64,000 nucleotides of DNA from Clostridiales bacterium (GTDB taxonomy: Bacteria > Bacillota > Clostridia > Saccharofermentanales > Saccharofermentanaceae), in the NCBI GenBank assembly GCA_017529925.1, contig JAFXMZ010000024.1:1-64000 (forward strand). The letters are read 5' to 3'. Below, piece after piece: positions 1 to 64,000 of this stretch (position 1 is the stretch's first letter; every line of letters starts with the position of its first letter). The notes beneath the pieces were generated by a model that was given only the letters and a program-made list of their open reading frames with translations, had not been told where the DNA came from and made no database searches. The position numbers and the translations under genes were made by a program.

Positions 1-33
1 CTTCTCCGATAAGGTAAGATTGATTTGAGCCAT
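1..33 (-). CDS. IS256-like transposase, N-terminal fragment (runs off window)
   Basis: Only the first 11 codons are inside the window; they read MAQINLTLSEK. A clear ribosome site (AGGAGG) lies eight bases before the ATG at 33. The MAQIN(I/L)TL start is, from memory, typical of IS256-family (mutator-type, DDE) transposases in Clostridia, but eleven residues are too few to be certain. The catalytic domain would lie left of base 1. The neighbouring DNA (34 to about 140) looks like the IS left end, because the repeat array that follows is cut off there. Confidence 0.5.
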   Translation of the reverse strand, partial: MAQINLTLSEK

Positions 34-140
34 TTTTGAACCTCCTGTTTATTTATTTGTTGTGGTTAACAAACATTATACAGGGTCAGAAATGACTCAT
101 TTTTCTTTGTTTTGAATTTACACCATTATATGGGCACAAC
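1..140 (-). mobile_element. Probable terminal part of an IS256-like element
   Basis: It holds the transposase start at 33 and an AT-rich leader with a TATAAT box on the minus strand (75-80). The GTATAC array on its right begins abruptly at about 141 with a half site (TACTATTT instead of GTATACTATTT), so an insertion boundary near 138-140 is the simplest reading. The other end and its inverted repeat are outside the window, so the exact boundary is inferred. Confidence 0.4.
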
Positions 141-335
141 TACTATTTCCCCGTTTTTTACGATTTAGTACACCAAAAAGGCCGAATCGGTATACTATTC
201 TTCTGTTTTTCTAAATTTGGTATACCGGATCCTCGGTTTTGGTATACTATTTTTCAAAAAATAAAGAAATAGTATACCGAAGACGTCGTTTCAGTATACT
301 ATTTTTGCTTATTTGATGTTTTGGTATACCGCGAT
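141..335. repeat. GTATAC array 1 (52-bp period, truncated)
   Basis: Copies of GTATAC start at 190, 220, 242, 272, 294 and 324, with a degenerate GTACAC at 168. Spacings are 22, 30, 22, 30, 22, 30. A further half site (TACTATTT) at 141 falls where the next 30-bp step predicts one. Sites alternate in orientation: one faces TATTTTT rightward, the next is its reverse complement. The pair at 242/272 forms a 12-bp inverted repeat (GGTATACTATTT / AAATAGTATACC). The array lies just downstream of the ABC exporter gene that ends at 363. No ORF or terminator is seen in 34-362. Confidence 0.9.
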
Positions 336-362
336 ACGGTGCCGCATCGAAAAGGCCGCTGA

Positions 363-2300
363 TCACTCCAGCTCGAAAGCACCAGTATACAGACGGTAGT
401 ATGTTCCCTTCATTGCGATGAGCTCTTCGTGGGTGCCGCGCTCGATGATGCGTCCGTGGTCGAGGACCATTATGACGTTCGAGTTCATGACTGTAGAAAG
501 GCGGTGCGCGATGACAAATACCGTGCGGCCTTCCATGAGCTTGTCCATTCCCTTCTGGACGATCGACTCTGTCCTCGTATCGATCGATGACGTTGCCTCA
601 TCGAGTATCATGACCGGCGGATCGGCAACAGCCGCACGTGAGATGGCGAGCAGCTGCCTCTGCCCCTGCGAAAGGTTGGCACCGTTATTCGTTATCATGG
701 TGTCATATCCTTCCGGAAGCCTCGTTATGAAATCATCAGCTCCGGCGAGCCTTGCGGCTTCACGGCACTCCTCATCAGTTGCCTCGAGGCGGCCGTATCT
801 TATGTTGTCCATTACCGTTCCGGTGAAGAGGTTCGTCTCCTGGAGAACAAGTCCCAGTGACCTTCTAAGATCTGCCTTCTTTATCTTGTTGACGTTGATG
901 CCGTCATATCTGATCTTTCCGTCTGCAATGTCGTAGAAACGGTTGATGAGGTTCGTGATCGTCGTCTTTCCTGCACCCGTGGCACCTACAAATGCGACCT
1001 TCTGGCCGGGCTTGGCGAACAGGCTGATATCATGAAGGACATCCTTGCCCTCCTCATATGCGAAGTCGACTTCATGCATGCGGACATCGCCCTTGAGCTC
1101 CTCATATGTGACAGTTCCATCTGCCTTATGCGGATGCTTCCATGCCCACTTTCCGGTCCTTTCGAAGACTTCGTGAACGCTGCCGTCCTCATCGACAGTG
1201 GCATTGACAAGAGTAACATATCCGTCGTCGGTCTCGGGCAGTTCGTCAATGAGCGCAAATACACGTCCTGCACCTGCACCTGCCATTACTATCGCATTCA
1301 TCTGCATCGTGAGCTGGTTCAGGTTGCTCGTAAACTGCTTTGCCATATTAAGGAACGGGACGAGGATCGATATACCCATGGCAAGACCCGAGAATGACAG
1401 GTTCGGTGCACCGAGCGTTATCAGGATGCCTCCCGTAAGTGCGATCGTAACGTAAAGGATATTTCCTATGTTGTTGATGATCGGTCCGAGGATATTCGCA
1501 TATGCATTGGCCTTGCTCGAATCCTCGCACAGTCCGGCATTCAAACGGTCAAACTCCTCTATCGCATCGTCTTCGTGATTGAAGACCTTGACGACCTTCT
1601 GTCCCGTGATCATCTCCTGGACAAAGCCTTCAGTCGCAGCGACCGCCTTCTGCTGGCGCATGAAGTATTTCGCCGATCCTCCGCCGACCTTCTTTGTCGC
1701 GAAGAACATGGCGGCGACTCCGAGAAGGAGCACCAGTGTCATCCATATGCTGAAATACATCATTATGCAGAAGGATGTAAGCACCGTAACTGATGACTGG
1801 AGCATCATCGGGAATGCCTGTGATACCAGCTGCCTTAACGTATCGATATCATTTGTATAATGGCTCATGATGTCGCCGTGCTTATGCGTATCGAAATACT
1901 TTATTGGCAGGCGCTGCATTCCCCCGAACATCTCTTTTCGGAGCTTGTCGAGGAAACCCTGTGTCATGAATGCCATTATCTGAGTCTGAAAGACCGACAG
2001 CACGAGTGCGGTCGCGTAGCAGACAACGAGAACGGTCAGATATCTGACGACTTCGGGACGGGCACCGGCCCAGTCTCCGCCCTCAAACGTATTCTCGATA
2101 ACGGTTATTATCTTCTGTGTAAACAGCGGCGGGATAGCATTTACTCCTGCTGCTACAAGTATGCAGACTACTGCCACGGGAGCGAGGACGGGGAAATAAC
2201 CGAAGAACTTCTTAACGGCTCTTCCAAGGCCGGAGAATCCCATCTTGAATCCTTCCTTACCCTGACCCAGACCGGCTGCGCCTCTCCTGTTCGAACTCAT
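363..2300 (-). CDS. ABC exporter half-transporter (MdlB/TmrB-like), second of a pair
   Basis: An integral-membrane export protein with a fused ATPase. Six transmembrane helices fill roughly residues 30-340. The nucleotide-binding domain follows, with Walker A GATGAGKTT near residue 440, a C-loop LSQGQ and Walker B MILDEATSSID carrying the catalytic Glu. An insertion of about 50 residues separates the membrane and ATPase domains. The ATG overlaps the stop of the upstream partner (ATGA) and its ribosome site GGGAGGTGA lies inside that gene, so the two are translationally coupled. In such heterodimers this subunit provides the hydrolysing site. The substrate (drug, peptide or lipid) cannot be told from sequence. 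The next gene to the left is an IS element. Confidence 0.9.
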   Translation of the reverse strand: MSSNRRGAAGLGQGKEGFKMGFSGLGRAVKKFFGYFPVLAPVAVVCILVAAGVNAIPPLFTQKIITVIENTFEGGDWAGARPEVVRYLTVLVVCYATALVLSVFQTQIMAFMTQGFLDKLRKEMFGGMQRLPIKYFDTHKHGDIMSHYTNDIDTLRQLVSQAFPMMLQSSVTVLTSFCIMMYFSIWMTLVLLLGVAAMFFATKKVGGGSAKYFMRQQKAVAATEGFVQEMITGQKVVKVFNHEDDAIEEFDRLNAGLCEDSSKANAYANILGPIINNIGNILYVTIALTGGILITLGAPNLSFSGLAMGISILVPFLNMAKQFTSNLNQLTMQMNAIVMAGAGAGRVFALIDELPETDDGYVTLVNATVDEDGSVHEVFERTGKWAWKHPHKADGTVTYEELKGDVRMHEVDFAYEEGKDVLHDISLFAKPGQKVAFVGATGAGKTTITNLINRFYDIADGKIRYDGINVNKIKKADLRRSLGLVLQETNLFTGTVMDNIRYGRLEATDEECREAARLAGADDFITRLPEGYDTMITNNGANLSQGQRQLLAISRAAVADPPVMILDEATSSIDTRTESIVQKGMDKLMEGRTVFVIAHRLSTVMNSNVIMVLDHGRIIERGTHEELIAMKGTYYRLYTGAFELE

Positions 2301-4042
2301 TCGAGGTCACCTCCCTTCGTCTGCTGCTCATATGTCTCACGGTAGATACCGTTCTTCGCCATGAGCTCATCATGCGTACCGGATTCCACTATCTTTCCTC
2401 CGTCCATGATGATTATAAGATCCGCATCAGATACCGATGCGACGCGCTGTGCGATTATTATCTTGGTCGTCTCCGGGATGAACTTCCTGAATCCTGCTCT
2501 TATCATCGCATCCGTCTTCGTGTCGACGGCGCTGGTGGAATCGTCCAGGATCAGTATCTTCGGCGACTTCAGGAGCGCTCTCGCGATACAGAGCCTCTGC
2601 TTCTGTCCTCCCGAAACATTGGTGCCGCCCTGCTCTATCCTCGTATCGTATCCGTCAGGGAATGACATTATAAAGTCATGCGCCTGGGCGAGCCTGCATG
2701 CCTCGATGATCTGTTCGTCCGTAGCCTCCTTGTTTCCCCATCTGAGGTTTTCCTTTATCGTCCCCGAGAAGATGACATTCTTCTGCAGAACGACCGATAC
2801 GGAATCACGGAGAGTCTTTATGTCGTAGTCGCGGACGTCGACGCCGCCGACCTTTACCGAGCCTTCGGTAACGTCATAGAGCCTCGGGATGAGCTGAACG
2901 AGTGTGGATTTGGATGAACCGGTTCCTCCGAGGATGCCGACTGTCATTCCGGACTCTATCTTAAGATCGATATCGAAAAGCGCGTCTCTCGCAGCATTCT
3001 CCGAATACTTGAAGGCGACGTCCGTAAACTCGATCGAACCGTCCTTAACTTCCATGACGGGAGATTCGGGCTCGCTGATCGAAGGGATCTCGTCAAGGAC
3101 CTCCGCGATCCTCTTGACCGACTCATATGACATCGTGAGCATTACATAGATCATCGATATCATCATCAGGGACATCAGTATCTGCATACCGTAGGTCATC
3201 ATTGCCGAGATCTGTCCGACGTCTATCGTCGTACCCTTATTGCTGATGATGAGCTTGGAACCGACATAGAGGATAAAGACCATATTGAAATAGATGCAAA
3301 GCTGCATGAGAGGCGCGTTCAGTGCGACGATCCTCTCTGCTTTCGTGAAGTCCATCCTTATGTCTTCAGAAGCCTTTCCGAACTTTTCCTTCTCATAGTC
3401 CTCTCTGGCAAATCCCTTTACCACACGCATGCCGCGGACATTCTCCTCGACAGACTCGTTGAGCCTGTCATACTTGCGGAAGACTGCCCTGAACGCGGGC
3501 ATCGCCTTTCTCGCTATGGTTACGAGACCGAATATCAGGACAGGGATAACGATCACGAACGTCATCGCGAGCGTTCCGCCCATGATAAATGCCATCGTTA
3601 TGGCAAAGATGAACATCATAGGCGCACGCACGGCGATCCTGATGGACATCATAAAGGAATTCTGCACATTCGTGATATCTGTCGTCATCCTCGTCACGAG
3701 GGACGCTGTCGAGAAACGGTCGATATTGGAAAATGAGAATGCCTGTACACGCCTGTACATCTCGCCCCTGAGGTTCTTCGCAAGTCCCGCGGAAGCTTTC
3801 GCGCTGAAGAATCCTGCCTCAGCACCGCATGCAAGAGAGAGCATCGCTGCTCCTATCATGAGCAGTCCTATGATGATCAGGTGCGAAAGATCGACACCTT
3901 TCTTTATGTCATTGACCATGTATGAGGTGATAAAAGGTATGAGCACCTCGAGAAAAACCTCGCCGATGATGAATACCAGCGTAAGGATCGTCGGTTTCTT
4001 ATACTCGCCGAGCGATTTCAGTATCTTCTTAACGTTATCCAT
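2297..4042 (-). CDS. ABC exporter half-transporter (MdlA/TmrA-like), first of a pair
   Basis: 581 residues: six membrane helices (about 15-300), then an ATPase domain with Walker A GGTGSSKST near residue 370, C-loop VSGGQ and Walker B LILDDSTSAVD. The catalytic Glu after Walker B is Asp, and the last P-loop Gly is Ser. Both changes are typical of the degenerate-site partner in asymmetric heterodimeric exporters. It overlaps the next gene by four bases. A strong SigA promoter (4158-4186) and a palindromic leader precede it, so it is the first gene of a two-gene operon. Substrate unknown. Confidence 0.9.
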   Translation of the reverse strand: MDNVKKILKSLGEYKKPTILTLVFIIGEVFLEVLIPFITSYMVNDIKKGVDLSHLIIIGLLMIGAAMLSLACGAEAGFFSAKASAGLAKNLRGEMYRRVQAFSFSNIDRFSTASLVTRMTTDITNVQNSFMMSIRIAVRAPMMFIFAITMAFIMGGTLAMTFVIVIPVLIFGLVTIARKAMPAFRAVFRKYDRLNESVEENVRGMRVVKGFAREDYEKEKFGKASEDIRMDFTKAERIVALNAPLMQLCIYFNMVFILYVGSKLIISNKGTTIDVGQISAMMTYGMQILMSLMMISMIYVMLTMSYESVKRIAEVLDEIPSISEPESPVMEVKDGSIEFTDVAFKYSENAARDALFDIDLKIESGMTVGILGGTGSSKSTLVQLIPRLYDVTEGSVKVGGVDVRDYDIKTLRDSVSVVLQKNVIFSGTIKENLRWGNKEATDEQIIEACRLAQAHDFIMSFPDGYDTRIEQGGTNVSGGQKQRLCIARALLKSPKILILDDSTSAVDTKTDAMIRAGFRKFIPETTKIIIAQRVASVSDADLIIIMDGGKIVESGTHDELMAKNGIYRETYEQQTKGGDLE

Positions 4043-4122
4043 TAAACTGCCTTCCCCCGGGCAGGAGCCCGTATATATGCGAAACAGACCCGCTGCCTGA
4101 CAGCAGGGGCCTTTGGTCCGTC

Positions 4123-4154
4123 ACCTGCAGGGACCGTTATCCGGTCATGCAGGT
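4123..4154 (-). promoter_or_regulatory. Large palindrome at the transcription start of the ABC exporter operon
   Basis: Outer arms ACCTGCA/TGCAGGT enclose inner arms GACCG/CGGTC with a short loop. The predicted start of transcription (about 4151) falls at its edge, so the hairpin would be the very 5' end of the mRNA, or the DNA palindrome would be an operator covering +1. There is no T-run on the minus-strand side, so it is not a terminator for the upstream gene. Confidence 0.55.
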
Positions 4155-4157
4155 CAT

Positions 4158-4186
4158 ATTTTATTTTCGCGCGGGGGAATTGTCAA
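4158..4186 (-). promoter_or_regulatory. SigA promoter of the ABC exporter operon
   Basis: On the minus strand TTGACA (4181-4186) and TAAAAT (4158-4163) are separated by exactly 17 bases. It points at the ABC genes, with a leader of about 108 bases. Confidence 0.8.
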
Positions 4187-4201
4187 TTATAAGGGGTATC
4201 T

Positions 4202-4414
4202 TCACCCTGCTGCCTTTTCCATATAGATCTTCGTGAGCTTCATCAGACCGGATCTCTGATCGGGGCACCTGTCGACACCGACCCTGACCGCTATCGAAAA
4301 TATATCCTCGAAAGCCTTCTCGCACACATCCATATCATCGGACATCTTGAGGCACTCGCACCAGATGTCATCCGCATATTCCCTTACGAATCTTTCCTTC
4401 TGAACCGTCATCAT
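4202..4414 (-). CDS. Hypothetical 70-residue protein coupled to the C39-like protease
   Basis: The ATG at 4414 shares a base with the stop of the upstream protease (TAATG), indicating translational coupling. The product is small, soluble-looking and mostly helical by composition, with no signal peptide and four Cys scattered along it. I recognise no family. A longer version starting at 4438 would overlap the protease and lacks support. Its function may be linked to the protease or it may simply share the operon. The expression case rests on overlap and sensible composition only. Confidence 0.55.
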   Translation of the reverse strand: MMTVQKERFVREYADDIWCECLKMSDDMDVCEKAFEDIFSIAVRVGVDRCPDQRSGLMKLTKIYMEKAAG

Positions 4415-5286
4415 TACCAAATCACCCTGTAAACCCATATATTTTGTATCTGATCAGCAAACTCATCGAAAAGCCACTTCCTCGATGTATTTTCGGGACT
4501 GTTCGGATCGTTGATCGTGTAATAACCGTCCTCATATCCCGTGATGACTATGAAGTGACCGTCTTTCGTAAACTCTCCCGGACCCATTATGCAGATAGCG
4601 GGACAGCCGGAATCGAGGCTTGCTATGAGTATCTCCTCATCAAGAGGTATCTCCTCTGCATCAAGTCCGAGACCCGAAGCGCCGGATGTCATCAGCGACC
4701 AGAGCGTGCCGCTCTCATAGACGTAGTCATAATAACCGTTGTCCATGCTGTAGTCGGCAACAAATGCAGGTGTGATCGAATCATCTCCCAGGAGCGATGA
4801 AGCCACCATCGAAAGACATGTCGGACCGCATCCCGTGTAGCCCATCAGGTTGCTGCCGTATTCCTTATATCCCCATCTCTTATCCCACTGGTAGAGGACC
4901 TTGATCCCGTTGCTGTCAGGCTCCGTGGAGATATCTATGCCCGGCTCCTCCCCGCGCGAGGCGGGGATGCCGAGTATAAAATCGCGGGTCTGCGGGTGAT
5001 CTGCCATATACTTTATCTCGGCATCGGTATATTCATCCTTATCCGTGCCGGTCTGCCTGCAGTAGAGGTCGATGACCTCACGGGCATCAGCCTTGCTGTT
5101 GATCTCGATATCCTTATAACTGTCGTCTTCCCTGTATCCTTCTATCCTTATGGTATCGGATGTCTCTGTCGTCTTATCGTCTCCGCTCATAAACCCGGCT
5201 GCTATCACTGCTATCGCAAATAATGCAACTACTGCGACTGCCGTGCTCAGTGCAAAGAATATCAGTGCTGCAGTTTTCCTTGTCAT
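4414..5286 (-). CDS. Membrane-anchored or secreted C39-like cysteine peptidase
   Basis: An N-terminal hydrophobic helix (about residues 5-30) works as signal or anchor. An acidic linker follows. The C-terminal half matches the peptidase C39-like fold: YQWDKRWGY, then GCGPTCLSM with the nucleophile Cys, then GHFIVITGY with the catalytic His, then INDPNSPENT with the Asp. Such proteins act outside the membrane on peptides or peptidoglycan-associated proteins. I prefer the ATG at 5286, because GGAGG lies seven bases upstream; the ATG at 5292 sits directly on that site. The downstream gene overlaps the stop. Confidence 0.85.
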   Translation of the reverse strand: MTRKTAALIFFALSTAVAVVALFAIAVIAAGFMSGDDKTTETSDTIRIEGYREDDSYKDIEINSKADAREVIDLYCRQTGTDKDEYTDAEIKYMADHPQTRDFILGIPASRGEEPGIDISTEPDSNGIKVLYQWDKRWGYKEYGSNLMGYTGCGPTCLSMVASSLLGDDSITPAFVADYSMDNGYYDYVYESGTLWSLMTSGASGLGLDAEEIPLDEEILIASLDSGCPAICIMGPGEFTKDGHFIVITGYEDGYYTINDPNSPENTSRKWLFDEFADQIQNIWVYRVIW

Positions 5287-5385
5287 GGTCATACCTCCGT
5301 TATTCACATCTATATGCTAACGGAGACTTGTCAACATCATGTCCTAAACATGTGTCAAAGTTGTCATTTTTTGCCGGAAATGGCT

Positions 5386-7152
5386 TTAGAGGCTGTATTT
5401 TTCGACCAGATACCTGCTGTATCGCCTTGCCATGACGTTCCAGTTGTAAAGGCTTTCGCCCATGACGGCACCGCAGGATTCCCTGTAGAGTGCCCAAACA
5501 TACCAGTAATAGGAAAGCACTGCGGTATATGCAAGATAGTGAAAGAGCTGCGCATCAGTCATATCCTTTCCGCAGTAAGCGGCGATAAAACGCTCTGCCT
5601 CGGGGATATCCCACATCGAATCCATGATATATGTTCCGATATCGCATCCGGGATCGGCATTTCCCGCGTACTCCCAGTCGATAAGGATCGTCTTCTCGTC
5701 AGTAAGCATCCAGTTGGGCGCATATGTGTCGCAATGACAGAAGCGCGCCGTGATCCCGTCTCCCTGACACTTCGAAAAGCATTTTCCTACCGCATCCTTC
5801 AGTTTATCGAACTCGGGGTCGGCGATACCGCCCTTCTCGGATCTCAGCATGACCTCAAGCTTTGAAGCCTCCTCCCACGGGAAGAAAGACCAGCTTACGG
5901 ACAGATCCTTCTCATGCAGGGAACGCATGACATCAAGAACACGAAGCGAGTCTTCAAAAGAATCATAGTCCGGAGTCCTTACACCTTCCACATAATACGA
6001 GAGCTTCCATCCCTCTTCATCATCCATCATCAGGAACGTCGGATCGACCCCGATAGATCTTGCCAGCTCGAGGGCCTTCTTCTCATGCTTCCTGTTTATG
6101 ATCGATTCTGTTCCGTCGCCGGGATGACGGTAGACATACTTTTTCCCTTTCACCTCGAAAACAAAAGACGAATTGGTAAGCCCTTCCTTTATTGCCCTGA
6201 ATCCGATGATATCGCTTTCATCACATCCCAGCGAACGGGTAATGTTCATCATGATCCTGCTGTTCGTATGGTTCACATAATTGTCGTCAAATGCTCTGAG
6301 CTCATCGAGACTGTCAAACTCGAAAATCTCACCTGCAGGATATGTCTTTATCCTCATGGGGGGAAGCTGTTTGATGTTCTCGGCCAGGACCTGTTCCCAC
6401 AGGACGGAATCATAGTTTCCGACATCATGATCCTCATTGAGTATCCTGAGGAGCGCTTCGGAGAAATCGGCCCTCCAGAAGACATGCCCCAGCATAATGT
6501 CGCCTTCATTTCCGCTCTTTTCGACACGTGATATACAGTTTTTCCCGTCGGGGATCATGTACCACTCATTTGTCTTCTCAGTCACATGCTCAGACGCATA
6601 ATATGATTCATACTCATACTCCTCGAAGGGATTCTTAGTGAAGTAATCATCGGAGGAGCATATATATGTGTTGCGTATATGATCCTGTGCGAGGTAGAGA
6701 GTGTGTGTATTGTTTTTGGTATTGTATTCCGGATTGATCACTATCGTGATGCCTTCGTATTTCTCTTCAAGGTAGAAAAACGACTCCTTCTTATATCCGA
6801 GGACTATGACTATGTCCTTTATTCCGGCTTCATGGAGCTGGTCGATCTGACGCTCGATCAGGACTTCTCCCTTGACGTTCAGCAGTCCCTTAGGTCTCTC
6901 AAGACTGATAGGAACAAAGCGGGTCGACATCCCTGCAGCCATTATGACAGCGTTATCCACTTTGTAGGGCAGGAGCTCTTCCAGACCCTTTTCGGTTATG
7001 CTCTCGGTATCGATCCATCCCTTTTCGGAGAACTCTTTTATCTTCTTCGAGATAAAACCCGTAGACAGACCCGAAACGGCGCTGAGCTTACGGCAGCTCT
7101 GCACTCCGCCCTTCTTTATCGCATAAAGCAAAGTAAATTCATTCTTTGTCAT
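5386..7152 (-). CDS. Three-domain protein: winged helix, LicC-like cytidylyltransferase, LicA-like choline kinase
   Basis: The first 60 residues look like a MarR/winged-helix domain (LYAIKKGGVQSCRKLSAVSG and on). Residues about 65-290 are a nucleotidyltransferase (VIMAAGMSTRF, RPKGLL) like LicC, CTP:phosphocholine cytidylyltransferase. Residues about 300-588 are an APH/choline-kinase domain with HCDTYAPNW and LIDWEYAG supplying the catalytic Asp and metal-binding Asn/Asp. Together they would phosphorylate choline (or another amino alcohol) and make the CDP-linked donor used by LicD transferases, three of which lie at 27.8-30.4 kb. The N-terminal domain may regulate expression or activity. The ribosome site is GGAAGAGGAAC. 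A terminator separates it from the permease upstream. Confidence 0.9.
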   Translation of the reverse strand: MTKNEFTLLYAIKKGGVQSCRKLSAVSGLSTGFISKKIKEFSEKGWIDTESITEKGLEELLPYKVDNAVIMAAGMSTRFVPISLERPKGLLNVKGEVLIERQIDQLHEAGIKDIVIVLGYKKESFFYLEEKYEGITIVINPEYNTKNNTHTLYLAQDHIRNTYICSSDDYFTKNPFEEYEYESYYASEHVTEKTNEWYMIPDGKNCISRVEKSGNEGDIMLGHVFWRADFSEALLRILNEDHDVGNYDSVLWEQVLAENIKQLPPMRIKTYPAGEIFEFDSLDELRAFDDNYVNHTNSRIMMNITRSLGCDESDIIGFRAIKEGLTNSSFVFEVKGKKYVYRHPGDGTESIINRKHEKKALELARSIGVDPTFLMMDDEEGWKLSYYVEGVRTPDYDSFEDSLRVLDVMRSLHEKDLSVSWSFFPWEEASKLEVMLRSEKGGIADPEFDKLKDAVGKCFSKCQGDGITARFCHCDTYAPNWMLTDEKTILIDWEYAGNADPGCDIGTYIMDSMWDIPEAERFIAAYCGKDMTDAQLFHYLAYTAVLSYYWYVWALYRESCGAVMGESLYNWNVMARRYSRYLVEKYSL

Positions 7153-7172
7153 CTGAAGTTCCTCTTCCGGTC

Positions 7173-7203
7173 AAAAAAAGCAGAGGGAACGGATCCCTCT
7201 GCC
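7173..7203 (-). terminator. Intrinsic terminator after the NCS1 permease
   Basis: On the minus strand the stem GCAGAGGGA/TCCCTCTGC with a short loop is followed by TTTTTTT. It lies between the permease stop (7214) and the LicC-LicA start (7152), so read-through would control expression of the latter. Confidence 0.85.
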
Positions 7204-7213
7204 GTAGATTATA

Positions 7214-8650
7214 TCAGACAATGTCGAGCTCATCACGATCCCTGAGCATATACCTCTTCAGAGGAGTCAGGCTCGCGATCCAGTACAGGAGTCCTCCGCA
7301 TACAGCCGTATAACCGCTTCCCGTCAGCACCATGAACAGGGGGCTCTTTATCTCGGCGGTAAGGGGATTGAATACGAACAGGATATTCGTTACGAATGCG
7401 ATCACTATGCATCCCAAACCTACAAGATTAATACCATGGGTAAAGTCATAAGCATTATGACCGTCTATGTTATACAGCGATTTAAGGCTTATCTTACGCT
7501 TCTTGACTATAATATAATCTGCAATGATCATTCCTATGATAGGACCCTGGATCTGGGCAGCCATCGAGATAAAGCTTCCGAAATTATCCATTACCCAGCC
7601 CCAGACTGTCAGTACTCCGACATATATCGCCGTCAGTATGACGATGAGCTTGTAGCTGGCTTTAGGGAAGCCGCTCTTGATGATCATGCTGTTGACATAT
7701 GAACCCGTTCCCTGTGTTCCGATATTTGCAAAGGCAACCATAAGAAGGCTCAGAAGAGCAAATCCGGGACCTGCGAGCGTTGAGAGCATGACCGTAGGAT
7801 CACTCTCGTAGTATCCCGCACGGACGAACATCGCGATGGCCATGACGCCTCCTGCCGCAACGAAGAACGGAGCAACGATACCATACGCAAGGGACGTTGC
7901 CCAGTAACCGGCCTTCTCCGACTTTGCCAGACGGGGAAGGACGAGCGCCTGAGTAGACCATGAGAAAGCAAAGGCAACATTTCCTTCTGCACTCAGCATG
8001 AACCTTCCGAGTCCGGATTCATAGATGCTGGTATCGGGAGCGACCTTGAGCATATCCCCTATCGGTACTGCGGTGAAACAGATCACGACAACGACCAGAC
8101 CGACGATCAGGAGCGCCGTTACGAGGAACCTGTTTACCCATTTGATGACCTCGGGACCTCCCAATGCGATAAAGGCTCCGAGTATTACGCACAGAACACC
8201 GAGAACAGGCTTCCATATATCGGCGTCGAGCGTGATCCCGAACCCGCCGAAAAGATTGATCATCGAACTTGCAAACAGCTGCGAGTCAACGGCGTACCAT
8301 CCGAAGTTTGCCAGACTGATAACAGTTGCAAATATGGCAACACCCTTCTTACCTATTACGGATCTCAGCCAGATCCACAGGTCGATGCCGTAACGTGTCG
8401 CGAACAGGACCGGCAGACATTCGATGAGTATCCATATGATATTGAAGCAGAAGATATTGATGAGCATCTGCTTAAATGACAGATACTGTGCTACATACGC
8501 ACCCTGCGTGTAACACCACGTAGCTATGGAGAATCCGCTCGTTGTCAGGAAGAGATCCCAGAACCCGTACTGTCTGTCTCTTGCCATCATGGGAACCGTA
8601 CCGGTGACGGTCTCCTGGCGTATATATTCGGCTTTACTTATCTTGGACAT
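7214..8650 (-). CDS. NCS1-family permease (cytosine/purine/hydantoin type)
   Basis: About 478 residues with twelve hydrophobic segments and the family's typical N-terminal region (QYGFWDLFLTTSGFSIATW). Known NCS1 members are cation or proton symporters for nucleobases, hydantoins, allantoin or thiamin. Here it lies between a phosphocholine-activation gene and its own promoter, so choline or another amino alcohol should be tested as substrate; that is inference. The start at 8650 is set by GGGGGTGAT upstream and a TGATG overlap with the small membrane gene. The longer 8674 start would overlap that gene by 25 bases. Confidence 0.85.
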   Translation of the reverse strand: MSKISKAEYIRQETVTGTVPMMARDRQYGFWDLFLTTSGFSIATWCYTQGAYVAQYLSFKQMLINIFCFNIIWILIECLPVLFATRYGIDLWIWLRSVIGKKGVAIFATVISLANFGWYAVDSQLFASSMINLFGGFGITLDADIWKPVLGVLCVILGAFIALGGPEVIKWVNRFLVTALLIVGLVVVVICFTAVPIGDMLKVAPDTSIYESGLGRFMLSAEGNVAFAFSWSTQALVLPRLAKSEKAGYWATSLAYGIVAPFFVAAGGVMAIAMFVRAGYYESDPTVMLSTLAGPGFALLSLLMVAFANIGTQGTGSYVNSMIIKSGFPKASYKLIVILTAIYVGVLTVWGWVMDNFGSFISMAAQIQGPIIGMIIADYIIVKKRKISLKSLYNIDGHNAYDFTHGINLVGLGCIVIAFVTNILFVFNPLTAEIKSPLFMVLTGSGYTAVCGGLLYWIASLTPLKRYMLRDRDELDIV

Positions 8651-8829
8651 CAGTCGATCACCCCCGTCATGCAAAGTATGATAAGAACAAGGCTGATAAC
8701 GATCATAGCAATGATCGCTATGACATCACTCCTGTCGATCTGTTTCGGGAACTCATAATCCGGAGAGCTCATTTCCTTCAGGCGAAGGTCCGTTTCTTCA
8801 TAGATCAGCTCGTCAATTGTCTTTTCCAT
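8650..8829 (-). CDS. Small single-span membrane protein (59 aa) coupled to the NCS1 permease
   Basis: MEKTIDELIYEET opens a charged cytoplasmic segment. A single helix, IIAMIVISLVLIILCMTGV, sits at the C-terminus. AAAGGG lies eight bases before the ATG at 8829, and its stop overlaps the permease ATG by one base. It is the first gene after a strong promoter. Coupled small membrane proteins act as auxiliary subunits of some symporters, which is a reasonable guess here. I know no named family. The longer reading from 8862 lacks a ribosome site. Confidence 0.8.
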   Translation of the reverse strand: MEKTIDELIYEETDLRLKEMSSPDYEFPKQIDRSDVIAIIAMIVISLVLIILCMTGVID

Positions 8830-8845
8830 AAGATTTACCCTTTCT

Positions 8846-8911
8846 TTGTGGTTTAACGCCATGACCGGCCCATGGGCACATCATTCATTTCTATGTCGTT
8901 ATAAACCACAA
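8846..8911. promoter_or_regulatory. Paired 10-bp inverted repeats flanking the permease transcription start
   Basis: TTGTGGTTTA (8846-8855) and its exact reverse complement TAAACCACAA (8902-8911) are 56 bp apart centre to centre. The second overlaps the -10 box; the first lies in the leader about 40 bases downstream of +1. Because only one arm would be fully transcribed, this looks like two operator sites rather than an RNA hairpin. Confidence 0.5.
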
Positions 8912-8926
8912 TGAATAGAATGTCAA
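8898..8926 (-). promoter_or_regulatory. SigA promoter of the small membrane protein and permease genes
   Basis: On the minus strand a consensus TTGACA (8921-8926) is followed after 17 bases by TATAAC (8898-8903). The leader to the ATG at 8829 is about 60 bases. Confidence 0.85.
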
Positions 8927-8972
8927 TCAAAAAGTGTTCATTTATTGATATTTATCATCAACAAATGAACAC
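8927..8972 (-). terminator. Intrinsic terminator after rfbB
   Basis: GTGTTCATTT (8934-8943) pairs with AAATGAACAC (8963-8972), with extra inner pairing. On the minus strand the stem is followed by TTTTTGATTG. It ends the operon that closes with rfbB, just before the next promoter. Confidence 0.8.
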
Positions 8973-9004
8973 CTGCTATGCATTCTTATTTTTTCAGGAG
9001 ACCG

Positions 9005-10021
9005 TCATCCCCCGTACATTCTCTCATAATAATCCATATACTCACCGCTTATGATGTCTTCCCACCAGCTGCGGTTCTCAAGATACCACTTTATCGTCCT
9101 GTCGAGTCCGTCCCCGAACTTTGTCTCGGGCAGCCACCCGAGCTCCCCGTGTATCTTCGACGGGTCTATCGCATACCTGAGGTCATGACCTTTACGGTCC
9201 TCAACGAAAGTGATCAGCGACTCGGGCTTCCCGAGCTTATTTAATATGAGCTTCACTATATCGATATTTGCCATCTCATTGTGGCCGCCGACATTGTAGA
9301 CTTCTCCGGGACGTCCGTTCCTGACTATGAGGTCGACCGCCCTGCAGTGGTCTTCGACATAGAGCCAGTCCCTTACATTCTTCCCCTCTCCGTAGACAGG
9401 AAGAGGCCTGTCATTCAATGCATTCGCTATCATGAGCGGTATCAGCTTCTCCGGGAAGTGATACGGTCCGTAATTATTCGAACACCTCGAGACCGTTACC
9501 GGCAGTCCGTATGTGCGGAAGTACGCGAGGACAAGAAGGTCAGCCGAAGCTTTCGATGACGAATAGGGACTCGATGCATGAAGAGGCGTCTCCTCAGTAA
9601 AGAACACATCCGGCCTGTCGAGCGGCAGGTCTCCGTATACTTCATCGGTAGAGATCTGATGGAACCTTATATTCCCATATCTCCTGCAGGCATCCATCAG
9701 GACTTCCGTTCCGATGATGTTTGTCCGAAGGAAGATCTCGGGATCCTCGATCGACCTGTCGACATGAGATTCGGCCGCAAAGTTTATGACTGCGCCGGGC
9801 TTTTCCGAATCGAAGATCCTGTATATCTCTTCCCTGTCACAGATATCGGCTTTATAAAAAACAAAACGGGGCGACTTAAGCGCTTCCTGAAGCGTTGACA
9901 TATTGCCTGCATAAGTAAGCTTATCGATGCAGATGATGCGGTCTTCCGGATGCTTTTCGAGCATGTAGTATATGAAGTTGCTCCCTATGAATCCTGCGCC
10001 GCCGGTTATCAATATGTTCAT
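9005..10021 (-). CDS. rfbB: dTDP-glucose 4,6-dehydratase
   Basis: An extended SDR enzyme that converts dTDP-glucose to dTDP-4-keto-6-deoxyglucose. It has the N-terminal Rossmann motif GGAGFIGSN, the catalytic Thr-Asp-Glu (STDEVYGD) and YSSSKAS with the Tyr and Lys. At 338 residues it is full length. AGGAGAATAACGGG before the ATG at 10021 decides the start; the longer frame to 10078 would overlap rfbA. It is the last gene of the operon read from 18774. RfbC and RfbD are not in this window, so the final sugar may be rhamnose made with genes elsewhere, or another 6-deoxyhexose. Confidence 0.93.
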   Translation of the reverse strand: MNILITGGAGFIGSNFIYYMLEKHPEDRIICIDKLTYAGNMSTLQEALKSPRFVFYKADICDREEIYRIFDSEKPGAVINFAAESHVDRSIEDPEIFLRTNIIGTEVLMDACRRYGNIRFHQISTDEVYGDLPLDRPDVFFTEETPLHASSPYSSSKASADLLVLAYFRTYGLPVTVSRCSNNYGPYHFPEKLIPLMIANALNDRPLPVYGEGKNVRDWLYVEDHCRAVDLIVRNGRPGEVYNVGGHNEMANIDIVKLILNKLGKPESLITFVEDRKGHDLRYAIDPSKIHGELGWLPETKFGDGLDRTIKWYLENRSWWEDIISGEYMDYYERMYGG

Positions 10022-10052
10022 CCCGTTATTCTCCTGTGAATGAGACTTACAG

Positions 10053-10937
10053 TCAGTAGATGACCCTGCCCTCTGCAACGGATCTCAAGTGATCACCGTA
10101 GGGACTGTTTCCATACTTGGCTGCCGCCTCCAGAAGCTTCTCCTTATCTGTCCACTTCTGATAATATGCTATCTCTTCGGGAGCTGATATCGCGATGCCC
10201 TGGCGTCTCTCGATCATCCTCACGAATTCCGATGCATCGAGGAGGCTGTCGGCCGTACCGGTATCAAACCATGCATAGCCGCGGCCGAGCAGCTGGACAT
10301 TCAGCTTGCCTTCATCAAGATACATGTCATTGAGCGATGTTATCTCAAGCTCTCCGCGTTCGGAAGGCACGACCTTTGAAGCCATACTGCTCACGCCCGA
10401 AGGGTAGAAATAAAGGCCGGTAACGACATAATTGCTCTTGGGATCGGCGGGTTTTTCCTCAATGCTTATTACCCTGCCGTCCTCCGAGAATTCAACGACA
10501 CCGAACCTCCCGGGATCGGGAACATAATAGCCGAAGACCGTTGCCTTTCCGTTTTCCGCATCCTCGACCGCCTTATGAAGAGTCTGTCTGAATCCGCTTC
10601 CGTAAAAGATATTGTCGCCGAGGACCATCGCGCACGGATCGTCTCCTATGAAATCCCTTCCGATGATAAATGCCTGGGCAAGTCCGTCAGGCGAAGGCTG
10701 CACCGAGTATTCAAGAGATATCCCGAACTGGGAACCGTCACCCATGAGCTCTTCGACCCTCGAGATGTCTTCAGGGGTGCTTATTACAAGGATCTCCCTT
10801 ATCCCCGCGAGCATGAGCGTCGACAGAGGATAATAGATCATGGGCTTATTGTAGACAGGCAGGAGCTGCTTTGATGTAACAAGAGTAAGAGGATAGAGCC
10901 TCGAACCTGTTCCGCCTGCCAGTATTATTCCTTTCAT
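10053..10937 (-). CDS. rfbA: Glucose-1-phosphate thymidylyltransferase
   Basis: Makes dTDP-glucose from dTTP and glucose-1-phosphate, the first step toward dTDP-6-deoxyhexoses. It opens with [18 protein letters not shown] (nucleotide-binding loop) and contains [10 protein letters not shown] and GDNIFYG. About 294 residues, the usual family size. GGAGG seven bases before the ATG at 10937 sets the start. The product feeds the adjacent rfbB 31 bases downstream. A possible attenuator lies between it and the MBOAT gene upstream. Confidence 0.93.
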
Positions 10938-10970
10938 GGTGCCTCCGAAGATGATCTTACCCAAGTATGA

Positions 10971-11006
10971 TACTACAAAAATACCTGCGGGGCGACCTTT
11001 CCCCGC
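10971..11006 (-). terminator. Possible attenuator or terminator between the MBOAT gene and rfbA
   Basis: GCGGGG/CCCCGC (10987-10992 and 11001-11006) forms a short GC stem. On the minus strand it is followed after a few bases by TTTTTGTAG. The stem is short and the T-run offset, so partial read-through is likely. Confidence 0.35.
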
Positions 11007-11035
11007 TGTACTTCCCGTACACATCGAAAAGGGTA

Positions 11036-12622
11036 TCAGTACTGCATGTAGATGAAAGAGGCAGGGTCAAATTTGGGACCGTAGACTCCGAATATGAGAA
11101 CGGCGAAGAATGCCGCGTAGATTATCGCCCAGCGTACGATCAGGTGCTGCCTGTCGAGCATCTCACACACGCTCCCCTTCCTCTGGAGCATCGATACGCC
11201 CCAGACTGCAAGGATAGCCAGAAGCACCACGTTGAGCTGACGGGAACTGATATTGTAGTAAAAGATGCTGTCATCAAAAAACTTCCACGGCCTCAAGTCG
11301 GTAAAGATCTGACCGAGCACCATCTTTGTATTCTTCAGTCCTCCGGGTCTCGTCAGCAGGCGTCCGCCCGCGAAGATCAGGCCTGTCCTTGCCATCCTGA
11401 AGAGATTAAAGAAGAATGAATCGTCCCTGAATCCGAGCTTTTCGTTGGTCTTCCTGAAGAAGGGAGCCAGAAGTTCAGACAGACATATGAGAGTTCCGTA
11501 GTATAGTCCCCATATTAGATACGGCATTCCCGTTCCGTGCCACAGTCCCATAAATATCCATGTGATCATGACGGGAATAAATACTGTTATGAACCGGCTT
11601 ACGGCCTGCGGGAAGTGCTTTTTCGAGAACTTATTGAGCTTCTTCATCTTCGAGGACAGTGTCACCGGCATATAGACATAATCCCTGAACCATCCTCCGA
11701 GCGTGATGTGCCATCTGCGCCAGAACTCCGTAACTGTCTTAGAGAAGAACGGATGATCGAAGTTCTTTTCGAGGGTAACGCCGAATATCTGCGAAGCACC
11801 CGTCACGATATCCATATAACCGGAAAAATCAGTATAGATCTGCACTACGTCGAAAAAGACCGCGAATACGAATATGCTTCCCGAGTGGACGCGGCCGTCG
11901 TAGATCGAAGATACGACCATATTGAGCCTGTCGGCGATAACGAGCTTCTTGAAGAATCCGTAGATCATGAGCTGCATGCCGTGAGCGACTCTCGTACGTT
12001 CATAACGGAGCTCCTTTTTAAGTTCAACACCGAGTTCGTTATATCTCGAGATCGGGCCCTGGATGATGTGAGGGAAATATATCGCGAACAGGAGGAATCT
12101 CAAAAAGTTCCTCTCATGCTCTTCCCTCCTCCAGTAGACATCAAGGAGATAGCCGGCCATCGAGAAAGTATAGTATGAGATACCCAGAGGTATTATGAGC
12201 ATCTCAGCCCTTATGAACGAACCGTTCGTCATATCGAAAAGACCGCTCAGGAACTCATCCAGGTAGCGTGCAAACTTCAGGAATACGAGAAGTCCTATGA
12301 CCGCAGTAAGCGTCAGTACCAGTATCCTCCTGCACTTTTTCTTATACTTTTTCTTTATGCCGTTCTTAAAGGACTTATCGCCGTCACCGTTCTTTATTAT
12401 CCAGTCCTGTGCCCTGTATCTTCTGTCGATAAGAAAGGACCCGCCCCATACGATCAGCGCCTCGGCGATCATTACCGGCAGGAATATCCACTTGCCGACG
12501 ATAACATAGAAGCATATGCTCGCAGCAAGAAGCACACCCCATCTGAACTTAACGGGGCAGATATAGAATACCGTCATCGTGACGAGCAGGAAGATAAGGA
12601 ACGGCAGCGATACTATCGACAT
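11036..12622 (-). CDS. MBOAT O-acyltransferase, DltB/AlgI-like
   Basis: A multi-span membrane protein of 528 residues. It has the MBOAT hallmarks: FARYLDEF, then [17 protein letters not shown], then [20 protein letters not shown], and the catalytic His in [15 protein letters not shown]. DltB moves D-alanine from the DltC carrier across the membrane to teichoic acid; AlgI and PatA relatives move acetyl groups. Here it sits directly after a DltC-like carrier and a DltA-like ligase, so carrier-bound acyl transfer to the polysaccharide of this operon is the best inference. The substrate acyl group is unknown. Confidence 0.9.
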
Positions 12623-12631
12623 GTCTTAATG

Positions 12632-12862
12632 TCAGCCTTCCTGTATCTCTTCTATCATGGAGACGATCGCATCGACTGTATCGAAATTCTCATTCTCCAT
12701 ATATTCCATTCCGATCTCGATATCAAACTCATCCTCAAGTGCGGGAATGAATTCCGATATATCGATCGAATTGATCAGTTTCTTCGTGATGATCCCCTCA
12801 GCCTTGTCAAAATCGACATCTCCCCTGAACTGGTTCAGGATATCGATAACCCTCTGTCTCAT
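12632..12862 (-). CDS. Acyl or aminoacyl carrier protein, DltC-like
   Basis: 76 residues, acidic and helical. The phosphopantetheine site is Ser32 in KLINSIDISEF. The usual DSL/DSF reads NSI, so Asp is replaced by Asn while the Ser is kept. The following LEDEFDIEI matches helix II of DltC and ACPs. It lies between the ligase and the MBOAT genes, so it would carry the activated group between them. AcpS, encoded at 46484, could modify it. AGGAGG lies just upstream of its ATG. Confidence 0.88.
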   Translation of the reverse strand: MRQRVIDILNQFRGDVDFDKAEGIITKKLINSIDISEFIPALEDEFDIEIGMEYMENENFDTVDAIVSMIEEIQEG

Positions 12863-12886
12863 GTAACTGTTCCTCCTTATATGTCA

Positions 12887-14314
12887 TTATTCCTTATCAA
12901 GCTTAGAGTACTGTACCTTCCCGTTCTCCCCGCGCGGAAGGACCTCCATATATCTTACCTCTGCGGAGATCTCGTTAAGATGCGTCACTTCGCAGATATA
13001 TCTTCTCATCTCCTCCGTCCTGTCCTTAGCGTCGGTATAGATGATGAGCTTTGCATCGGTTCCTGTCGCGGCAATATCACACCCCTCATACTTCGCTGAG
13101 AGGATCCTCTCGACTTCATCGAGACCGACCCTGAGCCCGTATATCTTCAGGAACCTGCTCTTCCTTCCGGTGATATAGTAAAAACCTTCCTCATCCATTA
13201 CAGCCATGTCGCCGGTCTGAAGGACTCCGTTCCTCATATCTCCGTCCGAAAGCTCGCTTATACATGTCGCATATCCTAAAGTAACATTATCGCCCTCATA
13301 GAAGAGCTCGCCCTCTGTATCGGGAGATGTTATCTCATTGCCCTCATCGTCCTTGAGGAAGAACCTTCCACCCGGGATCGCAACGCCCATACTGCCCGCC
13401 TTTTCGACGGACCGCTCCGGAGGAAGATAACCCATCCTCGAAGTCGACTCTGTGGCGCCGTACATGACGAAGAGCTGCTTCCCGTTCTCCCTTGTCCATC
13501 GCGCGAATTCCTCATGGACCTGCGGAGGCATCTTGCCGCCTGACTGCGTTATATAGCGAAGATCCGGAAGATCGAGCTTATAGTATCTTATCCTCTTGAG
13601 CATCTCGAAAGTATAAGGCACTCCGGCAAATGACGTCGCCTTATGGCCCTTCATGAAATCCCAGAAGGCTTTCTGCATAACGCTCATCCCCGTCAGGAGG
13701 ATCGTCGCACCCTTGAGCAGATGGCTGTTTATGACAGACAGTCCGTAGCAGTAGAACATCGGCAGCGTCGTAACGGGGCGCTCATCTGCGGTTATGCCGA
13801 GATACTGCGCGATCGATTCCGCATTTGCCTGTATATTCTTTCTGCTCTGCCTGACGAGCTTTGAGCTTCCGGTCGTTCCCGAAGTCGACATCAGGAGCGC
13901 CAGCTCATCGAAGAGTTCATATTCACAAGGCTCCGTCCGCTTCATCAGATGGTAGCCGCTCTCCTCGAAGACCGTCTCATATCCGCCGAATATATCGAGC
14001 CTCTCCTCGGGAGAGTATATAAATCCCGGCTTATAAGTATCGATCAGACCGTCGATCAGGCTCCTGTCCGTATCCTTTGAGATAAGTACAGGCACCACGT
14101 TAGAGGCCAGAAAAGCGACATAACCTGATACCGAAGCTATCGAATTCTGACAGAGGCACAGGACAACTTTTCTTGGAACGACATGCTCCCCGACCCTTTT
14201 CGAAAAGGCATCGAGCTCCGAGTATGTCATACTCTTTCCGCTGTCCTCTATGAAGGCTTCCTTATCGCCGTACTTTAAAACTTCATCGTAAAACATCTTC
14301 CGCATGTTCCTCAT
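12887..14314 (-). CDS. AMP-forming acyl/aminoacyl ligase, DltA-like
   Basis: ANL superfamily adenylating enzyme of 475 residues. The P-loop is LMSTSGTTGSSKLVRQS (about 155-172), followed by YGATESTSRMGYL, TGDMAVMDEEGFYYITGR and the C-terminal lid with the catalytic Lys in ENGKVQYSKL. It would activate an amino acid or carboxylate and load it on the neighbouring carrier protein. The substrate pocket cannot be assigned by eye; D-alanine is a candidate but not shown. The exact start is uncertain: ATGs at 14314, 14305 and 14296 are all close to weak ribosome sites. Confidence 0.85.
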   Translation of the reverse strand: MRNMRKMFYDEVLKYGDKEAFIEDSGKSMTYSELDAFSKRVGEHVVPRKVVLCLCQNSIASVSGYVAFLASNVVPVLISKDTDRSLIDGLIDTYKPGFIYSPEERLDIFGGYETVFEESGYHLMKRTEPCEYELFDELALLMSTSGTTGSSKLVRQSRKNIQANAESIAQYLGITADERPVTTLPMFYCYGLSVINSHLLKGATILLTGMSVMQKAFWDFMKGHKATSFAGVPYTFEMLKRIRYYKLDLPDLRYITQSGGKMPPQVHEEFARWTRENGKQLFVMYGATESTSRMGYLPPERSVEKAGSMGVAIPGGRFFLKDDEGNEITSPDTEGELFYEGDNVTLGYATCISELSDGDMRNGVLQTGDMAVMDEEGFYYITGRKSRFLKIYGLRVGLDEVERILSAKYEGCDIAATGTDAKLIIYTDAKDRTEEMRRYICEVTHLNEISAEVRYMEVLPRGENGKVQYSKLDKE

Positions 14315-14342
14315 TTATGTGAGGATCGTAAATATGATCCTG

Positions 14343-15992
14343 TTATCTCCTGTTTATCTTTACTCCGTTTATTATGTAATCTTCATACTGCTTGAACATC
14401 GGGCGTATGATCTCCCTGTCTCTGAATGCAAGGAACGATTGCTTATATGAATCAAAGCAGACCGAGTCGATAAACCATTCGCTCTCCCTGTCAAATACGA
14501 CTATGTTCAATCCTCTGTAATTTCTTGCATATTCCGCTCCCTTACTGGAAAGCGATACCCCGTCACCGGCATAGAATCCCTTGCTCTCTGCCGTAACCTT
14601 ATACTGGTCGTCAATGTTATAGTCTACAGCGAGAGCCTCGTGGGAACTGTCCTCATATACCACATTCCCACGGTCGATTATTGCAATGTAGGAATTCCTG
14701 TGGAGTCCCTTTGAGGTGAAATCAGTCGACAGACCCAGTCTGTGCATCACTTCATTCTTCTCATCATCAAATCCATTCTGACAGTCATCCCTTGCCATTA
14801 TGAAGATGACATATCTGTCGGCATTCTCAAGAAGGATATCGATATAATCTTCAAAATCCGTCTCCATCTGTATCCTCGCAAGATCAACGAGTTTTTCATA
14901 TATCTTCATTTCTTCGTCGTAAAAATCGGACTTTTTCCCGCCGACATCATAATTTTCAGTCAGATAGTCTCCCAGCCACGATGATACCTTCAGACATCCC
15001 AGATAGTTAAGATGCATTCCTCCGTCCAGAAAATCCTTCTGGTAATCGATCCCGAGATCTACATCGTAAAGAAGGTCAATAAACTCGATACCTTCTTCCT
15101 TTGCCACTTTTTTCATATGACGGCTCTTATCTTCGGTCCATGATGATATATAGGTTGTCGGCAGATGCACGCTAGGTATCTTTATCAGCAGGAGTTCACA
15201 GTCGTTCTCATCACACATTCCCTTTATGTCCCGCAGGAGTTCTATGTTCTCTTCGGGAATGACCTTATGCTCCATCCTGTTTGTATTCATGAGTTCTTCG
15301 GCATAGTAATTCATCTCTTTTACGCTCACTGCAGGTTTGCCAATAGCAGTATTGATAGAAAGACCGAAGGAATAATGATCCGCCTGAAGTTTTGAGAAAT
15401 CACGGAAATCCGCTTCGCCTACACGTTCCCACCTGTCATGGTATTTGATTATCGGAATGAGCGAGCTCCAGAAATAATCCTTTGTCGGCATATTGGAACC
15501 CGAACCCTCATTTCTCTTATCCATGATCACCTGAAGGTCATGAGCAAGCCTGACCTTATCAATAGAAAATGGCGCATTGTCCATGACATATGATGTAGCG
15601 GAATTAATGTTACGGCTATTATCCGTAAAATCCAGAAAAAGATTGCTGACATCCATAACGATGACCTTCGGATGCTGTCTCCTGAAGATCTGACTTGTAA
15701 GAAAACGCGAGACCTCGATCGGCTGGCCGCTCGTTCCGACGTTATAGCTGATTATCCCGTGATCCCTGTACAGTTCCATCGGCGATACGGAAACGATGAT
15801 GTGGCTCGTTCCCATAAAAAAGACTTCCTCGGTATCTTCCTCGAGATTATAGAATCCCCTTACCGAAAGTCCGGTATTGTCATAATTGATAGGATAGTTC
15901 CACGATGGCGTCAGCAGTCTCTGGACAGCCCAGAAAAGGACTATCCCCACTGCAAAGAACGAAACCGTGGATACCAGACTCTTTAACTTCAT
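14343..15992 (-). CDS. Membrane-anchored SGNH-type esterase/acyltransferase, DltD-like
   Basis: An N-terminal membrane helix (about 5-25) anchors a large outside domain. The SGNH nucleophile block is FFMGTSHIIVSVSP near residue 60, followed by SYNVGTSGQPIE. The terminal Asp-His pair is in LDGGMHLNYLG near residue 330. The general plan resembles DltD or AlgX-like proteins, but at 549 residues it has about 200 extra C-terminal residues of unknown fold. In this cassette it would finish transfer of the acyl group onto the polysaccharide outside the membrane. GGGGGAG precedes the ATG. Confidence 0.8.
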   Translation of the reverse strand: MKLKSLVSTVSFFAVGIVLFWAVQRLLTPSWNYPINYDNTGLSVRGFYNLEEDTEEVFFMGTSHIIVSVSPMELYRDHGIISYNVGTSGQPIEVSRFLTSQIFRRQHPKVIVMDVSNLFLDFTDNSRNINSATSYVMDNAPFSIDKVRLAHDLQVIMDKRNEGSGSNMPTKDYFWSSLIPIIKYHDRWERVGEADFRDFSKLQADHYSFGLSINTAIGKPAVSVKEMNYYAEELMNTNRMEHKVIPEENIELLRDIKGMCDENDCELLLIKIPSVHLPTTYISSWTEDKSRHMKKVAKEEGIEFIDLLYDVDLGIDYQKDFLDGGMHLNYLGCLKVSSWLGDYLTENYDVGGKKSDFYDEEMKIYEKLVDLARIQMETDFEDYIDILLENADRYVIFIMARDDCQNGFDDEKNEVMHRLGLSTDFTSKGLHRNSYIAIIDRGNVVYEDSSHEALAVDYNIDDQYKVTAESKGFYAGDGVSLSSKGAEYARNYRGLNIVVFDRESEWFIDSVCFDSYKQSFLAFRDREIIRPMFKQYEDYIINGVKINRR

Positions 15993-16036
15993 CTCCCCCG
16001 CAAAAGCCTCTCCCCTTGATTCTGAAACACATTATA

Positions 16037-17257
16037 TCACGAACGGGCGGGCTGACTGTCAATCATATTTACGATCAGTTTATAATCATCGAAAGAATAA
16101 TCGTTCGAACCTGCTATCGTGCATTCCATCTTACTGATCCTTTCCCTGTTATCCATGAGTCGGGAGATCCTTGATGCAAAACTCTCCGGATCCAGCTCGC
16201 AGATATATCCGTTTATACCGTCGTTAATCTGTTCGATCGAACTCGGAATGTTGCTCGTTACGATTACTTTCCCGAGGACCCTGGCCTCAAGGATCGTTGT
16301 ACTGTAACCCTCATTACGGGAAGGCTGGACATAGATCGAACAGTTCTTTATGTAAGGATAGGGATTAGTCCTGTTCCCGGCAAGACAAAAGCAGTCTCCG
16401 ATATCATTTTCTCTTATCAGTGACTCCAACGTCTGTCTTTCTTCCCCTTCACCAATGATAACCCATTTGAATACACAACCTGTCTTCTTAAGGATCGCTG
16501 CTGCCCCTATAGCGATATCGATACCCTTTTCCCTGTTAAGTCTGCACACCGTAACGATGTTGAATCCTTTCCCGGGATCAAACATATCCTGTGTACTTTG
16601 AGAAGCGAGACTTTGTATCCTTTCCGTATCGATATAATTGTGGAATACCTCTGTCTTCTCCGCAAAGTCCGGGAATTCCTTATCAAATGCATCTTTGACT
16701 GCATTTGATACGCAGAATATCCTGTCATATCCGCCGTAGTATCCTCTTGTCCTTCTGAAATAGTCCATATTCTCGACATGGACCCAAGTTGCTTTTCTCT
16801 TCGCCCTGACCTTCCTGTCGCCAAATGCGGTGAGAAAGTTGCCGTATCCATAAAAATCCAGGAGCAGATCATATTCTTCATCCGGCAGACAGGGAGTCAG
16901 TTTCAGCACTGACTCAAACAGTCTGTTACCTTCTCCGTTTACTCTGAATATGATCTGAGAAGATTTATGAATGACCTTCTGGACCGCCCTGACAAGACCG
17001 TTTTTGCTGTAATGCCTGAGCATCGCATCCTGAAGAAAAGAGCGCTCCATAAGCCGGAGCTTTACGCCCTCCGGCATCCTTTCCCTGTTATCACCCTCAT
17101 CGAAAAAGGAGAGTACCGTAACATCACAACCGTGTTTTTGAAGTTCTCTGCACATTCCGATCATGGCATTCTCGGTTCCGCCCGTCCTGAACCACAGATT
17201 CAGGACCAGCACCCTCGTCTTTCGCCCTAAAGATACAGGTAGATTGGGATCTGTCAC
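16037..17257 (-). CDS. GT4-family glycosyltransferase
   Basis: 406 residues with a GT-B plan: N-terminal RVLVLNLWFRTGGTENAMIG, and C-terminal NIVTVCRLNREKGIDIAI and PSRNEGYSTTILEA with the nucleotide-sugar Glu pair (EX7E). It would add a sugar from a nucleotide donor to a lipid-linked chain on the cytoplasmic side. The start is GTG at 17257, overlapping the flippase stop (GTGA) with AGAGGAAAAG upstream. Donor and acceptor are not predictable. Confidence 0.88.
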   Translation of the reverse strand: MTDPNLPVSLGRKTRVLVLNLWFRTGGTENAMIGMCRELQKHGCDVTVLSFFDEGDNRERMPEGVKLRLMERSFLQDAMLRHYSKNGLVRAVQKVIHKSSQIIFRVNGEGNRLFESVLKLTPCLPDEEYDLLLDFYGYGNFLTAFGDRKVRAKRKATWVHVENMDYFRRTRGYYGGYDRIFCVSNAVKDAFDKEFPDFAEKTEVFHNYIDTERIQSLASQSTQDMFDPGKGFNIVTVCRLNREKGIDIAIGAAAILKKTGCVFKWVIIGEGEERQTLESLIRENDIGDCFCLAGNRTNPYPYIKNCSIYVQPSRNEGYSTTILEARVLGKVIVTSNIPSSIEQINDGINGYICELDPESFASRISRLMDNRERISKMECTIAGSNDYSFDDYKLIVNMIDSQPARS

Positions 17258-18774
17258 TCTGCGCTTTTCCTCTTTCTTGTGAGCTTGCCCCTTACCGTCG
17301 TCATGATCTCGGTCATCATCTCATCCTTTAGCAGGAGCATGGCGGATACATAGACTGCCATAAAGCACACTCCTTCACAGGCGAGCTTCGTAAGGTTATT
17401 TATGAGCGCAACCTTCCCGGGTGTGCCCCCTATATTCAGGTCGAATACGATAAACTTTACCCATATAGAGCACGGGATCGCAAGCGATATCGAAGCCAGT
17501 ATCTTCCAGTATCTTATCTTCCTGAAGGAGTCGACTATCGGGTTCTGGTCCTTAATCCTGTGCAGTAGGTAATACTGTACGATAAATACCACCAGTTCCG
17601 CTACCGTCGTTCCGATGGCCGCACCGGTCGCCTTGAGCGGAGGTATGAGTATCAGGTTAAGGATAAGGTCCACGACTGCTCCGGCGATCTCGGAATAGAG
17701 TACATATCTTTCCTTCCCGAGAGGGACCAGTATCTGGATGCCGAGGATATTTGTGATGCCTATGAACAGGAGCGTAGGCATGATCACCGTCATGGCAGGG
17801 ATCGCAGGAAGATATTCATCTCCCGAAAGGAACATGATGCTCTCTGTTGCATAGAACATAAAGAAGACCATCAGCGGAGTCGAGATCACGAATACGAACT
17901 TCAGCGCCTTCTCGGTTATCCTCCTGAAATCTGCCATCTTACCCTGCTCGACATAATATGCGGCTCTCGGAAGGAGTACCGCGCCCAAGGAAGTAACGAG
18001 GCTTACAAGGATCTTCTTGACCTTTACCGATGCGCCGTAATAACCGGTATCGACCTCACCGCACATAAATCCGAGCATCGATGTATCGAGGTGAAGATAG
18101 ATCGTGGTGGCACACGACATCGCAAAGAACATTGCGACAGGCTTCAGATGCTTCTTCCAGTCGCATTTGCCGAGCCCCCTGAAAGAGATATACCTCCGCG
18201 CATGGATAAAGTTCAGTATATTCGATGCCGACGTAGCGAAAATGGATATCGCTCCGTAGATAACGTAGTCATCTTTTTCCTTTATGAAGATAAACAGCGA
18301 AACGAACGCGATCACTTTGAACAGGATCGACCTTGCCGTGATGTAGGAATACTTTTCGAGGCCTCTGTAAAGATAATCTATACCGACGGCATTCAGGATA
18401 AGTGTCATGCTGATGATGAGGAAGAGCGGCTTTTCGCCGTTGATCCTCGGCACAAAGAGCAATACCGGGATAAAGACGGCATATGCGACAAGGCTCATGA
18501 AGACATTGATCGTCATGAGTTCGCGCACTGTCCTGCTCAGGGCCTGCTTGTCATCACGGACCTTGGAACATGCCCTGATACCGTAGGTGGGGATGCCGAG
18601 CTGCGAAAAGAGTGCAAAATAGCTGATTATCGACGTTGCAAAATCAACTTTGCCCGTTCCTCCGGGACCCAGTATCCTCGAAACATATGGAAAAGAAATG
18701 ATGGGGAATATTATGCCCGATATCGTCAAAAGGGCATTCAGTAGAAAATTCTTCTTCAGCGATACATTGCCCAT
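17254..18774 (-). CDS. Wzx-like polysaccharide flippase (MATE/MOP family)
   Basis: About 506 residues with twelve to fourteen membrane helices. The N-terminal motif NALLTISGIIFPIISFPYVS with GPGGTGKVDFA is characteristic of polysaccharide/teichuronic flippases. It would move lipid-linked oligosaccharide units across the membrane. It is the first gene of the operon, just after a SigA promoter. Two ATGs are possible (18783 and 18774); the second has AAGGATGGG at good spacing, the first touches its own ribosome site. Confidence 0.9.
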   Translation of the reverse strand: MGNVSLKKNFLLNALLTISGIIFPIISFPYVSRILGPGGTGKVDFATSIISYFALFSQLGIPTYGIRACSKVRDDKQALSRTVRELMTINVFMSLVAYAVFIPVLLFVPRINGEKPLFLIISMTLILNAVGIDYLYRGLEKYSYITARSILFKVIAFVSLFIFIKEKDDYVIYGAISIFATSASNILNFIHARRYISFRGLGKCDWKKHLKPVAMFFAMSCATTIYLHLDTSMLGFMCGEVDTGYYGASVKVKKILVSLVTSLGAVLLPRAAYYVEQGKMADFRRITEKALKFVFVISTPLMVFFMFYATESIMFLSGDEYLPAIPAMTVIMPTLLFIGITNILGIQILVPLGKERYVLYSEIAGAVVDLILNLILIPPLKATGAAIGTTVAELVVFIVQYYLLHRIKDQNPIVDSFRKIRYWKILASISLAIPCSIWVKFIVFDLNIGGTPGKVALINNLTKLACEGVCFMAVYVSAMLLLKDEMMTEIMTTVRGKLTRKRKSAE

Positions 18775-18807
18775 GCATCCCATCCTTCTTTTTATTATTT
18801 TCAGAAC

Positions 18808-28585: not shown

Positions 28586-29455
28586 TTATCCTTCGTTCTT
28601 GTTGAAGTAGAGCGTAAATCCGTGATGCGAATGACGCTTTGACTCCGGAGGGATCTGCATATAATCCTTTCCGTAGAGCTGGGTCAGATATGTATCGTAG
28701 TTCGCGGGACCCTTGAACGTCCTGCCTTCGAAAGCAACATCGACCTGGGGGATGTATTCCTCCTTCAGGACCCTCTCCTCGACAGTATGGACGGGAGCCG
28801 TAACGACGCCTATATGGTCACACTCATCGAAAGGATATTTCTTCCCGAGATCCTGGATCTTATTGTAGAGTGTGTCTATACCTACGAGCTTGGAGAACGG
28901 ACGGAAGACAAGGTGAGCGACCTTGCGCACGAACGTCGTACCCTTCCATGCATTGAAGATGCCGCACAGGAGGAAGAACCTGACGCGCTTGATCTTCTTA
29001 AAGTGCTTCCTGAGTTCCTCATCATCGGAAGGAAGTCCTTCGATCGGGAAGATGTCTATGAAGATCGGCGTATAGAAAGGCTTTTTGCTGGACCGTCCGA
29101 GACTGTTCTCGATAACCATCGAAAAGTCATAGAGCCTCCATGCCTCGGAATGTGCGATCGCGAACGGATCCGGTCTCTGAAGATAGTACTTTCCGTCTAT
29201 CATGCCTCCTGATAAAGACTGGAGCTTTTCGCAGTCGGGCCTCGGGACATTTATGTCAATGTCATCATCCCAGGGGATAAAACCCTTATGTCTTACCGCG
29301 CCGAGGAGCGTTCCGCCCGACAGGTAATACCTGATGCCGTTCTCATCGCAGAACTTCGCAAGGGCGGAGAGCATCAGGACGAGCCTCTCCTTCATATCAT
29401 CGAGAGTCGCCTGCCTTCCGCAGTCTTCTTTTGTCAGCTTTCTTACTTCCATCAT
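28586..29455 (-). CDS. LicD-family phosphotransferase (second in operon order)
   Basis: 289 residues with the motif YLSGGTLLGAVRHKGFIPWD then DDIDINVPRPDC, the LicD metal site. It overlaps the upstream LicD gene by four bases (ATGA) and ends one base before the next, so all three are co-translated. CACAGGAG lies before its ATG. Probably attaches a phospho-alcohol to a sugar of the repeat unit. Confidence 0.92.
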   Translation of the reverse strand: MMEVRKLTKEDCGRQATLDDMKERLVLMLSALAKFCDENGIRYYLSGGTLLGAVRHKGFIPWDDDIDINVPRPDCEKLQSLSGGMIDGKYYLQRPDPFAIAHSEAWRLYDFSMVIENSLGRSSKKPFYTPIFIDIFPIEGLPSDDEELRKHFKKIKRVRFFLLCGIFNAWKGTTFVRKVAHLVFRPFSKLVGIDTLYNKIQDLGKKYPFDECDHIGVVTAPVHTVEERVLKEEYIPQVDVAFEGRTFKGPANYDTYLTQLYGKDYMQIPPESKRHSHHGFTLYFNKNEG

Positions 29456-30366
29456 CTATACTCCTGTGGTATATCAAGGCTCACAAGTAAATGGGATTCC
29501 CTCTCCTCAGGGGAAGGGATCTTCATATAATCACCGTAGAGCTGCTTAAGATATGCATCATAGCCTGCAGGGATGGGGAATGTATGACCGTCAAATATAT
29601 GATCTTCGGTCCTTAACATATCCTCCCTGCTGTAGATCTCCCCGGAGAAGTGCTTTCTTCCCGACGGGATGACTACACACTTTGAACCGTCCTTTTTGCA
29701 CGCACCGTAGAACTTTTCGGTGAGCTTCGCCCAGCTCTTCACGGACATGAAGCGGAATAAGGATCCGAGCCTGATCTTCCTCTTGAAGACCTTCTCGATG
29801 TCTTTGTCGCCCGCGGCAAGATCCATGTAGTATTCCCTGTTCCTGTAGAACAGCCTGCAGGAAAGAACAAGTCCTATGCCCATGCAGAATGTCTTATGTA
29901 TCTTCCTGATGAACTTATTATCGGATACGTTCTCGAGACGGAAGATATCGACGGGGATACCGCACTCGTCCGTAAAGAGATCGTCCCTTCCCTTATATGT
30001 GCTGCCCTTTAGCCTTATCTTTCCGATGACCGATCCGTATTCCGGAGTGTCTTCAGTATGTACCCAGTACTTACCGCCGAACTTCTCTTCAAAGAGCTTT
30101 ACGAACTTCTTAAAATCCCTGCCGGTCATTCCGATATCCATATCATCGTCCCACGGGATAAAGCCGTCGTGCCTGACGGCTCCCAGAGCGCTTCCGCCGA
30201 CGAGCATATATGTGATCCCGTTTTCCTCACATACGGACTTTGTATCCTCCATCATGTCGAGGAGGACTTTCTGGATCCTCCTGACATCGTCATCGCTGAC
30301 GGTTACCAGCCTGTCGGATCTCTCACTGCTGAGCTTCTTTACGAGATCAAACGTCGATAGGTTCAT
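29452..30366 (-). CDS. LicD-family phosphotransferase (first in operon order)
   Basis: 304 residues: MLVGGSALGAVRHDGFIPWD with DDMDIGMTGRDF. The core is more divergent than in the other two copies (SAL for TLL, DMD for DID), so donor or acceptor may differ. The start at 30366 is two bases after the Wzy-like stop, with GAAGGAGCGG upstream; the 57 residues read upstream of it overlap the Wzy gene and are not credible. Confidence 0.9.
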   Translation of the reverse strand: MNLSTFDLVKKLSSERSDRLVTVSDDDVRRIQKVLLDMMEDTKSVCEENGITYMLVGGSALGAVRHDGFIPWDDDMDIGMTGRDFKKFVKLFEEKFGGKYWVHTEDTPEYGSVIGKIRLKGSTYKGRDDLFTDECGIPVDIFRLENVSDNKFIRKIHKTFCMGIGLVLSCRLFYRNREYYMDLAAGDKDIEKVFKRKIRLGSLFRFMSVKSWAKLTEKFYGACKKDGSKCVVIPSGRKHFSGEIYSREDMLRTEDHIFDGHTFPIPAGYDAYLKQLYGDYMKIPSPEERESHLLVSLDIPQEYR

Positions 30367-30368
30367 TA

Positions 30369-31700
30369 TTATCCGGCCGCTCCTTCCGAAGACAGTGCAT
30401 ATGAATGTTTCGGGGCTTTCATGGCGCCCGATCCGCTTCCGAATGTGAATGACTGTTCTTCGCTTTCCTGTTCTGCGGTATAAGTCCCGGGCTTTTCGAG
30501 ATCGCAGAAGAGCGGGAAGAAGAACAGGCTGTAGCATGTCTGGAGCATATGATGCTCAACAGCGCAGTCGAGCGCAAATACAGTCACGATGAACATTACA
30601 TAGAACTGCTTTTTCTTCATGAGCTTTACAGAGGTTGCGATAAAGAGCGACATGCCGACAAGGAATATGGACATTCCTTCCTTGAGCAGTATCTTGACAT
30701 ATGAGATATCGATGAAGAAGTAGTCCTTGACGGTTCCGTCTGCGACTCCTCCGTTTCCGTTCTCTCTTATATACACACCCCACATCGTTATCGGATTCTC
30801 CGTCATTGCCCTGTTGCCGTATCTGAACCTGAGCTTGATCGTCTTCAGGAATTCATATTTGTTGTAGAATGCGGACGGATCCCATGTATATGTATAAGTG
30901 AAGTAGAACATGATCGCGGCAAAGATGACCGAGGATACAACAAAGAACCTCTTTATATTCCTTTTGAGCATCTCGGATCCTAACTTCTTCGGACGGACAT
31001 ACTGACAGTACACCGTCACTGCCACCAGGATCATCGTACAGAGAAGTCCTATCTTTGCCTTTACAAAAAGGATATTGATTACCATCAGCAGTGCTATCAT
31101 GAGATACTCCGGGATCTTCAGCACACCCTTCCTCAGGATCAGATATACCATCGTCAGGGTCAGGACATGACACATCAGGTCGGTAGCATATATCGAACCG
31201 AAAGCATGCCTTGTCCCGTGATCGTAGATGATGTCGGTTAGGTTTCCTGTCCGGACTCCTATATAGCTTGCGATGATCCAGATCCATCCCGATATGAGGG
31301 AAATGATGCCAATGACCTTGTAGGACTTACGGGCCGAGCAGATGATCAGCATCAGGAATACTGTTGTAGCCTTGTAATCGATGACCTCCCTGTTGTAGTC
31401 ATGAAGGAGGGTGACGATGATCAGGGCGGCGGCATAGAGCTTCATCCGCCAGTCTTTTATAAGGAATATTACGGTAAAGACCGCAAGGTATACGACCACG
31501 TCCGTCAGTCTGTTATACCATAGCTTAAAGATCTCGGAATATACGTAAAGATGCTCCCTGTAGAACATCGTCGTACCCATGAAGTGATAGTTGAAGAAAA
31601 GGAAGAAGAGGATATAGTACAGGAAGCTGACGGGGAGTAAAGGATCATACCCCCGGGAGCTCTTTTCGATCGTCCACTTCTCGTTATATCTTCCCATCAT
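30369..31700 (-). CDS. Wzy-like polysaccharide polymerase (polytopic)
   Basis: 443 residues and about ten to twelve hydrophobic helices with a large loop near residues 280-340. Sequence is poorly conserved, as usual for Wzy polymerases. The call rests on topology, size and position between a DUF4422 transferase and LicD genes in a cluster with a Wzz-like protein and a primer. The C-terminal tail (about 40 residues) is Ser/Glu-rich and cytoplasmic. A secreted-polymer transporter cannot be excluded. Confidence 0.7.
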   Translation of the reverse strand: MMGRYNEKWTIEKSSRGYDPLLPVSFLYYILFFLFFNYHFMGTTMFYREHLYVYSEIFKLWYNRLTDVVVYLAVFTVIFLIKDWRMKLYAAALIIVTLLHDYNREVIDYKATTVFLMLIICSARKSYKVIGIISLISGWIWIIASYIGVRTGNLTDIIYDHGTRHAFGSIYATDLMCHVLTLTMVYLILRKGVLKIPEYLMIALLMVINILFVKAKIGLLCTMILVAVTVYCQYVRPKKLGSEMLKRNIKRFFVVSSVIFAAIMFYFTYTYTWDPSAFYNKYEFLKTIKLRFRYGNRAMTENPITMWGVYIRENGNGGVADGTVKDYFFIDISYVKILLKEGMSIFLVGMSLFIATSVKLMKKKQFYVMFIVTVFALDCAVEHHMLQTCYSLFFFPLFCDLEKPGTYTAEQESEEQSFTFGSGSGAMKAPKHSYALSSEGAAG

Positions 31701-31718
31701 CAGCAGTCCCGGTCTTTA

Positions 31719-32522
31719 TCAGAAACTCTTCTCAGGCTTTCTGCCCAGGAATTTTGCCTTAAGGAAAGTGATCCCTTTATTGAAGATATTGATCTTCTCC
31801 ATATACATGAAGGGGATCTCCATGACCTCTTCCTCTTTTATCTCGCCGCTGTCGAGCTTATATGTAAGCCAGACATTGAAAAGTCTCTCGGATACGCGCC
31901 CGGGGAATCTTGCCTCGAATCCCGTCTGGCCTTCCTTTTTGAGCCTCTCAGACAGCTCGAAAAGGATATCGAACAGCCATGTGCAGTAATCATCGAGAAG
32001 ATCCTTTCTCATGATCATCATGTTGAACATATATCCCCATGTCCTGTTTATGGCCTTGTCATACGCTCCGGCATAGGAAGGATATTTCTCCTTCAGTATG
32101 TCCGCAGCAGTATCGAGCTCGTCGATATAATGATTATGCTGGTAGTGCTTATATAAAGTCTCTATGTAGTAGTGCCTCTTGTTCGGCACGATGACGGGAT
32201 GTGCGTCAAGAACAGGCTTCAGTTCCTCATACTTAAGGATCTTGTCGAAAAGATCCTTTCCCTTTCCTTTGCCCCGGAAATATCTCCTGTAGTGCACAAG
32301 ACCTATGTGGTCTGCATCCAGGTTCTTCCATGCCCAGTAAAGTCCCGTGAGCTCGCAGAAGCTCGGATTGAGCGAAGAGATATTCTCGCCTTCATTATCC
32401 TTCTGGTATCCCAGATCGAAGTCCTTCCCTTCGGCTCCTACATGGACCGGAAGATACATCGGATCTTCAGGCATCCGGTATTTCTTATGTGCGGCAACTA
32501 TTATCCTTACATCAAAAGACAT
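31719..32522 (-). CDS. DUF4422 glycosyltransferase-like protein
   Basis: 267 residues. VRIIVAAHKKYRMPED at the start, then NPSFCELTGLYWAWKN and VGLVHYRRYF-like HIGLVHYRRYF, are diagnostic of DUF4422, a family found in capsule and LPS loci and sharing features with galactosyltransferases. Likely transfers one sugar of the repeat unit. AAGGACTG precedes the ATG; the epimerase stop is three bases upstream. Confidence 0.88.
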   Translation of the reverse strand: MSFDVRIIVAAHKKYRMPEDPMYLPVHVGAEGKDFDLGYQKDNEGENISSLNPSFCELTGLYWAWKNLDADHIGLVHYRRYFRGKGKGKDLFDKILKYEELKPVLDAHPVIVPNKRHYYIETLYKHYQHNHYIDELDTAADILKEKYPSYAGAYDKAINRTWGYMFNMMIMRKDLLDDYCTWLFDILFELSERLKKEGQTGFEARFPGRVSERLFNVWLTYKLDSGEIKEEEVMEIPFMYMEKINIFNKGITFLKAKFLGRKPEKSF

Positions 32523-32525
32523 CTT

Positions 32526-33530
32526 TTAGAACAGTCCTTCCTTATTGCAGTCTTCATACCAGTCGCGAATGGCCTCGCCGAGCGTGTAGTGGAAAGTATA
32601 TCCGCACGAAGCAAGTTTCTTTCCGCAGATATTCGTGGATATCATGAGCTTTTTGACCCTGGCGGGATGAAGTCCGAGCTTCCTTCCTCCGAAAGGAGTA
32701 AGGATAACGGCCGCGGTCATCAAAAGCCACCCCGGAAGGAGCAGTATCTTTCTCTGTGTACCCGTCTCCTCCATGATCGTATTGCAGATCTGCTCGATAG
32801 TGAATGCAGGCTCGAATGTACAGTTGAATACATCAGCGCCCGGGAACGAATTATCTATCATGCGGTATTTCATAAAGCGGACGAGTTCCTTGACGTAGAC
32901 AGCCGCCTTGATGGTATCCCTTCTTCCTGTGTAGAAGAAATACTTCTTCTTTATACCACTGTAAAGTCTCGTGAAATTACCGTGCTCTCCCTTGCCGAAG
33001 ACAACACCCGGCCTCAGGATCGTCAGTTCTCTCTTATCGTCTCGCGCCTGCCATGTCCTGTGTATCTGCTCGGCAACGAGCTTGCTTATTCCGTAGGGAG
33101 TATTCGGTGTAGGAAGTGTGTCTTCCGTCTTGAGCTCCTCGGCTGCACCATAGGGAGCAATCGAGCTCGTAAAGAGGATCTTCGAGATGCCCATCCTCTG
33201 TGCAAACTCCGTAACATTTTCCGCACCCTCGATATTCGTCTCGAAGTATTCATGATCCGGATGCCCGGGAGTCCTGTGTACAGCCGACAGATTAAAGATG
33301 ATATCATCCTCTGTCGGAACGAGATCGAGTTCGATCTTCTTCCTTACGTCGAGCCTTACATAATCGACTCCGTCTATCTTCTCGACTACCCCGGGAACAA
33401 CGCCTTCCTCACCCGGCATGACGATATCCGCATCGATGATCCTGTCGTTCTCAGAGACGACCTCTGCCTTGAGGAGCTTTATCAGATGGGTGCCTATAAA
33501 ACCCGATCCGCCGAAAATAATAAAGTTCAT
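32526..33530 (-). CDS. NAD-dependent epimerase/dehydratase (GalE-like SDR)
   Basis: 334 residues: FGGSGFIGTHLIKLL for NAD binding, FTSSIAPYG and the catalytic YGISKLVAEQ. C-terminal residues 240-290 include a hydrophobic stretch (LLPGWLLMTAAVILTPFGG), which suggests membrane contact, as in several epimerases of capsule loci. It would make a UDP sugar for the repeat unit. Exact product unknown. Confidence 0.86.
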   Translation of the reverse strand: MNFIIFGGSGFIGTHLIKLLKAEVVSENDRIIDADIVMPGEEGVVPGVVEKIDGVDYVRLDVRKKIELDLVPTEDDIIFNLSAVHRTPGHPDHEYFETNIEGAENVTEFAQRMGISKILFTSSIAPYGAAEELKTEDTLPTPNTPYGISKLVAEQIHRTWQARDDKRELTILRPGVVFGKGEHGNFTRLYSGIKKKYFFYTGRRDTIKAAVYVKELVRFMKYRMIDNSFPGADVFNCTFEPAFTIEQICNTIMEETGTQRKILLLPGWLLMTAAVILTPFGGRKLGLHPARVKKLMISTNICGKKLASCGYTFHYTLGEAIRDWYEDCNKEGLF

Positions 33531-33562
33531 TACGTCACCGCTTTCGTTATTGTAATGGCCCT

Positions 33563-34960
33563 TTATTTCGAGCCTTTATGCATTATAACAGCCGAAAAAG
33601 TTTTTACCATTATCTTAATGTCCAAACCTAATGAGAAGTTCCTTATATATTCATTGTCAAGTCGTACTATCTCCTCGAAATCGGTTATGTCAGATCTTCC
33701 CGACACCTGCCACATTCCGGTAAGACCGGGCTTCATGGCAAGACGGCTCAGATGGTGGGGATCATACTGCTCATACTCGTCGAGCGTCGGCGGTCTCGTT
33801 CCGACCAGGGACATATCTCCCTTGAGGATATTCAGGAACTGGGGGAACTCGTCGATGCTCGTCTTCCTCAGAAACTTGCCCGCAGGGAATATCCTGGGGT
33901 CGTTATCCATCTTGAACATCAGTCCCTGCATCTGGTTCTGATCCATGAGCTCCTTCTTTCTCTCCTCGGCATCCCTGTACATCGAGCGGAATTTATACAT
34001 CTTGAAGATCTTTCCGTTCTTGCCTACTCTCTTCTGCGAGAAGAATACGGGACCCGGAGCCTGCATCTTGATGACAGGCGCGATGAATATGGTAAGGATA
34101 CCGGTAAAGATAAGCCCTATGAACGAAACGATTATGTCGAACAGCCTCTTGATTATCAGCTCACCTACGGTAGCATTGCTGATGGAGGAAGATGCGACAG
34201 TATACTTGTCGATAGTACCCACCTGGACGTTGGGAAGGTTCAGTATGTCATCCTTGATGACGACATGGACGGAGATGCCCATCCTGAGGACGTCCTCTGC
34301 AAGTTCCTTTCCGTATGCCTGATCGGGAAGTATGAAGAAATCATTGACGGCATTCTCCTTGACATACTCGAGGATATCGTCCTTTCTGACTATAGTGATG
34401 CCGTCGATCTCTTTCGAGTTGTCGTCATCGAGGAGAACTCCTCCGATGAACTTGTAATATCCGTTATTGTGATCAGCGAGCATCGATGCGAACTGTCCCA
34501 TCTCGCCGCTCTTGCACATGAGAACAGCATTGGAATTGCCCTTGCCCTTCCTGAACCTGCCGCGGATGACATTCTTCCATATCGATCTTCCGGCAAACAT
34601 CAGCGCTGTATCGATCACTGCAAAGAGTCCGAAAACTACTCGCGAATAGGTGGTCGTCTGCTTGAAGACAAAGAGTATCGCCAGGAGCGACATCATTACC
34701 CCGGCATTGCACATTATGACCCGCCACAGTTCCTTCAGATAGCCTCTCTTGAGGATATTGTGATGGAACGGGGCAAAGATGAGTATCAGGATATAGAGTC
34801 CGAGTATAACGAAGTTGATATTCCTGTACTCATCGAAAAGACCGTCGAGCTTATTGTGATACAGAAAGCACGCCAAGAGGAAAGCGATCTCGATACATAT
34901 AAGATCGATCACGATAAAGTCGAAATGCTTTGTCCTGGCGCCTCCGTTTTTCTGATGCAT
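33563..34960 (-). CDS. Undecaprenyl-phosphate sugar-1-phosphate transferase (WbaP/CpsE-like primer)
   Basis: 465 residues: four to five N-terminal helices, a CoA-binding-like middle domain, a long helix near residue 265, then the PglC-type catalytic core: FFSQKRVGKNGKIFKMYKFR, then DEFPQFLNILKGDMSLVGTR and PGLTGMWQVSGRSD. It starts the repeat unit by loading a sugar-1-phosphate on undecaprenyl phosphate. It follows the Wzz-like gene by 19 bases. A second primer lies at 50952. Confidence 0.93.
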   Translation of the reverse strand: MHQKNGGARTKHFDFIVIDLICIEIAFLLACFLYHNKLDGLFDEYRNINFVILGLYILILIFAPFHHNILKRGYLKELWRVIMCNAGVMMSLLAILFVFKQTTTYSRVVFGLFAVIDTALMFAGRSIWKNVIRGRFRKGKGNSNAVLMCKSGEMGQFASMLADHNNGYYKFIGGVLLDDDNSKEIDGITIVRKDDILEYVKENAVNDFFILPDQAYGKELAEDVLRMGISVHVVIKDDILNLPNVQVGTIDKYTVASSSISNATVGELIIKRLFDIIVSFIGLIFTGILTIFIAPVIKMQAPGPVFFSQKRVGKNGKIFKMYKFRSMYRDAEERKKELMDQNQMQGLMFKMDNDPRIFPAGKFLRKTSIDEFPQFLNILKGDMSLVGTRPPTLDEYEQYDPHHLSRLAMKPGLTGMWQVSGRSDITDFEEIVRLDNEYIRNFSLGLDIKIMVKTFSAVIMHKGSK

Positions 34961-34979
34961 CAGAAGATCTCCTGAATCG

Positions 34980-36329
34980 TTACTCTACCAGGATACCGCC
35001 GAGGACCGGCTTATCGTAATTATCAAATCTCTCGAGTTGCTTGAGGAGCATGTCCGCAGTACTCTTATCACGCTTCTCGACAAGGATAACTGCATCATAA
35101 TGCGAAACATGATCGAGAGTAATGTTGTCCGTAAGGATATTCTTCTCTATACCGAAGAGGATGCCCTTGGAATTCTTCTCTATATTCTCCTTGAGGGAAT
35201 CGAGGATCTTTCCGTCAACCGATCCGGTGAACATGATCTTCTTTGAATCAGGTGACGATGCCTTGATGCCGCTCAGCAGTCTCATTACGGCATCATCTGC
35301 CGTATATGAGGTCCCGCGGCTTTCCTTACCGTCGATGAACCTTCCAAGAGCGCCGGCCTTCTTCTTTTTCATGAGGACCGTATAGGAACCTGTATAGTAA
35401 GACATCTCCTCGCGCGAATGGAGCCTTCCGTTCATATAGAAGCAGATATAGTAAAGGAGCATGATGCAGGCTGCAACAGCGGCGAAGGCAGCGATAAAGT
35501 GCTTGATGATGCTCATGATGATCCTGCCGTTCGTAGGAACCGGTGTCTTGGAACCCTCAGGGACCTGAAGGGCATCGCGCTCTGCGACCACCTTATCGAT
35601 CTGGGCCTGATAGTTCTTGATATTATTCTCATACCCGTTGATATGGCTCATGAGATCTTCTCTTGCATTCTCATAGAGATCCCTGTTGACCTGTCTTAAG
35701 AGAACATCTCCGAGCTGGGCTTCGAGTTCCGCCTGGAGCTCTCCCGCCTGGCGGATATATTCATCGAGCATGGCATTTGCCACGATATCATTTTCCGAGA
35801 ATACACTGATGAAGAAAGAACCGTTCTCGAGATCCTGCGCCTTCTTAAAGAGATATCTGGCAGTCTCCTCATCGACTCCGCCGGCCTTGCCGATCTTCTC
35901 ATAGTCGATCCTGTCGGTCAGTGCCTTGTCGAATTGGGCAATGACAGATGACGGTATCTCGACCATCTCTCCGTCAGGTCCAATCTTCGAGAGAAGGAGC
36001 ACTACCTGCGCCTTGTGAACCTTGTTGCCGTCCATCTTAAAGAGCACGGAATCGTAAAGATCCTTCCTGTACTCACTGAGTTCCTCCTCGAGGAGTTCTA
36101 TCGTTTGATTATATGAATCGACGGTATTGTCATATGCACTCTTGTATTCTTCATATGCGGCATTATGAGCCTTGATCTCGGCCGTATCCTTATCCTGGTT
36201 CCTGAAAGCCTTTATCCCCGTATATCCTCCGTAGAGAATTCCGGCGGCAAGTGCTGCTATGCCGATGATCTTCCACTTTCTTGCTATGTAATAAAAACAC
36301 TCTCTGCCTGTAGACTTATACTGCTTCAT
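34980..36329 (-). CDS. Wzz-like chain-length regulator fused to a degenerate BY-kinase domain
   Basis: 449 residues. Membrane helices at about 20-38 and 272-292 bracket a helical outside domain, the classic Wzz plan. The last 130 residues resemble a bacterial tyrosine-kinase fold: KKIMFTGSVDGKILDSL aligns with the Walker A region but lacks the GKS/T, and YDAVILVEKRDKSTADM aligns with the usual VILV segment. No C-terminal Tyr cluster exists. It probably regulates polymer length without kinase activity. It is the first gene of the operon after an extended -10 promoter. Confidence 0.85.
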   Translation of the reverse strand: MKQYKSTGRECFYYIARKWKIIGIAALAAGILYGGYTGIKAFRNQDKDTAEIKAHNAAYEEYKSAYDNTVDSYNQTIELLEEELSEYRKDLYDSVLFKMDGNKVHKAQVVLLLSKIGPDGEMVEIPSSVIAQFDKALTDRIDYEKIGKAGGVDEETARYLFKKAQDLENGSFFISVFSENDIVANAMLDEYIRQAGELQAELEAQLGDVLLRQVNRDLYENAREDLMSHINGYENNIKNYQAQIDKVVAERDALQVPEGSKTPVPTNGRIIMSIIKHFIAAFAAVAACIMLLYYICFYMNGRLHSREEMSYYTGSYTVLMKKKKAGALGRFIDGKESRGTSYTADDAVMRLLSGIKASSPDSKKIMFTGSVDGKILDSLKENIEKNSKGILFGIEKNILTDNITLDHVSHYDAVILVEKRDKSTADMLLKQLERFDNYDKPVLGGILVE

Positions 36330-36357
36330 AATGTCTTCCCCTTTTGATGATCACCTT

Positions 36358-36366
36358 ATTATAGCA
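36358..36366 (-). promoter_or_regulatory. Extended -10 promoter of the Wzz/Wzy/LicD operon
   Basis: TGCTATAAT on the minus strand, a perfect -10 with the TGn extension, 29 bases before the ATG at 36329. No good -35 is present, which is normal for extended -10 promoters. It would drive genes from 36329 down to 22442, as spacing is tight throughout. Confidence 0.7.
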
Positions 36367-36425
36367 AATAAGGAACATTTTTTGTTTAAATGGGAGTATT
36401 TATTAATTACAATGATGTTTCAATA

Positions 36426-37490
36426 TCAGGATACTGCCTTTTTCAGGGCTTCCGACAGATACTGCCCGGACCTGAGCCTCGTGCCTACCGTCTTAGTATT
36501 CTCCTTCATGCGCTGATACTCTTCATCAGTTATCTTCGCCTTTATCCCGCCGATGTCCTTCAGGCTCCCGACGCATATACCGGCTCCGTTCGATTCGATA
36601 AATGACGCGAGCGCAGCCTCTTTCCAGATGATTACAGGAAGTCCCGAAGCGAGATAGAGTGACGTCTTGTGCGGATTATTGATCTTCAGGTATTCACCCC
36701 ATACGCCTTCACACGTACTGGCAGACGGACCGTCCCAGACAAGTCCGAAACTTCCGTCGAGAGCGGACATGAGCTCCTCCGGAGGATATGATCCCCTGTA
36801 ATCTATATTGTCCTTTCCCTCCCCGTTGTAGAACGGACCGTAGAGGGCGAAGGGAACGTCTGACGGAAGATCATATGCATATCCCGATTTTTCCCTCATC
36901 AGGTTTCCTGCTATGACGACGGGAAGATCCTTTACTGAGTCTTTTTCCTGAACGTCCTCTCCTCCGGTCAGGTAATCAAATATGCCGAGGCAGATCATCT
37001 TCTCTTCCGGAATGCCGGAAGATGCGAGGACCTCCTTCATCTTTTCGTTGTGGACGATCATCTTATCGGCATGCCTGATTATCTTATCTTCAAAGACACA
37101 CTTTACCCTGTTGAAGAAGGATGTGTTCCTGTTCTTTAGATGTCTCAGTTTCTCGAGGTCGTGGAGCAGAAGGACGATCCTTACGCCTCTCTTTTTGAGC
37201 TTCTTGAAGACTGATCCGAGGAATACAGAATGATCCCTGAAAGGGCACTGGATGAACAGCACGTCACCGCTGCCGAGCTTTGCCGTCGCCCTTTTCCAGG
37301 TGCCGATTATCTTAAACTGCCAGATTATCTTTCTGGGCATTGAGAAGTTTGTCCTGTCGGGGATATCGAATACGACCGGCTCAAAGCCTTCCTTACGTGC
37401 TATATCATCCGCATCGAACCTCGCCTTGCTCCTTGCGGTCATCTTATCGTTTCCGTAGTATTCGCGCTCGGCGATAAAATACTTCGTCAT
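36426..37490 (-). CDS. Gtf3/galactofuranosyltransferase-like glycosyltransferase
   Basis: 354 residues: DADDIARKEGFEPV near the N-terminus, VLFIQCPFRDHS, then VVIAGNLMREKSGYAY and the C-terminal HKTSLYLASGLPVIIWKEAA, which match bacterial Gtf3 or beta-1,6-galactofuranosyltransferase-type GT-B enzymes. It overlaps the Stealth gene by four bases. Last gene of the operon that starts at 40502. Confidence 0.82.
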   Translation of the reverse strand: MTKYFIAEREYYGNDKMTARSKARFDADDIARKEGFEPVVFDIPDRTNFSMPRKIIWQFKIIGTWKRATAKLGSGDVLFIQCPFRDHSVFLGSVFKKLKKRGVRIVLLLHDLEKLRHLKNRNTSFFNRVKCVFEDKIIRHADKMIVHNEKMKEVLASSGIPEEKMICLGIFDYLTGGEDVQEKDSVKDLPVVIAGNLMREKSGYAYDLPSDVPFALYGPFYNGEGKDNIDYRGSYPPEELMSALDGSFGLVWDGPSASTCEGVWGEYLKINNPHKTSLYLASGLPVIIWKEAALASFIESNGAGICVGSLKDIGGIKAKITDEEYQRMKENTKTVGTRLRSGQYLSEALKKAVS

Positions 37491-38515
37491 GCGTCCTTAT
37501 CCTCTTTCTTCTCGAAAGAAGACATATCCGGGAGTATGCCCTCCATTACGGCGATAACGCGGTCCTTCACCTTCTCAAAGACCTGATCGCTGCACTCATC
37601 ATTGATGCATATCATCCTGTAGTCTTTTTTCGCAAGAGCTGATTCCATGTCCGCGACATCCTTCTCCTCCGATATGAAGAATGCCCTTCCGTGCCTAAAG
37701 ATATTGCCCGGGACAAAATTGCCCTTGAGCATATTCCAGAGCCTTATGAGGTACATATTGACATCCTCACCGCTCCTGAAACGGTTCCGGCATGTCTTAT
37801 CGAGCAGATTGCCCTCAGCTGCCCACACTTCTTCATAGGATGACCTGAGATAAGGTCTCGGAAAGTGTGGTGTCAGGAATCCGTAAAGATTCGGGAAGGG
37901 CGTTATCCGTGACATAAGATTATAGAAAAAGTATTTTCCGTACTTCGGTGAAAGTATCTTGGAGCGGAGCCTCTTTTTATACTCGCTCCTCTTGAAATGC
38001 TTTCCAAGGGTATTAAAGTCATTGCAGAGTATATGGGAGAATACAGGGTCCCTGCCGCTGCACATTATCGGATATTCCATCAGGATATCGACGGGCATGC
38101 CGTCCCTGAAGAACATATCCTCCTGTGTCTCTGCCGTCAGGAACATATCGTCATTAAAGACAACGAACTGCTCCGACAGTCCCTCGATCCTGTGGAAGTT
38201 GAGTTCTATCGGGTTGGCGCTGAAAACGGGAAGATACTCCTCCGGGATGTAGTCCTTATGATCGATTATCTTAAGACGGGGAGCGGCTGTATCGAGCCAC
38301 TCCGGGATCTGTCCGTCGGATACGAAGAATACATTTCCTGCCCACGGCGCGAACTTATCTATCCCCCTGAAGAGATATTTAAGGAGTTCCCAGTCGCGGA
38401 ATCTCGAGGGGTTCCTGTGATCCGGATCCGTCGAAGCAAACTTATCCCTCTTTGCTGTCCATTCGGGATCGCCGCCGTCTACCCAGTATATGATGATGTC
38501 TGTTCCGGTTTTCAT
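37487..38515 (-). CDS. Stealth-family sugar-phosphate transferase
   Basis: 342 residues. Conserved regions in order: DIIIYWVDGGDPEW (CR1), then FRDWELLKYLFRGIDKFAPW and FFVSDGQIPEWL (CR2), FVVFNDDMFL (CR3) and the late HFPRPYLRSS (CR4-like). Stealth proteins (SacB, CpsY, the GlcNAc-phosphotransferase relatives) join sugars by phosphodiester bonds using UDP-sugar donors. It would make a phosphodiester-containing polymer or side chain. It overlaps its neighbours on both sides by four bases. Confidence 0.92.
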   Translation of the reverse strand: MKTGTDIIIYWVDGGDPEWTAKRDKFASTDPDHRNPSRFRDWELLKYLFRGIDKFAPWAGNVFFVSDGQIPEWLDTAAPRLKIIDHKDYIPEEYLPVFSANPIELNFHRIEGLSEQFVVFNDDMFLTAETQEDMFFRDGMPVDILMEYPIMCSGRDPVFSHILCNDFNTLGKHFKRSEYKKRLRSKILSPKYGKYFFYNLMSRITPFPNLYGFLTPHFPRPYLRSSYEEVWAAEGNLLDKTCRNRFRSGEDVNMYLIRLWNMLKGNFVPGNIFRHGRAFFISEEKDVADMESALAKKDYRMICINDECSDQVFEKVKDRVIAVMEGILPDMSSFEKKEDKDA

Positions 38516-39531
38516 AATGAATAAACCATCCTTACAAGTTTCCTTATCTTCCCCTTAAGGCAGTATGAGAGGAAGACAGATGTTCCCTTTCTCTGAAGGA
38601 GCGAGATCCCGTGGCTCCTGAAAAGGCTCATATACTTCCTTCCGGAGTTCCTGTCGAAATTCTTTACGACGAGATCCTGGAACCTGTCCGCGATCTCATA
38701 GATATTGTCAGTCTCATCCTTCCTTTTATCATCCGAAAGATATTCCCTCTTCCTGTTCCTGACCATCAGGAAATATGTAAAGAACGAAAGGATCGTGAAA
38801 TCAAAGAGCTCCGTGTCTCCGGGATTTCCGTTCGCCTTCTCCTCCCTGATCTTTGAGATGCAGTACTGCCAGTTCTCCCAGGGAAGGGAATCCGCCTCTA
38901 TCTTCTTTGCCGTGGTACTTCCTTCATGGACGACCTGGTTATAGCCCCGGTAACCTGATATCGCGACCTTATCCGTAAGGAAGAACGACAGAAGATTGAA
39001 TGAATTATCCTCATAGAGCTTGCCCGCGGGAAACTCTATCGAATACTTTCTGATGTACTCCGTCCTGTACATCTTCCCGTGATTATTGAGCCTTCTTAAA
39101 GCAGTATCATTACGCTTTGAAGCATAGCTAATAACGTCTATTACCGTTCCGTCCTCGCCGACCTTGTTCTGTCCGCTTATGACGACATCGTTCTTACCGT
39201 TTTCGGTCGCTTTTATGAGAGTCTCTATATAGTCCCGGGCGATATAGTCATCGGAATCTATGAACATCAGATAATCGCCCGTCGCTTCCTTTATACCCAT
39301 ATTCCTTGCAGAAGCCTGACCGCCGTTTTCCTTGTCGATGAGCCTTATCCTTGAGGGGTCCTTTTCGATGTGGCGGAGGATGATGTCCCTTGACGAATCT
39401 GTACTGCCGTCATTTACCATGATCAGCTCGATATTACGGTATGTCTGCCCCATGACCGAACTGATGCATTTGTCGAGATATTTCTCCGTGTTGTAGACGG
39501 CGGATATGACAGAGACCTTGAAAGATTCCAT
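38512..39531 (-). CDS. GT2 glycosyltransferase
   Basis: 339 residues, with VSVISAVYNTEKYLDKCISS, MVNDGSTDSSRD and MFIDSDDYIARDY of the GT-A fold. The C-terminal 100 residues are basic (repeated Arg/Lys) and may bind membrane. It overlaps the Stealth gene by four bases and abuts the GtrB-like gene. Sugar unknown. Confidence 0.9.
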   Translation of the reverse strand: MESFKVSVISAVYNTEKYLDKCISSVMGQTYRNIELIMVNDGSTDSSRDIILRHIEKDPSRIRLIDKENGGQASARNMGIKEATGDYLMFIDSDDYIARDYIETLIKATENGKNDVVISGQNKVGEDGTVIDVISYASKRNDTALRRLNNHGKMYRTEYIRKYSIEFPAGKLYEDNSFNLLSFFLTDKVAISGYRGYNQVVHEGSTTAKKIEADSLPWENWQYCISKIREEKANGNPGDTELFDFTILSFFTYFLMVRNRKREYLSDDKRKDETDNIYEIADRFQDLVVKNFDRNSGRKYMSLFRSHGISLLQRKGTSVFLSYCLKGKIRKLVRMVYSL

Positions 39532-40502
39532 TATTCTTCCTTGCTGTTGATCTCAAGATCGGCAGTGGGCTTCCCGCTGTCGGCATCGCTCTTTCTTACC
39601 CTGTACTGGATATCCTCGAGAAGCTTCCTGTTGGCGGAGATAAGATCTGCCTGAAGTCCCATGATGAAAGTCTGCGTGCCCATCATCATGAGGACAGCTG
39701 CGAGGATCAACGACTGGACATGGCCCGAAGCTCCGAGAACGAGGAATCTTATGCCGAGCGCAAGACCGGGAATGAAGAACAGAGCCGCGATTATACCGAA
39801 GAACTTAAGGGGACGGTACATCATGAAACTCCTGATGATGACGCCTGCGGATCTCTTCATATATGAACCCATGCTCTTGAAGAGCCTCGACTTGCGGAGC
39901 TCGCCGTTCGTCCTTATCGGAACGCTCGTGATGGCTATCCTGTTGCGTCCCGCCTGGATTATCGTCTCGAGCGTATATGTGTACATATTGGTAACGTTTA
40001 TGCGGAGTGCCGCCTCCCTCGAAAATGCGCGGAAGCCGCTGGGTGCATCGGGGATATCGGTCTTGCTCGCCTTCCTTACGACCCATGACCCGAGATGCTG
40101 GAAGACCTTCTTCTTCTTGCTGAAATGCTCAGTCTGGTCGATAGGCCTCTCGCCTATGACTTCATCGGCAACGCCGTCTATGATCGGCCTTATGAGCTTG
40201 GGGATATCCTGGCCGTTATACTGGTTGTCCGCATCGGTATTGACGATGATGTCGGCCCCCAGGTGAAGGCATGCATCAAGGCCCGCCATAAAGCCGTATG
40301 CAAGTCCTTTGTTTCTCTTAAAATTTACTATGTAGTTGACTCCGAGTTTCTTCGCGACTTCGACCGTATTATCGGAGCTTCCGTCGTTGATGATCAGGGT
40401 CTCTATCTCGTCTATTCCTTCGATCTCCTTAGGAAGATCATTGATGGCAACATGAAGCGTCTCCTCTTCATTGTAGCAAGGTATCTGAATGATGAGTTTC
40501 AT
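39531..40502 (-). CDS. GT2 polyprenyl-phosphate-sugar synthase (GtrB/DPM1-like)
   Basis: 323 residues. IIQIPCYNEEETL opens the GT-A domain; INDGSSDNTVEVA, NTDADNQYNG and the SGFRAFSREAA lipid-site region follow. Two C-terminal membrane helices (about 235-300) match the polyprenyl-phosphate-sugar synthases. It is the first gene of its operon, divergent from the GT2 at 40659. No strong -35 was found for it; TATAAA-like boxes lie about 20-25 bases before the start. Confidence 0.88.
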   Translation of the reverse strand: MKLIIQIPCYNEEETLHVAINDLPKEIEGIDEIETLIINDGSSDNTVEVAKKLGVNYIVNFKRNKGLAYGFMAGLDACLHLGADIIVNTDADNQYNGQDIPKLIRPIIDGVADEVIGERPIDQTEHFSKKKKVFQHLGSWVVRKASKTDIPDAPSGFRAFSREAALRINVTNMYTYTLETIIQAGRNRIAITSVPIRTNGELRKSRLFKSMGSYMKRSAGVIIRSFMMYRPLKFFGIIAALFFIPGLALGIRFLVLGASGHVQSLILAAVLMMMGTQTFIMGLQADLISANRKLLEDIQYRVRKSDADSGKPTADLEINSKEE

Positions 40503-40609
40503 GTATGCCCCCTGTATTTATAATAAAAAATGATACATGTTGTATTTTGCCATTAAAAGGCGATAACTTCAAGTTACAGGGCTTTGACGGTGCGGTTACA
40601 CTGCAGTTG

Positions 40610-40618
40610 TGCTATAAT
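40610..40618 (+). promoter_or_regulatory. Extended -10 promoter of the plus-strand GT2 gene
   Basis: TGCTATAAT at 40610-40618, no matching -35 at 17 bases. Transcription would start near 40625, giving a leader of about 34 bases that contains the ribosome site AAGGACGG before the ATG at 40659. Confidence 0.65.
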
Positions 40619-40658
40619 CCGCTCTGAAAAAGACTATATGACAAGGACGGTAAAAAGC

Positions 40659-41681
40659 ATGGCCGCTGAACCGAAAGTCGGGATCATCATCCCCGTATAC
40701 AATTCCGGATCATATCTCAAAGAATGTATCGACAGCCTGATCAGCCAGACGTACGGCAACATCATCATGATGTTCATCGATGACGGTTCTACGGACACTT
40801 CGTGCGAGATCATCCGCAGCTATATGGAGAACGACTCAAGAATCAGGCTTTACGAGAGATCGCATTCCGGCGTGTCCGCCGTCCGTAACTACGGCCTTGA
40901 CCGTGCATTTGAGGACAGTTGTGATTATGTCGCTTTTGTCGATAGCGACGACTGGGTCGAGCCGGATTTTATAGAGAAGCAGGTAACCTGTGCACTTTCC
41001 CATGATGCCGACATCACCGAGTGCGGATCGATCTACGAATATGACACGAAGACCGTAAGAAAGCCTGTATCGGAAAGACTCCTCAAGGGTAATGAGATAA
41101 TCGATGAGATGGTCCATTTCAGGATAACAAACCTTCTTTCCAACAAACTCTTCCGTACGGGATGCTTCGAAGGTATCAGGTTCCCCACCGGCATGAGCTT
41201 CGAGGACATAGCGGTCATGCATGAAGTCTTTTACAGGAGCCGTGTATATGTATCGAACTCCTTTTCGCTGTACCACTACCGCGTAAGAGAGAACAGCCTG
41301 TCGCATACGCTCACTTTCGCCATGCTCTATGACAGATGGGCGGCATACATAAGAAAATATGATTTTCTCGAGTCGAAAGGATTCTTCGAGGACAACCGCG
41401 AACTCCATGACGAGATGCTCAAGAGGGTAGCGATCCCAATAGCGAGGGCTTGGAGATGGGCATACGGCGATCCAAAGGAGATAAGAAGGCAGCATAAGGA
41501 AAAAAGGCAGGAGATGACCGATTTTACCAGAGCCCATTATCCCGTTTTCGGCAAGAAGGGATGGGATCTGTTCCTCCGTGTCGGCATCTTCCTTTCGCGA
41601 TTCAATAACACATTCTCGATCCTGGTCGCATACAGGCTCCAGCAGCTCGTTAATCTCTTCAAGCGCAATAAAACGCCTTAA
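40659..41681 (+). CDS. GT2 glycosyltransferase
   Basis: About 340 residues. VGIIIPVYNSGSYLKECIDS, FIDDGSTDTSCE and FVDSDDWVEPDF define the GT-A core. The ATG at 40659 is preferred, because AAGGACGG lies eight bases upstream and the promoter is at 40610; earlier ATGs read through that ribosome site. Divergent from the operon at 40502. Its C-terminus is basic, probably membrane-associated. Confidence 0.9.
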   Translation: MAAEPKVGIIIPVYNSGSYLKECIDSLISQTYGNIIMMFIDDGSTDTSCEIIRSYMENDSRIRLYERSHSGVSAVRNYGLDRAFEDSCDYVAFVDSDDWVEPDFIEKQVTCALSHDADITECGSIYEYDTKTVRKPVSERLLKGNEIIDEMVHFRITNLLSNKLFRTGCFEGIRFPTGMSFEDIAVMHEVFYRSRVYVSNSFSLYHYRVRENSLSHTLTFAMLYDRWAAYIRKYDFLESKGFFEDNRELHDEMLKRVAIPIARAWRWAYGDPKEIRRQHKEKRQEMTDFTRAHYPVFGKKGWDLFLRVGIFLSRFNNTFSILVAYRLQQLVNLFKRNKTP

Positions 41682-41693
41682 TAAGCATATTAA

Positions 41694-41722
41694 TCGACAT
41701 TCTTTCCGAATGGTGATAAACT
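41694..41722 (+). promoter_or_regulatory. Promoter abutting the DUF4015 gene
   Basis: TCGACA (41694-41699), 17 bases, TAAACT (41717-41722). The -10 ends seven bases before the ATG at 41729, so the transcript would start at or next to the start codon. Confidence 0.45.
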
Positions 41723-41728
41723 TCCCAT

Positions 41729-43123
41729 ATGATTAATGACGGAAGAAAGTACAACTTTAATGAATACCGCAGGGAACAGAGCCGCAGGAGCGGCCGGGGT
41801 CAGCGAAGCGTAAGAAGGCTCCAGAAGCTGTTCGTGACCCTTTCTGTCACTGCAGGCATACTGACGCTCGTCCTCGCAGGAGTCCTCCTCGCGAGACTTG
41901 CAAACAGGAAAGCGGGTGACCCTCTTTTCCGCATCGGGAAGACAACTGCCGTCAGCACTTCCGAGACAGGCGCTACCGATTTTGTACTGACTTCTGAGAC
42001 TGAAGAGACTAAGAAAAAGATCGTCATCCGCGAATCGCTCCCTTCAGACCCGCTGGCGGAATCCTACTGGGGAACTTTGGAAGAGGCGGAGGATCCCCTT
42101 CCCCACGAACACTTCCCCGTTAAGGGCCTCTATCTTAATGCGGCAGTAAATCTCGAAGAGAATATAGAGCTGTGCAAAAGATCCGAGCTCAACACACTCG
42201 TCATTGACCTCAAGGAGAGTGACGGCATCTATTTTGATACTAAGAACGAGACTGCCCTTGCAGTCGGCTCTGGATATGTCAGACCCGTTCTTGACCTTCC
42301 CGCCATCTGCGCGCAGTGCCACGAGAACGACATCCGCGTAATTGCCAGGATCGTATGCTTTAAGGATCCCATGTATGTCAAGTATTATCCGGACAGGGCT
42401 ATCTGCGACAGTGCCGGAAATCCCCTGTATTTCAATAACGAGGGCGGAAATGCATTTGCAAGTCCCTATGATACGAGGAACTGGGAATTCTATATATCCC
42501 TCGCTAAGGAAGCTATCGACATGGGAGTCGACGAGATCCAGTTCGACTACGTGAGATTCCCGACAGGATCCTCAACGACCGGAGCAACTCCATATTACGG
42601 AATAGAGAACGAGGTTCCCGCCAGGACATCCGCGGTCAACAGATTCCTCCAGACGGCAAGGATCGAGATACAGGATAAGCTCGGCGTCCCGCTTTCAGCC
42701 GACATCTTTGGTATCGTCGTCACGAGCTCCTACGACGGAACTGCACTCGGTCAGGACTGGTCCCTGGTCGGAATGACGGGCGTTGACTCGGTCTGCCCCA
42801 TGCTCTATCCGTCCCACTATGCATTCGGTACTATGATGAGCGGAAACACTTTCGACTATCCGGACAAATATCCGTATGATGTTGTCTATAACGCCCTCGC
42901 GGTCAGCGCTGTTCATCACAAGCGCCACGGCTATGCGACGGTAAGGCCATACCTGCAGGCATTTACTGCCGAGTATCTCGGAAAGGATCATTACACCGTA
43001 TATGATTATGATGCGATCAATGACGAGATAAGGGCGCTTCAGGACAGCGGTCTTGAGGAATTCATACTATGGAATGCCACATGCGTTTACCCCGACGGAA
43101 ATTACGGGGGAAATAACGGCTGA
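41729..43123 (+). CDS. Membrane-anchored DUF4015 putative glycoside hydrolase
   Basis: 464 residues. A basic N-terminus and helix at about 35-55 anchor the protein outside. The DUF4015 domain follows: KGLYLNAAVNLEENI, LVIDLKESDG, RVIARIVCFKDP, DEIQFDYVRFP and LYPSHYAFG. The fold is a TIM barrel related to GH13-type hydrolases, and the Asp residues of LKESDG and QFDYVRFP are likely at the active site. No ribosome site is seen before the ATG, which matches the idea of a leaderless start. It precedes serS but may be separately expressed. Confidence 0.88.
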   Translation: MINDGRKYNFNEYRREQSRRSGRGQRSVRRLQKLFVTLSVTAGILTLVLAGVLLARLANRKAGDPLFRIGKTTAVSTSETGATDFVLTSETEETKKKIVIRESLPSDPLAESYWGTLEEAEDPLPHEHFPVKGLYLNAAVNLEENIELCKRSELNTLVIDLKESDGIYFDTKNETALAVGSGYVRPVLDLPAICAQCHENDIRVIARIVCFKDPMYVKYYPDRAICDSAGNPLYFNNEGGNAFASPYDTRNWEFYISLAKEAIDMGVDEIQFDYVRFPTGSSTTGATPYYGIENEVPARTSAVNRFLQTARIEIQDKLGVPLSADIFGIVVTSSYDGTALGQDWSLVGMTGVDSVCPMLYPSHYAFGTMMSGNTFDYPDKYPYDVVYNALAVSAVHHKRHGYATVRPYLQAFTAEYLGKDHYTVYDYDAINDEIRALQDSGLEEFILWNATCVYPDGNYGGNNG

Positions 43124-43180
43124 TTGGTGATAGAATAATTAAGTTGCTTTATAAAAGCTCATTTTGAAGGAGGATCGATC

Positions 43181-44479
43181 ATGATCGACATTAAGTTCTT
43201 GCGTGCCGAACCCGACACGGTCAGAGAAAACATCAAAAAGAAGTTCCAGGACGATAAGCTCCCCCTTGTCGACGAAGTATTAACTCTCGACAAGGAATTC
43301 AGGGAATCCAAGTCCCGCGCAGAATACTTAAGAAGCCAGAGGAATTCCCTTTCCAAGCAGATCGGAATGCTCATGGGACAGGGTAAGAAGGATGAAGCTG
43401 AGGAAGTAAAGGCTCAGGTATCCTCCATGGCAGGCGAGCTCGAGGAACTTTCCGCTAAGGAAACTGAGCTTTCCGAGAAGATCGATAAGATCATGAGGGT
43501 CATCCCCAACATCATCGACCCTTCAGTTCCGATCGGTAAGGACGACTCCGAGAATGTCGAGAACGAGAGGTTCGGTGAGCCTGTTGTACCCGACTTCGAG
43601 ATCCCTTACCATGTTGACATCATGGAGAATCTCGACGGCATCGAGCTCGATCCCGCAAGAGAAACGAGCGGCAACGGCTTCTATTACCTCAAGGGCGATA
43701 TCGCGAGACTTCACTCCGCGATCCTCTCATATGCAAGGGATTTCATGATCGACAGAGGATTTACCTACTATATCCCGCCCTTCATGATCCGCTCGAGCGT
43801 CGTCAACGGCGTTATGAGCTTCGCCGAGATGGAGAATATGATGTACAAGATCGAGGGCGAGGACCTATATCTCATCGGAACATCCGAGCATTCCATGATC
43901 GGAAAGTTCATCAATTCATTCACAGATGAGGACAAGCTCCCTCTTACACTCACATCCTACTCCCCCTGCTTCCGTAAGGAAGTCGGCGCTCACGGCATCG
44001 AGGAGAGAGGCGTTTACCGTATCCACCAGTTCGAGAAGCAGGAGATGATCGTCGTATGTAAGCCCGAGGAGTCCATGCAGTGGTACGAGAAGCTCTACAT
44101 GAATACAGTTGATTTCTTCAGAAGCCTCGATATCCCCGTAAGGACACTCGAGTGCTGCTCCGGCGACCTGGCAGACCTTAAGGTCAAGTCCTGCGACGTA
44201 GAGGCCTGGTCTCCCAGACAGAAGAAGTATTTCGAGGTCGGTTCCTGCTCCAACCTGGGTGATGCCCAGGCAAGAAGGCTCGGGATCAGGGTAAGGCCTT
44301 CCGACAAGTCAAAGGGCAACTACCTCGCCCACACTCTCAACAATACTGTTGTTGCTCCTCCGAGGATGCTGATCGCATTCCTTGAGAACAACCTTAACGA
44401 GGACGGCTCCGTCAGGATACCTCTCCCCCTGCGCATGTACATGGGCGGCAAGAGCGTCATCGAGGTGCCCGCGAAGTAA
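43181..44479 (+). CDS. serS: Seryl-tRNA synthetase
   Basis: 432 residues, full length. Class II aaRS: N-terminal coiled arm (about 25-105) that holds tRNA-Ser, motif 2 CFRKEVGAHGIEERGVYRIH and motif 3 NTVVAPPRMLIAFLEN. It charges tRNA-Ser and tRNA-Sec with serine. AAGGAGGATCGATC precedes the ATG. A terminator follows the gene. It is a housekeeping anchor between two polysaccharide regions. Confidence 0.97.
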   Translation: MIDIKFLRAEPDTVRENIKKKFQDDKLPLVDEVLTLDKEFRESKSRAEYLRSQRNSLSKQIGMLMGQGKKDEAEEVKAQVSSMAGELEELSAKETELSEKIDKIMRVIPNIIDPSVPIGKDDSENVENERFGEPVVPDFEIPYHVDIMENLDGIELDPARETSGNGFYYLKGDIARLHSAILSYARDFMIDRGFTYYIPPFMIRSSVVNGVMSFAEMENMMYKIEGEDLYLIGTSEHSMIGKFINSFTDEDKLPLTLTSYSPCFRKEVGAHGIEERGVYRIHQFEKQEMIVVCKPEESMQWYEKLYMNTVDFFRSLDIPVRTLECCSGDLADLKVKSCDVEAWSPRQKKYFEVGSCSNLGDAQARRLGIRVRPSDKSKGNYLAHTLNNTVVAPPRMLIAFLENNLNEDGSVRIPLPLRMYMGGKSVIEVPAK

Positions 44480-44504
44480 TTCACTATTTCAGCCAGGTGT
44501 TAAC

Positions 44505-44537
44505 GGGCCGTCCTGCTGTGGGACGGCCTATTTTATT
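44505..44537 (+). terminator. Intrinsic terminator after serS
   Basis: GGCCGTCC (44506-44513), loop TGCTGT, GGACGGCC (44521-44528) then TATTTTATTG. Strong GC stem. Confidence 0.88.
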
Positions 44538-44580
44538 GAGGTTTTTATTCCCTGAATACCCGCGGCCTGCATTCCTGTGC

Positions 44581-44781
44581 CTCCGGTATACTATTTTTCG
44601 CTTTTTTGTAAATTGGTATACCAGAATCAAAGATTCGGTATACTATTTTTCAATTGGAAGGAGAATAGTATACCGATTTCAGGTTTTCGGTATACTAAAC
44701 CGCAAAAACACTAAAAACAGTATACTGAAGACGTCTTTTAAGTATACTATTTCATGTTTTCTATAGATTTAGTATACCGCA
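44581..44781. repeat. GTATAC array 3 (52-bp period, eight sites)
   Basis: GTATAC starts at 44586, 44616, 44638, 44668, 44690, 44720, 44742 and 44772, spacings 30, 22, 30, 22, 30, 22, 30. Same phase and element structure as array 2. The spacer TGAAGACGTCTT here resembles CGAAGACGTCGT in array 1 and TGAAGACATTAT in array 2, so spacers have common descent or function. It lies between two convergent genes (serS and rpmB). The rest of 44480-44937 holds the two terminators and about 100 bases in which I see nothing. Confidence 0.95.
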
Positions 44782-44880
44782 GCCGACTGCATCTAACTTA
44801 TTGCCTATACTTAATGCCTTATACCTTCTGCCTTCACCCTACACACGTCCCCTTTCTAACGCAGGGAAATGATCAAAGGC

Positions 44881-44910
44881 TAACAAAAAAGGAGCCCTCA
44901 GGCTCCTTTT
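44881..44910 (-). terminator. Intrinsic terminator after rpmB
   Basis: AAAAGGAGCC (44887-44896), loop CTCA, GGCTCCTTTT (44901-44910). On the minus strand the stem is followed by TTTTTTGTTA. It can also form in the plus direction. Confidence 0.85.
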
Positions 44911-44937
44911 GTTGATTCGGTAATCTTAAATATCAGA

Positions 44938-45135
44938 TCATGCTCTCTTAACGAGTCCGGATCTGAGGCATCTTGTGCAGACATTCATCGTCTTAGGAGT
45001 GCCGTCTACTACTACCTTAACGCTGTGAACGTTAGGCTTCTGCGTTGTGAGGGCACGACGTGAGATCTGCGAACGTGTAATGCTTATCTTTCTACCGAAA
45101 AATGTATCCTTCTGACAGACTTCACACTTAGCCAT
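44938..45135 (-). CDS. rpmB: 50S ribosomal protein L28
   Basis: 65 residues: MAKCEVCQKDTFFGRKIS, then RRALTTQKPNVHSVKVVVDG and the C-terminal VCTRCLRSG. It has two Cys pairs (CEVC, CTRC), so this is the zinc-binding (C+) form of L28. The start at 45135 is set by AGGAGG; the longer frame to 45210 overlaps the promoter. Part of the large ribosomal subunit. Confidence 0.96.
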   Translation of the reverse strand: MAKCEVCQKDTFFGRKISITRSQISRRALTTQKPNVHSVKVVVDGTPKTMNVCTRCLRSGLVKRA

Positions 45136-45188
45136 TTGGAAACACCTCCTATTCGATTTAATGTCCATTTCTATAAAACGCAAAAAGA

Positions 45189-45217
45189 ATGATAACACAA
45201 GACCTCGCATCTTGCAA
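45189..45217 (-). promoter_or_regulatory. SigA promoter of rpmB
   Basis: On the minus strand TTGCAA (45212-45217), 17 bases, TATCAT (45189-45194). It lies between the NlpC/P60-like gene and rpmB; leader about 45 bases. Confidence 0.75.
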
Positions 45218-45237
45218 CCGTTTTTTATTGCGCTTTT

Positions 45238-46497
45238 TTATTGCGAGAATACTCTCCTTACCTCGACTATCCTGTCACATATATCACTTCTCGAGTTAAA
45301 GCTCCTCAGTCTGATGGTCGTTCCCGCCTGTGAGACCATGAGAAGAGTCCCTTTGTCGGTGCAGACGGCCATCTCATAGACTACGTTCGAATCGGCAGAT
45401 CCGTAGGGGCTTCTGAGGAATACTATATCTCCCGGGATTATCGAATCTATGACAAGTTCTTCAGTAACGACGTCATACTGAAGTTCGACGGCATTACCCA
45501 TCTTCCTCTGTCCCTGTACGGTCCTGGGCATCGGAACGCCGTTTACGCACGAACAGATGTACACAAGACCGTTGATCGATATCCCGTCCATCGTTATGCC
45601 ATTCTGAAGATATTTGGAATTAACAAGGCTCAATGCGGATGAGACAAAGTATCTTACCGATACCTGTTCGATCTCTTCTCTGGGGTCGATCTCGATAACA
45701 CCTGACGATCCTATCCATCCTGTACCGCCTCCCGGGAGGGATACCTGATACACACCGTCTCTTTTTACATCCGCATAAAGTACCGTGTTCATCATGACCT
45801 TCGTTATCAGCGTTCCCTGGCTGGCATGCGTCATTATATTCTTCACATTCTCGGATACGACGAGCTTATACTCATGCTTATCAGGCTCGACGGAATCAGT
45901 CCCTTTGCACAGGCACGATGTCTTTATATATCCTCTTATACCGTCGGTCGTCGTAACATATGTAAAACCGTTTCCCGAATCCTCTTCCTCAACTTTAACG
46001 GGTTCATTATAGAGCACCTGCGTGATAACATCAGATGTCACGACCGGACTCGCATTGATATTGGCTGACGTCTTGCAGACGACCATATAGGATGAGTCAT
46101 ATTCCTCGTGGACCTCTTTTTCTACGAAGAGCTCGATGGCCGTTCCCTTGAAGAATCCGGGAAGGATCTTGGGAAGTATATAGAATACGGATGCAACGAG
46201 AAGAGCCGTTACCGCGAGAGCTATAAGGAATCTGAGGAAGATATGCCTCTTGCCCTTTCTGACAGATGCCTGGCTGCTGTCGAGGCCCCACGATTCATAC
46301 ATGTCCTCAGGCTGTCCGTAATCACCTTCGGGGTTGTAATCCTCCTTGAGAAAAGAAGCGGCATCCTCCACATGGCGGACCTTTTTCTCCTTTATCTCAA
46401 ATTCAAGATCGCCCGTCTTTCTCCTTATGCGGGCGTCCCTTATCCTGTCTATAAGCCCTTTACCGGGCTTTATTCCGTTCTTTTCACTCTTCTTCAT
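45238..46497 (-). CDS. Membrane-anchored protein with SH3-like domains and an inactive NlpC/P60-like domain
   Basis: 419 residues. A basic cytoplasmic N-terminus (about 1-90) is followed by one membrane helix (FLRFLIALAVTALLVASVFYIL, about 88-110, split for reading), then two SH3b-like units (about 135-280), then an NlpC/P60-like domain. In that domain the nucleophile motif DCSGL reads SINGL, so the Cys is Ile; the GDIVFL segment is kept, but the catalytic His position (usually HVGIY) reads YEMAV. It looks like a pseudoenzyme binding wall or regulating hydrolases. The start overlaps acpS by 14 bases and has no clear ribosome site. Confidence 0.72.
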   Translation of the reverse strand: MKKSEKNGIKPGKGLIDRIRDARIRRKTGDLEFEIKEKKVRHVEDAASFLKEDYNPEGDYGQPEDMYESWGLDSSQASVRKGKRHIFLRFLIALAVTALLVASVFYILPKILPGFFKGTAIELFVEKEVHEEYDSSYMVVCKTSANINASPVVTSDVITQVLYNEPVKVEEEDSGNGFTYVTTTDGIRGYIKTSCLCKGTDSVEPDKHEYKLVVSENVKNIMTHASQGTLITKVMMNTVLYADVKRDGVYQVSLPGGGTGWIGSSGVIEIDPREEIEQVSVRYFVSSALSLVNSKYLQNGITMDGISINGLVYICSCVNGVPMPRTVQGQRKMGNAVELQYDVVTEELVIDSIIPGDIVFLRSPYGSADSNVVYEMAVCTDKGTLLMVSQAGTTIRLRSFNSRSDICDRIVEVRRVFSQ

Positions 46498-46885
46498 CAG
46501 TCAGTAATGTACAGACGGCAACCGCACATCCGCCGTCATGCGAAATGCTCACGGATGACGAGATGACTCTTATCTCGCGCGATCTTTCAAGAGCTGCCCC
46601 TCCGAAAACGGGATACGGCATTCCCTTATCATCCTTCCTGATCTCAAGATCGGTCAGACCGATCCCTGCGGTCATTATCCCTGTTCCCAGCGCCTTGGCA
46701 CATGCCTCCTTGGCGGCAAATCTGCCGGCGAAGCTCTCCGCTCTTTTCGACGGGGATGAGATCTTCATCGTATCTTCCTGTTCATAGCCTGTGAATATTC
46801 GGTCCTTAAAGCTCCCCCTGTCACGCGCGAGGGCTTCTTCCATCCTGGAGACCTGAATGATATCTATTCCGCTCCTGATCTTCAT
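46484..46885 (-). CDS. acpS: Holo-[acyl-carrier-protein] synthase
   Basis: 133 residues: GIDIIQVSRMEEAL, FTGYEQ, then ESFAGRFAAKEACAKALGTG with the Mg and CoA site, and SISHDGGCAVAV. It moves phosphopantetheine from CoA to the Ser of acyl carrier proteins, which may include the DltC-like carrier at 12632. It overlaps the DnaC-like gene by four bases (ATGA). Confidence 0.94.
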   Translation of the reverse strand: MKIRSGIDIIQVSRMEEALARDRGSFKDRIFTGYEQEDTMKISSPSKRAESFAGRFAAKEACAKALGTGIMTAGIGLTDLEIRKDDKGMPYPVFGGAALERSREIRVISSSVSISHDGGCAVAVCTLLTDEEE

Positions 46886-47757
46886 ACGAGATCCGCTTTA
46901 TTGAGCTTTCCCGCGATGCGGACGTCGCTCTCTTCGACAAGGACTTCCTTCGAAGAAGACGATACTATGACCGTCGGAAGCCTCTTTGCTATCCTTGATT
47001 CGAGTATATTATTGAGTGCCGAAGCATTATCGGCCTTATGTGTTACCGCACCGGAATAATCGTCGAGAACGAGGAACTCGCAGTCCGAAACAAACCTCAG
47101 ATCCTGTGCCGAAAGGCTCCTCAGGTCATCGCACTTCTGATATGCGGCACTCTTTCCGAGGAGTATGGCCGTCTTTACCATGCATACCGCCAGGAAAGTC
47201 TTGCCACTCCTGACCTTATCAACATAGAGGAGCAGCGGCATTCCGAGCCTGTCCGGCTCTATGATCGCCGAGGTAAGCCTCCTCCTTACTTCCTTCCTGT
47301 GCTCCTTATCTCCGAACATATCCATATCAAGAGCCGTGTTCGAATATGAGGCATAATCCTTAAGGCCGCACGAATCGAAACACTCCACGACCAGATCCTT
47401 CATACAGTCACAGACCCTGTCGTAGCCTTTGTTCATCCTGACGAAACCCGTGTCACCGCACTCGGCACATACAGGCATCTCCTTGTCAAAACCGGGATCT
47501 ATCCTGTGTTCCTTTATGAACTCTTCTCTTCTTGCAAGAAGCTGATGCTCATCGCTCTCACAGATCTTCTGAGCCACATTATCGTGATCGATCGCTGCGA
47601 TCATCCTTTTACTCCTGATAGCGATCAGTTCGTCGTCCATCGCCTTGAGCGCCGGGAACTTCGAGTAGACCTCATCCGTCCTCTCTTCCCTTCTGATCTC
47701 CCTTATAGCGCGGCCGTATGCATATCTGTCAGCGATCAGCTGCTTAATCGTTTTCAT
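46882..47757 (-). CDS. DnaC/DnaI-like AAA+ helicase-loader protein with an altered P-loop
   Basis: About 292 residues. The N-terminal half carries a Cys cluster (VCAECGDTGFV ... RVCDCM), as in Clostridia DnaC-like proteins. The AAA+ domain has Walker B EFLVLDDYSGAV and a sensor region VIVSSSSK. Walker A reads VDKVRSGKT, with the first Gly replaced by Asp and one residue added relative to the usual GDVGVGKT. ATP use is therefore uncertain. It follows a DnaD protein and overlaps it by 14 bases, so the two act together in replication loading. The start at 47757 has GGAGGTGCAG upstream. Confidence 0.85.
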   Translation of the reverse strand: MKTIKQLIADRYAYGRAIREIRREERTDEVYSKFPALKAMDDELIAIRSKRMIAAIDHDNVAQKICESDEHQLLARREEFIKEHRIDPGFDKEMPVCAECGDTGFVRMNKGYDRVCDCMKDLVVECFDSCGLKDYASYSNTALDMDMFGDKEHRKEVRRRLTSAIIEPDRLGMPLLLYVDKVRSGKTFLAVCMVKTAILLGKSAAYQKCDDLRSLSAQDLRFVSDCEFLVLDDYSGAVTHKADNASALNNILESRIAKRLPTVIVSSSSKEVLVEESDVRIAGKLNKADLV

Positions 47758-48787
47758 CTGCACCTCCGAAAAGCTCCAGTATGACATCCTCGGCATCCGA
47801 CGAACCGTCATCCTTCTTTTCCTCTTTGTTCTCAGTCAGGAGGCCTGCCTCGCCGCCGGTCTTCCAGGTGTTGTCACGACCCTTCTTCCTGACGGCCTTT
47901 TTCTTATTCTCATTCTTTCTTTCATTCTCATGGACCATGGCAGCATCGACATCCCTGATGCCGGCACTTATCCATTCGGACAGCTTGTCCTCTACATCCT
48001 TAAGAGTGATATTACCTCTGTATTCATTGCATCTGAAGGCATATTCAACGAGCTTGGGGCTGACATCCATCTCATAGACCCACCTGTCGATCCTCTCGAG
48101 GTCGATCCCGTTGAGCCTCTTCCTGGTCATCTTGCCCATCAGGGAAGTCAGCTCGTCCACTTTCCTGCTCTTCGCAAGATAAGCACTCAGATCCTTCGTG
48201 GTTATGATATTCTTCCTGAACCATTCCTCCGCAAGCCTTCTCATCTCGGTGATATAGAAATGGATCCTCTTCTTCTTTCCCTCTTCGAAAAGCCTGTATA
48301 CCACCTTGGAATCCATCTTATACTCATAAAGGCATTTGTCTATCAGCCTGTAGAAAGTATATGCCAGACGTCCCTGATAGAATGTCGAAGAGATGCTCTC
48401 TGCAAGAACGTTCCTTGCCTTCTCGTCCTCCGAGAGTGCCAGGCTGTCAAGATCGGCAGATAAAGAGTCTGCCGGCAGGCGGGCTCTGATATAGTCATCA
48501 ACTTCCCGCTGCTTAAGGTCCGGGACAGTATAGTGATCTCTGTCCTTCTTGATGAGGAGATCCTTTTCGATCAGTTCGGCAAGAGCCTTATTGACATCCG
48601 ATGAAGGTATATATGAATAATGCGACAGGTCCTTTGTCTCAAACTGAAGATCCTTGTGGTCCATAAGGATCCAGAGGTAGAGATGGATCGCATCTTTCGA
48701 GAGTTCCGGGGCATAGTGGACCAGAAATACGTCAGGAACCGAAGTATCCGATAAAAGGAGCTTAGTTTCTTCTTTTCTGTCCGGCAT
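47744..48787 (-). CDS. DnaD-domain replication protein
   Basis: 347 residues. An N-terminal winged-helix-like region (about 20-110, DAIHLYLWILMDH, PSSDVNKALAELIEKDLL) is followed by DnaB2/DnaD-type helical domains (about 150-280, with the repeated YKMDSKVVYRLFEEG and VEYAFRCNEY patterns). The tail is Lys/Asn-rich and disordered. With DnaC/DnaI-like partners such proteins load the replicative helicase in Bacillota. TAACGGAGGG precedes the ATG. Confidence 0.88.
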   Translation of the reverse strand: MPDRKEETKLLLSDTSVPDVFLVHYAPELSKDAIHLYLWILMDHKDLQFETKDLSHYSYIPSSDVNKALAELIEKDLLIKKDRDHYTVPDLKQREVDDYIRARLPADSLSADLDSLALSEDEKARNVLAESISSTFYQGRLAYTFYRLIDKCLYEYKMDSKVVYRLFEEGKKKRIHFYITEMRRLAEEWFRKNIITTKDLSAYLAKSRKVDELTSLMGKMTRKRLNGIDLERIDRWVYEMDVSPKLVEYAFRCNEYRGNITLKDVEDKLSEWISAGIRDVDAAMVHENERKNENKKKAVRKKGRDNTWKTGGEAGLLTENKEEKKDDGSSDAEDVILELFGGADEND

Positions 48788-48807
48788 TATTACCCTCCGT
48801 TAAAGGA

Positions 48808-50775
48808 TCAGGCGGCGGGCTGTGTATCTCCTGCAGGCTGCGTATCACCCGTAGGCTGCGTGTCACCTGTAGGCTGCGTATCACCTGTAGGCTGTGTATC
48901 GCCTGTAGGCTGCGTGTCGCCTGTAGGCTGCGTGTCACCCGTAGGCTGCGTGTCACCTGTAGGCTGTGTGTCACCTGTAGGCTGCGTATCACCTGTAGGC
49001 TGCGTGTCGCCCGTAGGCTGCGAATCGCTCGCTGAAGGATCGGAAGTTGCGTTAGGATCCTCCGAAGGAGCTGTCTCAGCGCCTACTACAGATCCGTCCG
49101 GATTCATCTGTGCGACCGATCCGTCGGGATTCAGGACACCTATGTGGATGATAGCCCTGACAACGGGATAATATGTGATAGGAAGCTCGACCCTCTTGAT
49201 CTCGTTTCCGTTTCTGTCATACCAGATCTGATAGGACTTGGCGCTCGAACCCTCGTGAGCACCTCTCTCTGTAGCAGTCTGACCTACAGGCAGAGAAGCA
49301 TCAGCAACATAGGAAGGTGCGCCGGCAGGAGTCGTGGAGATCCTCTCACCCGTGAAGTCGATATACTCGCCGTCAGGGAGAAGATGTCCGTAGATCTCTA
49401 CCGTGATGATGCTCGTTGCAGAGTCCCACCATGCGTGGAGGGCAATAGGATAGGGTGTATTGTTCTCAAACTTGAAGTCCTGCTTGGGCCAGTCGACCGC
49501 AGCATCGGTTCCCTCGTACTTCGTGTAGGAGGAAGGGAACATATGGGGATTTCTCTCGACAACCTTGAGATCGGACTTGATGACCGACTGGTAGATCATG
49601 GAGGATACCTGGCAGATACCGCCGCCGAGATCATCTCCGGACTGACCGTTGATGATAACGCCTGCAACCTTATATCCTGCGGCTGCAGTCCTCTGGCCGA
49701 CCTCGCGGTTAAAGGAGAATGACTCTCCGGGATTCAGATACAGTCCGTCGATCTTCTCGCATGTGATCTTGATATTGTGGTTTCTGTCGGCATCAGGCTT
49801 CGTCGTGGAAGATGAAGAAGTGATCCTGCCGAACTCGGTCTTTATCATCTCCGTTGTGAGAGAAGGCTCCTCGATGCTGGCTTCGACGGGGATCGTGAAT
49901 GCATATTCCCTGTTGTCGAGCTTCTCCTTAACATCAGCAGCTGCCTTCTGGGCATCAAATATACGGCCCGTCTGGGACTCGTTATATGTGAACTGAAGCG
50001 TATTCTTGTCAAATCCTGTGATAACTGCTTCCTTTACGGGAGTATCCTTACCCTTGACCATCTCCTCGATGATACCGGTAAGCTCATCGGACTTTACCGT
50101 ATAGGCAGTCTTGTATGTAACAGGCTCCTTTGAGAGCTTCTGCTTGTCGTTATACATCTGGACGAGAGTCTCATCGTCCTCATTGCCTGTGGGCTTGAGG
50201 TAATTGAATGCCGTGTCGACTACTTCGTCTATATTGGACTCGAGCTTGATCGCAGAAGGATCGACCGACTCGATCTCGCCGTCGAAATCAAGCTTGATAT
50301 CTACAGTAAGGGGAGGCGTAGCGGAATTCTTCTTGATGATCTCTTCCTTTGCCGCTTCCTTTGTCATTCCGGAAACATTGATATCGTCGATGATAGTACC
50401 GTCAACGAACACATCGGACATAAGTGATTCCCTGATCTCGGAGGGAGTCATCTTTACGACGGTACCGTCAGCATTTGTCACTTCATACTGGGGTTCCTTA
50501 GCCAGGATACTCTGCTCGCCGTTTCCGCCGAGGAGAAAATACCATGCACCGAGACCAAGGACTGCTACAGCTGCAACAGACGCAACTATCACACCGGCCT
50601 TCTTCCCGCCTGACTTCTTCCTTCTCTTGGAGGGAGCCGCGCTCCTCGAAGGTGAAGATGATGCTCTGCGGGTCTGTGCCGAAGGTGCTCTTCCTGCACC
50701 TGCCGAACGAACTGCCGACCTGGTCATGGATGACGAACGTGTATTTCTTGACGATCCGTTTCCTGTCTTTTTCAT
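48808..50775 (-). CDS. VanW-domain surface protein with a hexapeptide-repeat C-terminus
   Basis: About 655 residues: Ser/Arg-rich basic cytoplasmic tail, one membrane helix ([20 protein letters not shown]), two peptidoglycan-binding-4-like domains (about 100-300), then the VanW domain with [13 protein letters not shown] and [14 protein letters not shown], a G5-like region, and a tail of ten PTGDTQ plus one PAGDTQ units. VanW domains occur in vancomycin-resistance and wall-associated proteins. The start at 50775 has CAGGAC before it; a GTG at 50829 is less likely. A good promoter lies at 50835. First gene of the unit leading to dnaD. Confidence 0.9.
48828..49022 (-). repeat. 18-bp tandem repeats coding PTGDTQ, in the vanW-type gene
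   Basis: Eleven near-identical 18-bp units (ten PTGDTQ and one PAGDTQ). On the plus strand each reads like GTAGGCTGCGTATCACCT with synonymous changes at third positions. This is a coding minisatellite likely to vary in copy number between strains. Confidence 0.93.
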
Positions 50776-50834
50776 TTGTCCTGTGCTCCCCGATATATGT
50801 TCTGTGTTTTTATTATTAGTAAACGCCACTTAAA

Positions 50835-50863
50835 AATATACTTAACGGCAGGCTGACTTTCAA
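50835..50863 (-). promoter_or_regulatory. SigA promoter of the vanW-dnaD-dnaC-acpS unit
   Basis: On the minus strand TTGAAA (50858-50863), 17 bases, TATATT (50835-50840). Leader to the ATG at 50775 is about 55 bases. Confidence 0.75.
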
Positions 50864-50915
50864 GCACAAGAAGACAAAAAATAATATAAAAAACACGTAA
50901 GATTTTTTTATGATT

Positions 50916-50944
50916 TTGTATAAAATATCTTCATGGTTTATAAT
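50916..50944 (+). promoter_or_regulatory. Promoter abutting the second priming transferase gene
   Basis: TTGTAT (50916-50921), 17 bases, perfect TATAAT (50939-50944). The -10 ends eight bases before the ATG at 50952, and no Shine-Dalgarno is present, so a leaderless mRNA is predicted. Confidence 0.6.
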
Positions 50945-50951
50945 CTCACTG

Positions 50952-52430
50952 ATGAACAACAAGATACTGACAGTTCCACATATATTTAAGATACTGTTTC
51001 TTATCGGGATAGTGGTCGTTACGCAGCTTGCTTACGTAACGAGTTTCTTTGCGTTCTTCGGTACCATGCTGTCGGATACGGCTTCCGGAATGGACAACTT
51101 CGGAGCTTATCTCTCACTTGCTCCGATCATAGCCATTTCCACGATAATCATGGCAGACTTCCTTGAGATGCCCCGTTTCTTCCGCAAGAAGAATATAGAC
51201 GTCGTATCTCAGTCCCTGAGGTTTTCCTTTATCCAGACGCTGATCACACTGTCTGCAAAAGACCTTACAGAACAGCGTGCCTTCCCCCGAAGCGTTCTGA
51301 TCCTGAGCTTCTTCGTCCTTCTCGTATATGTCTTCCTGTGGGAGATGATCTGCAGCATGATATGCCACAGGCTCTACGACAACGGCGAGCTGATCATCAT
51401 CGGATCCAACAAGGCAACGATGGATGCCGTCAAGGAGAAGATCAATCCTTCACTGAAGGGCCTCGACCTCGACATGAGCAAGTCGATCAGATACTCCGAC
51501 AAGCCCGCGGTAAGGACTGCTATCAGGAGCAATGCAGAGATCTTTATTTGCCCTGACGTTCCCGAAGACGTAAAATCCGACATAATCCTCTCATGTGCCA
51601 AGTACAAGACTGTCGTTTATGTCGTTCCCCAGTTCTACGAGATCAGCCTCTACCGTTCAAGGATCATTAATTTCAACGATCTCATGGTCATGCTCCTCGA
51701 CAGGATGGGACTTACTTTCGAGCAGAGGATCGTAAAGAGGATAATGGATATCATTATATCGCTCGTAGCGATAATCCTTTCGGCTCCGGTCATTCTTATA
51801 TGTGCGATCATAATCAAAGCCTCCGACGGCGGACCCGTTTTCTACCGTCAGGAAAGGCTCACCATACACAACAAGCCATACAGGATCTATAAGCTCCGTA
51901 CAATGAGGACGGATGCCGAGGCCGCCACGGGCGCCGTCATCTCAGGCAAGGACGATCCGCGTGTCACGAAGTTCGGAAAGTTCCTGAGAAGGTCCAAGCT
52001 CGACGAGGTACCTCAGTTCTACAATGTCCTTATGGGCGATATGAGCATCGTAGGACCGAGATCCGAGAGACCCGAGTTCGTAGCCAATTTCGAGAAGGAG
52101 ATCCCCGGATATTCCCAGAGATTTGCCGTCAAGGCAGGTATCACGGGTCTTGCCCAGGTCGCCGGCAACTACGACACCACACCTCAGGACAAGCTCCGTT
52201 ATGACCTTCTGTACATCAAGAACTATTCTGTCCTTCAGGACATGAAGATCATATTCAGCACTGTAAGAGCTATCTTCTCACCCCATCTTTATAACAGGAC
52301 GTTTGAAGATAATAAGCAGACTTTCGTATCAGAGAAGAAAGTAACCCCCGCGCCGCTGAGAAGCGGATCTTCTGCCGTTGATACATCCTCAGCAGTGACC
52401 GGCTCTGCCGTCGCTGAAGGCGAAGAGTAA
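50952..52430 (+). CDS. Second polyprenyl-phosphate sugar-1-phosphate transferase (EPS primer)
   Basis: About 492 residues: four N-terminal helices, a nucleotide-sugar-independent middle domain, helix near residue 265, then the PglC-type core: VFYRQERLTIHNKPYRIYKL, LDEVPQFYNVLMGDMSIVGPR and KAGITGLAQVAGNY. It loads the first sugar on undecaprenyl phosphate, for a different polymer from the primer at 33563. Its C-terminal 35 residues are Ser/Ala-rich. The promoter at 50916 fixes the start at 50952 rather than 50910. A terminator follows. Confidence 0.92.
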   Translation: MNNKILTVPHIFKILFLIGIVVVTQLAYVTSFFAFFGTMLSDTASGMDNFGAYLSLAPIIAISTIIMADFLEMPRFFRKKNIDVVSQSLRFSFIQTLITLSAKDLTEQRAFPRSVLILSFFVLLVYVFLWEMICSMICHRLYDNGELIIIGSNKATMDAVKEKINPSLKGLDLDMSKSIRYSDKPAVRTAIRSNAEIFICPDVPEDVKSDIILSCAKYKTVVYVVPQFYEISLYRSRIINFNDLMVMLLDRMGLTFEQRIVKRIMDIIISLVAIILSAPVILICAIIIKASDGGPVFYRQERLTIHNKPYRIYKLRTMRTDAEAATGAVISGKDDPRVTKFGKFLRRSKLDEVPQFYNVLMGDMSIVGPRSERPEFVANFEKEIPGYSQRFAVKAGITGLAQVAGNYDTTPQDKLRYDLLYIKNYSVLQDMKIIFSTVRAIFSPHLYNRTFEDNKQTFVSEKKVTPAPLRSGSSAVDTSSAVTGSAVAEGEE

Positions 52431-52488
52431 GAAGGGCTCTGAGTGTTTTGAGTCATTTCCGCGAGCAATATTATCCTCATGGACAAGA

Positions 52489-52512
52489 ACTGACGGAAAC
52501 GTCAGTTTTTTA
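52489..52512 (+). terminator. Intrinsic terminator after the second primer gene
   Basis: ACTGACG, loop GAAA, CGTCAGT then TTTTTTATT. Confidence 0.88.
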
Positions 52513-52520
52513 TTCCGATA

Positions 52521-52537
52521 TGGTACAACCTGTACCA
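52521..52537. promoter_or_regulatory. Perfect palindrome TGGTACA-N3-TGTACCA
   Basis: Seven-base arms around ACC, unlike the GTATAC arrays. Lies in the 437-base convergent region 52431-52867. An operator or a short hairpin; it has no visible partner gene. Confidence 0.45.
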
Positions 52538-52600
52538 AATCCTTGTTTACAGTAAAAAAGTACAGAACGCACCGCCTGCAACCTCAACCTGTATCTTTCT

Positions 52601-52630
52601 TTGTCCACATAGAAGGGGCTGCCTTACTAT
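52601..52630 (+). promoter_or_regulatory. Possible promoter for the tiny ORF at 52663
   Basis: TTGTCC (52601-52606), 18 bases, TACTAT (52625-52630). A hairpin GGGGCTG/CAGCCCC (52615-52643) overlaps it. Confidence 0.35.
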
Positions 52631-52662
52631 ACAAGACAGCCCCGGGTAAAAAGAAAGGAGGT

Positions 52663-52704
52663 ATGAAATCTCTGGTGATAGATCTTATCTCTCACTCTTC
52701 GTGA
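52663..52704 (+). CDS. Possible 13-residue peptide with a strong ribosome site
   Basis: The reading MKSLVIDLISHSS follows AAAGAAAGGAGGT, the best Shine-Dalgarno in the neighbourhood. It lies in otherwise empty DNA between convergent genes. Such peptides can be leader peptides, toxins or chance. No gene it could regulate lies downstream on its strand. The rest of 52431-52867 contains a terminator, the palindrome and nothing else I can identify. Confidence 0.35.
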   Translation: MKSLVIDLISHSS

Positions 52705-52867
52705 ACGGATGCATCGCAGCATACACGCCGTACACTATTTGTTCCTACACTGTAAGGATAACAGGGAAATGTTTATAAGTTATTAACTCAAGTTCATCAT
52801 TCTGTTAATTGATGATATCAAACGGAACTGTGCGGCGCATGGACCGCCGCGGCGGAGATCCTGCCCG

Positions 52868-53698
52868 TCAGTGTTTTCTCCAGTATCTCAAGAGCCCTTT
52901 GATATGAAGGAAGTTCATCCTGCTGAAGAGCTTTTTCTTCGAAATGCGCTGTGTCAGATGATAGATCGATACACCCGATACGAGAGCAGTCTTTCCGCCC
53001 TTCTCGAAAACGGTATGACAGAAATCGACATCCTCAGGAGCATAGAAGATCTTCTCATCCAGATATCCGTACTTCAGGAAGACATCCGCCCTCATGAACC
53101 AGCATGCCGAGATGGCATAATCAGCGATATATACGGAATCGTCAGTCGACACAGGAGGAAGGATATCAGGCCTTAAGTCCCGTGCGGGGAAAAAGTCATA
53201 GCTTTCGCGTGCACGTCCCTTCTCTTCCATTCCGGGGAATGGCATAGCCTTCATCATCTTCCCACGGACAGTCGGAAAATGCTTTACGGACATCTGTTCT
53301 ATATTCTCGCCGTTAAACATCCTCGGCGAAGCGATCGCGATCTCCGGATCGTTATCAAGTGCCTTACGGAGGCCTTCTACAGCCTCGTCGTTTATTACAG
53401 TGTCGGAATCGAGAACACAGATATAGGAAAGGTCGGGATGATCCGAGACGGCTCTTTTCGCAAGCTCATTACGCGGAACTGTCGTTCCCAGGTTCTTCCC
53501 GTTCTTTATCAGGCAGACGCGCCCCGAGGCTCTCGATGAAAGATCTTCTATGACTTCAACGGAATCATCATCAGATCCGTTGTCTGCTATATAGATATAC
53601 GGCTCGACGGCATTTACCGACAGGACCGATTCGAGGCACTTCAGAAGATAAGAGCCGCTGTTATGTGAAAGGATGATAAATGCGCACTTATCTGCCAT
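52868..53698 (-). CDS. GT2 glycosyltransferase (rhamnosyltransferase-like)
   Basis: About 276 residues. AFIILSHNSGSYLLKCLES, IADNGSDDDSVE and VLDSDTVINDEA are the GT-A signature, and ISACWFMRADVFLKYGYLDE with YAPEDVDFC matches bacterial rhamnosyl/galactosyltransferases such as WbbL. The ATG at 53698 overlaps the stop of the GT4 gene upstream by 11 bases (AATGGCAGATAA), which suggests coupling. The longer frame to 53773 is unlikely. Confidence 0.88.
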   Translation of the reverse strand: MADKCAFIILSHNSGSYLLKCLESVLSVNAVEPYIYIADNGSDDDSVEVIEDLSSRASGRVCLIKNGKNLGTTVPRNELAKRAVSDHPDLSYICVLDSDTVINDEAVEGLRKALDNDPEIAIASPRMFNGENIEQMSVKHFPTVRGKMMKAMPFPGMEEKGRARESYDFFPARDLRPDILPPVSTDDSVYIADYAISACWFMRADVFLKYGYLDEKIFYAPEDVDFCHTVFEKGGKTALVSGVSIYHLTQRISKKKLFSRMNFLHIKGLLRYWRKH

Positions 53699-54881
53699 TT
53701 CTCTTTTCGTAAGCCTCCCTGAAAGCCTCGACACTGCCGATGCCGCACTGCTTCCATGTAAATCCCGAGGCACGTTTTACCGCGTCTTCGATCTTCCTGG
53801 AAGCAGCATCCTGCGCATCAGGTCCGTTCTCTCCCTTAAGATCCTCAGCTGTCCTGACCGCTGATGCCAGGGCATCCGATATCGATCCGGGATCCTTGGG
53901 ATCGCAGAGGTAACAGTGTCCGTCAGAGATCTCCTCGAGAGACGAGCCGTAGGATGTTACCGTAGGGACACCCGATGCCATCCCTTCGATGACCGGGATC
54001 CCGAATCCCTCATAGAACGAAACATAAGCAAATACTGATGCCGAGTGCATTATCGGAACCATGTCGCAGTCATCCACATAGCCCGTGAAGATCACGCGGT
54101 CCTTAAGCTCCGGCGACGACGATACCGTCTCAAAGATCTCATCGTAGAGCCAGCCCTTCTTTCCCGTTATCACGAGAGAATACCTGTTCCTGATCTCCTC
54201 CGGGAGCATCTTATATCCGTTGATCAGCCCGGGAACGTTCTTCCGGGGCTCAAGTGTTCCTACATAGTAGATATACTCGCCTTTTATCCCGTACTTGGAT
54301 AAAGTCTCTCCGGATGCCTTTTCCCCGTCGAAAAACTCCTCCTTCACTCCCATATACGTTACGGCAACCGAAGGATTCTTCGGTTTGCAGTACCTGGGGA
54401 TATCCGCTTCGGAGTTTTTTGAGATCGTGATTATCTTGTCACATGCCCTCGCGGTCCTTTTTATGTACCACTTGAACATTTCCCTTTTCCACCCGACATG
54501 GAACTCGGGAAGGAAGAAATAAGTCATGTCGTGCATTGCCGAAGTTACGGCAAGACGCCTGTATATAAGCTTCTTGGTGTAGGGCATCGTAAAGTTCGGG
54601 CAGTGGAGCACATCCGCCTTTATCTTCCGGAGCCTCCAGGGGAAGACAAACTGCTCCCATAGAATCCTGATATACTGCTTCCTAAGTATCCTGCTCTTAA
54701 CGGGGACCATGTGGAAATTGGGCGCATATACGCCGAAACCGTCAAGGTCGTCATCCTGGGCAAACAGATAGTATTCATTCTCGCTGTCACATTCCTGGAG
54801 TCCCTTGATCAGGCCGAGCATATAACGCCCGATGCCTGTCTTGCTCCTGGGAGTGGAAGTCAGGTCGACTGCTATCCTCAT
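53688..54881 (-). CDS. GT4 glycosyltransferase
   Basis: 397 residues. MRIAVDLTSTPRSKTGIGRY opens the GT-B N-domain. YVGTLEPRKNVPGLINGY and PSFYEGFGIPVIEGMASG-like SFYEGFGIPVIEGMASGVP give the C-domain donor site. GDP-mannose is a plausible donor because ManC lies directly upstream, with a one-base overlap. Cytoplasmic, acting at the membrane. Confidence 0.9.
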   Translation of the reverse strand: MRIAVDLTSTPRSKTGIGRYMLGLIKGLQECDSENEYYLFAQDDDLDGFGVYAPNFHMVPVKSRILRKQYIRILWEQFVFPWRLRKIKADVLHCPNFTMPYTKKLIYRRLAVTSAMHDMTYFFLPEFHVGWKREMFKWYIKRTARACDKIITISKNSEADIPRYCKPKNPSVAVTYMGVKEEFFDGEKASGETLSKYGIKGEYIYYVGTLEPRKNVPGLINGYKMLPEEIRNRYSLVITGKKGWLYDEIFETVSSSPELKDRVIFTGYVDDCDMVPIMHSASVFAYVSFYEGFGIPVIEGMASGVPTVTSYGSSLEEISDGHCYLCDPKDPGSISDALASAVRTAEDLKGENGPDAQDAASRKIEDAVKRASGFTWKQCGIGSVEAFREAYEKRNGR

Positions 54882-55963
54882 TAAAGGAGATCCTCCCTGC
54901 CTTTCGCGCGGAGCTGCTCGACCATGGTCTTAACATCCTGGACACGCGACTTGTCGCATACGAGGATCGCATCCTTTGTCTGGACTATTACCAGATCTTT
55001 GGCGCCTATCGCAGTTATGAGCTTGTCTCCCGTTTTGTCAAAGATAACGCTGCCGGAGCAGTCTATGAGCTCGGAATCCCCGATCACGACATTGCCGTTC
55101 CGGTCCTTGTCGAAAACATCCTGCAGGGAATCCCATGAACCGACGTCATTCCACCCGAACTCGGCCGGTATGACATAGACTCCCTCGGCCTTTTCCATGA
55201 TGCCGTAATCGACCGATATCTTCTCGAGCGTCGGATATACCTTCTCTATCGCAGCCTTCTCCTCATCGGTGCGGAGCTTGTCAAAGATCTCCTCCATCGA
55301 GGAATACATATCGGGCAGGAGCTTCCTGAAATACTCAAGGATGACAGATGCCTTCCATATGAACATGCCGGAATTCCAGAGGTATCTTCCGGAATCGACA
55401 TAACCTTTCGCCGTCTCAAGATCGGGCTTCTCGACAAACTGTTCAAGGGAGAATACCTCAGGATCGAACTCCGATGCAGAATCGGAGAACCTGATATAAC
55501 CATAGCCCGTCGAAGGGAATGAAGGCTTAATGCCGATCGTAACGATACAGTCCTTCTCCTCGGCCGTCTTCATGGCAAGTTCGATGACTCTCTCATATTC
55601 CTTGATGTTGCCGATATGATGATCTGCGGGGAGCACTGCCATCAGCGCGTCTCCGTAGAGTTTCTTCAGAACGAAAGCCGCATAGATGATGCACGGCGCC
55701 GTATTGCGCTGGCACGGCTCGACAAGGATGTGACTCCTGTCCACCTCATCGAAAAGAAGCTTATCCATCAGTTCAGCCTGCTTCTCGTTGGTAACGATAA
55801 ATGTATTCTCCCTGCCGATGACGCCGTCATAATGCTTGATCGTCTCGTTGATCATAACATCGTCACCCGTGAGCTTTACGAGCTGCTTGGGCTCTGACAT
55901 CCTCGATACGGGCCAGAATCTCGTTCCCCCTCCGCCTGCCATGATAACCGCGGCTCTCTTCAT
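54881..55963 (-). CDS. manC: Mannose-1-phosphate guanylyltransferase
   Basis: 360 residues, the short form without the phosphomannose isomerase domain. RAAVIMAGGGGTRFWPVSRM, EPKQLVKLTGD, PADHHI and FVEKPDLETA are diagnostic. It makes GDP-mannose from GTP and mannose-1-phosphate for mannosyltransferases nearby. The ATG at 55963 has AAGGAG ten bases upstream. A TATAAT box on the minus strand (56005-56010), with no good -35, may be its promoter. It is the first gene of the unit down to 52868. Confidence 0.93.
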   Translation of the reverse strand: MKRAAVIMAGGGGTRFWPVSRMSEPKQLVKLTGDDVMINETIKHYDGVIGRENTFIVTNEKQAELMDKLLFDEVDRSHILVEPCQRNTAPCIIYAAFVLKKLYGDALMAVLPADHHIGNIKEYERVIELAMKTAEEKDCIVTIGIKPSFPSTGYGYIRFSDSASEFDPEVFSLEQFVEKPDLETAKGYVDSGRYLWNSGMFIWKASVILEYFRKLLPDMYSSMEEIFDKLRTDEEKAAIEKVYPTLEKISVDYGIMEKAEGVYVIPAEFGWNDVGSWDSLQDVFDKDRNGNVVIGDSELIDCSGSVIFDKTGDKLITAIGAKDLVIVQTKDAILVCDKSRVQDVKTMVEQLRAKGREDLL

Positions 55964-56035
55964 AATGAATCCACTCCTTTTTATCATTCGATGATAATGA
56001 TGAGATTATACCCCATTTATTGTAAAATATTCCAC

Positions 56036-56842
56036 ATGGACGGTCGTTTTCTTGTTGTGACGGATATGGATTATACACTCCTCCTCCCGGGGAAGAAAGT
56101 GTCGCCCCGTAATACGGAGGCGATAGATGATCTGCGGAAGGCGGGAGGCATCCTGACTATCGCCACCGGAAGGACTCCGTTTCTTACGGGGATATATACA
56201 AAGGAACTGGGGATCACTTCTCCGATAATAACCAGCAACGGGGCCTCCATATATGATCCCGTCGGAAGAACGGAGATCGAGATAAACCCCATAGATGAAG
56301 GCATAACCCGCACTTTCCTCGATTATTTTACCAAGAAAGGCTGCGACGCCACGGGCTACAGCCCGGAGGCGGTCTATCTTCTTTGCGGCAGCAAAAGAGG
56401 TGCCTTTATCGAGAATTACAATAAGGGGCTTCCCGAGGATGAGAAAGCAGTCGTAAGAAACTATGACCCGTCTCTTCCCGTCCCCGTTTTCGACAAGTTC
56501 CTGCTCATAGACGCCGATGAAGAGACCGAGAAGTTCGTAAGGGATACCGAAGGGATAGAGATCGTCTCCTCGGCCAAAGGATTCCTCGACATAATGAGCA
56601 AAGGGGTGTCAAAGGGCAATGCGCTCCTTAAGCTCGCGGATATCCTCGGCATACCTCATGACAGGACTTTCGCGCTGGGCGACTCCGAGAATGATCTTTC
56701 GATGATACGTATGGCAGGGCATGGTATCGCGATGAAAGGCTCCGATCCTGATGTTATAGCCGCAGCTTCATATGTCACGGCCTCATGCGAGGAGGACGGC
56801 TTCGCGAAAGCTGTCTATGACTACATCCTGAAGAATATCTGA
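56036..56842 (+). CDS. Cof-type HAD phosphatase
   Basis: About 268 residues. The nucleophile motif is VVTDMDYTLLLPG (Asp-x-Asp); motif II TIATGRT; motif IV GDSENDLSMIRMAG. It has the C2B cap typical of Cof-family phosphatases of sugar or cofactor phosphates. I prefer the ATG at 56036: there is no ribosome site in front of any start, but a TAAAAT box ends eight bases before this one. Convergent with the GT39-like gene (two bases between stops). Substrate unknown. Confidence 0.88.
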   Translation: MDGRFLVVTDMDYTLLLPGKKVSPRNTEAIDDLRKAGGILTIATGRTPFLTGIYTKELGITSPIITSNGASIYDPVGRTEIEINPIDEGITRTFLDYFTKKGCDATGYSPEAVYLLCGSKRGAFIENYNKGLPEDEKAVVRNYDPSLPVPVFDKFLLIDADEETEKFVRDTEGIEIVSSAKGFLDIMSKGVSKGNALLKLADILGIPHDRTFALGDSENDLSMIRMAGHGIAMKGSDPDVIAAASYVTASCEEDGFAKAVYDYILKNI

Positions 56843-56844
56843 TA

Positions 56845-58446
56845 TCACTTCAAAGGCGTCAGCCTGAAGATCTCCGTATCGGCATACAGGGAATCCGAGC
56901 ACATATACGGGATCTTATACTTTCCGACATATGTGATCTCGTAGGTACCCTTTTCGAGGGGAAGATAGTCAGGTATATTATCCTTATCGTGAAAAGATTC
57001 GAGCGTATAGAGATATATCACATCGTCGTGATCGAAAAGGCTCTCACCTTCCTTTACCGGTGTAAATCCAACATCATCGAATACTCCGAGGTCGTTCAGG
57101 ACCGTTCTTGTCTCCGAGGAGATGAGGATCGATGCGTCGGGGAACATATAGCCTGCAATGCCGAGCTCCCACTCGTACATGCAGTAAAAAGTGATATCGC
57201 TCTCTTTCTCTTCCGCGGTCAGGTCGGCGCGCAGCCTATTCGTCTCGGACATATTGCGGACCTTGTCCATCGCCGTCAGATTGACGACCGAATTAGCGAT
57301 GAAAAGAGCCGCAAACAAGGCTGTTATGATACATTTTCTGTCGAACAGCGTCAGGACGGAGGCGAGGATGATCATGACCATTCCCGTGAAGATGAAGAAG
57401 TACCTTCCCGCCTGGATCTCATTTATGTAGGAGTAGATATAGAAAGCCGCGAACGACAGGCAGAGGAAGATAAGAAGAGGAAGCGTCCTCAGTGCCTGTT
57501 TCCCTGCGCTTTCCGTCTTTTTCCTGTCGAAGAGCTCCCCTATCCTCGTGGAAGTCTTTATCTTCGAAGGATCGACTGCAAGAAACGGCATCAGGAAGAT
57601 GACCACACCGCAGGCCGCTATCACCGCTCCCATGAACGCGGGGCTCTTATAGTTGTCGAATATACCGAATATCATGTAGTAGAGAACGACTGTAACGGGT
57701 GTCTTTCCGATCGTCCAGTAACCGCCTGCAACGATACTCATCTGCTTTATCAGGACAAAGAGCCACGGGATGTAGAGAACTGATACTGCCGCTCCCGATA
57801 CCAGGATCTCCTTTATCCCTTTCAGGTCTCTTCTTATGATCAGGAAAACAAATACCGCGGCGTATGAGCAGAAGGCGATCATCAGCGAATTATAGTGCGT
57901 ATACATCGAAATGACGGCAAAGATGCTCATCATTACGAGGTCTTTTCTCTTTTGGTCCGCCAGATAAAGAGCGGCATATATGACGAATACCGTCGAAAGG
58001 ACATACGCGAGCGTGGTCGGCCTTATGACATGACCAAAGAAGAAAGCATAGTTCGATCCGAGGATCATCGCCGCGGAAAGCACCGCGCCTCTCGCCCCTA
58101 TCAGCCTGCGCAGAGGAAAGAGACATGCCAGGAACAGTCCCGAGAACGATATGACATTAAACGCCCTCAGCGTATTGAGCGAGTTTCCGAAGATTAAGGA
58201 AAAGACCTTCAGTGCGACCGAATAAAGAGGCGGGCTGTAGTCTTCCTTTATCAGATCCATCATCCTGCCGAACGGGTGAAGATCAAGATAGTACTGATAG
58301 GCGCTGTCATAGAACATGACGTCATAAGTCATGAAGCGCGCCCAAATGAATGCATAAACGGCAGAAAACAGACCCCAGAGGGCTATGAACTTCCATTCTC
58401 TTCCGAGAAATGAAGTAAACCGTGACCTAAGATCAGTCTTTCCCAT
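56845..58446 (-). CDS. GT39/ArnT-like membrane glycosyltransferase
   Basis: 533 residues with about eleven membrane helices. The first outside loop has FYDSAYQYYLDLHPFGRMMD with the catalytic-type Asp, and SPPLYSVALKVFS follows, as in GT39/GT83 enzymes that use polyprenyl-phosphate sugars. It is the last gene of the Wzm/Wzt operon and would add side sugars outside the cell. The overlap with the GT4 gene upstream is 14 bases. Confidence 0.82.
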   Translation of the reverse strand: MGKTDLRSRFTSFLGREWKFIALWGLFSAVYAFIWARFMTYDVMFYDSAYQYYLDLHPFGRMMDLIKEDYSPPLYSVALKVFSLIFGNSLNTLRAFNVISFSGLFLACLFPLRRLIGARGAVLSAAMILGSNYAFFFGHVIRPTTLAYVLSTVFVIYAALYLADQKRKDLVMMSIFAVISMYTHYNSLMIAFCSYAAVFVFLIIRRDLKGIKEILVSGAAVSVLYIPWLFVLIKQMSIVAGGYWTIGKTPVTVVLYYMIFGIFDNYKSPAFMGAVIAACGVVIFLMPFLAVDPSKIKTSTRIGELFDRKKTESAGKQALRTLPLLIFLCLSFAAFYIYSYINEIQAGRYFFIFTGMVMIILASVLTLFDRKCIITALFAALFIANSVVNLTAMDKVRNMSETNRLRADLTAEEKESDITFYCMYEWELGIAGYMFPDASILISSETRTVLNDLGVFDDVGFTPVKEGESLFDHDDVIYLYTLESFHDKDNIPDYLPLEKGTYEITYVGKYKIPYMCSDSLYADTEIFRLTPLK

Positions 58447-59635
58447 CGCCGCTGAAGTGATCTTTCAGGATCCTGTCGAGCCTTGCGACTATATTCTTCC
58501 AGGAATAATTCTCATCTACGTAACCGCGGCCGTTTCTTCCCATCTGCTGAGAAATCTCCTTTTCGCGCAGAAGGAACCTGACAGATCCCTCGAATTCATA
58601 GAAATCCCTGTAGTAGAGTCCGGCATTGCTCCTTCTGCAGTGACCGCGCAGAACATCGCACTTTCCTGATACGAGTACCGGATGAGACAGGAACATCGAC
58701 TCGAGAACGACTATTGACAGTGATTCGAAGTGCGAAGGCAGTACGAGGAATCTCGAGGCAGCGATTGCATTATATTTATCCTCCTCGGAAACGAATCCGA
58801 GGGAGATTATGTCATCAGACTTCGGGACATCTATTATCTCCTTGCCTACGAGTACGAGCTTTAAGTCAGAATCCTTATTCCTGTCCTTAAACTCCCTGAA
58901 GTATTTAAACAGCTCGGGGCAGCACTTGTTCTCGTCGATCCTTCCGACATAGATCATGAAGTCTCCTTCTATACCGAACTTGCTCCTGAAACCTTCTGCA
59001 CTCACGTTCGCGGGGACTTCTACTCCTGCACCTCCCGTGCCGTTATTGTCGGGATAGTCTTTCGTCCACGGGAAAAGATCGTTAACGAGGATCTTTTCCT
59101 CTATCGTGTTGTAGTAATAGAACTTCGGAAGTCGGAACATCTCCTCGAACATCTTGAGGTGTATCGGCCACTCCTCGTGAGCCGTCGGGATGAATATCGC
59201 CTTATCACCCACTGCCTTAAGGCCGTAGTATGTCGTGTAGTAAAGATATGTCATGAAGATGAAGCAGTCATAGTTCTCCTTATTCGCAGACAGCCACTCG
59301 ATGAGAGCCGGGGTCTCGGGGCCCTGGAGGCGCATCCACTCCTCCTGGATCTCTACATTGTCTCCTGCTTCGAGCATCTTCGCCGTAAACTTATTGAACT
59401 TATCCTGGTCTCTCTCGTTGACGACCGGGAAGCGGTGAATGAGGACTCCGTTCAGTTCCTCTTCATCCTTCTCATATTCATTCTTCCATGTAACGTAATC
59501 TATCGCTTTCGTGGTTGCGATCTCCACGGTATGGTCAGTAAGGAGCGCCGTCTGCTCGGCCAGCTGCCTCGCCAGAACTTCCGCACCGCCGTTGACCTCA
59601 AGTCCCGACCTCTGAACAACAAAGCATATCTTCAT
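58433..59635 (-). CDS. GT4 glycosyltransferase
   Basis: 400 residues: MKICFVVQRSGLEVNGGAEV, MIYVGRIDENKCCPELF and PSHFESLSIVVLESM for the donor site. The N-domain includes an unusual WMRLQGPETPALI region. Works in the cytoplasm on the lipid-linked chain that Wzm/Wzt then exports. Second of two adjacent GT4 genes, two bases apart. Confidence 0.89.
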   Translation of the reverse strand: MKICFVVQRSGLEVNGGAEVLARQLAEQTALLTDHTVEIATTKAIDYVTWKNEYEKDEEELNGVLIHRFPVVNERDQDKFNKFTAKMLEAGDNVEIQEEWMRLQGPETPALIEWLSANKENYDCFIFMTYLYYTTYYGLKAVGDKAIFIPTAHEEWPIHLKMFEEMFRLPKFYYYNTIEEKILVNDLFPWTKDYPDNNGTGGAGVEVPANVSAEGFRSKFGIEGDFMIYVGRIDENKCCPELFKYFREFKDRNKDSDLKLVLVGKEIIDVPKSDDIISLGFVSEEDKYNAIAASRFLVLPSHFESLSIVVLESMFLSHPVLVSGKCDVLRGHCRRSNAGLYYRDFYEFEGSVRFLLREKEISQQMGRNGRGYVDENYSWKNIVARLDRILKDHFSGDGKD

Positions 59636-59637
59636 CT

Positions 59638-60708
59638 TTATCCTCCGATATAGCCCTTAAGGATTCTCATAAACTGCTCCGATACGTTCTCATATGAGAA
59701 ATCCGAAAGCCTTCTGTCCTGCTCTTCGATGATCTTTTTCCTGAGGTCATCATCATTAAGGATCTCATGAAGATATGAAGCCGCCAGCGACGGATCCTTG
59801 CTCTTCATAAGGATACCCGTTCCTCCGAGAGTACCGGGGACTGCGCAGCAGTCATATGCCAGTACCGGAACCTTGAATTCCATCGCTTCAACCAGAGGAA
59901 CACAGAAACCCTCATGCTCGCTCATGCAGACAAAGCAGTCGGCGGTCGAATAATACGCAAGGATAGCGGGGAATGAGATCTGCCCCGTAAATACGACATC
60001 CGTGACACCCAGTGCCTCCGCATATGTCTTGAGCTTGGCGGTATATTTCTCCATCCCCTTCGGGTTTCCCGCCAGGATCAGTCTTATGGGGTCGGAATAC
60101 ATCTTCCTGTAGGCATAGAGCATCGAGATAAGGTCCTGCTGGCACTTGTTCGGAGCGATACGGCCAACGAAGAGAACGTTCTTCACGCCGTCTCTCATCT
60201 TCGATACGACCTCCGGATCGGGCTCCTTCCTGTAATCCTCAAAAGGTATCAGTATCGGCCTTACCTCGAGAGGGCATGTATATCCGTAGTTTCGGAGCTC
60301 ATCAAGATTATATTGTGAATCGCACATTCCGCCCTCGAAAGTATCCTTCAGATCCTTGACCTGGTTGACACCGTCGGAACAGAGCTTGGAGAGCTTGCCG
60401 CTGTATTTCACGAAGAAATCCGGAGGAGTGACGTTGTGATAGATCACGAACTTCCTGCCGGGAAGGGTCTTTATCTTCTTATTGATCTCGGTCCCCGTCG
60501 AAAGGTGGTAAAGGATGATATCATCCTTCTTTATCTTCGGGAGCTTGTAGAAATATCTTATGTTGGGATCACTTATCCTCTTGTCGAGATTCTCGGCATA
60601 GACATATGTCTTATAGCCGCTGTCCTCGATCAGCTTCTTTATCGCCAGGCAGTCATTGCTCACAGCATCTCCGAAAGCGACGGTCGTCAGGATCTGGAAT
60701 ATCCTCAT
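59638..60708 (-). CDS. GT4 glycosyltransferase
   Basis: 356 residues. RIFQILTTVAFGDAVSNDC opens the protein; NVLFVGRIAPNKCQQDLI and CMSEHEGFCVPLVEAMEFK are the donor-site segments. It overlaps the small coiled-coil gene upstream by four bases (ATGA). The N-terminal ISNDxxxI-type segment resembles the group often found with ABC-exported polymers. Confidence 0.89.
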   Translation of the reverse strand: MRIFQILTTVAFGDAVSNDCLAIKKLIEDSGYKTYVYAENLDKRISDPNIRYFYKLPKIKKDDIILYHLSTGTEINKKIKTLPGRKFVIYHNVTPPDFFVKYSGKLSKLCSDGVNQVKDLKDTFEGGMCDSQYNLDELRNYGYTCPLEVRPILIPFEDYRKEPDPEVVSKMRDGVKNVLFVGRIAPNKCQQDLISMLYAYRKMYSDPIRLILAGNPKGMEKYTAKLKTYAEALGVTDVVFTGQISFPAILAYYSTADCFVCMSEHEGFCVPLVEAMEFKVPVLAYDCCAVPGTLGGTGILMKSKDPSLAASYLHEILNDDDLRKKIIEEQDRRLSDFSYENVSEQFMRILKGYIGG

Positions 60709-61079
60709 CTGTCCGCCTCCGATCTTATGAGCAGCATCTGGAGCCTGTTTATCTCCTCCATGAGCGCCTTCTTCTCCTCAGACAGGCGGTTGAACTCATC
60801 ACACACGGTATAGATGCTCTCGTTTATTTTGTTCTGCTGCTCTACCGAATGATTGATATAGAAGCCGTAGAGCATTCCGCCTATCTTTTCCCTTATCGTC
60901 CTGTACTGAGGGGTGACTGTATGTTCGCTGCCGAGCCTCGTGATGACGCCTTCCAGGGCCTCATCGGCACTCTGGCCCGCGAGCATGTAGATCCTGTCGA
61001 ACTCGACAGGGATCTTAACCTTACCCGTTACCTCACCGTCATCCGGTATCTTTGTCTTCAGGAGTTCTCTCGCGTCCAT
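60705..61079 (-). CDS. Small coiled-coil protein of the Wzm/Wzt operon (124 aa)
   Basis: KIPDDGEVTGKVKIPVEFDR, then a short conserved GFYINHSVEQQNKINESIY, then a coiled coil (EEKKALMEEINRLQML) at the C-terminus. The QQN-x-x-N segment also occurs in the next protein (GQQNTLNFNYF), so the two seem to be diverged copies of one family. No catalytic motif or membrane helix. A scaffold or accessory for the transferases is a guess. Confidence 0.65.
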   Translation of the reverse strand: MDARELLKTKIPDDGEVTGKVKIPVEFDRIYMLAGQSADEALEGVITRLGSEHTVTPQYRTIREKIGGMLYGFYINHSVEQQNKINESIYTVCDEFNRLSEEKKALMEEINRLQMLLIRSEADR

Positions 61080-61501
61080 CAGAGTTCTATCCCCTGCTCC
61101 TTTGCTTTCTTCGTAAGTTCATCCACTGTCTTCTTCAGTTCCTCTATCTCCTTCTTTTGATCCCTTACGGCCTCGGAAACGAGGAAATAGTTGAAGTTAA
61201 GTGTATTCTGCTGCCCTACCACCGGGAGGAAGAAGAAACTTGCTGTCTTCCTTATTGCCTTCTTGATGAAGACCTTGACGGGATTTCCCGTAAGCTGCTG
61301 ATAAGGCTGGACTTCATAGTTATAGGAGATATACTTCACAGCCTCGTCGAGCCTTGAGCCGTCCGAATCAACTGCTGTATCCTCGATCCTGTCAGTCTTT
61401 CTCTCCTCAAACGACAGCGGGATCTTGTCCGCTCCCGTGTCCTTGATCTCCTGTCTGATCCTCTCCATTATCTTCTCGACATCGATCTTATTCTCAGCCA
61501 T
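61079..61501 (-). CDS. Coiled-coil protein of the Wzm/Wzt operon (141 aa)
   Basis: Starts MAENKIDVEKIMERIRQEI, followed by an acidic stretch, then PYQQLTGNPVKVFIKKAIRK, a hydrophobic patch FFFLPVVGQQNTLNF, and a C-terminal coiled coil (KKEIEELKKTVDEL). I recall the IMxxIRxEI and TGNPVxVFxKKxIRK motifs from N-terminal regions of transferases in ABC-exported polysaccharide loci; here they form a separate gene. AACGGGAGG precedes the ATG at 61501, excluding the longer frame. Confidence 0.7.
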   Translation of the reverse strand: MAENKIDVEKIMERIRQEIKDTGADKIPLSFEERKTDRIEDTAVDSDGSRLDEAVKYISYNYEVQPYQQLTGNPVKVFIKKAIRKTASFFFLPVVGQQNTLNFNYFLVSEAVRDQKKEIEELKKTVDELTKKAKEQGIEL

Positions 61502-61514
61502 ATCGATCCTCCCG

Positions 61515-61973
61515 TTATACACATGCGCTCTTGAAGAGCTTATAGTTCTCATTTATATATTCGAGGCAGCACTCGAATTCGCAGTAATCATCAAAATATA
61601 GACCGTTTGCTCCGGAAACGAGCTTCGGGATGTCATCCTTCCTTCTCCCGCTCATGAGTACCGGAACTCCGTAGCGGCCGGCCTTCTCACCCTCTATCCT
61701 GTCGCCCGGGCAGTAGGGGATGAGCTCGGCATAGACCTTTTTCCGAAGGCTCCTCCATTCATTATACCTGATAATGTCCTCTTTATGCTTGAGGGGGATC
61801 TTTATATCTTTGCACCCGTCCCCTTCTATCACCATGGCGATATCGGGGAATACCGAATAGAGGTGCTGTTTCCTCTCGAAATATTCGCAGAAATACAGGA
61901 TAAGCTCCTGAACGTAGGGCTCGCTGCCCTTTTTGCATTCACAGATAAAGACCCTGCTCTTCCTCGATCTCAC
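61515..61973 (-). CDS. Short GT-B-like C-terminal fragment or orphan protein (152 aa)
   Basis: The last half (KAGRYGVPVLMSGRRKDDIPKL, split here, then GANGLYFDDYCEFECCL) resembles the end of a GT4 donor domain, where GxPVL, NGxxF and a final helix occur. But the first 60 residues are not a GT-B N-domain, and the EX7E part is absent. It could be a truncated transferase kept for another role, or a small family of its own. It overlaps the Wzt stop by four bases. Confidence 0.55.
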   Translation of the reverse strand: MRSRKSRVFICECKKGSEPYVQELILYFCEYFERKQHLYSVFPDIAMVIEGDGCKDIKIPLKHKEDIIRYNEWRSLRKKVYAELIPYCPGDRIEGEKAGRYGVPVLMSGRRKDDIPKLVSGANGLYFDDYCEFECCLEYINENYKLFKSACV

Positions 61974-63268
61974 TTCTTCACACCGTCATCGGAGAATTCC
62001 CATGTATGGTCGATCCTCACGGTGCCGACGTCGGGGATGTTCGAATATGTCTCTATCTCGACTGCCGTCTTCCAGTAGTCGACGGGAATACCTTCACCGT
62101 ATTCTATCGAGAATCCCACAATGAACCTTCCCGGCAGGAGGCTGTACGGATCGAGCGTTATGGAGAACTGACCGTCCTTTTCGATATTGAACTTCTTATA
62201 TCTTTCGATCCTCGTATTCGTTCCGTATACATTCAGTCCGTCATTACGAAAGATGCCTATGCCGAATACCGCATCCCTGATGGGGGTATGTACCTTGTAA
62301 TCTATCCTGAAGAGGATCGGCTCGCCCGTTCTGAATACGCGGCATTCCGTGCCGTCGGGGTCGCCGCAGAAGATCTTCGTGATCTCAACTTCTCTCGAAC
62401 CCCAGCGCTTCTTGAGCTCCTCCTGACGTCTCTCTTCTTCCTTACGCTTCTTCTCTTCTTCCGCTTCCTTCTTCTCGGCAGCGATCATGGCCTCCTCGGA
62501 TCCGTACTTGTTGATCCTTCTCTGTCTTGCCATGAATGCGAGATAATCCATATGGACATCGACTGGGATACCGTCCTCCCTGACCTTTCCGTCGTGGATC
62601 CAGATCGACCTGTCGCAGATATTCTCTATCTGGTTAAGGGAATGGGATACGATGACGATGGTCGTCCCTTTTGCCTTTATCTCCTGGAGCTTGTTGAAAC
62701 ACTTAGCCTGGAAGTTGGAATCTCCGACTGCGAGTATCTCGTCGATCAGGAGAACATCCGCGTCGACATTGATAGCGACTGAGAAGGCAAGCCTCATATA
62801 CATTCCCGAGGAATAAGTCCTTACGGGATTATCGATGAATTCCTCGAGCTCGGAGAATTCGATTATGCGGTCGAGCCTGCTGTCGATCTCCTTCTTGGAA
62901 AGACCGAAGATTGATGCATTCGTATAGATATTCTCTCTTCCGCTCATATCGGGATGGAATCCGGCACCAAGCTCGAGAAGGCTCGATACGCGTCCGTTAA
63001 CTTCGATCTCTCCCTTCTCGGGATACAAGATCTTGGTCATGAGCTTCAGCAGAGTACTCTTACCGCATCCGTTATGTCCGACAAGACCTATCGACTCGCC
63101 CTTCTTTATGTCGACGCTTATGTCATTGAGGACCGTTCTCTCCGAAAAGCGGCTGCGCTTGCGGAACAGGATCTTCTCCTTGAGGCTCGTTCCCTTATCG
63201 TAGTAGATCTTGAAGCTCTTCGTGACTCCCTTGACCCTTATCGCATACTCATTAGTCTTCTGTTCCAT
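61970..63268 (-). CDS. Polysaccharide ABC exporter ATPase with a C-terminal substrate-binding domain (Wzt-like)
   Basis: 432 residues. ATPase: GLVGHNGCGKSTLLK (Walker A), YSSGMYMRLAFSVA (signature) and VLLIDEILAVGD (Walker B). A charged linker rich in Glu/Lys (about 255-290) leads to a Wzt-type domain (about 295-430, with EPILFRIDYKV) that binds the end of the glycan. It pairs with the Wzm permease two bases upstream and exports the finished polymer. Confidence 0.94.
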   Translation of the reverse strand: MEQKTNEYAIRVKGVTKSFKIYYDKGTSLKEKILFRKRSRFSERTVLNDISVDIKKGESIGLVGHNGCGKSTLLKLMTKILYPEKGEIEVNGRVSSLLELGAGFHPDMSGRENIYTNASIFGLSKKEIDSRLDRIIEFSELEEFIDNPVRTYSSGMYMRLAFSVAINVDADVLLIDEILAVGDSNFQAKCFNKLQEIKAKGTTIVIVSHSLNQIENICDRSIWIHDGKVREDGIPVDVHMDYLAFMARQRRINKYGSEEAMIAAEKKEAEEEKKRKEEERRQEELKKRWGSREVEITKIFCGDPDGTECRVFRTGEPILFRIDYKVHTPIRDAVFGIGIFRNDGLNVYGTNTRIERYKKFNIEKDGQFSITLDPYSLLPGRFIVGFSIEYGEGIPVDYWKTAVEIETYSNIPDVGTVRIDHTWEFSDDGVKK

Positions 63269-63269
63269 A

Positions 63270-64000: not shown

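Follow-up and report, generated by a model that had tools for sequence, protein, structure and literature searches.

The window analyzed here, a stretch of 64,000 nucleotides, represents contig C22 in the genome of a rumen bacterium (G000; 2.21 Mb, 39 contigs) and contains three intergenic arrays of the palindrome GTATAC. Array 3 (44586..44777, assigned to the plus strand from its GAAGACG short gap) is 192 bp long and consists of eight sites starting at positions 44586, 44616, 44638, 44668, 44690, 44720, 44742 and 44772, which gives steps of 30, 22, 30, 22, 30, 22 and 30 bp and thereby four 30-bp units. An earlier note on this DNA had described eight sites in a 30/22 pattern between 44581 and 44781; all eight are exact GTATAC hexamers, and these bounds agree with ours to within 5 bp. 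On the left, serS (43181..44479, plus strand; PF00587/PF02403) is followed by an intrinsic terminator in the gap towards the array (44505..44537, plus strand). On the right, the convergent rpmB gene (L28; 44938..45135, minus strand; PF00830) has an intrinsic terminator of its own in the gap between the array and the gene (44887..44910, minus strand). Array 3 falls between the two terminators and therefore outside both transcripts as drawn. Its GAAGAC gap also contains AGACGTCT (44726-44740), which we take to be the MetJ met-box consensus and which probably occurs here by chance.

The same layout of eight sites in 30/22 steps is found in array 2 (22217..22408, plus strand), located between a beta-helix/DUF4214 protein gene (18987..22058, plus strand) on the left and a DUF6020 protein gene (22442..24061, minus strand) on the right. 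Array 1 (168..329, plus strand) retains seven sites, the first of which is GTACAC, and its left part is gone; an ABC exporter gene (363..2300, minus strand) faces it with the 3′ end. The neighbourhoods given in the earlier note were thus confirmed, with arrays 2 and 3 lying between convergent 3′ ends (beta-helix/DUF6020 and serS/rpmB) and array 1 next to the exporter, and the GAAGAC motif reported as common to the three arrays is indeed present in one short gap of each. Taken from positions 190, 22217 and 44586, the arrays are spaced 22.0 and 22.4 kb apart. As judged from the sequence, the first 140 bp of the window (1..140, no strand assigned) are probably the end of an insertion sequence that removed the left part of array 1; the same 140 bp terminate contigs C11 and C14. 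This segment holds a reading frame starting with MAQINLTLSEK, and each of the three copies found lies next to an intergenic repeat, namely array 1, the GTATAC array of C11 and a different ladder on C14. Some insertion sequences are described as sitting likewise at REPs (PMC1525189). Elsewhere in the window, an 18-bp tandem repeat occupies positions 48818-49022 (11.4 copies, 89% matches).

Genome-wide, the pattern GTATAC-N22-26-GTATAC-N14-18-GTATAC yields 61 matches in G000, compared with 0 for the reversed control. Walking outwards in phase from each exact pair gave at least 14 arrays; this map, covering arrays with at least three exact sites, is complete for the three-site pattern and a lower bound for arrays with a pair only. 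Twelve sites are found in C6, ten each in C3, C8, C11 and C30b, eight each in C17, C18, C21, C27, C30a and in arrays 2 and 3 of the window (C22b and C22c), and seven in the truncated array 1 (C22a), while C16 contributes one 29-bp pair. The spacing is nearly absolute: 102/103 intervals across the 14 arrays measure exactly 30 or 22 bp, and every array with readable ends has a 30 gap at both ends and hence an even number of sites. Exact GTATAC is present at 101/117 sites, with GTACAC or GTGTAC accounting for 12 of the remaining 16, an exactness that is partly selected because the walk began at exact pairs. Distinct gap interiors are only 46-48% identical, and the selection of exact pairs offers no explanation for the constant length of such diverged spacers. 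The sites alternate in orientation along the arrays, with T-runs after many of the short gaps. Inspection by eye revealed CCGGTATAC...GTATACCGGG at the ends of several arrays and no GTAG/CGTC tag. A CRISPR array was rejected as an explanation, as the gaps are homologous by position between arrays and the sites alternate in orientation.

Among 115 genomes of the family, the strict pattern is restricted to G000 and a relative, G036, which implies that the arrays are not essential. A scan of 84,980 species returned 22 stretches, most of them in RGIG8162, whose coordinates match G036, and in S35_Bin7, a distant Bacillota MAG and the sole ladder carrier among six genomes of its genus; it also returned three orthologous Exiguobacterium sites, scattered singles and one contig of RGIG6094. 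This last contig (19.5 kb) holds the sole such array found in RGIG6094 and is 99.9% identical to C11 of G000 over the 3.4 kb compared (L055 vs L063); either RGIG6094 or the G000 bin may be contaminated or misbinned for it. The G036 arrays have steps of 30-31/21-22 bp and flanks that differ from those in G000. In S35_Bin7, from which 21 arrays in 18 stretches were taken, the element is ~119 bp long and comprises eight sites at steps of 21, 9, 21, 11, 21, 9 and 21/22 bp, with degenerate sites in some of the arrays. Occurrences of GTATAC at 30/22 in viral contigs (7 stretches) and single matches in Dojkabacteria, Cloacimonetes, Prolixibacteraceae and Prevotellaceae were taken as chance; a simple base-count estimate predicts ~7 chance matches in 257 Gb. 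A phage or plasmid origin was likewise rejected, with no phage match and a single weak match to a plasmid (75.7% over 47% of the S35_Bin7 query, E 0.01) that was taken as chance. The literature matches listed on curved intergenic repeats and on Lachnospiraceae palindromic repeats contain no description of this element; a search on REPIN and RAYT in Firmicutes gave no match, and one on GTATAC gave none that was relevant.

The gap types agree by position between the G000 arrays, so that most of these arrays appear to descend from a single ancestor array. Furthermore, whole arrays were copied between loci, as indicated by near-identical arrays in unrelated surroundings. For example, array 2 (C22b) and C30a share 98.7% identity over 231 bp including 15 and 23 bp of flank, C3 and C11 share 98.1% over 320 bp, and the homology between C11 and C30b (88% over 252 bp) stops at most 7 bp from the array ends. 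Such copies would be expected of a selfish, non-autonomous MITE-like repeat without host function, the ladder of which would be bound by a transposase or mobility protein and the 3′ placement of which would reflect survivorship, an explanation that we regard as possible, if doubtful. The patchy distribution agrees with it, as does the situation in G036, where the ladder on C31, C97, C116, C142 and C144 is located inside an element of ~540 bp bounded by perfect terminal inverted repeats of 22 bp (the left end of the C142 copy is missing). One end pair of this element shows an exact 8-bp target duplication and two pairs match at 7/8 positions, the pairs having been matched afterwards among three left and four right ends. 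We presume the ends to be ISL3-like, and the carrier of the ladder in G036 looks like a MITE; such carriage is one route by which an element of this kind can spread. However, the G036 arrays on C63 and C99 lie outside the element, its 22-bp terminal repeat was not found in G000 or S35_Bin7, and no terminal inverted repeats were noticed by eye at the duplicated G000 copies. In addition, the AA/TT phase that is common to three families (see below) would not be expected from mobility alone. Mobilisation of the RAYT/REPIN type was rejected for the absence of the Y1 transposase (PF01797), which occurs in 26/115 family genomes and is missing from both G000 (97% complete) and G036.

With respect to the neighbouring genes, 6/11 assignable G000 arrays lie in convergent gaps (C3, C16, C18, C22b, C22c and C27), 5/11 in tandem gaps (C6, C8, C17, C30a and C30b) and 0/11 in divergent gaps; this count omits C11, C21 and C22a and is based on longest-ORF calls, with C18 becoming tandem if an 89-aa ORF is real. 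Convergent gaps make up 9/53 of the local background, and the resulting excess (P ~0.005) is rough because the background includes the array regions and the gene calls are mechanical. In S35_Bin7, 16 of 20 regions could be assigned (6 convergent, 9 tandem, 1 divergent), and among these 16 the convergent share is not clearly above background. The convergent placement proposed in the earlier note therefore stands as an intergenic location at gene 3′ ends but does not amount to a rule, given the tandem cases in both genomes and the divergent one in S35_Bin7. In relatives in which both genes were readable, the serS-rpmB interval measures only 89-129 bp in several cases and is longer or occupied by different inserts in others; none of the intervals listed contained a GTATAC array.

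Of 19 gene ends facing G000 arrays, seven have a terminator detected by script and three more have one recognized by eye, while nine have none. The arrays could in principle serve as bidirectional terminators or RNA hairpin arrays, with short-gap stems (GTATACCGAA/TTCGGTATAC) followed by TATTTTT; the nine ends without another terminator speak for it, the alternating orientation would let every neighbouring pair form a stem, and T-runs do follow many short gaps. We consider this highly unlikely, since ten of the 19 ends already possess a terminator and the ladders of S35_Bin7 and G036 are mostly devoid of T-runs. Moreover, complementarity within the gaps is no better than, or below, that of random partners (0.405 vs 0.448 for short gaps, 0.328 vs 0.421 for long gaps). 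This partner-shuffle test speaks against selection for RNA stems, and the lack of spacer covariation argues for DNA, not RNA, as the acting form. The protection of mRNA 3′ ends, which had also been suggested, is accordingly improbable for array 3, situated between two terminators and with spacer complementarity at or below random pairing.

At the level of the DNA helix, the site centres show a coherence near 10.4 bp of R = 0.94 in G000 (13/14 arrays), 0.93-0.95 in G036 and 0.94 in S35_Bin7, values that random two- or three-gap layouts attain in 4.5% and 1.6% of draws. The spacers carry AA/TT dinucleotides with a period of 10.3-10.4 bp. Their power at the helical harmonic exceeds the gap-shuffled mean 5.0-fold in G000, 6.5-fold in G036 and 4.7-fold in S35_Bin7, and 0/200 gap shuffles attained the observed power in each family, although shuffle statistics here and below overstate independence because the array copies are related. 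In this comparison of families, G000 was represented without C16 (a single pair) and without C11 and C30a, which duplicate C3 and C22b; three G036 arrays as well as 14 of the 21 S35_Bin7 arrays were included. The helical harmonic ratio ranks first in G036 and S35_Bin7 and second in G000, where the 7.43-bp harmonic is also strong (6.1-fold). With the hexamers masked, the AA/TT phase relative to the GTATAC centre is -171, 177 and -172 degrees in G000, G036 and S35_Bin7, respectively, and the corresponding phase of GC dinucleotides is 17, -6 and 8 degrees. This relation is maintained with a further 4 nt masked on either side of the hexamers (AA/TT z of -8.3, -3.7 and -6.8).

Compared with 974 background windows, AA/TT periodicity in 12/13 G000 arrays lies above at least 98.8% of the windows, and the C27 array shows no AA/TT excess. 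A simple wedge model, run on 13/14 G000, two G036 and three S35_Bin7 arrays, predicts a bend above the gap-shuffle mean in 18/18 arrays (z 0.5 to 5.4). Extra curvature is thus predicted for most arrays, with z of at least 1.9 in 13/18 and of 3.8 in array 3; for C8, C21 and C27 it is not clearly above the shuffles.

Other repeats were ranked against the background in the same way. On C14 of G000 (L158:157-380), a second ladder, unrelated to GTATAC, alternates GGGATG and CATCCC at 24/29 bp with a strong 10.6-bp AA/TT periodicity and exceeds all 973 background windows in AA/TT phasing. The serS-rpmB interval of G073 (L138, ~1420-1640) contains a species-specific GTTGAC...GGTACC repeat with a 62-bp step, of which contig C26 carries a copy with 98% identity over 106 bp; this repeat likewise exceeds all 973 windows. 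On C11 of S35_Bin7 (L114:163-688), GTGAATTCAC recurs at 62-bp intervals in a tandem repeat that adjoins a GTATAC ladder; this GAATTC repeat was rejected as another ladder, being without AA/TT phase (562/973 windows higher). E. coli REP325, with a 23/77 layout and a 100-bp period, has its periodic signal at 8.3 and 12.5 bp, low wedge-model curvature and no AA/TT signal of the ladder type (913/973 windows higher), and the sucB-sucC BIME-2 of E. coli shows only weak 10.1-bp AA/TT power (2.6).

Three Exiguobacterium records (L053:3893-3973, L058:1214-1294, L059:3790-3870) contain four GTATAC sites at 23/30/22 directly upstream of an operon of parA and an RHH-protein gene. This cluster is likely a partition site, and it lacks AA/TT phase (714/973 windows higher). 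Its position, together with the helical phasing of identical palindromes, could suggest that our arrays, too, serve as binding sites for a partition protein or a regulator with sequence specificity (ParR/TubR/Lrp type), without any wrapping. This appears very improbable to us: RHH_1 (PF01402) is absent from G000 and G036, the Exiguobacterium sequences do not share the AA/TT phase, and the arrays are found at gene ends, not at promoters. In addition, the RHH protein of the Exiguobacterium par operon has no homologue in G000, G036 or S35_Bin7, and a reading of the arrays as partition centromeres (ParR/RHH), suggested by Exiguobacterium, is not supported.

The explanation that we consider best, and to which we give a little less than an even chance, is a dispersed intergenic element, borne in part by a MITE, by which wrapped, i.e. 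superhelically bent, DNA would be positioned around a protein. The GTATAC palindromes lie on one face of the helix, with steps of ~3 and ~2 turns adding up to five turns (52 bp), and the spacer AA/TT is placed half a turn from the sites, with GC steps in phase with them. From these phases it follows that A/T minor grooves and GTATAC major grooves face the same side, which is presumably the concave one. Where DNA is wrapped, for instance at the gyrase motif, A/T minor grooves are described as turned towards the protein (PMC6379681); by this rule, GTATAC would be read on the inside of the wound array, and a protein reading GTATAC from the concave side would keep the DNA as a smooth coil. We infer the wrapping itself, a partner protein, be it a nucleoid protein or gyrase on pre-bent DNA, and a benefit for the cell, for example in absorbing supercoiling between transcription units. 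The gyrase or nucleoid role put forward earlier is possible, and the phased, wrap-prone sequence counts for it indirectly. Several observations count against this explanation: arrays are carried by only two of the 115 family genomes, the nine gene ends without a terminator of their own leave room for a role in termination there, the 7.43-bp harmonic in G000 is not accounted for, C27 has no AA/TT excess and C8, C21 and C27 are close to the shuffles in curvature, the Exiguobacterium and S35_Bin7 GAATTC repeats lack the phase, and the search for a binding protein via RHH_1 and the Exiguobacterium par homologue gave none.

A more specific possibility would be a strong DNA gyrase site, as proposed for BIME-2: between transcription units, phased A/T and G/C steps would wrap the DNA on the C-terminal domains of GyrA. 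BIME-2 is described as a transcription-independent gyrase site, and the E. coli gyrase motif as a degenerate sequence of ~130 bp with a 10.75-bp periodic GC content (PMC6379681). Phasing of A/T against G/C of this kind is seen in the arrays, which are also located at 3′ ends, and no species-specific protein would be required. Nevertheless, we think this unlikely, because gyrase with its degenerate motif has no strict need for a hexamer, yet GTATAC is nearly invariant; moreover, the array period is 10.3-10.4 and not 10.75 bp, and E. coli REP325 itself is without a 10-11 bp AA/TT signal.

Beyond GTATAC, the ladders with AA/TT phase (GTATAC in three genomes, GGGATG in G000 and GTTGAC/GGTACC in G073) could represent a convergent class of chromosomal wrapping elements that several Bacillota built independently, a proposal that is distinctly doubtful at present. 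Its members would have no common sequence beyond the sites and would share inverted sites, a 5- or 6-turn period and AA/TT-phased, bend-prone DNA; between transcription units, they would in effect be short sequences that position a nucleosome-like complex of bacteria. If wrapping holds true, the arrays would be natural bacterial DNA-positioning sequences, readable from the sequence and located where the supercoiling of neighbouring genes meets, and would provide a direct handle on which protein is responsible for DNA organisation between the transcription units of uncultured gut Bacillota. With sites in register with GC and half a turn from AA/TT, the phase signature makes it simple to tell such ladders apart from REP/BIME elements of the E. 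coli type.

Compared with known systems, the array is a variant among dispersed intergenic palindromic repeats that perhaps works like a wrapping site. The REP/BIME analogy drawn in the earlier note holds for the dispersed palindromic units in alternating orientation, and E. coli BIME-2/REP elements are further described as located in intergenic 3′ regions, with two alternating linkers (PMC2817692, PMC3733652); they also share a location mostly between tandem or convergent genes. The likeness is formal only, given the lack of PF01797 in G000 and G036 and of a helical AA/TT signal in the two BIME-2 regions. The ladder differs by its hexamer sites, its 5-turn period with AA/TT at 10.4 bp, and the absence of a RAYT gene and of stem covariation; whereas REP/BIME units form stem-loops of 20-40 bp, pairing in the arrays is limited to the hexamer and a few bases beside it. 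GTAG/CGTC-tagged REPs and RAYT-mobilised REPINs are portrayed as species-specific families with inverted pairs, a 3′-end bias and non-autonomous spread (PMC3733652, PMC3116915), all features that resemble the ladder, but G000 and G036 have no Y1 transposase and the aligned ladder flanks, read by eye, show no clear end tag. MITEs with ISL3-like ends match the carriage of the G036 ladder with its 22-bp terminal inverted repeats and 8-bp duplication, and differ from the G000 and S35_Bin7 arrays, which showed none of these ends. As a wrap-sized element with phased A/T versus G/C, the E. coli gyrase motif resembles the ladder; its description as degenerate with a 10.75-bp period sets it apart from a nearly invariant hexamer at 10.3-10.4 bp (PMC6379681). 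Finally, the phi29 p6 nucleoprotein is described as DNA wrapped on a multimeric protein (PMC10899789), to which the wrapping proposed for the ladder would correspond.
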